Source: Anabaena lutea FACHB-196 (GTDB taxonomy: Bacteria > Cyanobacteriota > Cyanobacteriia > Cyanobacteriales > Nostocaceae). Taken from it: DNA of 64,000 nucleotides. Below, in pieces: positions 1-64,000 of this stretch. The DNA lies in assembly GCF_014698305.1 (NCBI RefSeq), contig NZ_JACJST010000013.1, positions 1 to 64,000 on the forward strand, given 5' to 3'. Position numbers and translations under genes: made by a program. The stretch's first letter is position 1. Every line of letters starts with the position of its first letter. The notes under the pieces are model-generated. The model was not told the origin of the DNA, made no database searches, and saw nothing but the letters and a program-made list of their open reading frames with translations.

Positions 1-2
1 TA

Positions 3-86
3 ATTAAATTACTAAACGAAGGAGGTCTTATTATTAAATGGGAACGCAAAGTCAAAAATAAAGGTAATGCTGTTTATTCGATTTAG
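3..86 (+). CDS. C-terminal end of an unidentified protein, cut by the window edge
   Basis: One forward frame is open from the window edge to a TAG at 84-86 and gives about 27 residues (LLNEGGLIIKWERK in the middle) with plausible composition. The rest of the gene lies outside the window, so no family can be named. It could be chance. Confidence 0.35.
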   Translation: MKLLNEGGLIIKWERKVKNKGNAVYSI

Positions 87-480
87 CTGCACAACAGCTT
101 ACCAGTGTCAAGAAACTAAGTAGTCCGGTGTAAATATTTGTCGTTGGGATCAGGCAGAGGGAAAGAGGGTTTTAGCCTAGTTCCTATTTCTTTACATAGT
201 TTGGTTTTATTGTACTGACCTACTGACTGGATTTATGTTGCGTGCCTTAGCAGGAGGTGTGGCCACAGGTATTAACTCTTAATTATTAACAAGAAAACCA
301 TGTGTGTAATTAATTCTATCGGAGTACTTACCATTCAATAGGTAGCTGTAAAATCCCAAGTGCATATGTCAAATTAAAGATGTAAAAATCGATTTTTTGA
401 TGTTAAATGTTGAGTATTGCTCAAATTTGTTGAATTAAACCAACAGAATCCCTTTTTGCCATAATTATTGTAGGTTCTTG
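87..480. other. Intergenic region without a recognisable gene
   Basis: No convincing reading frame is present on either strand, and I see no strong terminator or palindrome. The right part must carry the promoter of the exported protein that follows, but no clear -35/-10 pair can be picked. Confidence 0.4.
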
Positions 481-491
481 TAGGAGTGAAT

Positions 492-1400
492 GTGAATATG
501 ATGTTTTTGCGTAAAAATCTTTTGTGTTTACCAAGTCTAGCCGCCCTTGCAGTTTTAGGTAGCAGCCTATCCGCAAATGCTCAGACACCACAGCCTATTG
601 ATCCGGTTATGCCTGACAACCAAGTGAATGCAGAACCCACAGCAGCCACTTTGGCCAAAGTACCAGCGCTCACCAACACCTCTACAGACATAATACCTGT
701 TTTTGAAACAGGAGCAACTGAGCTTGCTGCCAATATCATGCCAGACAGGGAAGTGGAAGCTGAATCCACAGCCACCAACTTTGCCGAAGTACCCCAGTTT
801 CCCAACGCTGCTACAGAAAAAACTCCTAGTCGGACAATCATACCCGTTCCAGGTACAGTCGCCACCTCATCCATGATGCTGACAGATGTAGTTTCAGAGT
901 CTACTTCCCAACCATCTGCTGCTCAAGTAGCACAGCCAAATCAAATAGCACAATCGGATATTGATGTAGGAAGATCAACCCGTGGCGGTAGCAGCTATGT
1001 TGGAGTAGGTGCCAATATTGGTTTAAGTGGTGGAAGTACAGCCTTGGGCGATGGTAACTTCGCAGTGATTAGCAAAATAGGTTTCACAAGGTCTTTATCA
1101 ATAAGACCGTCAGTGATACTAGGAGATAATACCCTATTTCTCATTCCCATCACTTATGATTTCTCCTTTCAGCAAGTAGGAGATCCATTTACAGAACGCC
1201 TACCCATCGCACCTTATGTGGGAGTCGGTGCAGCCATTCAAACCGGTGATAACTCAGAAACGGCTGTATTAGTAACTGGTGGTATCGATGTACCTCTAAA
1301 TAATCGCTTTACTGCCACAGCTTCCGTCAATGCAGGATTTTTTAATCAAACCGATGTCGGTCTCTTGTTAGGAGTCGGTTACAACTTTGGCGGGTTTTAA
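492..1400 (+). CDS. Exported protein with C-terminal beta-barrel-like domain
   Basis: The product has a typical signal peptide: positively charged start, hydrophobic stretch and a SANAQ cleavage site near residue 31. A low-complexity, Ala/Thr/Pro/Val-rich linker follows to about residue 155. The last 140 residues alternate Gly-rich and aromatic segments (SSYVGVGANIG, APYVGVGAAIQ, VGLLLGVGYNFGGF) and end in Phe, the pattern of an outer-membrane beta-barrel. I infer an outer-membrane or periplasmic surface protein; no named family is recognised. AGGAG at 482-486 favours the GTG at 492 or ATG at 498 over the GTG at 486, which overlaps the Shine-Dalgarno sequence. Tandem repeats follow the stop directly. 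Confidence 0.7.
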   Translation: MNMMFLRKNLLCLPSLAALAVLGSSLSANAQTPQPIDPVMPDNQVNAEPTAATLAKVPALTNTSTDIIPVFETGATELAANIMPDREVEAESTATNFAEVPQFPNAATEKTPSRTIIPVPGTVATSSMMLTDVVSESTSQPSAAQVAQPNQIAQSDIDVGRSTRGGSSYVGVGANIGLSGGSTALGDGNFAVISKIGFTRSLSIRPSVILGDNTLFLIPITYDFSFQQVGDPFTERLPIAPYVGVGAAIQTGDNSETAVLVTGGIDVPLNNRFTATASVNAGFFNQTDVGLLLGVGYNFGGF

Positions 1401-1405
1401 TTAAA

Positions 1406-1519
1406 AGGGAACGGGGAACAGGGTACAGGGTACAGGGGACAGTAGATAATTTTATTTCTCCCCATCTCCCCATCTCCCCATCTCCCCATCTCCCCATCTC
1501 CCCATCTCCCCATCTCCCT
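1406..1519. repeat. Short tandemly repeated sequences between convergent genes
   Basis: A stretch built from GGGAACA/GGGTACA units (about 1406-1442) is followed by about eight copies of the octamer CCCCATCT (1457-1519). These are short tandemly repeated sequences typical of heterocystous cyanobacteria. There are no spacers, so this is not a CRISPR array. Confidence 0.85.
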
Positions 1520-1531
1520 GCCCCTCTATCT

Positions 1532-2854
1532 CTACTTGGGACTAACTTTATCAATCACTTTGATTTTGCCGTCGTCTCCCACAGTCCAAACATCGTAGAC
1601 ACCAAGGACATCGCCATTGGCATCAACATCTACATTACCACTGGCTCCTTGGTAGTTAATCTTTTTACCCTCTTTTAGTAACTTCAGTCCCTCACAGACA
1701 TCAGTTACTTCTGTGCCAGTCCCACCAGCTACTTCACGGATTTTTCCCGCAATACCAACGCCTGTATTTTCTTTAGCCGCTTGTGCTGCCAATGTTAACA
1801 AAGCAGCAGCATCCCAAGCTTGAGGTGCGTATTCTCCTGGGGAACCGCCTTTTTTCTCTTGCCAAAGTGTTTTGAAACTTGCTAATGCTTTACCATCAGA
1901 ACCTGGGACTGTACCAATAGCGCCCGATAGTAGATATTTTCCGTCAGCACTTTTACCAACTTGCTCAGGAAAACTATCTGACTTTACCCCATCTGTGAGC
2001 ATAATTTGTACTCCTTTTGCTAAACCTTGCTGATAGGCTGCTTTGAGGAATAAACTGCCTGTTTCAGCATACATCACAGCCAGTACTGCGTCGGGTTTAC
2101 CAGCAAAGGTAGCACCTGCTTCAGTATCAAAGGTTTGGGCTTTGGGGTCGTAGCGGACAGGTTTATCTTTATTAACTACTGTTCCACCTAATTCTTCAAA
2201 GGTTTTTACAAATGCTTTTTCAAAACCTACGCCATAGTCGTTGTTAATTACGACTGTGGAAACTCTTTTAAATCCTTTTTTCTTAGCAAGTTGGGCTAAA
2301 GCTAGTGCTTGGTAGGTATCAGGGGGAGCAGTGCGCGCCCAAAAACCTTTAAAGTCACCTTTTTGGGCTTTGTCGGTGAAGACGGGACTGGTGCTACCAG
2401 GGGAAACGATCATAACTTTATTAGGAGTGGCAACGGAAACAGCAGCCGTAGAAACGCTACTAGCAAAGGAACCAACTACACCGGCTACTTTATCTACAGT
2501 TGCTAATTTGGTCATACCAGCTGCACCGGCTTTGGGGTCGGTTTGGTCGTCTACTTCTACTAAAGTGACTTTTTCTCCGTTGACACCACCGCAAGCGTTG
2601 ACGGTATCGACAAGTAAGGGAACGGAACCAACCATTTGCTGACCAATAGAGGCTAAGTCACCGGTTGTTGGTAACAAACTACCAATTTTTAACCCCTTAG
2701 GATTATCGGTTGTGGTCGTTGAGTTAGCTGCTGGGGTGGCGGTAGTTCCTGTGGGTGTTGAGCTAGTTGTGGTGGTATTCTCACAAGCGGCCATGAATAA
2801 GCCGCTGGCTATGGTAAATACAGTTAAAGCTAGGGAAACACTAATTCTGGACAT
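1532..2854 (-). CDS. ABC transporter substrate-binding lipoprotein, branched-chain/neutral amino acid type
   Basis: This is a periplasmic type-1 solute-binding protein of the Leu/Ile/Val-binding (LivJ/NatB-like) family that would deliver amino acids or related compounds to an ABC permease. A signal peptide ends in a lipobox (FMAAC, Cys24), so the mature protein is lipid-anchored. A Thr/Ser-rich spacer runs to about residue 52, and then the ligand-binding fold starts (LKIGSLLPTTGDLASIG). VSPGSTSPVFTDK and the NNDYGVGFEKAF segment are typical of the family. No permease or ATPase gene is next to it, so partners must lie elsewhere. It is similar to NatB of the Anabaena N-I uptake system, but the substrate cannot be fixed from sequence alone. 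Confidence 0.9.
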   Translation of the reverse strand: MSRISVSLALTVFTIASGLFMAACENTTTTSSTPTGTTATPAANSTTTTDNPKGLKIGSLLPTTGDLASIGQQMVGSVPLLVDTVNACGGVNGEKVTLVEVDDQTDPKAGAAGMTKLATVDKVAGVVGSFASSVSTAAVSVATPNKVMIVSPGSTSPVFTDKAQKGDFKGFWARTAPPDTYQALALAQLAKKKGFKRVSTVVINNDYGVGFEKAFVKTFEELGGTVVNKDKPVRYDPKAQTFDTEAGATFAGKPDAVLAVMYAETGSLFLKAAYQQGLAKGVQIMLTDGVKSDSFPEQVGKSADGKYLLSGAIGTVPGSDGKALASFKTLWQEKKGGSPGEYAPQAWDAAALLTLAAQAAKENTGVGIAGKIREVAGGTGTEVTDVCEGLKLLKEGKKINYQGASGNVDVDANGDVLGVYDVWTVGDDGKIKVIDKVSPK

Positions 2855-3015
2855 GGATAACTCTCAATCCTGGGATGTTCAGGAGCCTGAAAGTAGGATA
2901 AAACTAGATTGAAAATCCAGATCAATTCTATCCAGACTCCAAAGCCTAAATAATAGCATCCATCTCCAGAAGTATAAGTGCCTAGGAAAATATTAATTTT
3001 TACTCGGCTAAAAAA

Positions 3016-3107
3016 CGGAGAAGGAGGGATTCGAACCCTCGGATGGACCTTACGATTCCATCAACAGATTAGCAATCTGCCGCTTTCGACCACTCAGCCA
3101 CCTCTCC
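3016..3107 (-). tRNA. tRNA-Ser (anticodon GCU)
   Basis: The minus strand folds as a class II tRNA. The acceptor stem GGAGAGG pairs with CTTCTCC, the anticodon loop is TTGCTAA with anticodon GCT, there is a long variable arm, and the T-loop GGTTCGAATCC is canonical. The discriminator base is G, as expected for Ser. CCA is not encoded. Confidence 0.97.
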
Positions 3108-3214
3108 CGGTCATAGACAACAATGTTATCAGAGATTTTTGGGCAAGTCAATAGTTATTTTGTCATTTGTTCAGTGGTCAGTTACTAATCACTAGTGACC
3201 ACTGACAAACGACC

Positions 3215-5597
<2,383 letters not shown>

Positions 5598-5703
5598 TTA
5601 AACCTACTGCTTTTCAATATTTCTTAATTGTTTTCTCGTTCTCATTATATGTTGCAATCCGTTACATTTGGCATCACTTCCTGAAAAGGCAGGGAAGTTG
5701 GAG

Positions 5704-6852
5704 ATGTCTAAAGATAAAGTAAAGAGTATTAAATTTTCTTTTGGTAAGCCAATTATGCACACATCTGAGCATCTCCAAAGTTTTGGTAATCACCTGATTC
5801 TCGGTATTTCTGGTACAACCCTCAGCGATGATGATAAACGGGCGCTAAACGAGTTCAAACCAGTTGGAGTCATATTTTTCGCCAAAAATTTTCTTGATGG
5901 TGTACCTTATCCGGTTTGGTTAGAAAGCTTTAAGCAGCTAATTGACCAAATTCACCAATATGCTGAACGTGACTTCATGTTCACTACATTAGACCATGAA
6001 GGTGGTCGTGTTGTTCGGACACCTTTACCCATTACCCGTTTTCCTCATGCTTATTTGCTAAAAGCACAAGCCCGCGAAGTCGCAAAAGCCACAGCATTAG
6101 AATTAAAATCTCTCAGTATAAATCTTTCTTGGTCTCCTGTGGCTGATATTTTCTCCAATCCCCAAAACCCGATTATTGGATCTCGCGCTTTTGGGACTAC
6201 TCCCGAAACTGCTAGTCAAGGTGCGCGTGAATATTTTCAAGGACTAGGGGCAGGAGGAATTCTCGGTTGTGCTAAACATTTTCCCGGACATGGAGACACT
6301 AGCACAGATTCTCATGTTGAGTTACCAACATTGAATTTAAGTTTAGAAGATTTGCGAAATCGGGAATTGATACCTTTTCAAACATTGATTAAGGAACAAG
6401 TTCCATTAATTATGACAGCGCATATTTTGTTTCCTCAAATCGATCCTGATGTCCCAGCAACTTTATCTAAAATTATTTTAAATGATCTTTTGAGAGAAGA
6501 ATTAGGTTTTCAAGGTGTGATAGTTTCTGATGATTTAGATATGAAAGCAGTTTCTGAGATGTTTATGCAATCAGGAACGGTGGCGCGGGCTTTTCATGCT
6601 GGTTGTGATTTATTTATAGTTTCTCGAAATATCAATTCTTCATCTTTGGAACGGACATATAAAATAGCGGAAGATTTTTCTGCTAGTTTGAATAATGGTA
6701 GTTTAGATGCAGCAGTTGTAGAAGTGGCAAGGGATAGAATTGCGAATTTATTGGACGTAACTCCTCAATATCCAGTTTATCAACTTGACAAAGAGACTTT
6801 GGTTAAAAATGCGGAATTAGCAATTGCTTGTACTTTTCAAAATCAAAAGTAA
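5704..6852 (+). CDS. nagZ: Glycoside hydrolase family 3 beta-N-acetylhexosaminidase
   Basis: Likely cleaves N-acetylglucosamine from peptidoglycan fragments during wall recycling. The GH3 hallmark KHFPGHGDTSTDSH lies near residue 190, and the nucleophile region GVIVSDDLDMKAV near residue 275. The KHFPGHGDT loop is the NagZ-type His/Asp acid-base loop. A TTG at 5668 could extend the frame, but ATG 5704 has AGGGA seven bases upstream and is preferred. There is no signal peptide, so the enzyme is cytoplasmic like NagZ. It stands alone with a strong hairpin just downstream. Confidence 0.88.
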   Translation: MSKDKVKSIKFSFGKPIMHTSEHLQSFGNHLILGISGTTLSDDDKRALNEFKPVGVIFFAKNFLDGVPYPVWLESFKQLIDQIHQYAERDFMFTTLDHEGGRVVRTPLPITRFPHAYLLKAQAREVAKATALELKSLSINLSWSPVADIFSNPQNPIIGSRAFGTTPETASQGAREYFQGLGAGGILGCAKHFPGHGDTSTDSHVELPTLNLSLEDLRNRELIPFQTLIKEQVPLIMTAHILFPQIDPDVPATLSKIILNDLLREELGFQGVIVSDDLDMKAVSEMFMQSGTVARAFHAGCDLFIVSRNINSSSLERTYKIAEDFSASLNNGSLDAAVVEVARDRIANLLDVTPQYPVYQLDKETLVKNAELAIACTFQNQK

Positions 6853-6881
6853 TTATAACCAGTTGCGCTTTTCCAGGAGAA

Positions 6882-6915
6882 TAAAGCTGATTCCTGCAAT
6901 CAGAAATCAGCTTTA
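6882..6915. terminator. Hairpin, probable terminator of the GH3 gene
   Basis: An 11-bp perfect stem, TAAAGCTGATT paired with AATCAGCTTTA, encloses a 12-nt loop about 30 bp after the GH3 stop codon. No long T run follows, so it could also act as a 3' stabiliser. A 28-codon frame starting MLTELDENLN follows near 6929, but it is too short to claim. Confidence 0.55.
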
Positions 6916-7027
6916 CTATGTTGGTACTTATGTTAACTGAATTAGATGAAAATCTAAATGCATTATTAGAAGTTGAATATTCATGCGAGAAGCCATACTT
7001 TCAGATGATTAACTAAATACACTCTGG

Positions 7028-7279
7028 CTATTTTTTCCAGCCTTGGTATTGAGCGAACAACGCTTCTTTATCGGTTATTTCATTAGTTCCTGGAGGAGCG
7101 AGATAAGCAAGACCTAATGCTTGGAGATATTTGGTTTGATTAAACGTAGTTTGACTAGTTTCACCGTTTTCACTGGTTTGGCCATTTTGAGCCTCTTGAC
7201 CACCTTTAATGTTAGCAGATGCTTCAACACTAAGTTCGGTCAATAATTCTTGATTTTTGATTTTTTCGGAGTATAACAT
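7028..7279 (-). CDS. Double-glycine-leader peptide, bacteriocin-like precursor
   Basis: A small protein of 83 residues with a leader containing NQELLTELSVEASANIKGG and a 55-residue core after the GG. The LxxELSxEExxxIxGG pattern is the leader type processed by C39-peptidase ABC exporters and seen in cyanobacterial bacteriocin-like (CTB-type) precursors. The core is hydrophilic at first (QNGQTSENGETSQT), ends in YQGWKK and has no Cys, so lanthionine or disulfide chemistry is excluded. The start at 7279 has AGGAG eight bases upstream; a longer frame to 7309 is less likely. No maturation enzyme or exporter lies nearby, so it would be processed in trans. Confidence 0.7.
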   Translation of the reverse strand: MLYSEKIKNQELLTELSVEASANIKGGQEAQNGQTSENGETSQTTFNQTKYLQALGLAYLAPPGTNEITDKEALFAQYQGWKK

Positions 7280-7309
7280 CAATTTTTCTCCTAAATACAC
7301 CTGGAGCAT

Positions 7310-7824
7310 TACGTTAGTTGAGAACCGATTTATGATTGTTCAACTAATTGCTTGCCTTGTTTGTATAGTAGAGTCATTTTTTTTTGATTACCTCCGAATT
7401 ATCAAAATTGAATTAGGTAGTAATTAAGAGATGATCAATCTGTTCCGAGTTATTGACAATGAAATCATGATTTCCTGACATATCTAACGCAAATATCTAG
7501 TTTTGCTCAAACTCGTGTGAGCAGATTTATCAATAAGCCAGTTCATCACAAATAAGTTAACAAGATCTGATTGAAAACGTTGGAAATATTGTGTAGTAAT
7601 GCTTTGCACATTTATACTCATTAAAGCTTGTTTTTTTGTCTAGGTAATATTAGTATTGCGAAAGTTATGTTATTAACAACAAACCATAGAAAAGACATAT
7701 TTTGTAATCTTAATAAGTATTCCTTATTTATTCATTTGAATACTGAAAAAAGCTGTATTAAAAATAGCATTCTCAGCAAACCCCGAAGGATTAGAGTATC
7801 TGAGATACTAGCAACTTACGTTAA
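7310..7824. other. AT-rich intergenic region
   Basis: About 515 bp with low G+C. The only long frame (7628-7873) has poor composition and runs into the MITE-like element, so I treat it as spurious. The part near 7290-7400 should hold the promoter of the double-glycine peptide. Confidence 0.45.
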
Positions 7825-7935
7825 TATAGCAGATTGCAGATCAATGAGGTACAGAATCAAAATTGAAACCTAGACAGCAAGCCAGTTTTACTCCTGAACC
7901 GGAGGTCTGCGAAGCGTCTCCTGAATTCTGCTGTA
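7825..7935. mobile_element. MITE-like dispersed repeat, copy A
   Basis: A 111-bp element whose ends are imperfect inverted repeats (TATAGCAGATT at the left, AATTCTGCTGTA at the right). The body begins with GCAGATCAATGAGGTACAG and includes TTTTACTCCTGAACC. Three other copies lie at 15740, 22036 and 23671. This copy contains the palindromic insert GGAGGTCTGCGAAGCGTCTCC, also in copy C. It ends at the base next to the mutL stop codon. It has no coding capacity, so it would be mobilised in trans, if at all. Confidence 0.8.
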
Positions 7936-9594
7936 TCAAATTCCATGACTTTTGCCAATTACCCAATTACGACGGAAAAACCGAGCTAAAGACGATTCTT
8001 CCAAAGATAAATAAATCGGTCTACCATGTGGACAGGTGCGGGGGTTGCGTGTGCGTTGCCAATCATCTAATAGTTTCTGCATTTCTGGTAAATTCATTGG
8101 TGTACCATTACGAACTGCACTGCGACAAGCAACAGCAACTTGGGCTGTTTGTAAATCTCCTCCCCAACTCAGTTCTAAAAGTGCTTCGGCACAGTCTTCA
8201 CGTTGTTGTAACATTGCGGGAATATTGCGAACTGCCCAAAGTTTTTCACCAAATGGTTCAATATCTAAATTGATATTTTGCAGTTGGGAAACTTGCGCTG
8301 GTGATAATTGATAAAGAATAATTGGTGTTTCTACAGCTACAAGTTGCCAATTATCACATAGTTGCTCGTACAAAACTCGCTCATGGGCAATGTGCTGTTC
8401 TACTAACCACATTCCTCCTGAATGTTCAGCAACAATATAGGTATTACTTACTTGGGCAACAGCTTTTAAATAGTTCTGAGTATGATCTTGATTTCGATTT
8501 TGAGGTTGAAAATTATAACCACCTTTTGCTTCTGCAACTTTGAGTAATTTACTGACTCTTGTTGTCTGCACAGATTCTTTAATATTCACTTCGGAAATCC
8601 GCAGTGCTTGGTTAATAGCTTGGGTAATTTGTTCTTGCCAAAAAGTTATTTCGTTGAGATAAATTTCAGTTTTGGCAGGGTTGCGATTCCAATTGATTTG
8701 GTCAGGAGAAATGGCCAGATGTAAAAAACAAATGGGATAGCGATCGCGCGGTAATGTTTTGTGAAATGCTGATAAAATCGTTTGCTCTAATTCCGGTGAT
8801 TTAATCATCCTGCCATTAATCGCTACCTTTACCCAATCAGGACGATGACGATGACACCTATCTGGTAAACCTATGACTAAATTTATGACTGATTTTTCCA
8901 AGTTTGGTAATTCTAACTGACAAAAATGCAAATCACTTTGTCGCACTTGGGGCAGAATTTGCGGGATTAATTGTTCTACAGTCGCAGCCGGACAGATAGT
9001 GAACAATTCTCGGTCATTTTGCCAAACTTGGTAAGTGACTTGAGGATGACAAAGGGCAATTTGTTGAATTATCCCTTGTACTGCCTTCATTTGCTGTGCA
9101 GGGGTGGGTAAACCTTGACGACGGGCGGGGCAGTTAGCGAACAAATTAGAGACGGTGACGACTGTTCCAGGGGCTATTGGGGCTATTTCTAGTTTGACTA
9201 CTTCTCCACTTTCGTTATAAACAACCTGGTATCCTTCATTTCCACCTACGGGACGACTGAAAATTTCTAAATCTGCCAAGGTTGTTAAGCTGTGTAACGC
9301 CTCACCACGAAACCCTAAACTGGTAATTTTCCATAAATCCGCACTAGAACGAATTTTACTGGTGCTATGGGCTGCGGCGGCTTGTTGCAAGTCATCAAGA
9401 TTCATTCCACGACCATTATCCGCTACGCGGACTCGCCAATTTTGTGGCCATAGAGAAACCACAATGCGCGTTGCACCAGCATCTAGGGAATTTTCTACCA
9501 ATTCCCGCACTACAGCAGATAAAGAGTCAATTACTTCTCCAGCCGTAATTAAATATACAACTTCTGTTGGTAAAGCTTGAATAATAGATGCCAT
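7936..9594 (-). CDS. mutL: DNA mismatch repair protein MutL
   Basis: Links mismatch recognition by MutS to strand removal. The N-terminal GHKL ATPase shows ELVENSLDAGATR (around residue 31), VADNGRGM and LGFRGEALHSL. The C-terminal dimerisation/nuclease region keeps ACRSAVRNG and CPHGRPIYL. The nuclease motif, normally DQHA(x2)E(x4)E, reads EQHIAHERVLYE here, so the first Asp is Glu and the Ala is Ile. At 552 residues it is shorter than E. coli MutL, mainly in the linker. The gene is single and ends against a MITE-like repeat. Identification is secure; nuclease activity is open. Confidence 0.96.
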   Translation of the reverse strand: MASIIQALPTEVVYLITAGEVIDSLSAVVRELVENSLDAGATRIVVSLWPQNWRVRVADNGRGMNLDDLQQAAAAHSTSKIRSSADLWKITSLGFRGEALHSLTTLADLEIFSRPVGGNEGYQVVYNESGEVVKLEIAPIAPGTVVTVSNLFANCPARRQGLPTPAQQMKAVQGIIQQIALCHPQVTYQVWQNDRELFTICPAATVEQLIPQILPQVRQSDLHFCQLELPNLEKSVINLVIGLPDRCHRHRPDWVKVAINGRMIKSPELEQTILSAFHKTLPRDRYPICFLHLAISPDQINWNRNPAKTEIYLNEITFWQEQITQAINQALRISEVNIKESVQTTRVSKLLKVAEAKGGYNFQPQNRNQDHTQNYLKAVAQVSNTYIVAEHSGGMWLVEQHIAHERVLYEQLCDNWQLVAVETPIILYQLSPAQVSQLQNINLDIEPFGEKLWAVRNIPAMLQQREDCAEALLELSWGGDLQTAQVAVACRSAVRNGTPMNLPEMQKLLDDWQRTRNPRTCPHGRPIYLSLEESSLARFFRRNWVIGKSHGI

Positions 9595-9802
9595 AGCCGG
9601 AATTATAAATCAAAAATTAAAAATTGAGCGAACGTGCAGAACATTAGCCTACAATATTCCGACTACTGGCTTCTGACAAATGTGTAGTTTTATTTAATAT
9701 CTATTTAACATCTCAACAGAATTTTTGATTAATTGTAAAGAAAACCTGATTTTAAGAGGATCTTTGATAAATTGCAGATGAGGTGATAAGCGGAAAAAAC
9801 TT

Positions 9803-10132
9803 ATGAGTAGTAGTTTAGTCGCTGATGTTGCAGATCTGAAGTCCCTTCTTGAATGGGGTCAACCTGCTTTTACAATTGTTGATGTGCGCGATCGCTACAC
9901 TTACAATCACGGCCATATCACTGGGGCTATCTCAATTCCCTTAGATGACTTGGAATCCCGTGCTAAATTTGCTCTACACAAAGAACGCCAAATCTACGTT
10001 TATGGCGAACATGATGCCCATGCAGCCCATGCAGCCCAAATCTTGCGCGGTGCTGGCTTCACTGATGTTTCTGAAATTCAAGGTGGCCTTACCGCCTGGA
10101 AAACAATTGGTGGCGCGACAGAAGGGGTGTAA
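9803..10132 (+). CDS. Rhodanese-like domain protein lacking the catalytic cysteine
   Basis: A single rhodanese domain of 109 residues with the usual start of the fold (TIVDVRDRYTYNHGHITGA) and the C-terminal IQGGLTAWK motif. The active-site loop, normally CxxGxR-like, reads YVYGEHDAHAAHAAQ, so the persulfide-forming Cys is absent and the loop is His/Ala-rich. Sulfur transfer by the classical mechanism is therefore unlikely. A non-catalytic binding or regulatory role is an inference. The gene is monocistronic, with a long upstream gap to mutL. Confidence 0.85.
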   Translation: MSSSLVADVADLKSLLEWGQPAFTIVDVRDRYTYNHGHITGAISIPLDDLESRAKFALHKERQIYVYGEHDAHAAHAAQILRGAGFTDVSEIQGGLTAWKTIGGATEGV

Positions 10133-10248
10133 TACCGTTTCACTTGAACATGGATACAAATGGACAGACGCGGTGACGGGGAGATTCATTTGTAGCTTTA
10201 ATTCAGTGAATTGATATAAGTCGCAACTTAACCTAGAGATATCAATAT

Positions 10249-10375
10249 AATTCGTAATTCGTAATTACAGGTATAAGCCTCTAACTTTCGTTATGGAAAA
10301 GCAAAAAGGCTTATTATCTTTATTTTCAGCCCTGAGATTTATCAGTAGGTTAATAATTACGAATTACGAATTATG
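10249..10375. repeat. Inverted ATTCGTAATT repeats around a hairpin
   Basis: ATTCGTAATTCGTAATTA (about 10250-10267) and TAATTACGAATTACGAATTA (about 10354-10373) are inverted copies of one tandem heptamer. Between them is a smaller stem, ATAAGCC (10273-10279) with GGCTTAT (10308-10314). The block lies between convergent genes and could work as a bidirectional terminator. Confidence 0.6.
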
Positions 10376-10400
10376 CTATTGGATTTATATTTTACAAGAC

Positions 10401-10823
10401 TCAGCACTTTGCCATAACATACTGGTTCAAGTTAACCAGACTCGCAACAGCAAAAAGTAACTCATCTAAATTAATAGGCTTGCATAGGTGCTTCTGAAAA
10501 CCGGCTTTTAATGAATATTCTTGATCTGCCGCTGAAGCCCATCCTGTCATAGCAATAGCCGGAACCCATCTTCCCTTCAATGCCTCTAAATTTTTGACTT
10601 TTCGTAGCAACCAATAGCCATCTTCATCCGGTAGAGAGATGTCGCTGATTAAGATGTCAGGTTTAAAATTAGATATTATTTCTATAGCCTCATGTGCAGA
10701 ACCAGCAGATATAATCTCTGCACCCTCCAATTCAAATAATAAAGTCAGTATTTCTCTGGTATCACTATCATCATCGACAATCAGTAATTTTAAGTTATCA
10801 AGATGGATAGATTGGCTATACAT
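10401..10823 (-). CDS. Stand-alone response regulator (receiver domain only)
   Basis: A CheY-like receiver of 140 residues with no output domain. The acidic pocket is VDDDSD (residues 16-21), the phospho-acceptor is D61 in LISDISLPDEDG, T93 lies in AMTGWAS, and K115 is in HLCKPI. All residues needed for phosphorylation are present. It follows the Crp-like regulator gene on the same strand by 132 bp and may be co-transcribed. The cognate kinase is unknown. Confidence 0.92.
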   Translation of the reverse strand: MYSQSIHLDNLKLLIVDDDSDTREILTLLFELEGAEIISAGSAHEAIEIISNFKPDILISDISLPDEDGYWLLRKVKNLEALKGRWVPAIAMTGWASAADQEYSLKAGFQKHLCKPINLDELLFAVASLVNLNQYVMAKC

Positions 10824-10955
10824 GAATCTTACCTGCTTTTATTTTTAACAGTTTGATTTGTAAAAATAAAGGAATCAAAAAGCATATCCTCTTTTATGCT
10901 ATGCACAATCAATGTTGGCTGTCTGTCCGGTTTCGTACATAGAAGCCCAAAAGAT

Positions 10956-11690
10956 TCAATCGCAATTATGTTGAGGTGAATTGTCTAGTAAGCGTGCATA
11001 TTGATTTCTGATTACTTGATAACACTCACAGGAACTCTCCTCTAAGGCTTCTCGATTGATAATCTTAATATTACCTCGATGGTAATTAATCATGCCTGCT
11101 TTACTGAGGGTATTCGCTGCAACTGTAACACCAGACCGACGTACACCCAACATTTGAGAAATAAATTCTTGAGTTAGAGGAAATTCATTTGAATTTAGAC
11201 GGTCAGAAACTGTCAATAACCACCGAGAAAGTCGCTCTTCTAATGTATGTAGTCGGTTACAAGCAGCGCATTGTGCAACTTCAATGTAGACAGTTTTTAC
11301 ATAGCGTAATAGCAGGTCTTGAATCGCTCCTCCCCGATCAAATTCGGTTTTAATTATATCTGCATCAATTCGCAACCCATTGCCCGGAACTTGGACAATT
11401 ATATTTATATTTGTGATGTCATCTCCCAAAATTACGGGTATACCTACCATACCTTCTTGACTCACTAAACCAACTTCTACTGATGAGCCGTTGTCCATTG
11501 TGCAGAGTAGGGAAATAACAGCTGTATCAGGAAAATAGATGTATTTGATTGGTTCTTCTGCCTCGTAAATACTTTGCCCGGATGAGAGCGATACAAGTTC
11601 TAAATGTGGAGCAAGACGCTCAAAATTAGAAGTAGGCAAAGCTGCAAGCAGTTTATTCTTTGACCTTAGGGAATTATTATCTAATAACAT
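10956..11690 (-). CDS. Crp/Fnr-family transcriptional regulator
   Basis: The N-terminal cyclic-nucleotide-binding fold (about residues 20-140) contains YIYFPDTAVISLL and VGLVSQEGMVGIP, the latter replacing the cAMP-binding signature, so cAMP is probably not the ligand. The C-terminal winged HTH is FISQMLGVRRSGVTVAANTL near residue 180. The segment QCAACNRLHTLEERLSRWLL is typical of a large Crp/Fnr subgroup in cyanobacteria and rhizobia. No Fe-S cysteine pattern of FNR is seen. About 490 bp without a gene lie upstream, and a receiver gene lies downstream. Confidence 0.9.
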   Translation of the reverse strand: MLLDNNSLRSKNKLLAALPTSNFERLAPHLELVSLSSGQSIYEAEEPIKYIYFPDTAVISLLCTMDNGSSVEVGLVSQEGMVGIPVILGDDITNINIIVQVPGNGLRIDADIIKTEFDRGGAIQDLLLRYVKTVYIEVAQCAACNRLHTLEERLSRWLLTVSDRLNSNEFPLTQEFISQMLGVRRSGVTVAANTLSKAGMINYHRGNIKIINREALEESSCECYQVIRNQYARLLDNSPQHNCD

Positions 11691-12183
11691 GATAATTCTC
11701 TTTATATTTAGCTGTCTTTAGAAAAGGCAACCCCAGGCATAAAGAAAGAAAATTCATATTTAGCCCTAATGTCAAAAGATGTATTTTCTAAAGTTATCTT
11801 TTTAACGGAAACCTTTCACACCAATATATTATCTATTTTTATTAGAAATGAGCTAAATAATAAATTTATAATTGCCGAAAATATAGTTATAATTAGACAA
11901 AAATATAGCTTTAATGTCCAAAAATTTTATTTTCATTTAGTCGTTATATTGATATATTCGTTTAGCTCATGAATTATGTCTTTCTTAATGTTAACTTCCT
12001 GCTTTTGAGGCAAGAAATAGACAATTTTACTTTTACGAATTAATCAGGATTCAGATATATAAATAAGAACATTGACTACAATGTGACTTGTAACGGGTAA
12101 AACAGGCAAAAACCGTTAATATGCTCAAATAAAAATCCCCCACGTTCAAGTAAGGGATAATCAACATCTGTAATATTTTTTCT
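11691..12183. other. AT-rich intergenic region
   Basis: About 490 bp of very AT-rich DNA between two minus-strand genes. A 67-codon forward frame at 11769-11972 is biased only by AT content and is not supported. A weak stem AACGG/CCGTT lies near 12095-12118. The right part of the Crp-gene promoter must be here. Confidence 0.4.
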
Positions 12184-13227
12184 TTAGTCTTGCATTGCCA
12201 AAACTTGATCTGGTTCAGGTTTTAACAAATCATTTAATAAAGATGCCGGAGGTTGAGTATAAGGCCAAGCAAACGCATGACGGAAAGCAGCATCTTGACA
12301 AGCTTGTAACTGTGCAAAATTGATAATGTCGTAAGTCAAAAGATTTTCATACTCAAACGGTAGTCGCATATTGTGCAAACCAGCGTTATCCGTACATATC
12401 GCAATATCAACCCCGACTTCAAAACAACGGTCAAAAACTAATTTGAGTTGACGGATATCCTGTAAGGTTCCTGTTTTCAGGTAAGTTGTGGGACAAACTT
12501 CCAAACACTGTCCCCGTTTAGCTACATCTTTTAGTAATTCTGGGTAAAGTAGCGGAATTTGGATACCGTGACCAATTCGCATTAAATAGGGTAAAAGTTC
12601 TGGATAGCAACCTGCGGTAGTTTCATAAAGATGTCCTGTAGTTTTTACGCCTAGAGTTTGGGCATAATTATATAAACTAATCCATTCTGCCATGCGTTCA
12701 GCATAGTAACTATCGCCCCCCGCTACATCTATCGCACAGACATAATCTTTATTTTGGGCTGCTAAATCAACAATTGCCTTATTTACTTCATAAGGTAATC
12801 GTGAGTGCATACAGAGAATTTGGCTAGTAATAATCGGATATTCTGGTATATGGCTGGATTTGCCGACAGTATTCACAATTTCCGTCATTTTGTCAATTCT
12901 TTCAGCTTGACTCAGATGTTCAGGAGTCCGCAAATAGGGAGTGTAACGCAATTCCAGATAAGCCAAATTTTCAAATATATAAGCACCGCGAAGTAAGCGG
13001 TAGATGAAGTAAGGTAAAGTTTCCAGCGTTTGTACACTTTCAACTAAAGTGTGTAATTCTAGATATTCATCTAGGGTGTTACGGGGACGGGTATAAAAAT
13101 CTTCAAATTCTGAATATTCAGTAAAGCGAGAAATTAACTCGGTGGAATGACGCTGGAAATATCGCCATAATACACGAGGTACAACTGAACCACCTAGATG
13201 CCGATGCAATTCTGCGTATAAAGCCAT
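12184..13227 (-). CDS. Adenosine deaminase-like metallohydrolase
   Basis: Belongs to the adenosine/AMP deaminase (amidohydrolase) family, which uses Zn to deaminate purines. Visible metal and catalytic motifs are ELHRHLGG near residue 6, TGHLYETTAG (His plus catalytic Glu), RIGHGIQIP and CTDNAGLHN. In adenosine deaminases the last motif is usually TDDP; here the second Asp is Asn, a residue that contacts the purine N7 in mouse ADA, so substrate preference may differ. The length of 347 residues is normal. It is a single gene. Confidence 0.85.
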   Translation of the reverse strand: MALYAELHRHLGGSVVPRVLWRYFQRHSTELISRFTEYSEFEDFYTRPRNTLDEYLELHTLVESVQTLETLPYFIYRLLRGAYIFENLAYLELRYTPYLRTPEHLSQAERIDKMTEIVNTVGKSSHIPEYPIITSQILCMHSRLPYEVNKAIVDLAAQNKDYVCAIDVAGGDSYYAERMAEWISLYNYAQTLGVKTTGHLYETTAGCYPELLPYLMRIGHGIQIPLLYPELLKDVAKRGQCLEVCPTTYLKTGTLQDIRQLKLVFDRCFEVGVDIAICTDNAGLHNMRLPFEYENLLTYDIINFAQLQACQDAAFRHAFAWPYTQPPASLLNDLLKPEPDQVLAMQD

Positions 13228-13335
13228 AGTGGTCTTTTTTTAGAAAAATTTCATTAATCTTAACAAAAACGGTAATAAAAAAAATCTATCTCTGAAGAAG
13301 GATTATTAGTATTGGTCATTGGTTAACTAATTCAG

Positions 13336-13372
13336 GGGGTTTACAAATTACAAATTACAAATTACGAATTAT
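13336..13372. repeat. Tandem AAATTAC heptamers
   Basis: About five copies of ACAAATT/ACGAATT units lie between the GGDEF gene and the deaminase gene. They have no coding meaning. Confidence 0.7.
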
Positions 13373-13394
13373 TTCTCTTCTGCCCATCATGCTA

Positions 13395-14798
13395 TTATCG
13401 CTGTACAGAGGGGAAGAAGTATGTACAATAGCGATCGCGCCCTCGTTGTTTAGCGTCGTACAAAGCTTGATCTGCATTAGCAATTATTGTATCTGGTTTA
13501 ACTTCCAAAGTTGGTACAACAGAAGCAATTCCCAGACTGACTGTGACAATATCTTTGATATTAGACCGTTCATGAGGAATCGCTAGATCATGAATTGCTT
13601 GTTGAATTCTAGTTGCTACTTTAATCGCTCCTTCTAAATCCGTATTCGGGAGCAGTACAGTGAATTCTTCCCCACCATAACGCGCCACCAGGTCAGTAGG
13701 ACGATTTATATCTTGACGACGAATAAATTGATACAATGCTTGGGAGATTTTGAATAAACAATCATCCCCAGCTAGATGACCGTAGTAGTCGTTATAAAGT
13801 TTAAAGGCATCAAGATCCAGTAAAATTAGGGAAAGTGGTGCTTGTTCTTGTGCTAGTTTATGCCATTCCTCTTTGAGACGATTATTGAAACAGCGACGAT
13901 TAGCTACCTGAGTTAAAGCATCCAAATTTGCCAGTAATTCAAGTTGGTGATTTGCTTCTTGCAAAGCCAGTTCAGTTTGTTTCCGTGCAGTGATATCACG
14001 TATGGTAATAGCAAAACCATCAGCTAACTTTACCGCCACAAAGTGGAACCAATAAGACTGTCCTGATGGGTAGTAAAAATCCTGTTCTAGAGGTTCACCC
14101 ATCTCGACAACATCAACAAAGCGATCAAAGAGTCCTGGGTCAAGACGGTTCACGAATTTTTTTAGCACCAACTTACCGATCATCTCCTCACGGCTACGGC
14201 CAAAGGCTCTAGCGATTACCGGGTTGACAACTAAGCAACGAAAATCCTCAATATCCCCTGTTGCGGGGTCACGGACAGCTTGCATAGCGGCAATACCATC
14301 TAGTGAACTATTCAAAACGCTAGATAGGAAAGCTCTGGACTGATAAAGCACCTCTTCTGTTTGCCTACGGTTAGCAACTTCTTGTTCTAAAAGGCGTTGT
14401 TGACGTTGAATGGTTAACTGATTTTCCAGACGCGCTACTACTTCTTCGATTTGAAAAGGTTTTGTGATGTAGTCTATACCACCTGACTTAAAGGCGGTTA
14501 CTTTATCGAAAACATCATCTAAAGCACTAATAAAAATAACGGGAATATTGCGTAAATTCTCATCAGCTTTAAGAGCTTGGCAGACTTGATAGCCATCCAT
14601 TTCTGGCATTTTGATATCTAACAGGATGACATCTGGTCGCTTCACCTTCACCGTTTTCAGAGCCATTCGCCCACTGGTGACGCTGCGAACAGTGTAGCCG
14701 AGTTTAACCAGTAAATCGCTTAGTAATTGTAAATTCTCTGGAATATCATCTACTAGGAGAATGTTACCTTTGTTTTGCGGTTGAGAATCAAGATTCAT
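13395..14798 (-). CDS. Response regulator with PAS and GGDEF (diguanylate cyclase) domains
   Basis: A three-domain signalling protein of 467 residues predicted to make cyclic di-GMP when phosphorylated. The receiver has VDDIPEN and phospho-acceptor D61 in LLDIKMPEMDG. A short coiled coil follows (about 125-150), then a PAS domain (about 155-275), then the cyclase with GGEEF near residue 373. An RxxD inhibitory site (RPTD) lies five residues before GGEEF, so product inhibition is expected. It sits directly downstream of a decayed hybrid-kinase copy whose ancestral stop overlaps this start, suggesting that a kinase-regulator operon once existed here. Confidence 0.95.
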   Translation of the reverse strand: MNLDSQPQNKGNILLVDDIPENLQLLSDLLVKLGYTVRSVTSGRMALKTVKVKRPDVILLDIKMPEMDGYQVCQALKADENLRNIPVIFISALDDVFDKVTAFKSGGIDYITKPFQIEEVVARLENQLTIQRQQRLLEQEVANRRQTEEVLYQSRAFLSSVLNSSLDGIAAMQAVRDPATGDIEDFRCLVVNPVIARAFGRSREEMIGKLVLKKFVNRLDPGLFDRFVDVVEMGEPLEQDFYYPSGQSYWFHFVAVKLADGFAITIRDITARKQTELALQEANHQLELLANLDALTQVANRRCFNNRLKEEWHKLAQEQAPLSLILLDLDAFKLYNDYYGHLAGDDCLFKISQALYQFIRRQDINRPTDLVARYGGEEFTVLLPNTDLEGAIKVATRIQQAIHDLAIPHERSNIKDIVTVSLGIASVVPTLEVKPDTIIANADQALYDAKQRGRDRYCTYFFPSVQR

Positions 14799-14799
14799 T

Positions 14800-15298
14800 A
14801 GTTATTAGGGGTTCGGCTAAGTCAACAAGCTGCTCAAATTCAAATTGACGCGCAAGTTTCGCCAAGGCTTATGCTAGGCGATTTTCTGTTTCGGGAATTT
14901 CTCCTACTAGTTGCAAGACTAGGTTAGTATTGGCCTCAAGAGCAACTTCGTATAGCTGAGTAATCCATTCTTCAGACATACAGGTCAAATTTTGGGATAT
15001 AAAAGCGCTTTCTGCTGAATTATCTAATATAAGTGATCTTGTTTGGGTAAAGATATAGCTAACACCCAGATGTTTAGTTAAAGCGTCAAAAATTGTATGT
15101 TCTGCAAAGGGTTTACGCGTCAAGTGATCACAACCTGCTCAGAGAACGATGCCTTCGGCGTTCCGTAAGAGCGATCGCTTTCTCTTCTTCCAAAACACTA
15201 GCTGTGAGGGCAATTACGACTGTAGCATTGCCTTTAGTTGTGGATTTGATGTACTTAGTGGCTTCGTAATCGTCCATGACAGGCATTCTCATTTCAAA
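14800..15298 (-). pseudogene. Remnant of a hybrid histidine kinase (receiver end and C-terminal tail)
   Basis: This stretch matches the last ~170 codons of the intact kinase at 15860-18274. MRMPVMD, ALTASVLEEEKAI, RKPFAEHTIFDALTKHLGV, YEVALEANTNLV and RQFEFEQLVDLAEPL can all be read. It has lost all N-terminal domains, carries a TAA where the intact gene has Gln (FLIQSLTKL against RLA-stop-ALAKL), and has a small palindromic insert near 15140-15170 that breaks the frame. An open stretch at 14869-15123 is only part of it. It represents a truncated tandem duplicate. Confidence 0.88.
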
Positions 15299-15739
15299 TT
15301 GTGTAAAGAAAAGTAAGAGAATGAATGAACAAGTCTACGGTTGTATCGAGATCCCCCCTAGCCTTAACAAGGGGGGAACGGTCATCAAAGTCCTCCTTTT
15401 TAAGGAGGATTTAGGAGGATCTAATACCAATTTTATGTGAGGCTGCACATAATCCTCAAATCCCTTGATTAATCCATCTTTATCTGTGTTTATCTGCGTC
15501 CATCTGCGTACCTTTCTCTTTGAGACGCTGCGCGTTGGCCTTAGCCATAGCCTCGCTTTTGGCGATACGTGAAGCAAGCTACAATTATTCGTGATATTTT
15601 ATTCTAAGTAGCTTGGCACAATATAACGTTTTTAATACATCAGCACCAATTTTAAAACATCCTCTAAAATCGCCCAAAACTTTTTCATTTTTGCATGAGT
15701 GTCTCTTGCCTCTAAGGACAATTTTTAACGCCAACCTAA
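15299..15739. repeat. Repeat-filled intergenic region with MITE-like and palindromic elements
   Basis: An element at about 15350-15422 has inverted ends AGATCCCCCCTA and TTAGGAGGATCT and an internal hairpin TCCTCCTTTTTAAGGAGGA. A second dispersed palindromic repeat (GAGACGCTGCGCGTTGGCC to TTTTGGCGATACG) lies at about 15522-15576 and recurs near 20348. Frames of 80 and 63 codons here are made of these repeats and are not genes. Confidence 0.7.
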
Positions 15740-15848
15740 TTACAGCAGATTGCAGATCAATGAGGTACAGAATCAAAATTGAAACCTAGACACATTCGCC
15801 AGTTTTACTCCTGAACCGATAGCGCAGCGTCTCCTGACTCCTGCTGTA
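15740..15848. mobile_element. MITE-like dispersed repeat, copy B
   Basis: A 109-bp copy of the family at 7825. The left end is TTACAGCAGATTGCAGATC and the right end is TCCTGCTGTA. Instead of the palindrome found in copies A and C it carries GATAGCGCAGCGTCTCC. It lies 11 bp from the stop codon of the hybrid kinase. Confidence 0.8.
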
Positions 15849-15859
15849 GTTGATATTTT

Positions 15860-18274
15860 TCAATCATTGCTTATCAAAGATTCAGCCAAATCAACTAATG
15901 TTTCAAATTCAAATTGTCGAGTCAGTTTTGTTAAAGATTGAATTAAAAAAGTTTCTGTTTTCGGAATTTCTTTAACTAATTCCATAACAAGATTTGTATT
16001 CGCTTCTAAAGCAGCTTCATATAATTGATTAATCCAAGCTTGATCCATACATCTGAGACTATCAAATGTTAAAGTATTTTCTTCTATCACCTGCAAAGTT
16101 TCAGAATTATTGTCAGCAAATATATACTTTACACCCAGATGTTTAGCAAGTGCGTCAAAAATTGTATGTTCTGCAAAAGGTTTACGCAAAAAGTCATCAC
16201 AACCGGCAGAAAGCACGATCGCTTTCTCTTCTTCCAAAACACTGGCTGTGAGGGCAATTACTGCCGTAGCATTGCCTTTGGTAGTAGATTTGATATGCTT
16301 GGTGGCTTCGTAACCATCCATAACAGGCATCCTCATATCCATCCAAATTAGATGGGGTTCCCACTGATCCCAAATTGCGATCGCTTCTTGTCCGTTACTG
16401 GCTTCTTTCATCTCAAATCCCAAAGGACTGAGAAGTTTAAATAAAAGCTGTCGATTAATAGGCTTATCATCCACTGTAAGAATTTTGTAAGTAGGCTGGC
16501 CAGGAGCAAGTGCCAACACACGCTGCCGCCCTTCTGTACTATTGCTAATTGTTTCTTGACCCAATTTCGCCTGAATATAAAATTGGAAAGTTGTTCCTTT
16601 TCCTAATTCACTTTCAACGCTAATATCTCCTCCCATTAACACCACAAATTTCCGACTAATTGCTAAACCTAAACCGGTTCCTTCCTGCATTTCTCTTCCA
16701 GCTTGTGCTTGAGTAAAAGCATCAAATAACTTTGGCAGTTCCGCAGGTGCAATACCCACACCAGTATCTCGAAGACGGAAATTGAGGCTAAAAACATCCT
16801 CTGTTCCTTCATCCCCTTTTTCTACACTCAGAACAATTGATCCAGTGGGAGTAAATTTGATCGCATTACTCAGTAAATTAATTAAAACTTGCCGGAGTTT
16901 TACTTCATCGGTGCAAATATAATTGGGGACATTTTGACTACGCTCGAATATCAATTCTAAGCCGGCATCACTAGCCCGCAAATGCAACATATCTTCTAAA
17001 TCATCTAGCAAACGATAGAAGTTAAAGTCATGTATATTTAGAGTTGTTTTACCAGCTTCGATTTTCGATAAATCAAGAATATGATTAATGAGAGTGAGTA
17101 AGTAGTCACCGCTACGATAAATTATCCCGGCATTTTCATACTGGTCAGGGGGGAGATTATTAGCCCGTAACATCAATTGCGAAAACCCAATAACTGCATT
17201 TAGGGGCGATCGCAATTCATGACTCATATTGGCAATAAACGCGCTTTTGGCCTGATTGGCAGCTTCGGCTTTGGTCGCTAGTTCCTGTGCTTTAGCTTCA
17301 CTTTCTTGTAAATCTCTAGTACGTTCAAAAACTCGTTGTTCTAGCTCGGCATTGGCTGTTTTCAGATTTAACCTATATTGATGGTTTTCTGTGACAATAG
17401 CTAACATGACCATAGTAGTCACAGATATGACACCCATAAACAATTGTAATAACAAAATTGAATGATTCTTTAAAGCCGCGTCATAAAACACTCCTAAGCG
17501 ATAACCAGTGGCAACAGAAGCTAATGTAGAAATAATTACTACTAATATAGTAGTAATTTTGTTACCAAAGCGAAAAGCAGACCACAACAAAGGCGGTAAT
17601 AGTAAATATTCTAAGGGTTGTGGTTTAATAAAAGTAAAATAGCTAACTATACATAAAGTACTTATTGTTACTAATATTTCCCAGTTTCGCCAAGATTTAA
17701 CTTCTACATCAGGTATCTTTTTAGCTAAATTTAAGATAAGTGGAGCAAATAATAAAATTCCTATAGAATCACCAACCCACCAACCCAAGGAAATTTCTAA
17801 ATATTTATGCCAAGGTTCATAACCACCTAAACAAACTGTAATTGCGCCTAGTAAAGCTTGAAAAATAGTGCCAGTAAACAAACTACAAAGAGAGAAAATG
17901 ACTACATTTATAACTTGATTGAGAGGATAATTAGTTCGAGTTAATCGCAGTATTAGGGTTACAGAAATTAGTGAGCCAATAGTAGTACCAATACCGCCAA
18001 TACAAGCTAAAATTGTAGTTTTGATGCCAATAGAATTAGCTAACATTGCTCCTAAAAGAACACCGAACCAACGCGATCGCCCCCACAGCAACAAAAAGCC
18101 AATAGCAAAACCTGTAGCTGGCCAAACAGGAGTACCAAAAGCAGGAACAGGCATTTTTTTCAATACCAGCCAAGAGACAATATAGTAGCTCAGAGCAATA
18201 ATTAATACATCAAACCACCAGCGGGGATTTTGGTAGTCAACACCGAGGGGATCAAAAATGCGGATTTTTTTCAT
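15860..18274 (-). CDS. MASE1-domain hybrid sensor histidine kinase
   Basis: A membrane-bound hybrid kinase of about 804 residues. The N-terminal ~300 residues form a MASE1 sensor with about eight membrane segments (PVWPATGFAIGFLLLWGRSR). A coiled coil follows, then HisKA (ANMSHELRSPLNAVIGFS) and HATPase (DTGVGIAPAELPKLFDAF, GTGLGLAISRKF). A receiver has WMDMRMPVMDGYEAT and the Lys of FLRKPF. A helical C-terminal tail resembles an Hpt domain but shows no obvious phospho-His. A longer frame to 18322 starts inside a repeat (FPIPCSLLF), so the ATG at 18274 (MKKIRIFDP) is preferred. Its 3' part was duplicated into the remnant at 14800. Confidence 0.93.
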   Translation of the reverse strand: MKKIRIFDPLGVDYQNPRWWFDVLIIALSYYIVSWLVLKKMPVPAFGTPVWPATGFAIGFLLLWGRSRWFGVLLGAMLANSIGIKTTILACIGGIGTTIGSLISVTLILRLTRTNYPLNQVINVVIFSLCSLFTGTIFQALLGAITVCLGGYEPWHKYLEISLGWWVGDSIGILLFAPLILNLAKKIPDVEVKSWRNWEILVTISTLCIVSYFTFIKPQPLEYLLLPPLLWSAFRFGNKITTILVVIISTLASVATGYRLGVFYDAALKNHSILLLQLFMGVISVTTMVMLAIVTENHQYRLNLKTANAELEQRVFERTRDLQESEAKAQELATKAEAANQAKSAFIANMSHELRSPLNAVIGFSQLMLRANNLPPDQYENAGIIYRSGDYLLTLINHILDLSKIEAGKTTLNIHDFNFYRLLDDLEDMLHLRASDAGLELIFERSQNVPNYICTDEVKLRQVLINLLSNAIKFTPTGSIVLSVEKGDEGTEDVFSLNFRLRDTGVGIAPAELPKLFDAFTQAQAGREMQEGTGLGLAISRKFVVLMGGDISVESELGKGTTFQFYIQAKLGQETISNSTEGRQRVLALAPGQPTYKILTVDDKPINRQLLFKLLSPLGFEMKEASNGQEAIAIWDQWEPHLIWMDMRMPVMDGYEATKHIKSTTKGNATAVIALTASVLEEEKAIVLSAGCDDFLRKPFAEHTIFDALAKHLGVKYIFADNNSETLQVIEENTLTFDSLRCMDQAWINQLYEAALEANTNLVMELVKEIPKTETFLIQSLTKLTRQFEFETLVDLAESLISND

Positions 18275-18373
18275 AAACAATAGGGAACAGGGAATAGGAA
18301 ATAGATTTTGCTTTCTTGACAAAAGATCAAGAATCTGTTAATAATTGTAATTTGTGGAAACTTTACCCTTTAA

Positions 18374-19726
<1,353 letters not shown>

Positions 19727-19739
19727 CGCTAGTCATCGG

Positions 19740-19767
19740 TCAACTCACAACTCACAACTCACAATTA
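19740..19767. repeat. Tandem CAACTCA heptamers in the purA-rplY gap
   Basis: About four units of the heptamer CTCACAA lie immediately before the rplY start codon and leave no room for a normal Shine-Dalgarno sequence. Confidence 0.75.
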
Positions 19768-19769
19768 CT

Positions 19770-20066
19770 ATGGCCATTACAGTCGAATCTCAAAAGCGCC
19801 CAGAAGGCAGCAAGCCCAACGCTTTGCGCCGTTCAGGGTTAATACCTGCAAATTTGTACGGTCACAAAGGTGCTGAATCAATTTCTCTAGTAGTTAATGC
19901 TAAAGTCGTTGAACGCCTGCTCAAACAAGCTATTCCTAATAAGACAGAAATTCAACTTGATATTCCTGAACTGGAGTGGAGTGGTAAAACCGTGCTTCGT
20001 GAAGTTCAGATTCACCCCGCTAAAGGTACAACCTACCACCTAAGTTTTTTTGCTGCTAAAAACTAA
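19770..20066 (+). CDS. rplY: 50S ribosomal protein L25
   Basis: A short-form L25 (98 residues) that binds 5S rRNA. The start of the fold, [22 protein letters not shown], is typical. It lacks the C-terminal CTC/TL5 domain. The ATG at 19770 gives the natural N-terminus [10 protein letters not shown]. The longer frame from 19719 would translate the tandem repeat CTCACAA and is rejected. A rho-independent terminator follows at 20121. Confidence 0.93.
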
Positions 20067-20120
20067 AACAAGTGTAAATTTTTTATTTCCTATCACTTGA
20101 AGTTTGTAATAATTACTGAT

Positions 20121-20150
20121 AAAACCAGGGGTTTAATCCTGGTTTTTTTT
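20121..20150 (+). terminator. Rho-independent terminator after rplY
   Basis: AAAACCAGG (20121-20129) pairs with CCTGGTTTT (20138-20146) around an 8-nt loop, and the run of T continues to 20150. It is well placed to end the purA-rplY transcript. Confidence 0.9.
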
Positions 20151-20194
20151 GTTAAGCGCGTTAATATCTGAGCCAAGTATGGCCACAGCGGATA

Positions 20195-20307
20195 ATATTA
20201 TGTCCGGTTAAATACTTATCATTTAGACTGACCGAAGAGGACGCGGAGACAGGGAGACGCGGTGACGCGGAGATTTTTTTTGATAAGTGATTAGGCGGAC
20301 ATGATAT
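20195..20307. mobile_element. MITE-like element with about 26-bp inverted ends around a tandem repeat
   Basis: The left end is ATATTATGTCCGGTTAAATA-CTTATC. The right end, read in reverse complement, is ATATCATGTCCGCCTAATCA-CTTATC. Between them is a GACGCGGAG-type short tandem repeat. A decayed relative of the left half lies at about 28124-28150, again next to GACGCGG repeats. Confidence 0.6.
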
Positions 20308-20344
20308 AACTATGTGCGTTTAGCTGAGTACTCTTCTCTTCTCC

Positions 20345-20415
20345 TGTCGGAGACGCTGCGCGAACGAGACGGTGCGCGTTAGCCATAGCCGAGCTTTTGG
20401 CGATACGAGAAGCCA
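20345..20415. repeat. Dispersed palindromic repeat (GAGACGCTGCGCG family)
   Basis: A GC-rich block with GAGACGCTGCGCGAACGAG, then GCGTTAGCCATAGCCGAGC and TTTTGGCGATACG. The same modules occur at 15522-15576 and, in part, at 22060-22106 and 52871-52898. It lies in the leader of the kinase fusion gene and could form strong RNA structure. Confidence 0.65.
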
Positions 20416-20457
20416 CCCGATGGGTGTCTATATCTGCGGTTAAAAATCCTAAAAACT

Positions 20458-22002
20458 ATGACACAAACAACTCTTCCCGCATTAATTGAGCAAATGTTAC
20501 AGCCAGGATTTTATCCCCATGCGGTGACAGAACCAATTCAACTAATTCAAACTCATGTTTCTTATGTATTGCTAACGGGCGATTATGTTTATAAACTCAA
20601 AAAACCTGTAAATTTTGGTTTTTTAGACTTCTCTACTAGAGAAAAACGCCAGCATTTTTGTCAGGAAGAGTTCCGTTTAAATCAGCGGGGACCAGGTGAA
20701 TTGTACCTGGAAGTTTTACCCATAACTTTAGCAGGAGAACAATATCATTTAGATGGAACAGGAGAAACTGTAGAATATACAGTAAAAATGCGCCAGTTTC
20801 CTCAAGAGTCTCTATTTAGCGAACTTTTTGCCGAGGGTAAGTTAAATGACAGTAACTTAGAAAATTTGGGACGAGTGGTAGCTGAATATCACGCTAAGGC
20901 AGAGAGTAATGATTATATTCGCAGCTTTGGAGAAGTGCCAAAAGTGCGGTTAGCGATTGATGAGAATTACGGACAAACTGAAAAGTATATTGGTAGACCT
21001 CAGACACAAGAACAGTTTGAGCAAACAAAAAAATATACAGATAACTTTTTTGCTCAATATCCAGAATTATTTACCAGTAGAATTGCCAATAACTACATTC
21101 GTGAATGTCACGGAGATTTACACCTCAGAAATATTGCTCTGTGGAATGACAAAATACTGTTGTTCGACTGCATTGAGTTTAATGAGCCGTTCCGCTTTGT
21201 TGATGTTATGTATGATGTGGCGTTTACGGTGATGGATATTGAAGCACGAGGCCGTAAAGACTTGGGAAATGCCTTCTTAAATGCTTATGTAGAGCAAACT
21301 GGAGATTGGGAAGGTTTGCAGGTGTTACCTTTGTATTTAAGTCGTCAAGCTTATGTCAGGGCTAAGGTGACTTCGTTTTTATTAGATGATCCCAGTGTAC
21401 CTGCGACTGTGAAGGATGAAGCTGCAAACACAGCATCTGCATATTATCGCCAAGCTTGGGAATATACTAAACCCAAACAAGGACAACTGATTTTGATGTC
21501 GGGTTTGTCAGGTTCTGGTAAAAGTACCACAGCTAGATATTTGGCACGGAAATTGGGAGCAGTTCACTTGCGTTCTGATGCGGTGCGGAAACATTTGGCG
21601 GGAATTCAGCTGCTAGAACGTGGTGGTGATGAAATCTATACACCTGAGATGACACAGAAGACTTATGAACGGTTGTTGACATTGGGAATTACACTGGCTA
21701 ATCAAGGCTGGACTGTGATTTTAGATGCCAAGTATGATCGTCAGCATTTACGCCAAGATGCGATAGCTCAAGCACAACAACATCAATTACCTCTACAGAT
21801 TATCCAATGTAAAGCACCCCTGGAAGTACTCCAAGAGCGTCTTGTTAAGCGTACTGGTGATATTGCTGATGCTACAGCTGATTTGTTGGGTTCTCAACTT
21901 AACCAAGCTGAACCTTTTACAGAAAAAGAGCAAGCATATATTAAAATTTTGGATACAACTCAACCACTAGAGGCACAATTACAAACATTAATTTCTGAAT
22001 AG
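20458..22002 (+). CDS. Fusion of aminoglycoside phosphotransferase-like domain and P-loop kinase
   Basis: A 514-residue protein with two parts. Residues 1-335 resemble the aminoglycoside phosphotransferase/choline kinase fold (COG2187 type); the catalytic loop is RECHGDLHLRNI and the metal site DCIEFNEPFRFVDV. Residues 345-514 are a small P-loop kinase (COG0645 type) with GLSGSGKST near residue 348. Such fusions are common in bacteria and their substrates are unknown. It is not clearly part of an operon. The upstream leader contains two dispersed repeats. Confidence 0.85.
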   Translation: MTQTTLPALIEQMLQPGFYPHAVTEPIQLIQTHVSYVLLTGDYVYKLKKPVNFGFLDFSTREKRQHFCQEEFRLNQRGPGELYLEVLPITLAGEQYHLDGTGETVEYTVKMRQFPQESLFSELFAEGKLNDSNLENLGRVVAEYHAKAESNDYIRSFGEVPKVRLAIDENYGQTEKYIGRPQTQEQFEQTKKYTDNFFAQYPELFTSRIANNYIRECHGDLHLRNIALWNDKILLFDCIEFNEPFRFVDVMYDVAFTVMDIEARGRKDLGNAFLNAYVEQTGDWEGLQVLPLYLSRQAYVRAKVTSFLLDDPSVPATVKDEAANTASAYYRQAWEYTKPKQGQLILMSGLSGSGKSTTARYLARKLGAVHLRSDAVRKHLAGIQLLERGGDEIYTPEMTQKTYERLLTLGITLANQGWTVILDAKYDRQHLRQDAIAQAQQHQLPLQIIQCKAPLEVLQERLVKRTGDIADATADLLGSQLNQAEPFTEKEQAYIKILDTTQPLEAQLQTLISE

Positions 22003-22035
22003 TTTTTTAAACCAAATTGGGATAAGTTACCTTAT

Positions 22036-22209
22036 TTACAGCAGATTGCAGATCAATGAGGCTTCGCCGTGAGCGTCAGCCGATAGCTTGCGTGGCGTAG
22101 CCATACGGTACAGAATCTAAATTGAAACCTAGACACCAAGCCTTTTTTACTCCTGACTCCTGACTCCTGAACCGGAGGTCTGCGAAGCGTCTCCTGAATT
22201 CTGCTGTAA
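22036..22209. mobile_element. MITE-like dispersed repeat, copy C, with nested inserts
   Basis: A 174-bp copy with ends TTACAGCAGATT and AATTCTGCTGTAA. Compared with copies B and D it has an extra 47 bp after AATGAGG (about 22060-22106) made of the CTTCGCCGTGAGCGTCAGCC / TAGCTTGCGTGGCGTAGCC palindrome family, and the GGAGGTCTGCGAAGCGTCTCC insert shared with copy A. This shows small palindromes inserting into an older element. Confidence 0.85.
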
Positions 22210-22256
22210 TAATTTTCCCAATTCAAAATCTAAAACCCAAAATCCACAATTGGTAT

Positions 22257-22766
22257 ATGGCTCCCAAAAATAATCTCTTAGGCGATATTTTGTCTTCTTC
22301 GCCAAACTTCTTTTCTCAACTAGTCTTTGGGTTCATTTTAACCATTATCGCCAGCTTCACAGGAGCCTCACTCATCCTGAGTCTCTTTGTGGGTATTATG
22401 GGTGGTTTTGCTTTAGGGTGGTTCACCATAGTCAATGAAAATAACCCCCCGATCCCAAATGTAGCTTCTAATGATGGCATCGATGCTGCACTGAAATACT
22501 GGTTATTTTTCATGTTCTGCTTTGTGTTTTTGGGTTATTCTGCACCGTTAAGTATTTTATTTGGGGGATTTTCTGCTGTCGGTGGAGGCTGGATTATTGC
22601 TTGGTGGAGAAGTAAGGAAGACGCTAGAATTGAGCCGACAGATGAATTTTTTGAAGAAGAAATTGAAGAAACCAATGAGAGGAGTACTAAACAGCAAAAG
22701 AGAAAACCTATCCGCCGTTATCGTCGCGCTCCTGGAAGTTTCAATTTTCGGTTTTGGCAAAAGTAA
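22257..22766 (+). CDS. Small membrane protein of unknown function
   Basis: A 169-residue protein with about four hydrophobic segments (FFSQLVFGFILTIIASF, ILSLFVGIMGGFALGWF, YWLFFMFCFVFLGYSA and a Gly-rich helix). An acidic stretch follows (DEFFEEEIEETNE), and the tail is very basic (KQQKRKPIRRYRRAP). The basic cytoplasmic tail might touch nucleic acid or lipid, but no function can be assigned. It lies 49 bp upstream of the DUF218 gene and may be co-transcribed with it. Confidence 0.75.
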   Translation: MAPKNNLLGDILSSSPNFFSQLVFGFILTIIASFTGASLILSLFVGIMGGFALGWFTIVNENNPPIPNVASNDGIDAALKYWLFFMFCFVFLGYSAPLSILFGGFSAVGGGWIIAWWRSKEDARIEPTDEFFEEEIEETNERSTKQQKRKPIRRYRRAPGSFNFRFWQK

Positions 22767-22815
22767 AATTGGTGATTAGTTATTGGGTGAAAGAGGCAAT
22801 TAAGAATTATAAATT

Positions 22816-23607
22816 ATGTTCCTATATCTTTCTAAATTATTGCCTCTGTTTTTTTACCCTTTGGGATTAGCTAGTGTCAGCTTGATAGTGGCTTTGGTAA
22901 CGTTGTGGAAACGTCCACGAATTGCGGCGATCGCTATTAGTCTATCTTTAATTTTATTACTCGTGTGCAGTAATGGTTGGGTGGCTAAGTCTTTGGTGCG
23001 ATCGCTAGAATGGCAAAATATCCCTGCGGACCTAATCCCCAACGCAGAAGCTATTGTGGTCTTAGGTGGTGCAACTAAATCAGCAATTTGGCCACGTCCG
23101 ACTGTGGATTTAAGTGAACCAGGCGATCGCGTTATTTATGCGGCTCAACTCTATCGGCAAAAAAAAGCGCCTATAATCATCTTAAGTGGCGGTCGCATTG
23201 ATTGGCGTGGTAGTGGTTCCCCAGAGTCAGCAGATATGGCAGCTATCCTCACGTCTATTGGTATCCCAGCCGAAGTAATAATTCAAGAACCATTATCTCT
23301 CAATACCTATGAAAATGCTGTCAATGTCCGTAAAATTCTGGAATATAGGGGAATTAAACAGGTATTATTAGTAACTTCTGCCATGCATATGCCGCGATCG
23401 CTCAAAATATTTCAACGTCAAGGTATTGATGTCATCCCTGCACCAACCGACTTTTTAGTTAGCCAAGGCGAACTCCAAGAAATCACCAGCACTCCCAAAG
23501 CCGCTATACTGAATTTATTACCAGATTCTAATAACTTGAATCAATTTACCAGTGCTTTAAAAGAATATATTGGCAGTTTTATTTATAGCTTACGGGGTTG
23601 GATATAA
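22816..23607 (+). CDS. YdcF/ElyC-type DUF218 membrane protein
   Basis: Two N-terminal membrane helices (residues 5-50) are followed by a DUF218 domain: EAIVVLGGATKS, IILSGGRI, ESADMAAIL, LNTYENAVNVRKIL and VTSAMHMPRSLKIFQ. Members such as ElyC and SanA act in cell-envelope synthesis in enterobacteria; the reaction is not settled. The domain should face the periplasm. The length of 263 residues is normal for the family. Confidence 0.88.
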   Translation: MFLYLSKLLPLFFYPLGLASVSLIVALVTLWKRPRIAAIAISLSLILLLVCSNGWVAKSLVRSLEWQNIPADLIPNAEAIVVLGGATKSAIWPRPTVDLSEPGDRVIYAAQLYRQKKAPIIILSGGRIDWRGSGSPESADMAAILTSIGIPAEVIIQEPLSLNTYENAVNVRKILEYRGIKQVLLVTSAMHMPRSLKIFQRQGIDVIPAPTDFLVSQGELQEITSTPKAAILNLLPDSNNLNQFTSALKEYIGSFIYSLRGWI

Positions 23608-23608
23608 A

Positions 23609-23650
23609 TGCTTGTTTGGGCTTGTTTGGGCTTGTTTGGGCTTGTTTGGC
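23609..23650. repeat. Tandem decamer GCTTGTTTGG, four copies
   Basis: Four nearly perfect 10-bp units start right after the DUF218 stop codon. Confidence 0.85.
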
Positions 23651-23670
23651 GACAACAATTCAATTCAAAA

Positions 23671-23778
23671 TTACAGCAGATTGCAGATCAATGAGGTACA
23701 GAATCAAAATTGAAACCTATACACATTCGCCAGTTTTACTCCTGAATCCTGAATCCTGACTCCTGAATTCTGCTGTAA
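23671..23778. mobile_element. MITE-like dispersed repeat, copy D
   Basis: A 108-bp copy bounded by TTACAGCAGATT and AATTCTGCTGTAA. In place of the palindromic insert it has a short CCTGAAT/CCTGACT tandem. It is probably the simplest form of the family in this window. Confidence 0.85.
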
Positions 23779-23812
23779 ATAACTTATCCCAATTACCAAT
23801 TAGCAATTACCG

Positions 23813-24034
23813 ATGAGTAAAGAATTACCATATATTGTCCCATCACCTCAATCGGAAGTTGACGAAACCTTTGCCAGCTACCAAACAACCCACCAATTCT
23901 ATCATGAAGTTCACACACGTTCTGAATTTGAGCGTCATTGCCAGTGGTATTCCACAACCGCAGCCCAAAATCGCAGAGACTTAGAAAAAATGCGCGGCGA
24001 ACTGAATATTATGCAGTGGTTTTGTCGCCGCTAA
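23813..24034 (+). CDS. Small conserved-looking hypothetical protein
   Basis: A 73-residue soluble protein with no known motif. It begins MSKELPYIVPSPQSEVDET and ends KMRGELNIMQWFCRR. Sensible composition and a clean ATG support a real gene. It converges on ftrV with an 8-bp gap. No function can be proposed. Confidence 0.6.
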   Translation: MSKELPYIVPSPQSEVDETFASYQTTHQFYHEVHTRSEFERHCQWYSTTAAQNRRDLEKMRGELNIMQWFCRR

Positions 24035-24042
24035 TGAATTAT

Positions 24043-24309
24043 TTAAATAACTTCTAATTCATCCTCGCGTAAATGAGCTTTAAATTTTTTACTAAACTGG
24101 ACTAAGAGTGGAAAGTTAGCGCTCACAGGTCTATCGTTCCATTGAGTAACAATAGCGCTGATTTCGCCTTCTGTACCTTTGATTTCAAAAGCCTGGCCGC
24201 GATGCTCAGGATGATGATAAACCACTACCGATTCTTTAACACGAACGCGATCGCCAACTTTCATAACATTACTTACATTTAACTTTTGCTGTTCCACAAC
24301 CATCTCCAC
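24043..24309 (-). CDS. ftrV: Ferredoxin-thioredoxin reductase, variable chain
   Basis: The non-catalytic, SH3-like subunit of ferredoxin-thioredoxin reductase, which passes light-derived electrons from ferredoxin to thioredoxin. The signature VGDRVRVKESVVVYHHPEHR, the PVSANFPLLVQF strand and the C-terminal HLREDELEVI are diagnostic. The frame opens at GTG 24309. The usual family start is near the internal ATG at 24264 (MKVGDRVRV), so the first 15 residues are uncertain. The catalytic subunit gene ftrC is not in the window. Confidence 0.93.
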   Translation of the reverse strand: MEMVVEQQKLNVSNVMKVGDRVRVKESVVVYHHPEHRGQAFEIKGTEGEISAIVTQWNDRPVSANFPLLVQFSKKFKAHLREDELEVI

Positions 24310-24469
24310 AGCTATCCGTCACTGAAATTGCTTTAATGAACTGTTCCTCAAGATAGGCTGTTGCTGCTATCCAGAGTTAGATGGTCATTTTCAGCATCGA
24401 GCGGACTCTATTACTGATTTTTCACGCTTGGACGATTTTACCATAGATGGGCAATGGTCAAATATGACC

Positions 24470-26419
24470 TTATTTGCGTTCTGGACATAATTGCTGTACT
24501 TTTTGCGGAAGTTGCTGACAAGCTTGCCCAAAAGATTGAGGATTTAGTTGCCACCAAGCAAATAAACCCAGACTAGCACTTCCTACCAGCAAAGCGAAGA
24601 ATCCCACCAGCATGACCACAAGCTTACCCCGATTTGGTTGTTTAACGGGAATTTGGGCAGGTTCCTCTGTCAAATCTAAATCTAGCAAGGTTTGAGAACT
24701 GTCTGCTAATGGTTCTACGGCTGGGGCTTCTAGTTCTGAAGATTCCACATCTGGTGCTGTAGGTTCCTCTGGTGCAATAGGTTCTATTACCAAGGGTGCA
24801 GGTGTAATCGGCACTAAAAAGGCTTGAGAGATTCGGCAAAGTGTGATCACAACAGATGTATTATCTTGACCATTTTTTTCATTTGCCAGCTTCACCCATT
24901 TCTGGGCAGCATCTGCTACTGATAGTTGACCTGTTAATAGTGGAATTGCGTAATCTTGCCAAGATTTTTCCACCCAGTCATGATCACTTAAACCATCTGA
25001 ACACAGCAACAAAATCCCGTCTTCTTCCAAGATCAAGCGCTTGATGGCAAAGTTGAGAAATTCCGCTTCTCTTGTGCCTAATGCTTGGGTGAGGGCATTG
25101 GCATTAGCTGCTTGAATTGCTTGGCGATACAGACTTTGCCCAAAGCATACTTCCCTTGTGGCCATATCATCATCTATTGTCAGTAATTGGCAATAGTTGG
25201 GAGTTATCCAGTAAGCACGACTATCACCAACAGTCGCTAAGTAAAGTTCATGGGCATTTTCTGACTCCCAGCCAGCGGTTGTGACTACTTTTTGTGGTAG
25301 TTGTATAGCCATAACTAAAGTCGTTGCCATGCGTTCTCTACCTTGGCGGTTTTGTTCGTCATTGCGTGACCAAATCATGTTATTCACTACCCGCAAGCTG
25401 GCAGCTAATTGCTGCTGCAACAAGTCTGGGGGGACAAATTCTGTTTGTTCGGTGACATCTTTTAGCAAAGCGCGAATTTGCAACTTCAGGGACTGCACTG
25501 CTAATTTACTGGCAACTTCGCCGCCTTCATGTCCACCAATGCCATCACAAACAATTGATAAGTGTGGGTATAAAGAGTCTTTTAAGTCTTCAGAGTTACT
25601 GGGGTAACAGGTGTCTTCGTTATGTCTCATGACTACCCCTGAATCTGTCACTCCTGCGACTGTTAGCATTAAGGGCAACTCAGATGCTGATATTAGTAAT
25701 AATTGATTGAGTTGGCTGGCTATGGCTGTGAATTCTGCCTCTTTTTGGCACATTTGCTGGACTATGCTGCCTAAACTTTGGGCAATTTCTGTTTTTGCCC
25801 CTGCTACCCAAGGCTGCCAGGACTGACCCAAATCCTGTAAGCTAATTGTCTCTGTTGTGGGGTGAAGTTCTAACAACTTTACACACCAACCTTGCACAAG
25901 TAAGTTATCTGCTATGAGCAAACTTTGGGCTACTCCCAATTCTGATAATGGTGTCCACAGTTGGAGAATTTGCCATAGCCAGTAAACTTGTCTGACTGGT
26001 TTTGCTTCTTCCCAAGCTGCGGTAATAGTTGGGTAGAGATTTCCCATTTCATCTATGGGCGCATTTTCTAGCAGTAGGATATCACTAGCATCTAAGGAAC
26101 TAGTAAATCCGTAGGGTTGGGGAATGTGTAACTGCTGTTGATATAACTTGAGGTAAGGAATAACTGTTTTTGGCAATTCTGACGGTATTTCTGGTGGTAG
26201 TCCTGGTTGAGTATCTAGCCAAATCTGCTGTGTAATTACTTCATACCTATCTGCTACCAATGTCCCTGGTAACATTTTCGCTGCTTCTGTGCCAGTCGCC
26301 CAAAGATAGCGGTAAATTAGGGGAGTTTGGCAACTGACACAAAACCTATCTCCGACAGAATTAATCGGTTGATTACAGTCTGGATTTGGGCAATGAATGA
26401 TCTTTTGAGTAGAAATCAT
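24470..26419 (-). CDS. PP2C-type protein serine/threonine phosphatase with zinc ribbon and membrane anchor
   Basis: A 649-residue protein. The N-terminus has a zinc ribbon (HCPNPDCNQP and FCVSCQTP). A ~200-residue poorly defined region follows, then a PP2C phosphatase domain (about 255-500) with RHNEDTCYP, VCDGIGGHEGGEVA, ATVGDSRAYWI, LCSDGLSDH and GQDNTSVVI, which supply the Mg/Mn-binding aspartates. An acidic Pro-rich linker leads to one membrane helix near residue 615. The N-terminal catalytic part is therefore probably cytoplasmic. It likely reverses Ser/Thr kinase signals; targets are unknown. It is a single gene, with no kinase beside it. Confidence 0.9.
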   Translation of the reverse strand: MISTQKIIHCPNPDCNQPINSVGDRFCVSCQTPLIYRYLWATGTEAAKMLPGTLVADRYEVITQQIWLDTQPGLPPEIPSELPKTVIPYLKLYQQQLHIPQPYGFTSSLDASDILLLENAPIDEMGNLYPTITAAWEEAKPVRQVYWLWQILQLWTPLSELGVAQSLLIADNLLVQGWCVKLLELHPTTETISLQDLGQSWQPWVAGAKTEIAQSLGSIVQQMCQKEAEFTAIASQLNQLLLISASELPLMLTVAGVTDSGVVMRHNEDTCYPSNSEDLKDSLYPHLSIVCDGIGGHEGGEVASKLAVQSLKLQIRALLKDVTEQTEFVPPDLLQQQLAASLRVVNNMIWSRNDEQNRQGRERMATTLVMAIQLPQKVVTTAGWESENAHELYLATVGDSRAYWITPNYCQLLTIDDDMATREVCFGQSLYRQAIQAANANALTQALGTREAEFLNFAIKRLILEEDGILLLCSDGLSDHDWVEKSWQDYAIPLLTGQLSVADAAQKWVKLANEKNGQDNTSVVITLCRISQAFLVPITPAPLVIEPIAPEEPTAPDVESSELEAPAVEPLADSSQTLLDLDLTEEPAQIPVKQPNRGKLVVMLVGFFALLVGSASLGLFAWWQLNPQSFGQACQQLPQKVQQLCPERK

Positions 26420-26659
26420 AATGTATAAATTATAAAGAATGAATTAACTTGTGAATTTCGATTAAGTTTAGCTGTCAATGACTGGAAGATTATAATAAAC
26501 TCGGTTTGTGTACCCCAGGCTACACCTTATTAATCAATTTAATCAAAAATTGCCTGTTAAAATTACCAAGTTTTATTTTCCGTAATTCATCAGGGTATGA
26601 CTGTATATAATCACAGAAATATATTTAGCTGAATGTAATGTAGTGTCTAGGATGGCGCT

Positions 26660-27094
26660 ATGCCAATTTTTACTTTAATTTGGCTGCTGGCAGGATCGGT
26701 TCTGTGTTTAATGGAACTGTTTTTACCATCGGCTTTTGTGGCTTTCATGATGGGAATTAGCGCTTTTGCGGTGGCGCTACTGTCTCAACTCGGTTTGGGA
26801 AGTGTCTGGCTGCAAGTCGCAGTTTGGCTGTTGCTTTCCACAATGCTGGTTTTCCTTTCTCGGCGATTTTTACAACCACGACGGCGCAAGTCAAAAATTC
26901 AGGATGCAGTTATTGCAGAAACTTTAACAGAAATTCCTGTGGGACAAACAGGGCGGGTTTTATACGAGGGTAATTCTTGGCGGGCTAGGTGTGATGATGA
27001 CAAACTTAGCGTACCACCTCATCAAAGTGTCTATGTGGTGAGAAGGGAAGGTACTACTTTAATTGTGATGCCAGAAAATGTGTTGCATTCTTAG
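26660..27094 (+). CDS. NfeD-family membrane protein
   Basis: Two to three N-terminal membrane helices (residues 3-70) and a C-terminal OB-like domain containing VGQTGRVLYEGNSWRAR. This is the short NfeD1b-type partner of SPFH/stomatin proteins, and the next gene is indeed a SPFH protein 62 bp downstream. The pair probably forms a membrane microdomain complex. Confidence 0.9.
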   Translation: MPIFTLIWLLAGSVLCLMELFLPSAFVAFMMGISAFAVALLSQLGLGSVWLQVAVWLLLSTMLVFLSRRFLQPRRRKSKIQDAVIAETLTEIPVGQTGRVLYEGNSWRARCDDDKLSVPPHQSVYVVRREGTTLIVMPENVLHS

Positions 27095-27156
27095 TCTGTG
27101 GTGATTGGTTTGTAAAATCTAGACTCAGAAATTAGGAGAATTATTGGAGAATTATT

Positions 27157-28122
27157 ATGGAACAGTTTTTTTTACTTGTCTTTTTGGCGCTTGGTGGTTC
27201 TGCTGTTGCCGGCTCTGTGCGTGTTGTCAATCAGGGAAATGAAGCTTTGGTGGAAAGATTAGGTAGTTATAACAAGAAAATGCAACCAGGGCTAAATTTT
27301 GTTCTGCCTTTCCTTGATAAAGTTGTCTACCGAGAAACTATCCGCGAAAAAGTCTTAGATATTCCTCCCCAAAAGTGCATTACCCGCGACAATGTGGGGA
27401 TTGAGGTGGATGCTGTGGTTTACTGGCGGATTGTGGATATGGAAAAAGCCTGGTATAAGGTGGAAAATTTGCAGTCGGCCATGGTTAATTTGGTGTTAAC
27501 TCAAATTCGCTCGGAAATGGGACAATTGGAGTTAGATCAAACTTTTACTGCCCGTTCTCAAATCAATGAGCTTTTGTTACAGGATTTGGATGTTTCTACT
27601 GATCCTTGGGGTGTGAAGGTGACAAGGGTTGAGTTGAGGGATATTATCCCTTCTCAGGCGGTGCGGGAAGCTATGGAATTGCAAATGTCGGCTGAACGAC
27701 GGAAACGGGCATCAATTCTCACTTCTGAGGGCGATAGAGAATCTGCTGTTAATAGTGCTAGGGGTAAGGCTGATGCTCAACTTCTGGATGCTGAAGCCCG
27801 ACAAAAATCAGTAATTTTACAAGCTGAAGCTGAACAAAAAGCAATTATTTTAAAGGCGCAAGCTGAACGCCAACAACAGGTTCTCAGGGCGCAGGCTATT
27901 GCGGAATCAGCAGAAATTATTTCCCAAAAAATTAAAACTAACCCTGAAGCTAAGAAGGCTGTGGAAGTTCTGTTTGCTTTGGGTTATCTGGATATGGGGA
28001 CAACTATTGGTAAAAGCGATAGTAGTAAGGTGATTTTTATAGATCCTCGCACTATTCCCGCTGCTTTAGAGGGGATACGTTCTGTGGTGTCTGATGTTTC
28101 TACTGGCTCAAACCCTCAGTAA
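27157..28122 (+). CDS. SPFH/band 7 (stomatin/QmcA-like) membrane protein
   Basis: One N-terminal membrane segment, then the SPFH domain (about 20-190: [36 protein letters not shown]), an Ala/Glu/Lys coiled coil (about 190-265) and a C-terminal oligomerisation tail. It forms large membrane-associated rings that organise microdomains or regulate proteases in other bacteria. It is paired with NfeD upstream, a known association. AGGAGAATT motifs lie before the ATG. Confidence 0.94.
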
Positions 28123-28340
28123 TATCGTGTTCGGTTAAAGACTTATGATTAGGGCGGACACGGAGAGGGGGAGACACGGGGACACGGGGACGCTGAGACG
28201 CGGGGACACGGGGACGCGGGGACGCGGGGACGCTGAGAAAATTAAGAATAACTTAATCACCAGTGACCAATGACCAATGACCAATGACTAATGACTAATG
28301 ACTAATCACCAATGACTAATCACCAATGACTAATGACTAA
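28123..28340. repeat. Two short-tandem-repeat arrays reaching into the Fur-family stop codon
   Basis: GACACGGG/GACGCGGG units occupy about 28154-28237, preceded by a decayed half of the 20195 element. A second array of AATGACTA/AATGACCA units occupies about 28259-28340. The second array extends into the 3' end of the Fur-family gene, so the final residues of that protein are encoded by repeat DNA. Confidence 0.85.
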
Positions 28341-28719
28341 TTTCTTGACATTGGTTACACAAGCCGAAAAATTCTAAGGTGTGATAAAAAACTTTGAATT
28401 TATGGCTGGCTTTTAATTCTGTTTCTAGTTCATGGACGGGACATTGATGAATGGGTATGGAAAGTCCACATTGTAGGCAAGTTAGGTGATGTTTGTCTTG
28501 CTGGGTGAGGCTATAGAGGGCTTCTCCATTAGCCAATGTTCGCACCTGTACCTGTCCTTCTAGTTTGAGGGCTTCCAGTGAGCGATAAACTGTTGCTAAA
28601 CCCATGCTCTGACTGCGATTACGTAGTTCTACGTAAAGGTCTTGGGCGGAAATGCCTTGTTTAATGTTTTTTAACAGGTTTAAAATTCGCTCTTGACTGC
28701 GGGTGCGTATAGCTCTCAT
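28330..28719 (-). CDS. zur: Fur-family metalloregulator, probably Zur (FurB type)
   Basis: A 129-residue Fur-family repressor. The N-terminal winged HTH includes ISAQDLYVELRNRSQSMGLATVYRSLEALK. The dimer domain shows HHLTCLQCG and a C-terminal CNQCQ, the two CxxC pairs of the structural zinc site, plus the HQCPVHELE segment. The sequence most resembles cyanobacterial Zur/FurB, which represses zinc-uptake genes; PerR-type assignment is possible. No zinc transporter is adjacent. The last three residues (ISH) and the stop come from a tandem repeat array. Confidence 0.85.
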   Translation of the reverse strand: MRAIRTRSQERILNLLKNIKQGISAQDLYVELRNRSQSMGLATVYRSLEALKLEGQVQVRTLANGEALYSLTQQDKHHLTCLQCGLSIPIHQCPVHELETELKASHKFKVFYHTLEFFGLCNQCQEISH

Positions 28720-29034
28720 AGCAATTTTAGATTTTAGATTTTGAATGGGGAATTATAAAAATTTGGTATCATGGATGACTCTTTTAAATTAGCATCTGTG
28801 ATGTCAGTTTTTTTAGCGGCTAACTGATAAATTAACTTTAATACCTTTCTGAAGATGAAACTGCATAGAATAGAAGATTAAGAATAATTGACCGCAGATA
28901 AACACGGATAAATCAATGGATTTGATGATTCTGTGCAGCTTCACATAAAATTGAACTGGTTTGGGATTATATTTTCACCCAGTTGGAACAGTAAAGTTAT
29001 AGTATAGCGATCGCAGCATTCAGCAAAAAGACCT
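28720..29034. promoter_or_regulatory. Divergent promoter region between the Fur-family gene and purS
   Basis: About 315 bp with no gene, including a HIP1 octamer at 29007-29014. It must carry promoters for both directions, but I cannot point to a convincing Zur box or -10/-35 pair. Confidence 0.4.
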
Positions 29035-29313
29035 GTGCAAAGAAAATATTTAGCTAAAATTTTCGTGACGCTTCGGCCTTCAGTCTTAGATCCTGCTGGT
29101 GTGGCTGTACAATCTGGCCTCAAGCAACTGGGATACGATAATGTTGAGCAGGTGCGTATTGGCAAGTATATGGAAGTCACCATCATTTCTCCTGAGGAGA
29201 CTAAAGCGCGTCATGACCTAAATCAAATGTGTGACCAAATGTTAGCAAATCCGGTGATTGAAAATTACCGCTTTGAGTTGATTGAAGTCGAATCACAAAC
29301 GGGAGTGTTCTGA
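29035..29313 (+). CDS. purS: Phosphoribosylformylglycinamidine synthase subunit PurS
   Basis: A small bridging subunit of the three-part FGAM synthase (PurS-PurQ-PurL) of purine synthesis. Typical segments are FVTLRPSVLDPAGVAVQSGL, VRIGKYMEV and the C-terminal NPVIENYRFEL. The start is GTG at 29035. purQ follows after 95 bp of tandem repeat, so the two are likely one operon. purL is not in the window. Confidence 0.95.
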   Translation: MQRKYLAKIFVTLRPSVLDPAGVAVQSGLKQLGYDNVEQVRIGKYMEVTIISPEETKARHDLNQMCDQMLANPVIENYRFELIEVESQTGVF

Positions 29314-29350
29314 AGTAGGTAATGAGAAATTGGTGATTGGTGAATGGGAA

Positions 29351-29405
29351 ATAACCATTACTAATCACCAATGACTAATGACTAATGACCAATGACTTAT
29401 GACTA
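29351..29405. repeat. AATGACTA-type tandem repeat in the purS-purQ gap
   Basis: About six degenerate copies of AATGACTA/AATCACCA sit just before the purQ start and again replace a Shine-Dalgarno sequence. It is the same family as the array at 28259-28340. Confidence 0.75.
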
Positions 29406-29408
29406 ATT

Positions 29409-30083
29409 ATGAAATTCGGTGTTTTAGTTTTTCCAGGGTCTAATTGCGATCGCGATGTGGCTTATGTCACTAGAGACTTGCTAGGACAGCCAACGCGCAT
29501 GGTATGGCATCAAGAGACTGATATTAGTGATATAGATGTGGTGATTGTCCCCGGTGGCTTTAGTTACGGGGATTATTTACGTTGTGGTGCGATCGCTCGT
29601 TTTTCTCCTGTGATGCCACAAGTCATTGAACACGCACAAAAGGGTAAGTTTGTCTTGGGTATTTGTAATGGGTTTCAGGTATTAACTGAGGCTGGATTAT
29701 TACCTGGAGTATTAGCGAGAAATCAAGATTTGCATTTTATCTGCGATCGCACTCCCTTGAAAGTTGAGCGTAATAATTTACCTTGGACTCAAGGTTATGC
29801 AGAGGGTGAAATTATCACTTTACCCATTGCTCACGGGGAAGGGCGATTTTATGCTGATAAAAAGACTTTAGCAGAAATTGAAGATAACGGACAAGTTCTA
29901 TTTCGTTACCAAGGGGAAAATCCCAATGGTTCATTAAACAGCATTGCAGGGATTTGTAATCTTCAAGGTAATGTTTTAGGGATGATGCCACATCCTGAAA
30001 GAGCAGCAGATTCTGCGTTAGGTAATAGCGATGGTTTGCGGTTGTTTCAGGGTTTGTTGGGGAAAGTGGCAGCTTTGGTGTAA
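29409..30083 (+). CDS. purQ: Phosphoribosylformylglycinamidine synthase subunit PurQ
   Basis: The glutaminase subunit of FGAM synthase, which feeds ammonia to PurL. It is a class I glutamine amidotransferase fold with the nucleophile in LGICNGFQVLTEAG (the Cys of GICNG), the oxyanion strand VPGGFSYGDYLRCGA, and the His/Glu of the triad in MMPHPERA. The length of 224 residues is normal. It is downstream of purS. Confidence 0.96.
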   Translation: MKFGVLVFPGSNCDRDVAYVTRDLLGQPTRMVWHQETDISDIDVVIVPGGFSYGDYLRCGAIARFSPVMPQVIEHAQKGKFVLGICNGFQVLTEAGLLPGVLARNQDLHFICDRTPLKVERNNLPWTQGYAEGEIITLPIAHGEGRFYADKKTLAEIEDNGQVLFRYQGENPNGSLNSIAGICNLQGNVLGMMPHPERAADSALGNSDGLRLFQGLLGKVAALV

Positions 30084-30176
30084 AGAAAATATGGGCGTGA
30101 AAATTTAAAAAGCGCCCTTTCCTAAAAATCTCCCTGTGCTATTTCTGAAGAAGAATTACTCTACTTAAATTTTGAT

Positions 30177-30764
30177 TTATAGGATTTCTGTTAAATCTAA
30201 TATAAAACCTGGTAAAACATCTTCACCTGATAGACTACTAGGATTATTCAAAATTTCTACATCTTGATTAGGTCGATAAATTTCTACCCGCTTATTTTTC
30301 CTATCTATCAACCAACCCAACCTGACACCATTATCAATATATTCTTGCATTCTGTTTTGTAGTGGTTTTAAATTATCACTGGAAGAACGCAACTCAATCA
30401 CAAAATCAGGTGCAATAGGAGCAAATTTCTTTTGTTGTTCAGTGGTTAAACTATCCCAGCGTTCTTTTTTAATCCAAGCAACATCAGGAGAACATTCTGT
30501 CCCATTAGGAAGTTTAAAACCTGTTGAAGAGTCAAAACCTTTACCTAATTTAGTTTGTTTATTCCAAATTCCTACTTCGACAGCGATATCAAAATTACGA
30601 TTTCCAGTATCGCTGCCAGTTGGTGACATAATTATTAATTCTCCTGTTGCTGTGCGTTCAAATCGCAAGTCGCGGTTATTCTGACAGAGTTCAAAATATT
30701 GATCGTCTGTTAAGTTAATGTTTATTGTAAGGGTGGGAGGTAAAGTAGTGGTTGTGGTTTTCAT
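30177..30764 (-). CDS. Uma2-family (DUF820) putative restriction-like nuclease
   Basis: A 195-residue member of the family greatly expanded in cyanobacteria, with a PD-(D/E)XK-like fold. Visible features are the start FELCQNNRDLRFERTATGEL, SPDVAWIKKERW and FAPIAPDFVIELRS, where the D-x-V-x-E-L element supplies the nuclease acidic residues. The biological role of the family is not established. It lies 25 bp downstream of the ImmA-type protease gene on the same strand and may be the last gene of that operon. Confidence 0.88.
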   Translation of the reverse strand: MKTTTTTLPPTLTININLTDDQYFELCQNNRDLRFERTATGELIIMSPTGSDTGNRNFDIAVEVGIWNKQTKLGKGFDSSTGFKLPNGTECSPDVAWIKKERWDSLTTEQQKKFAPIAPDFVIELRSSSDNLKPLQNRMQEYIDNGVRLGWLIDRKNKRVEIYRPNQDVEILNNPSSLSGEDVLPGFILDLTEIL

Positions 30765-30789
30765 TATGTTTACCTCAAGGTACTAATTT

Positions 30790-31512
30790 CTAGTTTAGTG
30801 TTGTAGAGTAGGTTGCACTTTGCTTATTAAGCAAACTTGTCTGACCATTTGGTACAGCTTTACCAGGATAGATTTGCTTAGAACCTTTGGGAATGTAAAT
30901 TAAGCCAAGGTCTTGTAGACGATTTGTTAAATTAGAAATTGTGACACCAAGTTCATCTTTCATTGCATAAAGATGTTTCCAATTAGTTAAATCACGTCCT
31001 TTTCGTTTAGCCTGTAGGATCTGTCTAGGCATTAATAGACAACTAGCAAAATACTGTGCTTGCCATTCAATTTTATCTAAGTTATTTTGAACGTTGGCGT
31101 TATTAATTTTAGTTTCTGAAGTACGACACAAAAAAAGCTTTCTAGCATCTTCTATTCCTAGATTTAATTCTAGCTGTTCTGTTAATCCATCAGCTTCATC
31201 TTGATTTATATGCAGCATCCAATGTCCTAGTTCATGAGCAATTGTTGATTCTTCAAATCCTTTGCTGCGGTTGGGAATATTTTCATTAAGCGTAATTTTT
31301 CTTTTTAAAGGTTCAATTCTAGCTACTATCAAACCTTGATTATCAGAAGGTATTGTATCCCAAACTACTCTAATTTCTAGTGCATCAGCAGCACAAGTAG
31401 CCTCAAAAGGCCATCTTGGAGGAATATTTTCTAGCTCCATGATTTTGAAAACTTCATGAGCTTTTTGCTCAATTTCTTCTTTAGAATAAAATTTGTACTT
31501 GAAGATGTTCAC
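30790..31512 (-). CDS. ImmA/IrrE-family zinc metallopeptidase
   Basis: A 240-residue protein with the metalloprotease motif STIAHELGHWMLH (HELGH at 93-97). A third metal ligand is expected in the KIEWQAQYFASCLLMP region. ImmA-type proteases cleave XRE repressors to switch on mobile elements, and IrrE-type proteases switch on DNA-damage responses. The C-terminal ~90 residues (GRDLTNWKHLYAMKDELGVT, IYIPKGSKQIYPGK) are nearly the same as in the next gene, so the two arose by duplication. It has no DNA-binding domain of its own. It lies 45 bp downstream of the XRE-ImmA gene. Confidence 0.9.
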   Translation of the reverse strand: MNIFKYKFYSKEEIEQKAHEVFKIMELENIPPRWPFEATCAADALEIRVVWDTIPSDNQGLIVARIEPLKRKITLNENIPNRSKGFEESTIAHELGHWMLHINQDEADGLTEQLELNLGIEDARKLFLCRTSETKINNANVQNNLDKIEWQAQYFASCLLMPRQILQAKRKGRDLTNWKHLYAMKDELGVTISNLTNRLQDLGLIYIPKGSKQIYPGKAVPNGQTSLLNKQSATYSTTLN

Positions 31513-31557
31513 TTTTTACTCCTCACCTTCTTGATTCATAAATAGTACATTCTTTTG

Positions 31558-32646
31558 CTAAAATTCTGATTCCACTTTACCAGGATATATTTGCTTAGAA
31601 CCTTTAGGGATATAAATCCATCCAAGGTCTTGCAACCGATTGATAAGATTAGAAATCGTGACACCAAGTTCATCTTTGATTACATAAAGATGTTTCCAAT
31701 TAGTTAAATCACGCCCTTTTCGTATTTCTATCAGTATATGACGAGGCATTAGCAGACAACTAGCAAAATACTGGGCTTGCCATTCTATTTTATCAAGCTG
31801 ACTACTAGCAGTATAGTTATCAAGTGGCTCACTAGCACTACGACATAAGAATGAATTATTAGCTTCTTTAATACCAATGTTTATCTCCGTCTGTCCTAAT
31901 AAAATTTCAGTTTCATTTTGTTTAACATGAAGTAACCAATGACCAATTTCGTGAGCAATTGTCGATTCTGCGAAAGCTCCTAGAACTTCTGGAATATCTT
32001 CATTTATCAAAATTGTACGTTCTAAAGGTAAAATCATAGCTATAATCAAACCCCGATCATCAGGGGATATTCGTTCATAACAAATATTCAGATTTAGAAA
32101 GTCACATACCCTAGTAGTATCCATAGGAAATTTAGGGGTATACTGAGGTAAAAGTTGCATACGTCTTAAAACATCATTAGCTATGCACTCAATTTCATCT
32201 TTAGAATAAAAGCGATACGGCTTAACTAAGTTAAGAATTTCCTGAAGTTTTGCCACCTTATTTCTTAGTTCAGCATTTTCTTTTTGTAATCTTACAATTT
32301 GCTCATCTCGTGCCTTTACCAATGAATCAATACCCGGACTTTCCCGCATTCGACGAAATAAAGCGGGCATTTCTTTGTAATTAGCTTTAACCAATTCCTC
32401 AAAAGCTTCCGAGTCATTTTGAGTCATCCGTCCAGCTAGATAGATCAGCTCCTCTGCATTCAGACTTAAATGTTCTGCCAACGAGCGGATCACCTTCTCG
32501 CTGGGTTCAACGTGGTCGTTTTCTAGTTTGGACAAATAGGTATAGTCTACCCCTACCTTTCCAGCTAGTTCGCGTTGACTCAATCCCTTCTTTCTGCGAG
32601 CTTGCCAAATACACCTGCCAAAACTCTGACTCTCTTGTTTATCCAT
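31558..32646 (-). CDS. XRE-family regulator fused to an ImmA/IrrE metallopeptidase domain
   Basis: The N-terminal HTH (about residues 10-70 of the longest frame: ARRKKGLSQRELAGKVGVDY) is followed by a helical linker and coiled coil (about 80-145). An ImmA domain follows, with STIAHEIGHWLLH (HEIGH near 236-240) and QLDKIEWQAQYFASCLLMP. DNA binding and a protease in one chain suggest a self-contained stress-responsive regulator. It is divergent from the Argonaute operon, and palindromes at 32819-32899 are candidate operators. TTG at 32658 or GTG at 32652 could extend it; ATG 32646 (MDKQESQSF) is chosen. No Shine-Dalgarno sequence is clear. Confidence 0.9.
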   Translation of the reverse strand: MDKQESQSFGRCIWQARRKKGLSQRELAGKVGVDYTYLSKLENDHVEPSEKVIRSLAEHLSLNAEELIYLAGRMTQNDSEAFEELVKANYKEMPALFRRMRESPGIDSLVKARDEQIVRLQKENAELRNKVAKLQEILNLVKPYRFYSKDEIECIANDVLRRMQLLPQYTPKFPMDTTRVCDFLNLNICYERISPDDRGLIIAMILPLERTILINEDIPEVLGAFAESTIAHEIGHWLLHVKQNETEILLGQTEINIGIKEANNSFLCRSASEPLDNYTASSQLDKIEWQAQYFASCLLMPRHILIEIRKGRDLTNWKHLYVIKDELGVTISNLINRLQDLGWIYIPKGSKQIYPGKVESEF

Positions 32647-32818
32647 AATCACATTCAACTGCTTGACACAATTCCAGAAGCATACATGATAAGCCTTCTC
32701 TTGGTTTGAGTCATAAGAGGCTGAAAGCTTTGTAGGAAAAGGATTTTCAAGATTTGTTGGGCAATAAATTACCCAAATTTTTCAGCCTTTGAATAACTCA
32801 TAGATAAATAGTATCAGT

Positions 32819-32899
32819 GTTGAATAAATAAATCAACATAAATTTATTATGGGTAGAGTGGTTGACAATTTTTGTACAAGTTGAATAATATAGTTCAAC
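32819..32899. promoter_or_regulatory. Candidate operators between the XRE-ImmA gene and the Argonaute operon
   Basis: Two similar palindromes lie in the divergent region: GTTGA-N9-TCAAC at 32819-32837 and GTTGAA-N8-TTCAAC at 32880-32899. A further half site GTTGAA lies near 32924. Spacing and similarity suggest binding sites for a dimeric HTH protein, most simply the XRE-ImmA regulator. This is an inference from symmetry and position. Confidence 0.55.
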
Positions 32900-32998
32900 A
32901 CCGAACAACTAATATCTTGCCTTGTTGAAATTATATAGCAATTCAGGCAGCTATACTGATGTTTGTTGTGTTATATTTCGTTACACAAGAGCAAAACT

Positions 32999-33220
32999 AT
33001 GAATGCACAATCGTTGAACCCTGATCAACTAAGCTTTTCCATTGGTAGACCTCTACCAGTTCTACTTGAAGAAATTCAAAAATCAAGCCGCAATCCACAA
33101 CTCAGGAAGGCTGCGGAACAGATGCTAGAAGGCTTGCGTACACTGGAAATAGCAACCGAGATTGGTGTATCTAAATCTAAGAGAGCTAATACAGCAATCT
33201 ACGAAATTCTGACCAAGTAA
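32999..33220 (+). CDS. Small helical protein, first gene of the Argonaute operon
   Basis: A 73-residue protein, [13 protein letters not shown] onward, with a predicted helical middle ([20 protein letters not shown]) and a basic SKSKRAN segment. No family is recognised. It lies 37 bp upstream of the nuclease gene on the same strand, so co-transcription is likely. It may be an accessory subunit or a small DNA-binding protein; nothing in the sequence decides. The ATG at 32999 is preferred over a longer frame from 32963. Confidence 0.65.
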
Positions 33221-33257
33221 AACTTTTTTCTCTGCTAAATTCTGGGACTTGACATCA

Positions 33258-34079
33258 ATGAGCCAAAATTGGCTACCATTTGCCAGCTACAACCTTTGGT
33301 TACAGTTTTCCCCACAGATAGGGAAAGAACATTTACACTGTGACATGAAACGAGGTTTTACAAAAGCGCGATCGCGTGAACCTGCGGTTGCAGCAATCTT
33401 GGCAAGTGATAGCACTCCTCAGCAAATTGGATTAGTAGCACAAAAGGGGGTTTACGAATTCCACCAAAACCCCCATCTTTTATACCAAGAAGATGGTGTA
33501 GAACAAATAGCAGAGATTCTGGAATTGCAGAAAGAGTCAGATTTAGTTCAGCAGCGAGCAATTCAGATACTGAAAAATTACCAGCAAAATCCAATTCTTG
33601 CTGAGAAGAGAATTATTAAACTCAGTCGGGGTGATGAAAGTTATCCAGATCCAATTTTGATTAAGCAGGGTAATCAATCTTGGAAATTTTATGCTGCAAT
33701 TGACTGTATTTTTGCGGAAGAAGATGATACTTTGCACATTTTAGATTTCAAAACCGGTCACTCTGATTTTGATTTGCGGCAAGCATATATTTACTTACTA
33801 GCTGCCAGTTATTTGTATCCAGAACAAAAAGCAGTAGCATCTTTTTATAACTTAGAAAGTAGTAAGTGGTCTAAACCTATCAGCGCAACATCTAACACAC
33901 TTAAAGCTTTTCAGATAGAGCTTACTTTAATAGCTCAAAGACATCAAGAACATTTGAGACGCTACCGAGAAAATTCTGCTGATTTCAGTCAAATATTTCC
34001 CCCAAATCCCGGTGTAAGCTGTCGCTACTGTTTATTTAACTCAATCTGTGATTTTAGCATATTAGAGGTTTCTACATGA
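33258..34079 (+). CDS. Cas4-like PD-(D/E)XK nuclease with putative Fe-S cluster
   Basis: A 273-residue nuclease of the RecB/Cas4 group. The core shows [12 protein letters not shown] followed by [12 protein letters not shown] (D-x-K near 163-165), then the [13 protein letters not shown] helix typical of RecB-family motif QxxxY. A Cys at residue 28 (HLHCDMKRG) and a C-terminal [10 protein letters not shown] (C-x2-C-x5-C) make the four-cysteine pattern of the Cas4/AddB 4Fe-4S cluster. Its stop overlaps the Argonaute start as ATGA, so translation is coupled. TTG 33249 is an alternative start. Cas4-like nucleases are known neighbours of prokaryotic Argonautes. Confidence 0.88.
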
Positions 34080-36361
34080 CTGCTGTTGTAATTCAATCTC
34101 CCCAAAAAACTAATGTATCCACAATATTTTTGTCGGAACTATTTTTACTAAATATTCCCCAACCTAACTTAATCTGTTTTCGACTGACTCCCAGAGTAGA
34201 TACTGAAATAGGAAATAAGTTGAGTTGGCGATTTAGTCAAAAATTTCCTGATATCATAGTCATTTTTGCAGAGGGTAAATTTTGGGTTTTAGCTAAACCT
34301 GATCAACAAATGCCAAGTTTAGATGAATTGCGAAAAGCTTTAACAGAAATTCAAGAGGAATTAAAAAAAGATATTGGTGATCGTTATTATTCAATCCAAT
34401 GGGTAAGCCAACCACAAATATCTGCTGATATTCTTTCACAACTGGCTATAAGAATATTAAAAGTTAGACGGCCTTTTTCATATCAGTCTATTACATTTAA
34501 CAATAATGTTGAAGTTAGACGTGAAGCAAGATTTTGGTCAGAAACAATTGAAATTCAAAATATTCCACTTCCAGCTATTGCTATAACCGTTCGTAGTCCT
34601 TTTGTATTTAAAGGAAATTTGGCTGAATTTTACGAAAATCATCCTTACAGACAAAATCCTAGAGATTTATTAATTGGTTTAAAAGTTCGAGATATTGAAA
34701 AGGGTAGTTCAGCTACTATTGTAGATATCGAAGGAACTATTGAAGAGCGTGAAGAAGAATTACTCAAGTATAAGCCTGCGTCAACCAGTGAAACTGCCAT
34801 TCGTGAAGCACCAAGAGAACAACCTGTTGTAGTTGTGCAGTTTGGTAAAGATAAAAAGCGATATATTTATGCAATGGCTGCTCTTATTCCCTGTATCACA
34901 GAAGAGACTACTGAAAGATTTGATATAAATTTTGGCGATTTAAAGAAAGAAACTAAAATTCCTTATCAAGACCGACAAATAATTTTAGCTTCCTACAAAC
35001 AAGAAGCTGAACCAGCTTTAAAAATTTATGGATTTGAGTTATCTAAAAAATGTCTAAACAGCAGCAAAAGTAGCAATGGCGCTGAATTATTCTTACCACT
35101 CAATTTTCAACTTGAAGATACTCAACTTCTATTTGGAAAGGACAAATCTGGACAAAATTTTATTGGTCGAAGAGGCGATATACTTAAGGGACTAATAAGA
35201 GGTGGTGTTTACCGTCGTCATCCTCGTTATGAAAATCAATCTATGCCAATTCGTATTACAGTATTAAAAGTAGGCGATTTTCAGGTTAGAGGATCATTTA
35301 TTGGTGAACTTAGACAGCGTTTGGAAAGATATCATTTTGAAACTCTGAAAATAGAACCAGATCAAATAAAAATTGTTTCTATTAGTGGCTTAAGTAATGC
35401 TGAAGTTAGAGTACAAGTAGAAAAAAATATTGATGAATTAGTCATAATTCCTAGTGAAATTGTTTTAGTATTTTTACCACAAACTGATCGGTATGCAGAT
35501 AATAATGATGATGGCAGCTTGTATTCTTTTATTTATTCAAGACTGCTCCGACGTGGAATTGCTAGTCAAGTAATCTACGAAGACACTTTGAACAATCCAA
35601 GTAATTATGGCAATATTCTCAATCAAGTAATTATAGGAATGTTAGCCAAGTTAGGAAATTTACCTTATGTTTTGGCTGAACCTTTAGAGATTGCTGATTA
35701 TTTCATCGGGTTGGATGTTTCCAGAATTGCTAAGAAAAAAACAAATGGGAGTAGAAATGCTTGTGCAAGTGTGCGCCTTTATGATAAGCGAGGAGAGTTT
35801 ATTCGATATCGAATAGAAGATGCTTTTACCGAAGGTGAAATAATTGATAAACAAACACTAGAAAAGTTTCTTCCATCTACTGAATTAAGTCAAAAAACTG
35901 TATTAATTTACCGTGATGGACATTTTTGTGGTGATGAAATAAAGAATTTAAGAGAAAGAGCAAAAGTTATTGGTTCAAAGTTTATTTTGGTGGAGTGTGT
36001 AAAATCTCAGATTCCACGACTATATAACTTTCAGCAGTCAGTAGTGAAAGCACCAAGTAAAGGGTTAGCTCTTCGCTTATCCCCATATGAAGTAATTTTA
36101 GTGACTACTGAAGTGAAGTCTGAAAAAATGGGTTTACCTCAACCGCTGCGTTTAAGGGTTATTCCAGATGCTGATCAAGAACAGCAAGTATCAATAGAAA
36201 GTTTAATAGAAGCTACACTTAAACTAACATTGCTGCATCACGGTGCATTGAAAGAACCGCGCTTACCTGTTCCCCTTTATGGATCTGACAAAATAGCTTA
36301 TCGGCGATTACAAGGAATTGCTCCTGGTACAGTGGATGGCGATCGCCAGTTTTGGCTTTAA
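34076..36361 (+). CDS. Long prokaryotic Argonaute (PIWI-domain protein), catalytically complete by motif
   Basis: A 761-residue Argonaute, predicted to use small guides to cut invading nucleic acid. The N and PAZ-like parts span about 1-430. The MID domain (about 440-535) shows [18 protein letters not shown] and [15 protein letters not shown], where the Arg/Gln/Lys positions fit a 5'-phosphate pocket. The PIWI domain (about 540-761) has D547 in FIGLDVSR, a glutamate finger in EGEIID (E588 by position), D614 in LIYRDGHF and D738 in [12 protein letters not shown], so the DEDD tetrad seems intact. The C-terminus ends in FWL, which packs under the MID/PIWI cleft in the family. It is coupled to a Cas4-like nuclease. 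Guide and target type cannot be read from sequence. Confidence 0.93.
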
Positions 36362-36935
36362 GATTAACCTAAAATATGATTGTGCTGAGATATCTATTCT
36401 CCTTCAACTAAATAAAACTTCCACATACAACTGTTCACGAATTAGGTTCCAAACTTTTTACATCAATACCTCTCTCCGACAACGGGAGATAAGTACCTCG
36501 GCAAAATTAATTAGACATTTTTCCAAAAAATAGAAATCCCTGGAATCTTGTTCTGTTGCCTGTTAAGAGTTCCCTATTCCTTTCTCAAAATGTACAATTT
36601 ATTTTGCACGACTACTTACTTCTAAACCCCACTTCCCTACTAGAGAAGGGGACAGGGGTTTAGATTTCGAGTGATTTGATGTCTAATATAATACTTTTAA
36701 AATATCCTTTATAAAAATAAACCCAGCAAATCTATATTTGTGCTGTCAATTACTTCATGAATTATTTTTTCAGATATAAAATATATTTCTAAGCAGTTCG
36801 TAACAACAGATAAATATTTTTTAACTAGTTATGTAGCTAAAGCTGCAAAACTAACTTCTTTAAATTCAAGAGACTAATTAAAATTCTTAGCAAGGGACAT
36901 CTACCTAACTATTTTTTACCCTTCTAGGTATTTAT
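36362..36935. other. Intergenic region with a hairpin after the Argonaute gene
   Basis: No gene is seen. CTAAACCCC (36622-36630) pairs with GGGGTTTAG (36655-36663), enclosing a second GGG/CCC stem. This is a common cyanobacterial repeat and may end the Argonaute transcript. A frame at 36318-36533 overlaps the Argonaute gene and is not supported. The rest is AT-rich. Confidence 0.5.
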
Positions 36936-37304
36936 ATGACTTACAGTTCAGAAGAAATGCAACAGATTCTCCAAACAGCTTTTGCTCGTAAGCAGGAGGG
37001 AGAATTTACACAGGAGCAGATTATCGAGATTGCATTAGAACTAGGAGTTTCGTCCGAATCACTGCAAGCTGCTGAAAAAGAATGGTTAATACAGCAAGTA
37101 GAAATGAAAAAACAACAGATATCTAATGCTCAAAAACGTAGAGAATTCAAATCACACCTCATTTCTTTTATTGTGATAAATGGATTTTTAATTTTATTAA
37201 ATCTGTTCACAAGCCCTTCATATTTCTGGGCAATTTATCCCATATTAGGCTGGGGATTAGGTTTGTTACTTCATGCTATAAAGACTTATATGATCGAGTC
37301 TTAA
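36936..37304 (+). CDS. 2TM-domain protein
   Basis: A 122-residue protein. The N-terminal ~50 residues form a helical domain with EEMQQILQTAFARKQEGEFT and IALELGVSSESLQAAEKEW. A C-terminal 2TM domain has two membrane helices (HLISFIVINGFLILLNLF; YFWAIYPILGWGLGLLLHAI). Such proteins are widespread in cyanobacteria, without assigned function. It converges on ndhD. Confidence 0.85.
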   Translation: MTYSSEEMQQILQTAFARKQEGEFTQEQIIEIALELGVSSESLQAAEKEWLIQQVEMKKQQISNAQKRREFKSHLISFIVINGFLILLNLFTSPSYFWAIYPILGWGLGLLLHAIKTYMIES

Positions 37305-37362
37305 TCATAAATAAGATGATCTAACAGTCATCTATCGCTATAATTGCACCTGAAAAAATTAA

Positions 37363-37386
37363 AGGGGTAGTTCTACAACCACCCCT
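37363..37386. terminator. Hairpin between convergent genes
   Basis: AGGGGT (37363-37368) pairs with ACCCCT (37381-37386). It lies between the 2TM gene and ndhD and could terminate either. No long T run is present. Confidence 0.45.
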
Positions 37387-37438
37387 AATATCCCCTCATA
37401 TTTAAGATTTACTAGCAGAACCCTTTTGGGCTTTATAA

Positions 37439-39043
37439 TTACTCAGCTATATTAACTACTTCAGAACTAGCTAATGTTGGTGCTGTAAATATCTGTGAGT
37501 ACAAGCTTGTTGGTTGTTGACGAGCCACAACTGGTAACACTTGACGAGCATGAGCCGCAACTTCTACTGTTTTCACATCATAAGCTTGTGTCACCATCTT
37601 GGGATAGAAACCAATACCGATGATAGGAAGCAATAAACAAGCAGTGATGAACAATTCACGAGGTTTAACATCAGATACTACAGCATCTAAATGCAACTCT
37701 TGGCTTTGCTCACCGTAGAACACTTGACGCAACATTGAAAGTAGATAAATTGGTGTCAAAATCACGCCAACTGCTGACAAGAAGATGACTACAACTTTGA
37801 AATTGGAACTGTAAACATCACTGGTGCCAATACCCAGGAATACCATCAACTCACCGACGAAACCACTCATACCGGGTAAAGCTAGAGAAGCCATTGAACC
37901 GATAGTAAACAGCGCAAAGGTTTTGGGCATTACCTTAGCCATGCCACCCATTTTATCCATCATCAAGGTGTGGGTACGTTCGTAAGTCACACCAGACAAG
38001 AAGAATAAACTAGCTGCAATTAAACCGTGGGAAACCATCTGTAACACAGCACCGCTGATACCGATTTCTGTGTAAGAAGCAATCCCAATTAACACAAACC
38101 CCATGTGGGCAATGGAAGAGTAAGCCAAACGGCGTTTGAGGTTGGTTTGAGCAAAGGCGCAACAAGCACCGTAAACTATGTTAACTACACCTAAGACTGC
38201 TAAGACTGGAGCAAAAACAACGTGGGCATCTGCTAACATTTCGACGTTGAAGCGGATAAGTGCATAACCACCCATCTTCAACAACACACCAGCTAAAATC
38301 ATGGAACCAGGAGCAGATGCTTCACCGTGGGCATCAGGCAACCATGTGTGAAAAGGGAAAATTGGTAGTTTTACACCGTAAGCAATTAAAAAACCTGCAT
38401 ATAGTGCCAGTTCTAAGGCTTGGGGATATTCTTTCATTCCCAATGCTGTCATGTTGAAGGTGACGTTATCACCAGAGAATGCCATTGCAAAACCAGCTAC
38501 GAGAATAAATATAGATGCTGCTGCGGTATAAATAATGAATTTGGTAGCTGCGTAGCGGCGGTTTTTTCCTCCCCAGATGGAAATTAGTAAGTAAACGGGT
38601 ACTAACTCGATTTCCCACATTAAGAAGAACATGAGCAAGTCTTGGGCGAGGAATACGCCTAATTGGGCGCTGTACATCACCAACATCAAGGCATAAAATA
38701 AACGCGGCTTGTTGTCTACTTTCCAAGCCGCGAATATTGCGAGAGTGTTGATTAAGCCTGTTAAAAGTATCAGGGGCATCGATAAACCATCAACCCCCAC
38801 AGCCCAGTTAAAACCAATCTGGGGTATCCAAGCATAGCTTTCTGTGAGTTGCAGGGCTGAACTTTGGAAGTCGTAGCTCTGCCAGATGGCAAAAATCATT
38901 AATGCAAAGTCTGCAAATGCTACTCCTAACCCGTACCAGCGTAAGGTTTTACCGTCTTTATCGGGAATTAAGGGGATGGCTAGAGTGGCCACTAAAGGGA
39001 GAAAAATTATGGCTGACAACCAAGGAAGTTCTATGGCATTCAT
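37439..39043 (-). CDS. ndhD: NAD(P)H-quinone oxidoreductase chain 4, first copy
   Basis: A proton-pumping membrane subunit of the NDH-1 complex used in respiration and cyclic electron flow in thylakoids. About 14 hydrophobic segments are present. Family motifs include [37 protein letters not shown] and [18 protein letters not shown] (the proton-channel Lys/His region). About 534 residues fit the NdhD1/D2 type rather than the shorter CO2-uptake NdhD3/D4, and no ndhF or cup gene is adjacent. The ATG at 39043 (MNAIELPWL) is chosen over TTG 39055. A second, clearly paralogous copy lies at 42254. Confidence 0.94.
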
Positions 39044-39214
39044 CACTTCTGACAATATATTTTTGGTTTTGCTTTTGTTTACATTATATTAAGGAATCGT
39101 TACTTTTGTAAATGTATTTGCTCCTCATATTTGCTATTTTGGGCATTTTTAGTAATAAATACTTACTTAAATGCCTTCGTGTCTATTCTAAAAGCAAAGT
39201 TTTGTAACGTCAAC

Positions 39215-39239
39215 AAAAAAACGGCAACTAATATTGCCG
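39215..39239 (-). terminator. Rho-independent terminator of the coiled-coil gene
   Basis: Read on the minus strand, CGGCAA-TATTAG-TTGCCG (39222-39239) is followed by a run of seven T. It sits 65 bp after the stop of the coiled-coil protein and separates it from ndhD. Confidence 0.85.
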
Positions 39240-39303
39240 CCTTACGTTATAATTCCAAGTTTTTATATGGAATTTATATTTCTACAAAATTGATATCTAG
39301 TCT

Positions 39304-39846
39304 TTACACAACACGGTTGACAATTGTCCACACTTCTCCATCGGAACGGACGTAAGGAACGGAGATGGTTTTAAATCCCGTAATAAAGGGTTTGTAGTAA
39401 ACTTGCCAATACATGGGACTAAGTTCATCAGCACAAGCTTTGAGGAGTTTGATTTCTGTGGCTAGTTCCTGTGCGAGTTGATTAACGTTTTGGGCGTGAA
39501 CTTGAGCAACTTTTTTGGCTTCTTCTAGCTGCTGCTGTTGTTGAGAAATGCGGATGGATAGGGATGAACGCTTTTGTAGATAGCCTTGTTTCTGTTTTTG
39601 TTGCCTCTCTAAAAATGCGATACTTTCGGTTAGGGCTGCGATCGCATCATCAATGCCTTTAAGTTCAGCCGATAATTGCACATTTTCTCTAGCTTGGCGA
39701 CGGTAAGCCTCAACTATTGCCTGAGGTGAATCATTCTCGCCAGACTCTACTTTATTATTAGTCAGTGCATCGCGTTCTTGCTGGAGCGCCTGAATTTGCG
39801 AATTAAGTTCTTTTATCTGTACCTGCATTTGCTCCATATGCTCCAT
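39304..39846 (-). CDS. Coiled-coil protein of unknown function
   Basis: A 180-residue protein. About residues 1-130 form a long coiled coil rich in Gln/Glu/Lys (QIKELNSQIQALQQERDAL, FLERQQKQKQGYLQKR). A short folded tail follows (SPMYWQVYYKPFITGFKTIS). No signal peptide or membrane segment is seen. It lies between thrB and ndhD on the same strand and has its own terminator. The start may be either MEHMEQMQ or the third Met. Confidence 0.7.
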   Translation of the reverse strand: MEHMEQMQVQIKELNSQIQALQQERDALTNNKVESGENDSPQAIVEAYRRQARENVQLSAELKGIDDAIAALTESIAFLERQQKQKQGYLQKRSSLSIRISQQQQQLEEAKKVAQVHAQNVNQLAQELATEIKLLKACADELSPMYWQVYYKPFITGFKTISVPYVRSDGEVWTIVNRVV

Positions 39847-39882
39847 ATATATATCTTGCTAATTTGGTAATTGGTAATTCTC

Positions 39883-39946
39883 CCCATCACCCCATCACCC
39901 CATCACCCCATCACCCCATCACCCCATCACCCCATCCCCATCCCCC
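39883..39946. repeat. Tandem octamer CCCCATCA, about eight copies
   Basis: A nearly perfect octamer array lies between thrB and the coiled-coil gene. It is a short tandemly repeated sequence, without spacers. Confidence 0.9.
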
Positions 39947-39952
39947 TACCTC

Positions 39953-40867
39953 CTACAATACAGTCGCCCCTTGAGTATCCAGGGCGAGCGATCGCACAGT
40001 AGATTTAATTCCGGCTTGTTTCCAAGCATTTGACATCGCTGTCACTACCCCATATGTATGTGTTGCATCTGTTAAAGCTAAAAGTGTTGGGCCTGCGCCA
40101 CTAATTACCATGCCATAAGCACCAGCAGCCACAGCAGCAGCAGCTACATCATCGTAACCAGGAATTAAAGCTTGACGATAAGGTTGATGTAACCTATCTT
40201 GTAAAGCTGCTTTTAACCATTGTTCCTGATTAGTTGCTAAACCCCGCAACAATAAACCAAAATGGGCTGTATTGAAAATTGCATCTGCACGACTTACCTC
40301 TGTTGGTAAAACTCGCCTTGCTTCTGAGGTTGATAACTCAAAATCAGGAATTGCCACTACTGGTACTATATGCCGATGCCAGGTAATATCACAAATTTCC
40401 CAACCTGTTTGGCTAGTTGCAGCCAGACGACATCCCCCTAATAAAGCTGGTACTACATTATCAGGATGTCCTTCCATAGCGATCGCTAATTCCATCACCT
40501 GCAATTCAGATAAAGGTGAACCTGCTAATTGATTTGCAGCCACCAACCCACCCACAATTGCAGTCGCCGAACTACCTAAACCCCTCGCCAACCGTACACC
40601 TAACTTAATTTCAATTTTCACCGGTGGCGGCGTTTGCTCTATATATTGATATAACTTTACAAAAGCCTGATACAGAAGATTACTCTCATCCGTTTGCACC
40701 TTTTCGGCTTCTGCACCAGAGACTTGAATAATTAAACCACCGCTATCCAGACAAGTAAACTTAAATTCGTTGTATAGCTTTAAGGCTGCACCGATGCAGT
40801 CAAAACCAGGCCCCAAATTTGCCGTTGTCGCAGGGACTTTCACCGTAACAGTAGAAACCAATGACAT
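39953..40867 (-). CDS. thrB: Homoserine kinase
   Basis: A GHMP-family kinase making O-phosphohomoserine in threonine synthesis. Motifs are VKVPATTANLGPGFDCIGAA, the ATP loop RLARGLGSSATAIVGG, MEGHPDNVVPALLGG and the C-terminal AYGMVISGAGPTLLAL. The length of 304 residues is normal. A deleted copy of its 3' end and its upstream flank remains at 42063-42180. Confidence 0.96.
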   Translation of the reverse strand: MSLVSTVTVKVPATTANLGPGFDCIGAALKLYNEFKFTCLDSGGLIIQVSGAEAEKVQTDESNLLYQAFVKLYQYIEQTPPPVKIEIKLGVRLARGLGSSATAIVGGLVAANQLAGSPLSELQVMELAIAMEGHPDNVVPALLGGCRLAATSQTGWEICDITWHRHIVPVVAIPDFELSTSEARRVLPTEVSRADAIFNTAHFGLLLRGLATNQEQWLKAALQDRLHQPYRQALIPGYDDVAAAAVAAGAYGMVISGAGPTLLALTDATHTYGVVTAMSNAWKQAGIKSTVRSLALDTQGATVL

Positions 40868-41057
40868 CTGTCAATACTCACTAATCGATCCACTAGCATC
40901 TCATGTTAAGGGTTCAGTTGTTGCTAAAACTGACATTGGCGGAGAATAAAAATTAGCGAACTGACACGTACCCTGAAAAGCGGTAATGAGTACACCAGAG
41001 TCTAAGTATGTCTTCCTAAGACTCACAGAATCCACCTCGACGTGCAGCCAGTTCCTG

Positions 41058-41276
41058 TTAAATTTCGTCCTCGTTCAGCAGTCGTAAACCAGTAGCGATC
41101 GCTCGTTGTCGGATTTCCCATAATTTTTGGGCTAAGGGGGTTTGTGGTACAAAATCAGATTCGGGAGGTGTTGTTTCTGACTCAGATTTCAGGAGTTCCA
41201 CAAATTCTAAGACTTTTTTTTGCTTTTCCGGTGTGAGTTCTCGCCAGTTTTCTAGTAGTTCTTCTTCTTTACCCAT
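41058..41276 (-). CDS. Small DUF2281-like, antitoxin-like protein
   Basis: A 72-residue protein starting MGKEEELLENWRELTPEKQ and containing KKVLEFVELLKSE. This LxxLxxExxxEVLxFVExL pattern is common in cyanobacterial orphan antitoxin-like proteins. No toxin partner is adjacent. Function unknown. Confidence 0.65.
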   Translation of the reverse strand: MGKEEELLENWRELTPEKQKKVLEFVELLKSESETTPPESDFVPQTPLAQKLWEIRQRAIATGLRLLNEDEI

Positions 41277-41480
41277 AAATACCTCACTATTGAATTATAT
41301 TTCTATTTTAGTTAGTGCTAGAAACCTTTACTGTTGGGTTTCTTTTCACCAACCCAATCTACAAAATTTTTGTAGAGAATAATATCCAGAAACATTTCAG
41401 GTATTTCGATGATAAATAGGACTTACTGAATAAATAATAAAAGCCAGTAGTCTATAGATTAGATAAACAAAGCAAAACAC

Positions 41481-41948
41481 TCAAGTGCAAGCACTGACTT
41501 TCTCAATTAGGTAATTAATATCGAGAACTTCCTCCAAAGAATAAGGACATTCTGGGGGAAAATTTACAGTAAAACCTGTTTTTTCTTGAACATAGCCCAA
41601 AGCATCCTCATAAATAGTTGTAAGAATAGAATTCAAATAATTATACAAATTAGGCGTTAATCTATCTTTTAATTGTACTCGAAAGCTTCTAATTTCCGAA
41701 CGCCAATGATTTTTATTTCTGTCATATTCTTGCGTCCAAAACTGCAATAATAAAAGATGTCTAATTACTTGTTCTAGTAAACTTTTAACTTGGTGTTTAT
41801 CTCTTTTCGCCAATGATTCTAATTCCTCAATTAAATTTTCTAAATCTAACTCATCAAAACGACTTTGTTTTAATAATTGAATAGTTTCTAATAACCATAA
41901 ATGGTCATCTGTTTCATAGAGTTGCTGTAAATTAGTAATAACTGTCAT
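41481..41948 (-). CDS. DUF29-family protein
   Basis: A 155-residue member of DUF29, a helical family found in many copies in cyanobacteria. Typical segments are LYETDDHLWLLETIQLLKQ, LDLENLIEELESLAKRDKH and LLLLQFWTQEYDRNKNHW. Function is unknown. It is monocistronic. Confidence 0.88.
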   Translation of the reverse strand: MTVITNLQQLYETDDHLWLLETIQLLKQSRFDELDLENLIEELESLAKRDKHQVKSLLEQVIRHLLLLQFWTQEYDRNKNHWRSEIRSFRVQLKDRLTPNLYNYLNSILTTIYEDALGYVQEKTGFTVNFPPECPYSLEEVLDINYLIEKVSACT

Positions 41949-42062
41949 AACTTCACCTTTTGTTATTTACAAATTACACATACAATCAATATACAATATA
42001 TATTATAACGTGCATCAGACTCGATAATTTAATGTTAATCAACAAATATTTCTAATTACCCT

Positions 42063-42180
42063 TTGAACATCCAAGGAGAGCGATCGCACCATAGTATAGA
42101 TGTAAGTCCCGCCTATTTCCAAGCATTAGCCATCCAGCATCTCATGGAAAGGGTTAATTTAATACTAAAACTCACATTTG
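42063..42180 (-). pseudogene. Remnant of thrB: 3' end joined to the 5' flank
   Basis: About 65 bp (42063-42128) align with the last ~24 codons of intact thrB (shared GAGCGATCGCAC and TTTCCAAGCATT). The next ~55 bp (42128-42180) align with the DNA just upstream of intact thrB (shared AGCATCTCATG, AAGGGTT, CTAAAACT). The whole middle of the gene is missing. It lies 74 bp from the second ndhD, so it records a duplication involving thrB and ndhD followed by deletion. Confidence 0.78.
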
Positions 42181-42253
42181 AGGGAGCGATCGCTGATCGA
42201 AGATATTGCTTGTCTGTTATTAATACCCGATAGCGATCGCCTTAAACCTTTAT

Positions 42254-43921
42254 TTAAATTTCCTCAGTTTCTGGTAATTTCGGCACCGACAATCCAGTAG
42301 CATAGATGCGGGGATTGCTTTGGGCAACGATACTATAAGACTGGCGAACATGAGCATTAATGGCTACAGTCTTTGCGTCATACATCTGCATAGCCACCTT
42401 GGGATAGAAACCAATCCCAATAATCAGCACCAAAAAACAGGCAGCAATAAACACTTCACGCGGTCTGGCATCAGTATATACAGTTTCCGTAGGTAGGAGA
42501 CAATCTGTACCAAAACAAGCTGTTCCCTCATCTTCCTGATTCTCAAACCCGGCATTGTTAATATCGCAGATGAGTGCTACACCAGAACCGTAAAATACCT
42601 GTCGCAGCATGGAAAGCAGATAGATTGGTGTGAGGATAACTCCCACTGCGGCTAGGAAAACTGTAACGGTACAGAAGGTGGAAGTGTAAACATCGCTAGT
42701 TGTCATCCCCACAAAAATCGAAAGTTCACCGACAAAGCCACTCATTCCCGGTAAAGCTAAAGATGCCATTGCACCCATTGTAAACAGGGCAAATACTTTC
42801 GGCATGGCTTGACCAATACCACCCATATCTGCCATTACCATTGTCCGAGAGCGATCGTAAGTTACACCCGCCAGGAAGAATAACACTGATGCAATCAAAC
42901 CATGTGATATCATTTGCAACATTGCGCCGTTGATGCCCAAATCGGTAAAAGACGCAATTCCTAGAAGTACAAAACCCATGTGGGAAATTGACGAATTAGC
43001 CAAACGCCGTTTCATATTCGTTTGGGCAAAGGAATTTAATGCACCATAGATAATATTGACAACACCGAGAATGGCTAGAACTGGTGCAAAGTAAATATGT
43101 GCATCAGGAAGAAGTTCAAGATTGAGGCGAATTAGTCCGTATCCGCCCATTTTTAATAAAACACCAGCTAGTATCATCGACACGGGAGAAGATGCTTCAC
43201 CGTGGGCATCCGGTAGCCAAGTATGGAAGGGAAAAATAGCAAGTTTGACACCAAAGGCAATTAACAGCCCAGCATACAGTAGCAGTTGGAGATTCAGGGG
43301 ATATTCTTTATGTGCAAGTTCTGCAATATCAAAGGTTACATTTCCCCCACCATATAGCCCCATTGCTAAGGCTGCTACTAGTATAAATATAGAAGCTGCT
43401 GCGGTATAAAGTAAAAATTTTGTAGCTGCGTAGCGTCGTCGTTGTCCACCCCAAATGCAGACTAGTAAATATACGGGAATCAGTTCGACTTCCCACATGA
43501 TGAAAAATAACAGCAAGTCTTGGGCGACAAACACCCCAACCTGTGCAGAATACAACACAAGCATGAGAAAATAGAAAAGCTTTGGTCTGCGGTCAACTTG
43601 CCAAGCCGAAAAAATCGACAGGGTGGTAACAAATCCAGCTAAAAGTACCAGCGGGACGGAAAGACCATCAACAGAAACTGCCCAGTTTAAACCTAACTGA
43701 GGCATCCAGACATAACTTTCTACAAGTTGAAAACTAGCACTACTGGCATCGTAATGCTTCCAAAAGGCGTAACACATTAAAGCAAAGTCTGCGATTCCTA
43801 CCCCTAGTGCATACCACCGTACAAGTTTGCCGTCTTTATCAGGCAATACAGGGATGAGAAAGGATGCCAAAAGTGGAAATAGGACAATCGCGGTAAGCCA
43901 AGGAAATTGATCCGCTATCAT
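42254..43921 (-). CDS. ndhD: NAD(P)H-quinone oxidoreductase chain 4, second copy
   Basis: A 555-residue NdhD, collinear with the copy at 37439, with [40 protein letters not shown] and [18 protein letters not shown]. It differs by a loop insertion near residue 465 with [16 protein letters not shown], which holds two Cys absent from the first copy. By length and context it is again a D1/D2-type subunit. The start is ATG 43921 (MIADQFPWL). Two divergent copies suggest alternative NDH-1 complexes. Confidence 0.94.
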
Positions 43922-44130
43922 GTCAATAGGAAAAAATACTTATCAGTGAATAATGTCATTGTACTAAACTTTTTAACAATTTCTTTATAAGTTTTTATCC
44001 CAGGTTAGCATAGAGAGAATATATACCTAAATAAATCTTATGCTTAGGATTGAGTAGATTAAAAAAAGCCTTTATCTGCTTGATGATCTAAAATGGACTA
44101 TTGGAGGCTTGGAATTTTGCTGGGTAGAAA

Positions 44131-44172
44131 TATGATTTTTTTTGCACGCAGAGGCGCAGAGTCACAGAGAGT
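44131..44172 (+). repeat. Left inverted repeat flanking the RelE-type toxin-antitoxin remnant
   Basis: The core CACGCAGAGGCGCAGAG is present in a ~41-bp stretch that also occurs, inverted and nearly identical, at 44839-44879. Confidence 0.85.
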
Positions 44173-44251
44173 TTTAAACAATCGCAAATCCTGGATATTG
44201 TTTGATGTTAGGTTCGTAAAATTCTCAAACAATTTTTTCTTTACACTAAGT

Positions 44252-44524
44252 TTACGGAAAATAACGATAAAATTCCCGGCGATGTAGAACGCGCATTACT
44301 TCTATGATATTATCTTCGTTAACTTATATACCAATACGATAATCACTAATACGAATTCGATAGCGACCATTATAACCTCGCATGGCTTTAATATCAGGAA
44401 TCTCTTCCAAAGAATTGATGTTTTCTAAAGTTGTAAATGCAAGTTCGTAGATGCGTTGCTATGATGCTGAACTTTTCAATTGTTTCAGGTCTTTTAAAAA
44501 AGCCTGACGGTATTGAACTTCCAA
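44252..44524 (-). pseudogene. RelE/ParE-type toxin gene broken by two in-frame stops
   Basis: In one continuous frame the DNA reads a full RelE-like toxin of about 90 codons: VQYRQAFLKDLKQLKS, QRIYELAFTTLENI, EEIPDIKAMRGYNGRYRIRI, DYRIGI, EDNIIEVMRVLHRREFYRYF. TAG at 44459-44461 and TAA at 44324-44326 interrupt it, and there is no frameshift. The start is probably TTG 44524, directly after the antitoxin stop. It should be inactive unless stops are read through. The partner antitoxin is intact. Confidence 0.88.
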
Positions 44525-44529
44525 GATAA

Positions 44530-44745
44530 TTATTCCTCAAGATAAGCTAAGGCTTTGGCTCGATTTAGCAATGGTGTATTCATAGATTCATTCATAGCTT
44601 TGTTCATACAATAGTCTTCTACTGCTTCAGCAAGTTCATCCAAGGAAGCATCTTCTGTAGGTAGTAATTGTCTCCAGATGTCGATAGGAATTACTACTGC
44701 GATAGTATTTCCTTCTGTGTTGGTCAGATATTCAAGATTTAGCAT
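44530..44745 (-). CDS. Antitoxin of a RelE-type pair, partner broken
   Basis: A 71-residue protein whose N-terminus (MLNLEYLTNTEGNTIAVVIP) resembles Phd/RelB-type antitoxins of cyanobacteria. An acidic helical part follows (EDASLDELAEAVEDYC). It lies just upstream of the inactivated RelE-like toxin and would normally bind and neutralise it and repress the operon. It remains open although its partner carries two stops. Confidence 0.75.
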   Translation of the reverse strand: MLNLEYLTNTEGNTIAVVIPIDIWRQLLPTEDASLDELAEAVEDYCMNKAMNESMNTPLLNRAKALAYLEE

Positions 44746-44838
44746 TTGTTACTCCAATATTCAGAGGTTACAAGGTTGAAATAATTGACGTTGCTGAATT
44801 GAAGTATGAAATTGAAAAATCAAAGATTTCAAACTCTT

Positions 44839-44879
44839 ACTCTCTGTCACTCTGCGCCTCTGCGTGAAACAAAATCATA
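44839..44879 (-). repeat. Right inverted repeat flanking the RelE-type remnant
   Basis: The inverted partner of 44131-44172, with only a few mismatches. The enclosed ~700 bp hold just the toxin remnant and the antitoxin. Confidence 0.85.
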
Positions 44880-44906
44880 CTCTTAATCAGCAACGCCAAA
44901 AAATTG

Positions 44907-44958
44907 GTAGGTTGGGTTTTGTGTAATGTTGGGTTTTACTTTGTTCTACCCAACCTAC
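44907..44958. repeat. GTAGGTTGGGT palindrome
   Basis: GTAGGTTGGGT (44907-44917) and ACCCAACCTAC (44948-44958) form an 11-bp stem around a 30-nt loop with a further TTGGGTT. This hairpin family is very common between genes in cyanobacteria. Confidence 0.85.
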
Positions 44959-44989
44959 TAATTATTAATGTTTCAACCCATAATAGATA

Positions 44990-45139
44990 TTAGCTACCAT
45001 TGTATAGCCATAACCATATTGCCCACGCTGCGACTAAATAAAATACACCGGATGCAATATAAAGCCAGGACTTGAATGAGTAGACAGGTGATGTAACGGG
45101 TTGTACTTGTTGAAATTTGGCATCACTAACATTTGGTAC
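44990..45139 (-). pseudogene. In-frame 3' continuation of thrS behind a TAA stop, encoding a membrane anchor
   Basis: After the thrS stop (45140-45142) the same frame stays open for 49 codons to a TAA at 44990-44992. It begins VPNVSDAKFQQVQPVTSP, continuing an 11-residue repeat of the ThrRS tail. It then gives a hydrophobic helix with LYIASGVFYLVAAWAIWLWL, a likely membrane segment. The stop replaces CAA of the repeat unit. It appears to be a lost or readthrough-dependent C-terminal domain. Confidence 0.82.
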
Positions 45140-47023
45140 TTATTGGAATGCTGCTTCAGTAACATCTGGTACTTGTTGAGACGTTACATCAGCAACATCA
45201 ATGTGCAGATTCTCAAAGTTAGCGATCGCATACTCTAACTTATCTATCACTGTATTCACAGGAATAGTTCCCAATTCCCCAGACGCACGGGTACGAATAC
45301 TCAAGCTGTTGGTTTCTACTTCCTTGGCACCAACCACCGCCATTACAGGTATTTTATCCTTTTCGGCGTTGCGAATCAATTTACCCAAGCGATCGCCACT
45401 CGTATCCACTTCCGCACGAATTCCCAACGCAACCATCTTCGCTACTACCTCTTTGGTAAAATCTAACTGAAGATCACTTACAGGTAATAACCTGATTTGC
45501 ACAGGTGCTAACCACAAGGGAAAATCACCCGCGTACTCTTCAATCAAAATCCCAATCAACCGTTCCAAAGAACCAAACGGTGCGCGGTGAATCATTACCG
45601 GACGTTTGCGTGAACCATCTTCAGCCACGTATTCTAAATCAAACCGTTCCGGTAAATTATAATCTACCTGCACTGTTCCTAATTGCCATTCCCGTTCCAA
45701 AGCATCACTGAAGATAAAATCGAGTTTTGGACCATAGAAAGCCGCTTCCCCAATCCCCTCAAAATAATCCATTCCCAATTGTTCTACAGCGCGACGAATC
45801 GCACCTTCGGCTTTATCCCAAGCTTCATCAGAACCGATATACTTATCACTGGCTGGGTCACGAAAACTCAATCTGGCTTTAAAATTCTTCAGTTGCAGAC
45901 TTCCAAACACCGACAAAATCAAATCTACAACATTCAAGAATTCATTATCTAGCTGTTCGGGAGTCACAAATAAGTGAGAATCATCAACGGTAAAACCGCG
46001 CACTCTTGTTAAACCACCCAATTCTCCCGATTGTTCATAACGGTAAACTGTGCCAAATTCCGCCAAACGCATCGGTAATTCCCGATAAGAGCGTAATTCA
46101 CTCTTGTATATTTGGATATGAAAAGGGCAATTCATTGGCTTAAGGACAAAACCCTGCTCTATCGCTCTTGCTTCCTCATCTTCAGCCATTAAAGGAAACA
46201 TATCTTCCTTGTATTTCTGCCAGTGTCCCGATGTTTTAAATAAATCAACTCTGGCAATATGAGGAGTAACTACAGGTAAATAACCCCGTTTTAATTGTTC
46301 TTTTTTGAGGAAGTCTTCTAAAATCGTCCTTAACAAAGTTCCTTTCGGAGTCCACAAGGGTAAACCAGGCCCGACTAAATCGGAAAAGATAAATAATCCT
46401 AGTTCTTTACCTAGTTTACGATGGTCACGGCGCAGAGCCTCTTCTTTACGGCGTTTGTACTCTGCTAGTTGTTCGGGAGTTTCCCAAGCAGTGGCGTAAA
46501 TGCGCTGTAATTGGGCTTTCTTTTCATCTCCACGCCAATAAGCACCAGCGACGCTTTCTAATTCTATGGCTTTGGGGTTGATTTCACTGGTATTTTCAAG
46601 GTGGGGACCAGCGCACAAATCCCACCATTGATCTCCTAAATGGTAAATTGTAATCGGTTCTTGTTTGATATCTGCCAGAATTTCTAGCTTATAAGGTTCT
46701 TTAATGGCTTCAATCCGGCGTTGTGCTTCTTCTCGGCTGACTTCTTCCCGAATTAATGGCAATTTGCGATTAATAATCTTCACCATTTCTTTTTGAATGG
46801 CTTTTAAATCTTTATCGCTGAAGGGTTCTGGACTATCAAAGTCATAATAAAACCCATTTTCAATCCAGGGTCCAATTGTGACCTGCGCCTTGGGAAACAG
46901 CTTTTGTACTGCCATTGCCATGATATGGGAAGCTGTGTGGCGAATCTTTTTTAATGTTTCTGATTCGCTGGTACGGGGTAAATAGATTTTTTCGGCTGGT
47001 TGGGTTTCTTGATTTGGCGACAT
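45140..47023 (-). CDS. thrS: Threonyl-tRNA synthetase, truncated at the C-terminal tail
   Basis: Charges tRNA-Thr. The protein lacks the N-terminal TGS domain and starts with the editing domain (HTASHIMAMAV and CAGPHLENT). The class II catalytic core shows PLWTPKGTLLRTI, KPMNCPFHIQIY (zinc Cys), RYEQSGELGGLTRVRGF and HRAPFGSLERLIG, and an anticodon-binding domain ends near residue 595. The last ~30 residues are a repeat tail (DVADVTSQQVPDVTEAAF) that stops at a TAA, behind which the frame continues into a membrane helix. All catalytic parts are intact, so the enzyme should work as a soluble form. Confidence 0.96.
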   Translation of the reverse strand: MSPNQETQPAEKIYLPRTSESETLKKIRHTASHIMAMAVQKLFPKAQVTIGPWIENGFYYDFDSPEPFSDKDLKAIQKEMVKIINRKLPLIREEVSREEAQRRIEAIKEPYKLEILADIKQEPITIYHLGDQWWDLCAGPHLENTSEINPKAIELESVAGAYWRGDEKKAQLQRIYATAWETPEQLAEYKRRKEEALRRDHRKLGKELGLFIFSDLVGPGLPLWTPKGTLLRTILEDFLKKEQLKRGYLPVVTPHIARVDLFKTSGHWQKYKEDMFPLMAEDEEARAIEQGFVLKPMNCPFHIQIYKSELRSYRELPMRLAEFGTVYRYEQSGELGGLTRVRGFTVDDSHLFVTPEQLDNEFLNVVDLILSVFGSLQLKNFKARLSFRDPASDKYIGSDEAWDKAEGAIRRAVEQLGMDYFEGIGEAAFYGPKLDFIFSDALEREWQLGTVQVDYNLPERFDLEYVAEDGSRKRPVMIHRAPFGSLERLIGILIEEYAGDFPLWLAPVQIRLLPVSDLQLDFTKEVVAKMVALGIRAEVDTSGDRLGKLIRNAEKDKIPVMAVVGAKEVETNSLSIRTRASGELGTIPVNTVIDKLEYAIANFENLHIDVADVTSQQVPDVTEAAFQ

Positions 47024-47407
47024 CGGCTGTTAAACTTTTGGCGAAGTGATTAAAAATAAAGTTGACAAAAAATATCTTTACAAGATAATAGTCCACTGGC
47101 TATGGTTTCTCCTAATTTAGCCCAACCACCGGCTTCTGGCAAAAGTCTGGCAGGATAATTCTGTCCGCTGATTAACGCAGATAAATTTCAGAGGATTTTT
47201 CTATGAGGTTGATTTGTTCCTTTAGACATATCCAGACTTACTCCCAAGGAACCTTACAAGCCTATTGCTAAATTTATACTATTGTGCATGGTATCTCATG
47301 TTACAGATTTTTGATTTTCTTTGTAATATGGATAGTTATGAATTAATTGTTAAGATTCGTAAATAACGTTAATATTAAAAAGAAATTAGGAAATATGCTT
47401 TTCATAT
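47024..47407. other. Intergenic region between thrS and the DUF2605 gene
   Basis: About 380 bp with no gene or clear repeat. It contains divergent promoter space; no specific motif can be named. Confidence 0.35.
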
Positions 47408-47719
47408 ATGGGAGACTCGAATCTACCGAGTACTGAATTGCTCAAATCAGTCTTGGAGCCATTGTTAGAGGATTTTCAATATTGGTTTGGGCGATCGCTT
47501 GAACTACTGGAAAATGAGAAAATCCAATTTATGAGTGATGAAGAGCAATTTAACTTGTTACAACGAGTTAAACAAGCGCAAGCAGAACTTAGCACAGCAA
47601 AGATGCTGTTTACTGCAACTAATGAACAAGTCGGGATTGATATGGCAACTATAATGCCTTGGCATCAATTGGTAAGCGAATGTTGGAATGTAGGGATGCG
47701 CTACCGTCAGTCAAAATAA
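47408..47719 (+). CDS. DUF2605-family cyanobacterial protein
   Basis: A 103-residue protein with LLKSVLEPLLEDFQYWFGRS, EEQFNLLQRVKQAQAELSTA and PWHQLVSECWNVGMRYR. The family is confined to cyanobacteria and often sits next to DUF2973, as here. Function unknown; the protein should be soluble and helical. Confidence 0.9.
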   Translation: MGDSNLPSTELLKSVLEPLLEDFQYWFGRSLELLENEKIQFMSDEEQFNLLQRVKQAQAELSTAKMLFTATNEQVGIDMATIMPWHQLVSECWNVGMRYRQSK

Positions 47720-47951
47720 CCGTGACTTACTGTGTGACAAAACTGTATATAAGTCGCAATCATAAGAAAGAAAGCTTAACATTATTTTCATAAAAAAATA
47801 ATGTAGCCCATGTTACCGTAATCTTAATAGGATTACAAAATATCACATCACAAATAGATAATTTAACATTCCTCATCATAAATCATGGGTGAGCGAAAGT
47901 TAATCACTACGATATAAAGCTTTAAAACTTGTTGCCCTGGAGGATAATTCA

Positions 47952-48281
47952 ATGTTACACCTACTTTACATTTTAGCTTTTACTGTCCTTGCATTCATAG
48001 CTGTGGGTAATTTAATTCGCAATCTAATCATGTTCAGTTTTGATAGAGAGCGGCCTTATCCAGCAAATTCCTCGTCAATGGGTAATCAAGGTGGCTATGG
48101 CTATTATGGGGCTAAAAGAAAGTCCGTACCACATCCAGAATTGTTAGATAGCGCAGGTAATTTAATTAAAGAACCGCTGTTGGTAATGCGTTCAATTAAT
48201 GTTGAAGATGCGCGGGAACAGTTAGATGCTCTTTATGAATCTTCTCCTGGTCAGAAAATTGATCGTCCAGAAGGAGCGTAA
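47952..48281 (+). CDS. DUF2973-family cyanobacterial membrane protein
   Basis: A 109-residue protein with one N-terminal membrane helix (LLYILAFTVLAFIAVGNLI). A Gly/Tyr/Ser linker follows (NQGGYGYYGAKRK), and then a conserved region with PELLDSAGNLIKEPLLVMRS. It lies 232 bp after the DUF2605 gene, a conserved pairing in cyanobacteria. GGAGG precedes the ATG. Confidence 0.9.
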   Translation: MLHLLYILAFTVLAFIAVGNLIRNLIMFSFDRERPYPANSSSMGNQGGYGYYGAKRKSVPHPELLDSAGNLIKEPLLVMRSINVEDAREQLDALYESSPGQKIDRPEGA

Positions 48282-48310
48282 TTTGTAATTTTTATAATTC
48301 AGGATTTTGT

Positions 48311-48340
48311 GGGGGTTTAGCAATGTGCTTTACCCCTTAT
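48311..48340. repeat. GGGTTTAGCA hairpin repeat
   Basis: GGGGGTTTAGCA and TGCTTTACCCC form an imperfect stem shortly after the DUF2973 gene. A near-perfect relative lies at 50097-50125. It may serve as a terminator. Confidence 0.6.
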
Positions 48341-48486
48341 TTTTAGGTTTATATTTTGGGTTTATATAATTAATAAAAAGATGATTGATGATTTATTTTA
48401 TTTTGTCAGAATCAGGATGTCCAGGATTAAAGGATTTACTGGCTGGAAATTGACATTTTTTTAATTTTAACTAGTTTGAAAAATCA

Positions 48487-48999
48487 CTAATCCCACCAAT
48501 AAGCAATTACTACACCATCTCGCTGTTCCCAAAATGACTCACCTTCTAAACCACCTTCCAACCTCATCCGCAAATGGCGCTGAAGTCGCAAACCATACTC
48601 TTCATTATTACCATCTGTAATATCCACTGAATCTGCACGCCACTTTTTACCCAAATCTAAAAGCTGAGAAACTATAGTATCTTGGTTTTCTGTCAAAATG
48701 TAGAGAGTATCCCCAGGATAAGCTACAAAGTGAATCATACTCGATTCTGGCATCGGGCGATAATTTGCCATTGCTAATAAAGTATCCACCAAACCGCCAA
48801 AACTTAAACCATTTTCATCTGGTGCAAAAATCGGTTTCGTAAACAGAAAACTCATCCATAGATGAGAATGCTGGGTAAGATCCCTAATGACTTCCTCTCC
48901 ATTAAACTCATTAAAGCGACGTTGCCACACCAATGCTGCAAAAAGTTCCTGGGGACTGTATTCTTGAGCTAGGGTTTGAATTTTGGCTAGGTTTAACAT
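48487..48999 (-). CDS. Hypothetical protein, 170 residues
   Basis: A soluble protein with no recognised domain. Segments such as IHFVAYPGDTLYILTENQD and the end FWEQRDGVVIAYWWD have a compact folded character. It is the second gene of a two-gene unit, 10 bp after the 72-residue protein upstream. No function can be given. Confidence 0.7.
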   Translation of the reverse strand: MLNLAKIQTLAQEYSPQELFAALVWQRRFNEFNGEEVIRDLTQHSHLWMSFLFTKPIFAPDENGLSFGGLVDTLLAMANYRPMPESSMIHFVAYPGDTLYILTENQDTIVSQLLDLGKKWRADSVDITDGNNEEYGLRLQRHLRMRLEGGLEGESFWEQRDGVVIAYWWD

Positions 49000-49009
49000 A
49001 GAGAATTAA

Positions 49010-49228
49010 TTATTGTTTACCAGGAGACTCTTGATATTCTGTAATTTTGGCATATAAACTATCAACTGTTTCTTGAGAAAATAGACTTTCTTTAAGTTGT
49101 AAATAATCACCTTCTCCTAGTTTACAAGTAGCCCAGAATTTCATTACTTTTGCGGGTTCTAAGTGGGCAAGTAAAACCTGCATCACTTCTTGTAAATTTT
49201 GCTGGTCGTTAATAACTTTAATTTTCAT
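49010..49228 (-). CDS. Hypothetical protein, 72 residues
   Basis: A small protein beginning MKIKVINDQQNLQEVMQVLL and containing MKFWATCKLGEGDYLQLKES. No family is recognised. It has a normal ATG with GAGAAG upstream and lies 10 bp before the 170-residue protein, so the two likely form one operon. Confidence 0.65.
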   Translation of the reverse strand: MKIKVINDQQNLQEVMQVLLAHLEPAKVMKFWATCKLGEGDYLQLKESLFSQETVDSLYAKITEYQESPGKQ

Positions 49229-49298
49229 CTTCTCTTTCCAAAATCAGAATAATAACCTAATCACCAAAAACGTGATGATTCTTTCTCGTCTATAGCGA

Positions 49299-49354
49299 AA
49301 AGCGATACTTTGGTAAGCTAACGCACTTCATTCTCCATAGCTAAAGAAAAGCGA
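49299..49354 (+). repeat. Left direct repeat flanking the BrnT/BrnA remnant
   Basis: A stretch of about 56 bp with GGTAAGCTAACGCACTTCAT followed by AAAGCGAT. A close copy in the same orientation is at 49981-50036. Confidence 0.75.
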
Positions 49355-49400
49355 TTTTTCCGTAGAAATTTACTATCGCTTTTGTTTCCAATACAAAAAA

Positions 49401-49650
49401 TTATGAAACAAGTTTTAGTAATGCTTCATTAATAATTGTTTGATATCCAACTCCCTGTTTTTCTGCTTCAGATTTTGCCCAAGCAATCACTTGAGGATGT
49501 AACCTAATAGAAACAGATTGATATTTTTCTGTTTCACTTTTTGCAGGTCTTCCACGTCGAGTATAATTGATACCAAATTGTTCTTGAATAGCTTGTTCAG
49601 CAGCTATTACTTCTGATGGAGTAATTCTTCTGGCATGATTAAAAGGAAAT

Positions 49651-49667
<17 letters not shown>
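49401..49667 (-). CDS. brnA: BrnA-family antitoxin
   Basis: About 88 residues starting MKKKAEFPFNHARRITPSEV. The C-terminal ribbon-helix-helix-like part is SVSIRLHPQVIAWAKSEAEK followed by GVGYQTIINEALLKLV. BrnA antitoxins repress the brnTA operon and neutralise the RNase BrnT. The start at 49667 overlaps the end of the upstream toxin remnant by 17 bp, the usual arrangement. The longer frame from 49703 would run into toxin-coding DNA. The antitoxin is intact. Confidence 0.85.
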
Positions 49668-49926
<259 letters not shown>

Positions 49927-49980
49927 ATTTTCAGTATATACTAAAAATCTGAAGTTAAAAATTAAGTTTTTTATACAAAA

Positions 49981-50036
49981 GGCGATACCTACGGTAAGCT
50001 AACGCACTTCATTTTCCTAAAGAACAGAAAAGCGAT
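49981..50036 (+). repeat. Right direct repeat flanking the BrnT/BrnA remnant
   Basis: A copy of 49299-49354 sharing CGGTAAGCTAACGCACTTCA and AAAGCGAT. The two bracket the toxin-antitoxin pair. Confidence 0.75.
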
Positions 50037-50096
50037 CGCTTTCCCCCATCCTTCAAAAAAATCGCTATCTCTTCATCCACAAACCATACCTAAAAC

Positions 50097-50125
50097 GTAG
50101 GGGTTTAGCAATGCTAAACCCTTAC
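50097..50125. terminator. GTAGGGGTTTAGCA hairpin after the protease gene
   Basis: GTAGGGGTTTAGC and GCTAAACCCTTAC form a 13-bp stem with one weak pair and a tiny loop, 38 bp past the stop of the C39-type protein. It is a likely terminator or a REP-type element. Confidence 0.65.
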
Positions 50126-50162
50126 AATCATGGACGGTAGATGAGCGATAATGGTTGACCTA

Positions 50163-52457
50163 CTAACCTAAAGTTAGGTAATAAGTATCTCCAAAAATTT
50201 CCGCACAATAAGACCAAGACCAGAAATTATCATTACCATTGCCAGATTCATTTTGTCCCTGTTGAGTTATATTTGCAGTTGCACCAGCAGGACGATTTTG
50301 GGTATTTTCACGACCAGAGTAGTTGTAGCGTTTGTAATCGTTATAAGAACTATTTTGAGCAGCACCAAAAGGATCATCAATAATTAGTCCACCACGAGTC
50401 CAATCAACATCAACCACTTTAATAATGTGTCCTGGTGAAGTGGTATAAACACCTGCCATCACAGTTTTACCCTGATTCAAAGCAGTTTCCCAGTTATCTC
50501 TGACAAAGTTTTTAAAGAAATCAAGATTAGTGGAAGCAAAACCTTTAAGATATTGTGTTCCAGAAGAAGCTACCCCAAAACTTTTAGCAAGGTTGGATAA
50601 ATCATTCCACCAATAACGTCTCTCACCGATGCGACTATCTAAATAGTCTTCAAATTGGCGATTTTGATCGGGATTGCTGACACCAAGATATGTTAAACAA
50701 CTTGCAAGTGTTGTTACATTACACATCCAATCAGCAGTTACTAATGGAGATTTATTATCTCTTTGATTAAAGTAAGGAGTTAGGTATTGAAGTTTACGAT
50801 ACCATCCTGCACGATCAGAATTAGGTAATTGACCAACGAGATTTCGATATTCTTTAATTTCTGTAATGTTTAAAGTTGATTTACCAGATAGCTCATTGAG
50901 TCTTTGGATTCTTCCATTGTTACCTTGAATCTGCCAATCTAAACCAGGAGATTCTAAGTTAATTCCCTGTTGCTTGGTTATACCATTCATTAACCAAGTG
51001 TGAACTTGACCACCTTGGTGTCTCCAGAGAATATCTGTTTTTCCGTCTTGATTGAAGTCTCCTGTACCTTGAATCTGCCAATCTAAACCAGGAGATTCTA
51101 AATTAACTCGACCAACTACTTGAGTGCCATTCATTAACCAAGTGTGAACTTGACCACCTTGGTGTCTCCAGAGAATATCTGTTTTTCCATCTTGATTGAA
51201 GTCTCCTGTGCCTTGAATCTGCCAATCTAAACCAGGAGATTCTAAATTAACTCGACCAACTACTTGAGTGCCATTCATTAACCAAGTGTGAACTTGACCA
51301 CCTTGGTGTCTCCAGAGAATATCTGTTTTTCCATCTTGATTGAAGTCTCCTGTGCCTTGAATCTGCCAATCTAAACCAGGAGATTCTAAATTAACTCGAC
51401 CAACTACTTGAGTGCCATTCATTAACCAAGTGTGAACTTGACCACCTTGGTGTCTCCAGAGAATATCTGTTTTTCCATCTTGATTGAAGTCTCCTGTGCC
51501 TTGAATCTGCCAATCTAAACCAGGAGATTCTAAGTTAATTCCCTGTTGCTTGGTTATACCATTCATTAACCAAACATGAACTTGACCACCTTGGTGTCTC
51601 CAAAGAATATCTGTTTTTCCATCTTGATTGAAGTCAGTTTTTACGGTTGATGTCTGATAAACTTTTACACTACTAATCTTATCATTCCAGGTATTACCTA
51701 CATAAGATTGTGAACTTGTCCAAACTACTTTTTGTCCGCCAAAATTACTGTGTTCGTATGCTTCTACTACCCATCCTTGGGGAATAGAAATAGATGAAAT
51801 CTTATCATTCCAATCATTGCCCACATAGGGTTCACATACAGGATAATATGGCCGCTGCGCCCCCCCAAAACCACTATGTTCATACACAGTTACATTTTTC
51901 TCAATCCCAACACTCAACCCATCAACAACTATAAAACCATGATCATCCTCAAGTTTAAGTGATAAAAATTCCCCATCACTAATACTCTCACCTCTCACCA
52001 ACCGCGAGAAAAATTCCCCTTCATCCCCAGCAGCATCTAGCACATTAATTTGACCATCTATATAATGCCCAATCTCCTCTAATAACACTCCTGTAACAGC
52101 ACCAACATTACCCAAATTACCCGCTACAAATTCCTGAGATAGATAAATAGTATTCTCTTGCTTCGCATACGCTCCATTAAAACTTTGACCAAATACTAAT
52201 TTTATATCGGGTGTATTAGTAAAATCATTTTGCGATAAATGTTGAAGTATTTGATCAGCCAAGTCCTTTTGATAATCTTGACCAAAAGCAACACTCATGA
52301 TTCCATCAATTTGAGGATTGCTATTTAGTCCAGTCAGGATATCTCCAGTTGCATTAATTGACTGAATAACTGTATCAATAATCGGTTGTATATCAGGAAG
52401 TAATTGGGAAGAGTTAGAGGGATTTATTGCATATAAAGGATCTTGATAATCGCTCAA
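50163..52457 (-). CDS. Beta/gamma-crystallin, FG-GAP repeat and C39-like peptidase protein
   Basis: A 764-residue modular, probably exported calcium-binding protein. In order: an N-terminal domain with LLEEIGHYIDGQ, reminiscent of a metallopeptidase helix; two beta/gamma-crystallin motifs (YEHSGFGG, YEHSNFGG, each with NDKISS calcium ligands); five nearly identical 48-residue FG-GAP/VCBS-type units (DFNQDGKTDILWRHQGGQ); and a C-terminal papain/C39-like peptidase with Cys in ADWMCNVTTLASCL and His in TSPGHIIKVVDVDW. The frame opens at a TTG; the true start seems to be ATG 52527, placed out of frame by a nine-base homopolymer. No signal peptide is seen. Confidence 0.85.
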   Translation of the reverse strand: MSDYQDPLYAINPSNSSQLLPDIQPIIDTVIQSINATGDILTGLNSNPQIDGIMSVAFGQDYQKDLADQILQHLSQNDFTNTPDIKLVFGQSFNGAYAKQENTIYLSQEFVAGNLGNVGAVTGVLLEEIGHYIDGQINVLDAAGDEGEFFSRLVRGESISDGEFLSLKLEDDHGFIVVDGLSVGIEKNVTVYEHSGFGGAQRPYYPVCEPYVGNDWNDKISSISIPQGWVVEAYEHSNFGGQKVVWTSSQSYVGNTWNDKISSVKVYQTSTVKTDFNQDGKTDILWRHQGGQVHVWLMNGITKQQGINLESPGLDWQIQGTGDFNQDGKTDILWRHQGGQVHTWLMNGTQVVGRVNLESPGLDWQIQGTGDFNQDGKTDILWRHQGGQVHTWLMNGTQVVGRVNLESPGLDWQIQGTGDFNQDGKTDILWRHQGGQVHTWLMNGTQVVGRVNLESPGLDWQIQGTGDFNQDGKTDILWRHQGGQVHTWLMNGITKQQGINLESPGLDWQIQGNNGRIQRLNELSGKSTLNITEIKEYRNLVGQLPNSDRAGWYRKLQYLTPYFNQRDNKSPLVTADWMCNVTTLASCLTYLGVSNPDQNRQFEDYLDSRIGERRYWWNDLSNLAKSFGVASSGTQYLKGFASTNLDFFKNFVRDNWETALNQGKTVMAGVYTTSPGHIIKVVDVDWTRGGLIIDDPFGAAQNSSYNDYKRYNYSGRENTQNRPAGATANITQQGQNESGNGNDNFWSWSYCAEIFGDTYYLTLG
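50926..51640 (-). repeat. Five tandem 144-bp repeats inside the protease gene
   Basis: The DNA of the five FG-GAP units is almost identical, differing mainly in one block (TQVVGRV in three units, ITKQQGI in two). This implies recent duplication or gene conversion, and copy number could change. Confidence 0.9.
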
Positions 52458-52472
52458 ACCTGGATGGTTGTA

Positions 52473-52527
52473 GGGGGGGGGTAGAAATTATCCCTGATTG
52501 TTGAGAGTCTAAGGATAGCTCAAACAT
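52473..52527 (-). other. Out-of-frame 5' end of the protease gene with a C9 tract
   Basis: On the minus strand an ATG at 52527 has AAGGAG five bases upstream and reads MFELSLDSQQSGIISTPP before a run of nine C (plus-strand G at 52473-52481). With eight C the frame joins directly to the protease (YNHPGLSDYQDPLY). With nine it ends early. Confidence 0.75.
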
Positions 52528-53110
52528 AGATGCTCCTTTATGTAAATATCTGTTTACTTGTTACATATAATTCTATGTGAGCAAGTATAAAAGTATATTT
52601 ACTTTGTATGAAGAGTTAATGAATTTTATCGGTTTGGTATCTGTATCTTTATCTATAAAAACGTAAAAATTGTCACATTAGTTCTATTTAAACGCTTGTT
52701 ATGGCAGTGACGCAACATGAATAAAACAAGATTAGCTTTGTTCAATCCCTTGTCATTGTTGCTTTACAGGCAGTTGTAAGTGTAATCGCGGCTTCTCAGT
52801 AATTTCCCGGAATTTATATGAATTATTGATAAAGTTATATATATTTTTTATCTTTTTGTCTGAAATGGCTCTAGCTTGCGTGGCGTTAGCCATACGCCTC
52901 CTGTCAGGGATACAGGATGTCCAGGATTTAAGGATGAACAGGATTTAGATTGACAATGTTTTTACTCATTCTGTATGTAAATCATTAAGAGAAACAGGAT
53001 TAATAAGATTCAAGGATTAAGAGGATGAAAAATTAACATAATTATTGATTATGTATTTTCTAACCATCCTGAAAATCCTCAAATCCTGTAAATCCTAATT
53101 CAGACACTAT
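52528..53110. other. Repeat-bearing intergenic region
   Basis: No gene is found. It contains the TAGCTTGCGTGGCGTTAGCC palindrome (about 52871-52898), GTCCAGGATTTAAGGAT-type repeats (about 52917-52950) and their inverted counterpart (CCTCAAATCCTGTAAATCC, about 53075-53097). AAGGAG for the protease start lies at its left edge. Confidence 0.55.
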
Positions 53111-55387
53111 TTATGCTTCAATTACCACGCGAAGATTACCGCGTTTATTAGCAACCCGACAAGCAGTAGTGCTACCAGAACGCTCAAATTCTAAATCTAA
53201 GATTGTCCCACCAACACGCAAATTGTGAACCGATAAACGATTGATTGATTCTGGCAAAGCCGGGTCAATAATTCGCAAACAATTATTCTGCGCGTCAGGG
53301 ACTAAATTAACTATCATTTGCAGTAGTTGGAAGATGCTACCCGTAGCCCAAGCTTGGGGAGTACAAGCAACAGGATACTGTACAGGTGCATTATCACCGT
53401 TGAGTTCATACCCACAAAACAGTTCTGGTGGGCGTTGATAAGACTGGTAACTGGTCATATTAAATAAACCTTGGAATAATTCCAAAGCTTGATCAATTAA
53501 ACCGAGCGATCGCAATCCCATCGCAATCATGGCATTATCATGAGGCCACACAGAACCAGTATGATAACCCATTGGATTATAAGCCGGCGACAAACTACTC
53601 AAAGTGCGAATACCCCAACCATTAAACATATCAGGCGCTCGCAACCTTTCTGCTACACTGTAGGCTTTTTCTGGTGTAAAAATGCCCAATTGCAGACAAT
53701 GACCAGGATTAGAAGTAATACTATCTACTTTATTTCCTTCACCATCTAAAGCCAAAGCACAGTAATCTTGGTCTTCACTCCAAAAATCTTGATTAAAACG
53801 CACCTTTAGACTTCTGGCTTCTTCTTGCCAACGCTCTGCCAAATCGAGATGCTTTTTCATCTTAGCAATTTCTGCTAGGCTATTTTTCGCTGCATAGACA
53901 TAAGCTTGCACTTCACACAAAGCAATAGAACCATTAGCCAACTCACCTTTGCGGTTGACAATACAATCACCGGAATCTTTCCAACCTTGGTTAGTTAAAC
54001 CACGTTTTGATTTACAGTGATAACTGAGGTAGCCTGTTTCTTGGATATTCCGATCAATCCAATCCATTGCCGCTAAAGCATGAGGCCAAAGTTGATCTAG
54101 GGTTTCTTGGTCGTGAGTCCAAGCGTAGTATTCAGCATAAAGCATCAACCACAGAGGAGTAGCATCAATTGTCCCGTAATAGGGAGTATGGGGAATTTCT
54201 TGACAACGTGCCATTTCCCCTAGGCGAATCTCGTGTAAAATCTTGCCCGGTTCCTCTTCCCGCCACTCATCCTCAATTTTACCCTGGTACGTAGCCAGCA
54301 GCATCAAGGTTTCTCTGGCAATTTGCGGATTTAACATCAAGGTTTGGGAAGCGGTAATAATAGAATCCCTACCAAACAGCGTCGAAAACCAAGGCACACC
54401 AGCAGAAACAGTTTTGTACTTGCCAAAAGACTGGCGTAATAAATACATATCCTCTTCAGCCCTTTCAACCACTCGATTGAAAAGACTTTTGTCTGAGCTA
54501 ATACGTGTAATTTGTTGTACCCAATTTTGCTCTTCCATCAACTCAGCCGCTTTTGCCTGTGCCAAGGTGATAGCAGCATTCACCGTAGAACTAGACTGGT
54601 TGTTGATGAACATATTTACCCGGTAGCCCAGCTTTTGGGTTTCGTGAGCAGCCATCTCTAGCTGCCAAACTGCTGTGTACCCCTTAAAATGGTCTGGTTG
54701 GCGATACTGGAATTGGATGCGAGATTCCATTACCGCACCATCTAAACCTTGATAAGCCAGAGTCAGAACTTCCTCTCGGTGTGGTTGAATAGATGGTGGT
54801 GCAATGCCATCACCTATTACTCCTGGCTGAGTCGGTTCTATGAGGCGCAAAAGTTTACCCCGGTTTTCTCGGTTATAGCCCCGGACTTCAAATAAATCCA
54901 CAAAATCCGCATCAAAACTGAGGCTGAGTTCAAAAGTGATGCTAGTGGTGCTGTAGTTAGCAACTTCTATTTCTTCAAATAGTGCGCCGTTGAGGACAAT
55001 TTCCCGACGAATGCCTATAGTATCGGCTTTGAGCCGTTCTTCAACCTTGGGATTAGTACACAAAATTGAGAGGGCAAAACCCTTTTCAGCAGTGCTACTC
55101 AGTAGAACAGGCGATCGCCCATCAATTTGCAATTCTAGGCGACTCAAAAACCGAGTATCACAGCAAAACATCCCCAAACTGGCATTTCCTTCATTGATGG
55201 AACAACCGGAAATGTTGCCCATTGTATCCGTCACCAAGAATAAATCATCATCTTTAACTGTCAGGGTTGGCTGAGGCTTTTCACTGACAACACAAGGCCA
55301 TTCTGGAATCGGTAGCTGTTCTGCGGGAATAAACGTTTTTCCATCCAAGAAAATTCTTTCTGGGGTAATCAACATATCCGGTGTCAT
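53111..55387 (-). CDS. Amylo-alpha-1,6-glucosidase-like glycoside hydrolase
   Basis: A 758-residue protein with a bacterial glycogen-debranching N-terminal beta domain (about 40-290) and a C-terminal (alpha/alpha)6 barrel. Landmarks are WFSTLFGRDSIITASQTL, HEIRLGEMARCQEIPHTPYY, YGTIDATPLWLMLYAEY, SYHCKSKRGLTNQGWKDSGD and YHTGSVWPHDNAMIAMGLR. Related enzymes act on glycogen branches or on sucrose-like glucosides; the exact substrate is uncertain. There is no signal peptide, so it is cytoplasmic. It is monocistronic, with long repeat arrays upstream. Confidence 0.92.
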   Translation of the reverse strand: MTPDMLITPERIFLDGKTFIPAEQLPIPEWPCVVSEKPQPTLTVKDDDLFLVTDTMGNISGCSINEGNASLGMFCCDTRFLSRLELQIDGRSPVLLSSTAEKGFALSILCTNPKVEERLKADTIGIRREIVLNGALFEEIEVANYSTTSITFELSLSFDADFVDLFEVRGYNRENRGKLLRLIEPTQPGVIGDGIAPPSIQPHREEVLTLAYQGLDGAVMESRIQFQYRQPDHFKGYTAVWQLEMAAHETQKLGYRVNMFINNQSSSTVNAAITLAQAKAAELMEEQNWVQQITRISSDKSLFNRVVERAEEDMYLLRQSFGKYKTVSAGVPWFSTLFGRDSIITASQTLMLNPQIARETLMLLATYQGKIEDEWREEEPGKILHEIRLGEMARCQEIPHTPYYGTIDATPLWLMLYAEYYAWTHDQETLDQLWPHALAAMDWIDRNIQETGYLSYHCKSKRGLTNQGWKDSGDCIVNRKGELANGSIALCEVQAYVYAAKNSLAEIAKMKKHLDLAERWQEEARSLKVRFNQDFWSEDQDYCALALDGEGNKVDSITSNPGHCLQLGIFTPEKAYSVAERLRAPDMFNGWGIRTLSSLSPAYNPMGYHTGSVWPHDNAMIAMGLRSLGLIDQALELFQGLFNMTSYQSYQRPPELFCGYELNGDNAPVQYPVACTPQAWATGSIFQLLQMIVNLVPDAQNNCLRIIDPALPESINRLSVHNLRVGGTILDLEFERSGSTTACRVANKRGNLRVVIEA

Positions 55388-55421
55388 TAAGCAAAGTTCC
55401 CATACAGGACTAGATTTGGAC

Positions 55422-56130
55422 TTTGGTCATTGGTCATTGGTCATTGGTCATTGGTCATTGGTCATTGGTCATTAGTCATTAGTCATTGGTCATTGGGAAT
55501 AGATAATTAAGTTATTCTTCATTTTCTCCGCGTCTCCCCATCTCCCCATCGCCCCATCTCCCCATCGCCCCATCTCCCCATCGCCCCATCTCCCCATCTC
55601 CCCATCGCCCCATCTCCCCATCTCCCCATCTCCCCATCTCCCCATCAATTTAACGGTTCTTGTTTGGAAGTCAAGGCTGGAAACTGGAGATTTTTACTTG
55701 ATTTATTCGTTGTTGAGCATTCAGAGATACTATACCTAGAAAATACTCAACTAGATGTTCAGTTAAATTTTTTTAGTTTGGTTGAGTACCAATAATAGCC
55801 AAAATAACCAAGTGTTTTGCGGTTACGGCGCTCGAAAATTGCCAAAGCTGTGGAAATCTACCTTTGAGTAGTAGCCCATGCTGTGGTATTTTGGCTGTGT
55901 TTGCTGCAAAAGCTACAAATTGCCTTGGCTGGCGCTACCTGATAAGAAAGCTGTCCGTTGCTATATATTGGGCTTAGGAACATGGATCGATTTAGGGATT
56001 GGTAATGGGTATTGGGTAATTAGGTAAGAGTTTTTCCAATGACCAATGACCAATGACCAATGACCAATGACCAATGACCAATGACCAATAACCAATGACC
56101 AATGACCAATAACCAATGACCAATGACCTG
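55422..56130. repeat. Three tandem-repeat arrays, two of them inverted to each other
   Basis: GGTCATT(G) units fill 55422-55497. CCCCATCT/CCCCATCG octamers fill 55533-55646. AATGACC(A) units fill 56037-56127. The first and third arrays are reverse complements about 540 bp apart and could pair. The middle ~390 bp (55647-56036) contain no gene but have a relatively GC-richer block at 55815-55975. Confidence 0.85.
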
Positions 56131-56193
56131 TTTTAACTTGTACAATGCATCTGTGAAGTGGATCTTGTCTAGATTGGGTGTTTAACGATATTC

Positions 56194-58206
56194 ATGAGCA
56201 TTTCGACTTCCGTGCTGAGTGATTTGCTACAGTCACTACCTTACCTGCGTCCCCAGTTATATTTCAAGGCTTCACTAACGGCGCTCTCCCATGCAATGGA
56301 AGATCAGGTTTTGGCGGCTACCTTAGATCAGCCCCTGATTATTGCTAGTTTCCAAAGAGAGCGATTCTACCGCCAAGAAGCTCATCGCTATCAACGACTG
56401 TCTCAAAGAAGTAATCAAATATACGTATTATCGGCACCAGAAACGGAGTTTGCCCATAACTCGGAATACTATGAAAAAGTAGCTTTTGAGCCAGATGACG
56501 GTTTAAGTCAAGAGTGGCATTTGGTGGTCATCGCGGAAAACTATGCTACCTGCTTGGTGTGCCGAGAAAGCGTTGGTTCCATTGCCAAAAATCAGCAGTT
56601 ACCAGAAATTAGCCCTGGTTTAGATATCGACACAGCGAGAAGATTTGAGGGAATTTGGACATCGGAGCGAGGAGTAAGCCTCAAAGCTGCCCAATTTTTA
56701 TTGGACAGAATTCTGGTTTACAGACCTGATTTGGCAGACAAAATTCAGGAAGCACGACAGAGGTTTGGTATAGGAGAGTCAATCAAGATATCAGGCGCAG
56801 CGCCATTGAACGAATATGCTTGTGATATCGATACTGACCCGTTTGTACAGCGCTTGGTGACTTACCTGCAAGCTAGTCAGTACAAACTGCACAAAGCCTA
56901 CCGTTCCATAGCGGCACAAGCACGGAAAGAACGCTTGATTAACTCGATTAGCACGGCGATTAGGCGATCGCTTGATCCACACTCTGTTCTCGAAGTGGCT
57001 GCACAAGAATTGGGTCAACATCTCGAAGCTGGTCGTTGTCTCATTTACCGCGCTCAAACTACTGAAGCCCAAGCCATAATTGAGCATGAGTTTTTAAGTC
57101 CTGGTGTGGTTTCGGTGCGAGGACAAGCTTGGGAGTTAGAGAGCAATCCTCTGTTTCAAGAACTGGCACAACAGGGTGAGGGCGTATGTGTTTCTGATAC
57201 GCTGATTGACTATCGTGTGACCAATTCTTCCAGACTTTCCTTGATTGTGAAAAAGTTGGCTATTCGTTCTTGGTTGATGGAACCTGTGTTCTCTCAAGGG
57301 CGACTGTTGGGAATTGTCGAGTTACATTATTGCGATTTACCGCCCCATGAGTGGCAACCAGGAGAATTGGATTTGGTGAAAGCGATCGCAACTCAAGTCG
57401 GAGCAGCATTAATTCAAGCTGAAGCTTTCGCTAATTTAGAAGAACTGAATAAGCAGCTAGAAGCCCTTGACCGCACCCGCAGCAACTTGATAGCCATCAC
57501 CGGGCATGAACTGCGTACCCCCCTATCTACTATTCAAGTTTGCCTGGAAAGCCTCGCTAGTGAGCCGGATATGCCTTTAGAGTTGCAGCAGGTGATGCTC
57601 AGTACAGCCCTTTCTGACTCCGAACGGATGCGGAAACTGGTACAAGATTTCTTGACTCTTTCTAATTTAGAAAGTGGTCGGGTGCAATGGCATCCCGAAT
57701 CCCTGACTTTACAAGAATGTATAGATTTAGCCCTCAGTCGGTTGCGTACCAGGTCATCAACAGAAAAGATACCCCAAATTAAAACGCAAATTCCGAAAAC
57801 TTTACCTTTGATTAGAGCCGACGGTGATTGGCTAGTGGAGGTAATCGCCAAACTCATAGACAATGCTTGTAAATTTACGCCATCCCAAGGAGAGATTAAC
57901 ATTAAGGCGACTACTAGCAAACGCAATCAAATGGTTGAGGTGACTGTATCCGACACAGGACGGGGCATAGAACCTAATCGTCTTGAAGTAGTCTTTGACC
58001 GCTTTTATCAAGAAGAGGGAGCATTACGACGAACTGCGGGTGGCACAGGTCTAGGTCTGGCAATTTCCCGGCAAATAGTTAATGGCTGGGGCGGTAAAAT
58101 TTGGGCAGAGTCTATTGGTAAAGATCAAGGTAGTCAGTTCCACTTCACTATTCCCATTGTTCAGGGTAGTGCAGAGGAACAGCAGTCGTTTGTTAAAAGT
58201 AAATAG
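56194..58206 (+). CDS. DICT-GAF sensor histidine kinase
   Basis: A soluble 670-residue kinase with an N-terminal DICT sensory domain (about 1-215), a GAF domain (about 255-405: AAQELGQHLEAGRCLIYRAQ), HisKA with AITGHELRTPLSTIQVCLE near residue 434, and HATPase with LIDNACKFTPS, VSDTGRGIEPNRLEVVFDRF and GGTGLGLAISRQ. No membrane segment or receiver is present, so a separate response regulator is needed. None is adjacent. The upstream DNA is a tandem repeat array. Confidence 0.94.
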   Translation: MSISTSVLSDLLQSLPYLRPQLYFKASLTALSHAMEDQVLAATLDQPLIIASFQRERFYRQEAHRYQRLSQRSNQIYVLSAPETEFAHNSEYYEKVAFEPDDGLSQEWHLVVIAENYATCLVCRESVGSIAKNQQLPEISPGLDIDTARRFEGIWTSERGVSLKAAQFLLDRILVYRPDLADKIQEARQRFGIGESIKISGAAPLNEYACDIDTDPFVQRLVTYLQASQYKLHKAYRSIAAQARKERLINSISTAIRRSLDPHSVLEVAAQELGQHLEAGRCLIYRAQTTEAQAIIEHEFLSPGVVSVRGQAWELESNPLFQELAQQGEGVCVSDTLIDYRVTNSSRLSLIVKKLAIRSWLMEPVFSQGRLLGIVELHYCDLPPHEWQPGELDLVKAIATQVGAALIQAEAFANLEELNKQLEALDRTRSNLIAITGHELRTPLSTIQVCLESLASEPDMPLELQQVMLSTALSDSERMRKLVQDFLTLSNLESGRVQWHPESLTLQECIDLALSRLRTRSSTEKIPQIKTQIPKTLPLIRADGDWLVEVIAKLIDNACKFTPSQGEINIKATTSKRNQMVEVTVSDTGRGIEPNRLEVVFDRFYQEEGALRRTAGGTGLGLAISRQIVNGWGGKIWAESIGKDQGSQFHFTIPIVQGSAEEQQSFVKSK

Positions 58207-58227
58207 GTCAGGACTTACACATTGTAC

Positions 58228-58365
58228 TGAAGATCAAATCGGCGGTTAGAAACCGCGTCTACACAGACTAAACCCACCTGCGTGGGTTTTAAACCCTTAA
58301 TTTTTCATTAGTCCGCGTAGGCGGACTTTGTTTGTATAGCCGCGACTTTCAGTCGCCAGGACTAC
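58228..58365. mobile_element. REP/MITE-like dispersed element
   Basis: A chain of palindromes: GGCGGTTAGAAACCGCGTC, AAACCCACCTGCGTGGGTTT, AGTCCGCGTAGGCGGACT and GCGACTTTCAGTCGCC. This modular element is a familiar intergenic repeat in cyanobacteria. It lies between the kinase and the WD40-KAP gene, with further CCTGTAAATCCTAAAATCC repeats to its right. Confidence 0.8.
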
Positions 58366-58566
58366 CAACATCCTGTAAATCCTAAAATCCTGATATGGCT
58401 ACACCACGCTACGCTATCAGACAATTTTTAGAGTTTTATTCCGGGGTTTTCAGCCTATTTGCTGATAATTGCTTGTAAACAAACGTATAAAAGTATTTAC
58501 AACCAAATAGCATACATAGTAAAACCAGTAACACCCACACACAACTAAACTGGTAACACTACTGGC

Positions 58567-61500
58567 ATGGAAGCACCCCAAGGTCAACAAGAAATAAGCG
58601 GCCAACAATTTATCATCCCAGAAATCGAAATTGGCATAGAAGCAGGAACCCCAGAACCTGAAAAACCTTTTGCCGAGTTTGAGAGTGAAGTATATGCAGT
58701 AGCCATATCACCCCAGGGACGACAACGCATAGCTGTGGGTTTAGCAGATGGCACAGTTGAAATTTGGGATGTGCTAACTGGGACAAAGTGGGTAACTTGC
58801 CAGGGTGGTCATGATTATTATGTCTTCAGCGTCAGTTTTAGCCCCGACGGACAGACTTTGGCTTCTGGTGGTCGTGACAACAAGATCAAACTCTGGGAAG
58901 TAGAGACAGGAAAAGAAATCCGCACCCTCACAGGGCATGATGGTTCTGTCTTTAGCGTCAGTTTTAGCCCCGACGGACAGACATTGGCTTCTGGCAGTGA
59001 TGACGGGAAGATCAAACTCTGGAAATTAGAGACAGGAGAGGAAATCCCCATCCTAACAGGGCATGATGGTTCTGTCAGAAGCATCAGTTTTAGCCCCAAC
59101 GGACAGACATTGGCTTCTGGCAGTGATGACGGGAAGATCAAACTCTGGAAATTAGAGACAGGAGAGAAAATCCACATCCTAACAGGGCATGATGGTTCTG
59201 TCAGAAGCATCAGTTTTAGCCCCGACGGGCAGACTTTGGCTTCTGGTAGCGCTGACAAGAAGATCAAACTGTCGGAAGTAGAGACAGGAAAGCAAATCCG
59301 CACCCTCACAGGGCATGATGGTTCTGTCGTCAGTATCAGTTTTAGCCCCGATGGACAGACATTGGTTTCTGCTGGTGGTGGTGGTGACATCAAACTGTGG
59401 AAAGTAGAGACAGGAAAAGAAATCCGCACCCTCACAGGGCATGATGGTTCTGTCGTCAGTATCAGTTTTAGCCCCGATGGACAGACATTGGCTTCTGGTG
59501 GTGGTGACATCAAACTGTGGAAAGTAGAGACAGGAAAAGAAATCCGCACCCTGTCAGAGCATGATGATTTTGTCTTTAGCGTCAGTTTTAGCCCCGACGG
59601 ACAGACATTGGCTTCTGGTGGTGGTGACGGGAAAATCAAACTCTGGAAATTAGAGACAGGAGAGGAAATCCCCATCCTAACAGGGCATGATGGTTCTGTC
59701 AGAAGCGTCAGTTTTAGCCCCGATGGGCAGACTTTGGCTTCTGGTAGCGCTGACAAGAAGATCAAACTGTGGGAAGTAGAGACAGGAAAAGAAATCCGCA
59801 CCCTTCCTTCGGAACGCTACCCTAACACAGGGCATGATGATTTTGTCATTAGTATCAGTTTTAGCCCCGACGGACAGACATTGGCTTCTGGTAGCGCTGA
59901 CAAGAAGATCAAACTATGGGAAGTAGAGACAGGAAAAGAAATCCGCACCCTCACAGGGCATGATGATTTTGTCCATAGCGTCAGTTTTAGCCCCGACGGA
60001 CAGACTTTGGCTTCTGGTGGTCGTGACAACAAGATCAAACTCTGGGAAGTAGAGACAGGAAAAGAAATCCGCACCCTCACAGGGCATGATGGTTCTGTCG
60101 TCAGTATCAGTTTTAGCCCCAACGGACAGACTTTGGCTTCTGGTGGTGCTGACAGCACAGTACGATTATGGGATCTTTCTGACCCCCAAGGTAAACGACA
60201 TCTCATCATTGGCAAACATGAAGGGATCGTTTCTTCCGTTGTTTTTGATACCCTCAAAGACAAAGAAGGAAAATACCAAAAAGACTACATCATCAGTGCT
60301 GGTGATGATGGTATCAAAGCTTGGCGTTGGCCAGAGTTTAATATTCGTCGCGTTCCCCAACCTTTCCGCAATGACCAACCGACCGGTGAAGACTCTCTAG
60401 ATGTGGCAAAGGAACTTCAATCTTTAGCTGATGTATTAATGTTGCGGAGTCTTGAACCTCCTTTAGCTGTGGCGATTTTAGGTAGTTGGGGTAGTGGTAA
60501 ATCTTTTGGAATGCACTTAATAGAAAAACAAGTTACCAAAATTCGCTGTCAAAAACTTACAGAAAAACAGACATGGGGTGATGTGGGAGATGAACCTTAT
60601 CTTTCTCCTTATGTTGGTCATGTTTACCAAATCAAATTTAATGCCTGGAGTTATGCAAAGTCTGACCTCTGGGCAAGTTTAATGCAGACTATTTTTGATC
60701 AACTTGACCGTCAATTAACTTTAGAAAAGCAGTTAAGAGAAGTTGGAAAAGTTTCTGATTTAGCAGGAGGTGAGATTTGGAGTGTTCTCAATCAAATGAG
60801 TGACAGTGAGAGAAAGACAATATTAGAAGACAAATTGAGTGAAGAAGTATTTGCTGAGTTAAAAGAAAAAAATGCTGATGGTAATGCCCTTTGGGATATT
60901 CTCAGTGAAGTGAGACAAGATGAACAGGAGAAGTTAAAACGCACGGAAGAGGAATTACAACGATTAAAAGCAGAACTAAAAAGTAAAAATCAAGAAATTG
61001 AGCGCGAATTTGCACAAAAAATTGCCGAGGTTGAGAGGGAAGTTGACAAAGACAAAGAAAGTATAGAAAGGAAAGTAAATCAAGAATTTGAAAATACATC
61101 TATAGTCATTGTCTTTTTAACTCAACTCAAAGAACTGAGTAAAGATGACTTTGGTGATTTTATTTTCAAAGATTTTCTCAATTCCTATGGATTTGAAAAT
61201 CGGGAAGATTTGGAAACACAAATCCCGATTGTTAAATATTTAGATCAATTAGAGAAATCTAATCTAATTGATCAAGTTGAAAATTTAATTAAAAATAAAG
61301 ATAGCACAATAGAGGATATTATTAAAAAGTCCGGGAGGATCAAGAATTATGTAGAAGAACAACCTAGTAAAATAGTTGGTTTTATCGAATTTATTAAAAA
61401 AGATAAAAAAATAGTATTCATATTTATAGCCGCAACGTCTTTACCATTTATATTTTATTCAATTATAGTTTATATTTTACCTACTGTCTTACCATTTATT

Positions 61501-63183
61501 AAACAAATAAGTTCAGCTTTAAAATTTTGGTTAACGACAATTTCCACAATTCCTGCTATAGGGATGGGAGTTGAAATATATAAAAAGTTACGAGTTTTTC
61601 AAGCTAAAACTAGCAGATTATTCCAAGTAGCAAAAGAAAGCGTAAAACAGGAGAAACAGAAACTAGCTGCTGAGAAAAATAAGAAAATTCAAGCTGAAAT
61701 TGAAGAGAAAGATTTTCAACAACAGAAAAATCAAGTTTATCAAGAAAAGGAAGCAGCTAAACAAGAATTAACTACAGAACAGCAGGAAATTGAAAAACTC
61801 CAAGCACAGGTAGAACGGCAAAAACAACTTGTTGGTTTAACTGCTCAATATACATCTTTAGTAGATTTTGTCAATAACCGTTTAGAAGAAGATTCTTATC
61901 AAAAAATGCTCGGTTTAATGCACCAAATTCAAGATGATTTGGCAGATTTATCCGAACATTTAACCTATCAGCCCGGAAAAACCCATCCTGAAAAACTCAA
62001 AGTTCTTAAAGAATATTTCCCCAGGGGTCCTGCGAGAATAGTTTTATATATAGATGATTTAGATCGTTGTCCTCCTCAAAAAGTTGTAGAAGTTTTAGAA
62101 GCTGTGCAATTATTGTTAAATACTAATATTTTTATCATTGTCTTAGCAATAGACGACCGTTATATTGGTCGTGCTTTAGAACACAATTATAGAGGAGTTT
62201 TAAAACGTGGTGGTACTCCTTCTGGTGTTGACTATTTGGAGAAAATTATCCAAATTCCCTACAGAATGCGGCCTATTAGTAGAAATGTGACAGCAAGTTA
62301 TTTAAAATCTTTGGTAGATATTGAAGAAGAGTCTAAACAAGAGAATCAAAATATATCTAATTCACAACCAGTAATCCAAAAAAGTATAGTTTTAGAACAA
62401 AGAATAGAACAAGATGAAAATAAATTTTTACTAGAAGATGGAAGTAAAATTTTACTAGAAGATGAACAGGTTTCAGACATATCATATCAAGATAGTATTG
62501 AAGAACATCCTGTCGAAACTGAGGAAAAAATACCGAAAGATGATATTTCTGAATCCACCAATAAAAAATCTAATTCAGAACCCAACAATAAAAAAAATCA
62601 ACATTATTCAAATACTGACCCATTAGTTAGTTTTGAAAGATTTACTGCTGAAGAGTTCGCATGGATATCAGAATCTTGTCAGCACGTTGATTTAACTCCC
62701 AGAACTGCAAAGCGACTAATTAATATTTGCAAAATCATTAAAATTATCTGGACTCCAGTATCTCATGATACAACATGGAAACAAGAACCAAAACCCGAAT
62801 ACAAGCAAACATTAATTGCATTTTTAGCTTTAGCTGGTAGATATCTCCAGGAAATAAGAAAAATATTGGAAGAGATTTATTTGGAATTTGAAGAAACAGA
62901 TGAAGATACGGTAATAATTGAAAAAGATGATTTGCTGAATCGCTTACAAAAACAAGATGGATATATGGATAGCCATAATCAAAGGGAGTGGAAGAAGTTT
63001 AAAAATGATTTCCAAAAAATGTCACCCCAGGACAAGTTCTATTTTGAAACTAGAACCTTAAATTTAGCAATTTCCTTCTGTTTTGTGGGAGATATTGGTT
63101 ATGATCCCGATGATCATTATAATCGTGAACATAGGTTTGATAATAGGCAAAAAGATTATGATTTTTATAGAGATAATGTTTAA
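58567..63183 (+). CDS. WD40-repeat KAP-family P-loop NTPase
   Basis: A giant 1538-residue protein. Residues ~40-600 carry about 13 WD40 units (HDGSVFSVSFSPDGQTLASG and similar), enough for two propellers. A KAP NTPase follows, with Walker A GSWGSGKS near 640. A long coiled coil lies at ~775-850 and another at ~1020-1100, separated by a membrane hairpin near 947-978 (IVFIFIAATSLPFIFYSIIV). Walker B is VLYIDDLDRCPPQ near 1160, as in KAP proteins. KAP NTPases span the membrane from the inside and several are linked to defence or signalling. The WD40 part may sense a ligand. Monocistronic. Confidence 0.93.
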   Translation: MEAPQGQQEISGQQFIIPEIEIGIEAGTPEPEKPFAEFESEVYAVAISPQGRQRIAVGLADGTVEIWDVLTGTKWVTCQGGHDYYVFSVSFSPDGQTLASGGRDNKIKLWEVETGKEIRTLTGHDGSVFSVSFSPDGQTLASGSDDGKIKLWKLETGEEIPILTGHDGSVRSISFSPNGQTLASGSDDGKIKLWKLETGEKIHILTGHDGSVRSISFSPDGQTLASGSADKKIKLSEVETGKQIRTLTGHDGSVVSISFSPDGQTLVSAGGGGDIKLWKVETGKEIRTLTGHDGSVVSISFSPDGQTLASGGGDIKLWKVETGKEIRTLSEHDDFVFSVSFSPDGQTLASGGGDGKIKLWKLETGEEIPILTGHDGSVRSVSFSPDGQTLASGSADKKIKLWEVETGKEIRTLPSERYPNTGHDDFVISISFSPDGQTLASGSADKKIKLWEVETGKEIRTLTGHDDFVHSVSFSPDGQTLASGGRDNKIKLWEVETGKEIRTLTGHDGSVVSISFSPNGQTLASGGADSTVRLWDLSDPQGKRHLIIGKHEGIVSSVVFDTLKDKEGKYQKDYIISAGDDGIKAWRWPEFNIRRVPQPFRNDQPTGEDSLDVAKELQSLADVLMLRSLEPPLAVAILGSWGSGKSFGMHLIEKQVTKIRCQKLTEKQTWGDVGDEPYLSPYVGHVYQIKFNAWSYAKSDLWASLMQTIFDQLDRQLTLEKQLREVGKVSDLAGGEIWSVLNQMSDSERKTILEDKLSEEVFAELKEKNADGNALWDILSEVRQDEQEKLKRTEEELQRLKAELKSKNQEIEREFAQKIAEVEREVDKDKESIERKVNQEFENTSIVIVFLTQLKELSKDDFGDFIFKDFLNSYGFENREDLETQIPIVKYLDQLEKSNLIDQVENLIKNKDSTIEDIIKKSGRIKNYVEEQPSKIVGFIEFIKKDKKIVFIFIAATSLPFIFYSIIVYILPTVLPFIKQISSALKFWLTTISTIPAIGMGVEIYKKLRVFQAKTSRLFQVAKESVKQEKQKLAAEKNKKIQAEIEEKDFQQQKNQVYQEKEAAKQELTTEQQEIEKLQAQVERQKQLVGLTAQYTSLVDFVNNRLEEDSYQKMLGLMHQIQDDLADLSEHLTYQPGKTHPEKLKVLKEYFPRGPARIVLYIDDLDRCPPQKVVEVLEAVQLLLNTNIFIIVLAIDDRYIGRALEHNYRGVLKRGGTPSGVDYLEKIIQIPYRMRPISRNVTASYLKSLVDIEEESKQENQNISNSQPVIQKSIVLEQRIEQDENKFLLEDGSKILLEDEQVSDISYQDSIEEHPVETEEKIPKDDISESTNKKSNSEPNNKKNQHYSNTDPLVSFERFTAEEFAWISESCQHVDLTPRTAKRLINICKIIKIIWTPVSHDTTWKQEPKPEYKQTLIAFLALAGRYLQEIRKILEEIYLEFEETDEDTVIIEKDDLLNRLQKQDGYMDSHNQREWKKFKNDFQKMSPQDKFYFETRTLNLAISFCFVGDIGYDPDDHYNREHRFDNRQKDYDFYRDNV
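58830..60170 (+). repeat. Near-identical 126-bp WD40-coding repeats
   Basis: About eleven units of 42 codons are almost identical in DNA, for example ACAGGGCATGATGGTTCTG and TTTTAGCCCCGACGGACAGA. One unit is two codons short and one has a seven-codon insert (PSERYPN) near 59804-59824. This indicates recent expansion and shuffling. Confidence 0.9.
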
Positions 63184-63526
63184 TTCGTAATTCGTAATTC
63201 GTAATTAAGACGGTACAAGCCCTCGCTAAATTTTCAACTTAACGGTCTACAATTACAGAATGTTTTAAAAGCTGATTTGATTTTTGTTGGTATGGCTGGC
63301 GCTGGGAATTAACAAAATGTAGCTTTTGTAAAGATTTTTAAAGTTATGTAATGTAATGTAAATTCTAGATTGATTCTCAAAAATTGTTCAATTGTGCGTT
63401 TACCTCAGATTCTGAAGCCTTTGGCCAGACTCAATCACTAAAAACTGTTACAGTCTATGACGCGATCGCAATATTAGCTCAATTCCGATGTTAGTATGCC
63501 CTAAAAACGTTGAGAGACAACCTCTT
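63184..63526. promoter_or_regulatory. psaD upstream region
   Basis: Begins with about three ATTCGTA heptamers (63184-63206), then ~310 bp without a gene leading to psaD, including GCGATCGC near 63462. The psaD promoter must be here; I do not see an unambiguous -10/-35 pair. Confidence 0.45.
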
Positions 63527-63946
63527 ATGGCAGACACTCTTACTGGTAAAACTCCACTTTTCGGTGGCAGCACTGGCGGATTGCTGAGAAAAGCACAGGA
63601 AGAAGAAAAGTACGCTATCACCTGGACTAGCCCCAAGGCACAAGTTTTTGAACTGCCTACAGGTGGCGCTGCGACAATGAACCAAGGCGAAAACCTGCTT
63701 TATATCGCTCGGAAAGAGTATGGTATCGCTTTGGGCGGCCAACTCCGGAAATTCAAAATCACAGACTACAAAATTTACCGGATTCTTCCCAGCGGTGAAA
63801 CCACTTTCATTCACCCAGCAGATGGTGTGTTCCCAGAAAAAGTGAATGCTGGTCGTGATAAAGTGCGCTTTGTACCCCGCAGAATTGGTCAAAACCCCAG
63901 TCCTGCACAACTGAAGTTCAGTGGTAAAGCTACTTACGATGCATAA
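63527..63946 (+). CDS. psaD: Photosystem I subunit II
   Basis: A stromal-side PSI subunit that docks ferredoxin and stabilises PsaC. The 139-residue sequence has the characteristic [57 protein letters not shown] and [18 protein letters not shown]. The start at 63527 ([10 protein letters not shown]) is the family start; a longer frame from 63488 is rejected. It is a single gene. Confidence 0.98.
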
Positions 63947-63947
63947 T

Positions 63948-63976
63948 CAGTAATGAGTGCTGAGTACTGAGTACTG
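63948..63976. repeat. GAGTACT tandem repeat after psaD
   Basis: TGAGTGC/TGAGTAC heptamers directly follow the psaD stop codon and could form a small hairpin; the array reaches towards the window edge. Confidence 0.6.
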
Positions 63977-64000
63977 AGTCAAAATCAGGAATCAGTACTC

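Follow-up and report, generated by a model that had tools for sequence, protein, structure and literature searches.

A putative proteolysis-relieved repressor switch facing a Cas4-Argonaute defence operon in cyanobacteria

To our knowledge, most accounts of long-A Argonautes present them as defences that work alone, which leaves the question of how they are turned on. The question is raised by a locus of Anabaena lutea FACHB-196, located in the 64,000-nucleotide stretch that we analysed (the window), where an Argonaute operon and a set of regulator-like genes diverge from a shared region (Table 1).

Table 1 Features of the Argonaute locus and its divergent regulator genes.
Feature	Position	Strand	Basis
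Uma2-family protein	30177..30764	-	Pfam Uma2 4e-47
Second, separate M78/ImmA-type metallopeptidase (HELGH, C129 in FLCR, E149)	30790..31512	-	Peptidase_M78 1.2e-10; capP 1.3e-19
XRE repressor-M78 metallopeptidase fusion (HEIGH)	31558..32658	-	HTH_3 1.5e-12, Peptidase_M78 3.5e-10
Operator-like palindrome O1 GTTGAATAAATAAATCAAC	32819..32837	.	Footprint in relatives
Promoter-like TTGACA-N16-AATAAT, 11/12 consensus positions	32862..32889	+	Promoter-like site scan
Operator-like palindrome O2 GTTGAATAATATAGTTCAAC	32880..32899	.	Footprint in relatives
Small protein, 73 aa	32999..33220	+	Similar ORFs in 17 other loci
Cas4-like PD-(D/E)XK nuclease, Argonaute-associated, four conserved Cys	33249..34079	+	PADLOC Aga_Cas4-like_Nuc 467 bits
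Long-A Argonaute, 761 aa, DEDD intact	34076..36361	+	PADLOC pAgo_II 1170 bits

The six ORFs lie where the initial annotation had placed them, and the ATGA overlap that it described is read directly, the Cas4-like gene ending at 34079 and the Argonaute gene starting at 34076. The Argonaute contains a Pfam Piwi domain, has a single match in its own genome and is closest among PDB chains to 9iad ('Protein argonaute', 939 bits). Its DEDD tetrad is intact in the alignment columns, as had been proposed; D547, E588 and D614 are unchanged in all 95 aligned Argonautes (window counted), and the fourth position, D738, shows aspartate in 81 rows, histidine in 11 and a gap in 3. The nuclease matches Pfam PDDEXK_1 as well as the PDB entries 9iab (379 bits) and 9iac (327 bits), and its D-x-K motif and four cysteines, which had also been recognized, belong to a set of residues (C31, C258, C261, C267, D152, D166 and K168) kept in 92 of 92 aligned rows, again counting the window. 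The statement that an Argonaute and a Cas4-like nuclease form a known pair agrees with the PADLOC models pAgo_II and Aga_Cas4-like_Nuc. The protein ahead of the nuclease is of no known family, as annotated. It probably starts at ATG 32999 rather than at TTG 32963 (85 aa); the 85-aa form has no match in Pfam, PADLOC or NCBIfam, the 73-aa form has none in PADLOC or PHROGs, and the predicted model (pLDDT 76, pTM 0.51) is uninformative, with no PDB match at E ≤ 0.001. Eighteen ORFs of this kind, including that of the window, are present in our locus set. On the opposite strand, Pfam places the XRE-M78 fusion (likely ATG start at 32646), the second M78 protein and the Uma2-family protein as first described. 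Uma2 genes stand upstream of many Argonaute loci, so the two may be associated. The Uma2 protein had been counted as a member of the system; it is probably not one and we treat it as probable background, since its own genome contains 68 Pfam Uma2 matches.

The initial annotation had made its proposal depend on the conservation of the regulator genes beside the Argonaute. We picked 100 loci by hand from the matched places in addition to the window, excluding short fragments and leaving out some long matches as well (e.g. in G097, G312, G754 and G765). A Cas4-like gene together with an Argonaute ORF no shorter than 600 aa is present in 89 of 100 loci plus window; L145, L152 and L157, which have no Argonaute ORF of 600 aa in the sets, are outside the 89. 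XRE and M78 genes accompany the pair at 66 of the 89 loci in 16 families, all divergently and with no same-strand XRE or M78 hit at any of the 66, where the rows represent related sequences and not independent events. Twenty loci have neither gene (including L080, whose contig spans 3.7 kb), L109 and L110 have an XRE gene with no detected M78 and keep the palindromes, and in L091 the XRE gene is broken. The usual arrangement is a separate XRE repressor beside one M78 protease, and an intact fusion is found in 7 loci; the window, with its XRE-M78 fusion and two M78 domains, represents a derived variant. Thus, the annotated XRE/ImmA-type regulator facing the Argonaute-nuclease operon stands, while its fused two-protease form belongs to a minority. 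An empty site was sought within the genus: in G306, G388, G389 and G390, each continuing for another 1.5 kb, homology with the window breaks off at the stop codon of purQ.

The M78 proteins resemble CapP. The top PADLOC match of the second M78 is capP (1.3e-19), a profile search relates M78 to the CapP structure 7t5t (E 2.1e-6), and a Foldseek search with the M78 model, which is only of moderate confidence (pLDDT 66.7), ranks 7t5t first (E 1.9e-5, TM 0.47 by query), followed by IrrE/PprI. The HEXGH motif is present in 76 of 77 M78 rows, and so is E149, the glutamate downstream of HEXXH.

The paired palindromes noticed in the initial annotation are real. In the 6.06 Mb genome, GTTGAATAA-N5-7-TCAAC is matched twice, at 32819-32837 and 32880-32899, both in the window; this count is weak alone because the reversed-pattern control also matches, once forward and once reverse, and we therefore place the weight on the footprint that recurs in relatives. 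Among the 70 loci where a Cas4 ORF accompanies an XRE hit, GTTGA-N8-10-TCAAC with at most one mismatch occurs in 68 (mean 2.9 and maximum 8 in 200 dinucleotide shuffles), a perfect site in 48 (mean 0.1, maximum 2) and two or more sites in 41 (mean 0.05, maximum 1), a contrast that is post hoc because the motif had been read from these same regions. The one-mismatch palindrome is found in 4 (L107, L117, L126 and L157) of 18 XRE-lacking loci, which remained from 29 listed after dropping L080 for its short contig and L119-L121, L154, L175-L177 and L179-L181, where Cas4 was not found, cut, or not upstream. The first site begins 35-60 nt from the XRE start in 41 non-fused loci, and of the 31 whose second site lies no more than 70 bp away, 18 have a centre-to-centre distance of 40-43 bp and 8 one of 33 bp. 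The region 32640-33010 contains five promoter-like sites versus 1.9 expected, and O2 covers the -10 element of the forward one, a candidate promoter of the small gene, Cas4 and Argonaute. In relatives, the candidate sites sit on forward promoter-like elements; the 8-spacer set (10 different sequences) has the consensus TTGACt, 17 bp, TAG.gT. Coevolution of site and repressor is unsupported, as the palindrome classes fit the XRE tree (20 changes) hardly better than the Argonaute tree (22 changes).

The regulator block is swapped between near-identical Cas4-Argonaute loci. L089 and L091 share 96.7% identity across 3125 bp of Cas4-Argonaute, with M78s that are 53% identical, and the regulator block of L091 is 97.9% identical to that of L087 over 1639 bp, yet the Argonautes are 69% identical. 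At other places, this switch stands opposite a different operon that is coiled-coil-like; G099, G203 and G105 each hold one copy beside an Argonaute and a further one away from it.

We favor a proteolysis-relieved repressor switch on the Cas4-Argonaute defence operon, with a probability of about two in three. The XRE protein would repress Cas4-Argonaute, and probably its own gene as well, by binding GTTGA-N8-10-TCAAC operators in the divergent region that both share. Upon a signal, the M78 metalloprotease would cut the XRE repressor and derepress the operon, allowing the Cas4-like nuclease and the long-A Argonaute, its catalytic residues intact, to attack invading DNA by a predicted guided interference. 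We infer the same binding, repression and cleavage at the window operon, where the cut may be made by the fused M78 domain or by the second M78, as the repressor carries an M78 of its own and a second one is kept. Together, a conserved repressor, a protease likely to cut it and likely landing sites suggest that the defence is not constantly active but is turned on by a stress signal.

That signal would most likely be ssDNA or DNA damage, because CapP and PprI respond in this way. CapP may use a cysteine switch, for which a literature search gave no confirmation among the matches listed, and its C-terminal part is a GAF-like domain. Most of the 70 M78 ORFs are 200-240 aa long, and the capP model (242 positions) is matched up to position 150 by the window M78 and up to 142, 153 and 150 by three relatives; in these four proteins of 218-240 aa, the C-terminal stretch of CapP that follows its peptidase and HTH-like regions is unmatched. 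The C-terminal GAF-like domain of PprI, which contacts ssDNA according to PMC10904395, also appears to be absent from these M78 sequences, so the trigger may differ from ssDNA. The initial annotation, which suggested an inducible, damage-triggered version, was right about the regulator association and overstated the trigger, which is drawn from homologues. The same switch could instead respond to redox or metal through the FLCR cysteine, or to a phage or plasmid product. This residue, C129, follows HEXXH and precedes the glutamate of EWQAQ, and a cysteine stands there in 73 of 75 M78 rows. CapP 7t5t shows an FxC within the corresponding interval of the alignment, which the aligner leaves unpaired with C129. 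We consider such a trigger unlikely, in that the conserved cysteine may serve latency rather than sensing and the nearest solved relatives, CapP and PprI, are ssDNA-activated according to PMC13373217 and PMC10904395.

The XRE and M78 genes might also be an independent autoregulating passenger, either TA-like as RmrA or a mobile-element regulator, merely placed beside the Argonaute operon. The fusion partially matches the PADLOC models of RmrA, capP and capH (best value for an RmrA model, 1.7e-18), the M78 subfamily also has members away from Argonautes, and some Cas4-Argonaute loci lack the pair. However, the divergent neighbourhood at 66 of 89 loci, the palindromes on forward promoter-like elements, their rarity where XRE is missing (4/18 versus 68/70) and the absence of a PADLOC match to RmrT, the RmrA partner, among the six window proteins make a passenger improbable. 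Equally doubtful is a simple autorepressor or operon activator with no inducible M78 cleavage, which would suit L109 and L110 and the inferred status of XRE cleavage but not the near-invariant HEXGH motif or the CapH+CapP-like gene pair.

If the repressor-protease switch is true, CapHP-type control would extend to Argonautes, and guide production could be coupled to the signal that induces the enzymes. More tentatively, and with the odds somewhat against it, cyanobacterial Argonaute defence as a whole may be inducible: an exchanged CapHP-type cassette, shared in kind with the second operon, would constitute a small stress regulon, the Argonaute would be made only on DNA damage or invasion, and the fused two-protease form would be double-gated. 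The conserved repressor-protease pair and mapped candidate operators make Argonaute control testable in culturable cyanobacteria, and the second operon offers a route to genes acting with Cas4-Argonaute.

Among known systems, pairs of an Argonaute and a Cas4-like nuclease were reportedly the subject of a 2025 Mol Cell study, from which we take the structures 9iab, 9iac and 9iad to come. The cyanobacterial long-A pair in these entries has the same two families and catalytic residues, while the window pair stands behind an XRE+M78 switch. In S. elongatus, RSF1010 plasmids are limited by SeAgo and, separately, by a Cas4-like nuclease, as stated in PMC10653904. No description of an XRE+M78 switch on an Argonaute was found among the literature matches listed, with two relevant papers outside this coverage. 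The likeness to RmrA, whose PADLOC model presumably represents the RosmerTA system, is limited to partial matches of the fusion. In ImmA-ImmR, an M78 protease cuts an XRE-type repressor. PprI(IrrE)-DdrO works likewise according to PMC10904395, and cleavage would be analogous here. The control proposed here differs from both in being local to the operon and in having no apparent GAF-like domain. CapH+CapP was reportedly described by Lau et al. 2022. It controls other immune operons, according to PMC13373217. The likeness lies in an XRE repressor and an adjoining M78 metallopeptidase beside an immune operon, with HEXXH and the downstream glutamate intact and CapP as the nearest solved structure. 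The differences are an Argonaute-Cas4 operon, a shorter protease that the capP model covers to 150 of 242 positions, and the XRE-M78 fusion of some loci, followed in the window by a second M78.

The open reading frames of the window bore out the gene set and layout of the initial annotation, in which the genes facing the Argonaute operon encode an XRE-M78 fusion, a second M78 protease that stands alone, and a Uma2 protein. The catalytic residues of the Argonaute and the Cas4-like nuclease are intact in the window and conserved among aligned relatives, and the closest solved chains to the two proteins are 9iad, 9iab and 9iac. The window's own genome contains a single match to this Argonaute.

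Features of the Argonaute locus in the window
Feature	Position	Strand	Remark
purQ	29035-30083		
Uma2 gene	30177-30764	-	opposite to Argonaute operon
Separate M78 protease	30790-31512	-	opposite to Argonaute operon
XRE-M78 fusion	31558-32658	-	opposite to Argonaute operon
O1	32819-32837		candidate operator palindrome
O2	32880-32899		candidate operator palindrome
Small gene	32999-33220		73 aa
Cas4-like nuclease	33249-34079		ATGA overlap with Argonaute gene; PADLOC Aga_Cas4-like_Nuc match
Argonaute	34076-36361		ATGA overlap with Cas4-like gene; PADLOC pAgo_II match

Argonaute matches were found in 25 of 386 phylum, 50 of 217 family and 88 of 388 order genomes, these sets being overlapping. Among 100 hand-picked loci compared with the window, and the window itself, 95 contain an Argonaute ORF of at least 600 aa, and the Cas4-like gene is also present in 89. 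Both XRE and M78 accompany 66 of the 89 Cas4-Argonaute loci, spanning 16 families, and at none of the 66 does an XRE or M78 match lie on the Argonaute strand. The association of the divergent regulators with the Argonaute operon, proposed from the window, is conserved in relatives. The remaining loci have XRE alone (L109, L110), M78 with a broken XRE (L091) or neither (20 loci), and nine of these 20 (L111, L113-L118, L123, L124) form a single branch of the Argonaute tree (SH-aLRT 100). From homologues and anatomy, we infer that the XRE and M78 proteins would act as a switch on the Cas4-Argonaute operon.

The divergent regions contain the palindrome GTTGA-N-TCAAC, which was first read from these regions and then counted in the same data, so that the test is not independent; with at most one mismatch it is found at 68 of 70 XRE-bearing loci (shuffle mean 2.9), in perfect form at 48 (0.1), and as two or more sites at 41 (0.05). 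The gap to the shuffles is large, though the motif derives from the same data. In the group with an 8-nt spacer, TTGACt lies inside the first site with TAG.gT 17 bp further, and the window's O2 overlies the second hexamer of a promoter-like TTGACA-N16-AATAAT. One-mismatch palindromes also occur in 4 of 18 XRE-lacking loci tested, which exceeds the 0.75 predicted from the shuffle rate and suggests that some may be remnants. At L107, L126 and L157, where no XRE was found, such palindromes lie upstream of Cas4, possibly left by a lost switch. The L145 divergent region holds seven operator-like sites in ~460 bp, in a repeated arrangement.

The M78 protease subfamily is not Argonaute-specific; of the 386 genomes in the phylum sample, 36 contain it. 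We compared 20 non-Argonaute M78 places (L198-L217), where a related pair of XRE and M78 lies opposite an operon for proteins without known function. Of these places, 16 carry on the opposite strand at least one of a set of five genes (reference lengths 88, 233, about 122-128, 325 and 359 aa); at L211 the match is restricted to the 88-aa gene (42%), and no member was found at L207, L208, L212 and L217. Of the 20 regions, 18 hold the palindrome when one mismatch is allowed (shuffles: mean 0.8, maximum 5), L208 and L216 being the exceptions, and 10 hold a perfect one (mean 0.02, maximum 1). None of the five proteins has a Pfam match above the curated cut-off, and the 325-aa protein matches phrog_29668, a family of unknown function; judged by eye from their sequences, they seem coiled-coil-like. 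Three genomes (G099, G203, G105) contain both the Argonaute version of the XRE and M78 pair and a non-Argonaute copy. The window's own genome has three more M78 matches outside the locus (contigs C56, C11 and C7; L188-L190).

In the usual arrangement the XRE stands alone (60 of 63 measure 106-165 aa, the other three 219-237 aa) and adjoins one protease, mostly of 200-240 aa. An intact XRE-M78 fusion with a second M78 occurs at seven loci including the window. On the M78 tree, all seven fused domains and the L112 copy form one 8-row branch (SH-aLRT 97), and the stand-alone M78s of the fusion loci sit apart in an 11-row branch (92) shared with other loci. To account for the fusion, the XRE tree needs a single change, the Argonaute tree three.

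The Cas4-Argonaute genes of L089 and L091 share 96.7% identity across 3125 bp while their regulators differ (M78 identity 53%), and the L091 regulators match those of L087 at 97.9% identity across 1639 bp. These identities indicate that the regulatory block was swapped as a unit, at least among these three loci. The Cas4 genes are 96-97% identical for both L089-L091 and L091-L087, despite 69% Argonaute identity in the latter pair, which points to exchange between Cas4 and Argonaute as well. The L091 regulatory copy looks damaged: its XRE match is split into residues 1-43 and 71-365, and a search for the small gene found no match there.

In the window and 12 loci (L094, L096, L103, L105, L106, L111, L119, L124, L138, L140, L142, L150), purQ is found upstream of the Argonaute start at a distance of about 0.8-8 kb, which could reflect either an ancient common location or a hotspot for insertions. 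At L119, what is left of an Argonaute (residues 374-761 of the query, with two stops) adjoins Uma2 and purQ, with no Cas4 match found; it is a degenerate copy, located at a site of the type seen in the window. L147 has a ~190-aa gene between XRE and Cas4 (translated by eye; Pfam MMADHC, 1.9e-15), with similar stretches at L080, L148, L156, L159, L161 and L162.

Among the matches listed (titles and abstract openings, most subscription journals being outside the scope), no paper on XRE and M78 control of an Argonaute was found, and PMC13373217, on CapH+CapP, contains neither 'argonaute' nor 'pago'. According to PMC6299218, the genes of pAgo operons include those for Cas4 and DNA-binding proteins; operons are defined there as same-strand genes, so that a divergent regulator would escape them. 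The best PADLOC match of the window's separate M78, as of three relatives, is capP, and its profile matches CapP (7t5t, E 2.1e-6); a Foldseek search with a structure model of moderate quality (pLDDT 66.7) placed CapP first (TM 0.47), followed by IrrE/PprI. C129, in the order zinc motif, C129, EWQAQ, is kept in 73 of 75 proteases. Since the match to the 242-position capP model ends at position 150, the part of CapP beyond this point appears to be missing from the window protease, as does the ssDNA-contacting GAF-like domain of PprI, and the trigger may be a different one. The XRE-M78 fusion, in turn, scores higher with the RmrA models of RosmerTA than with capP.
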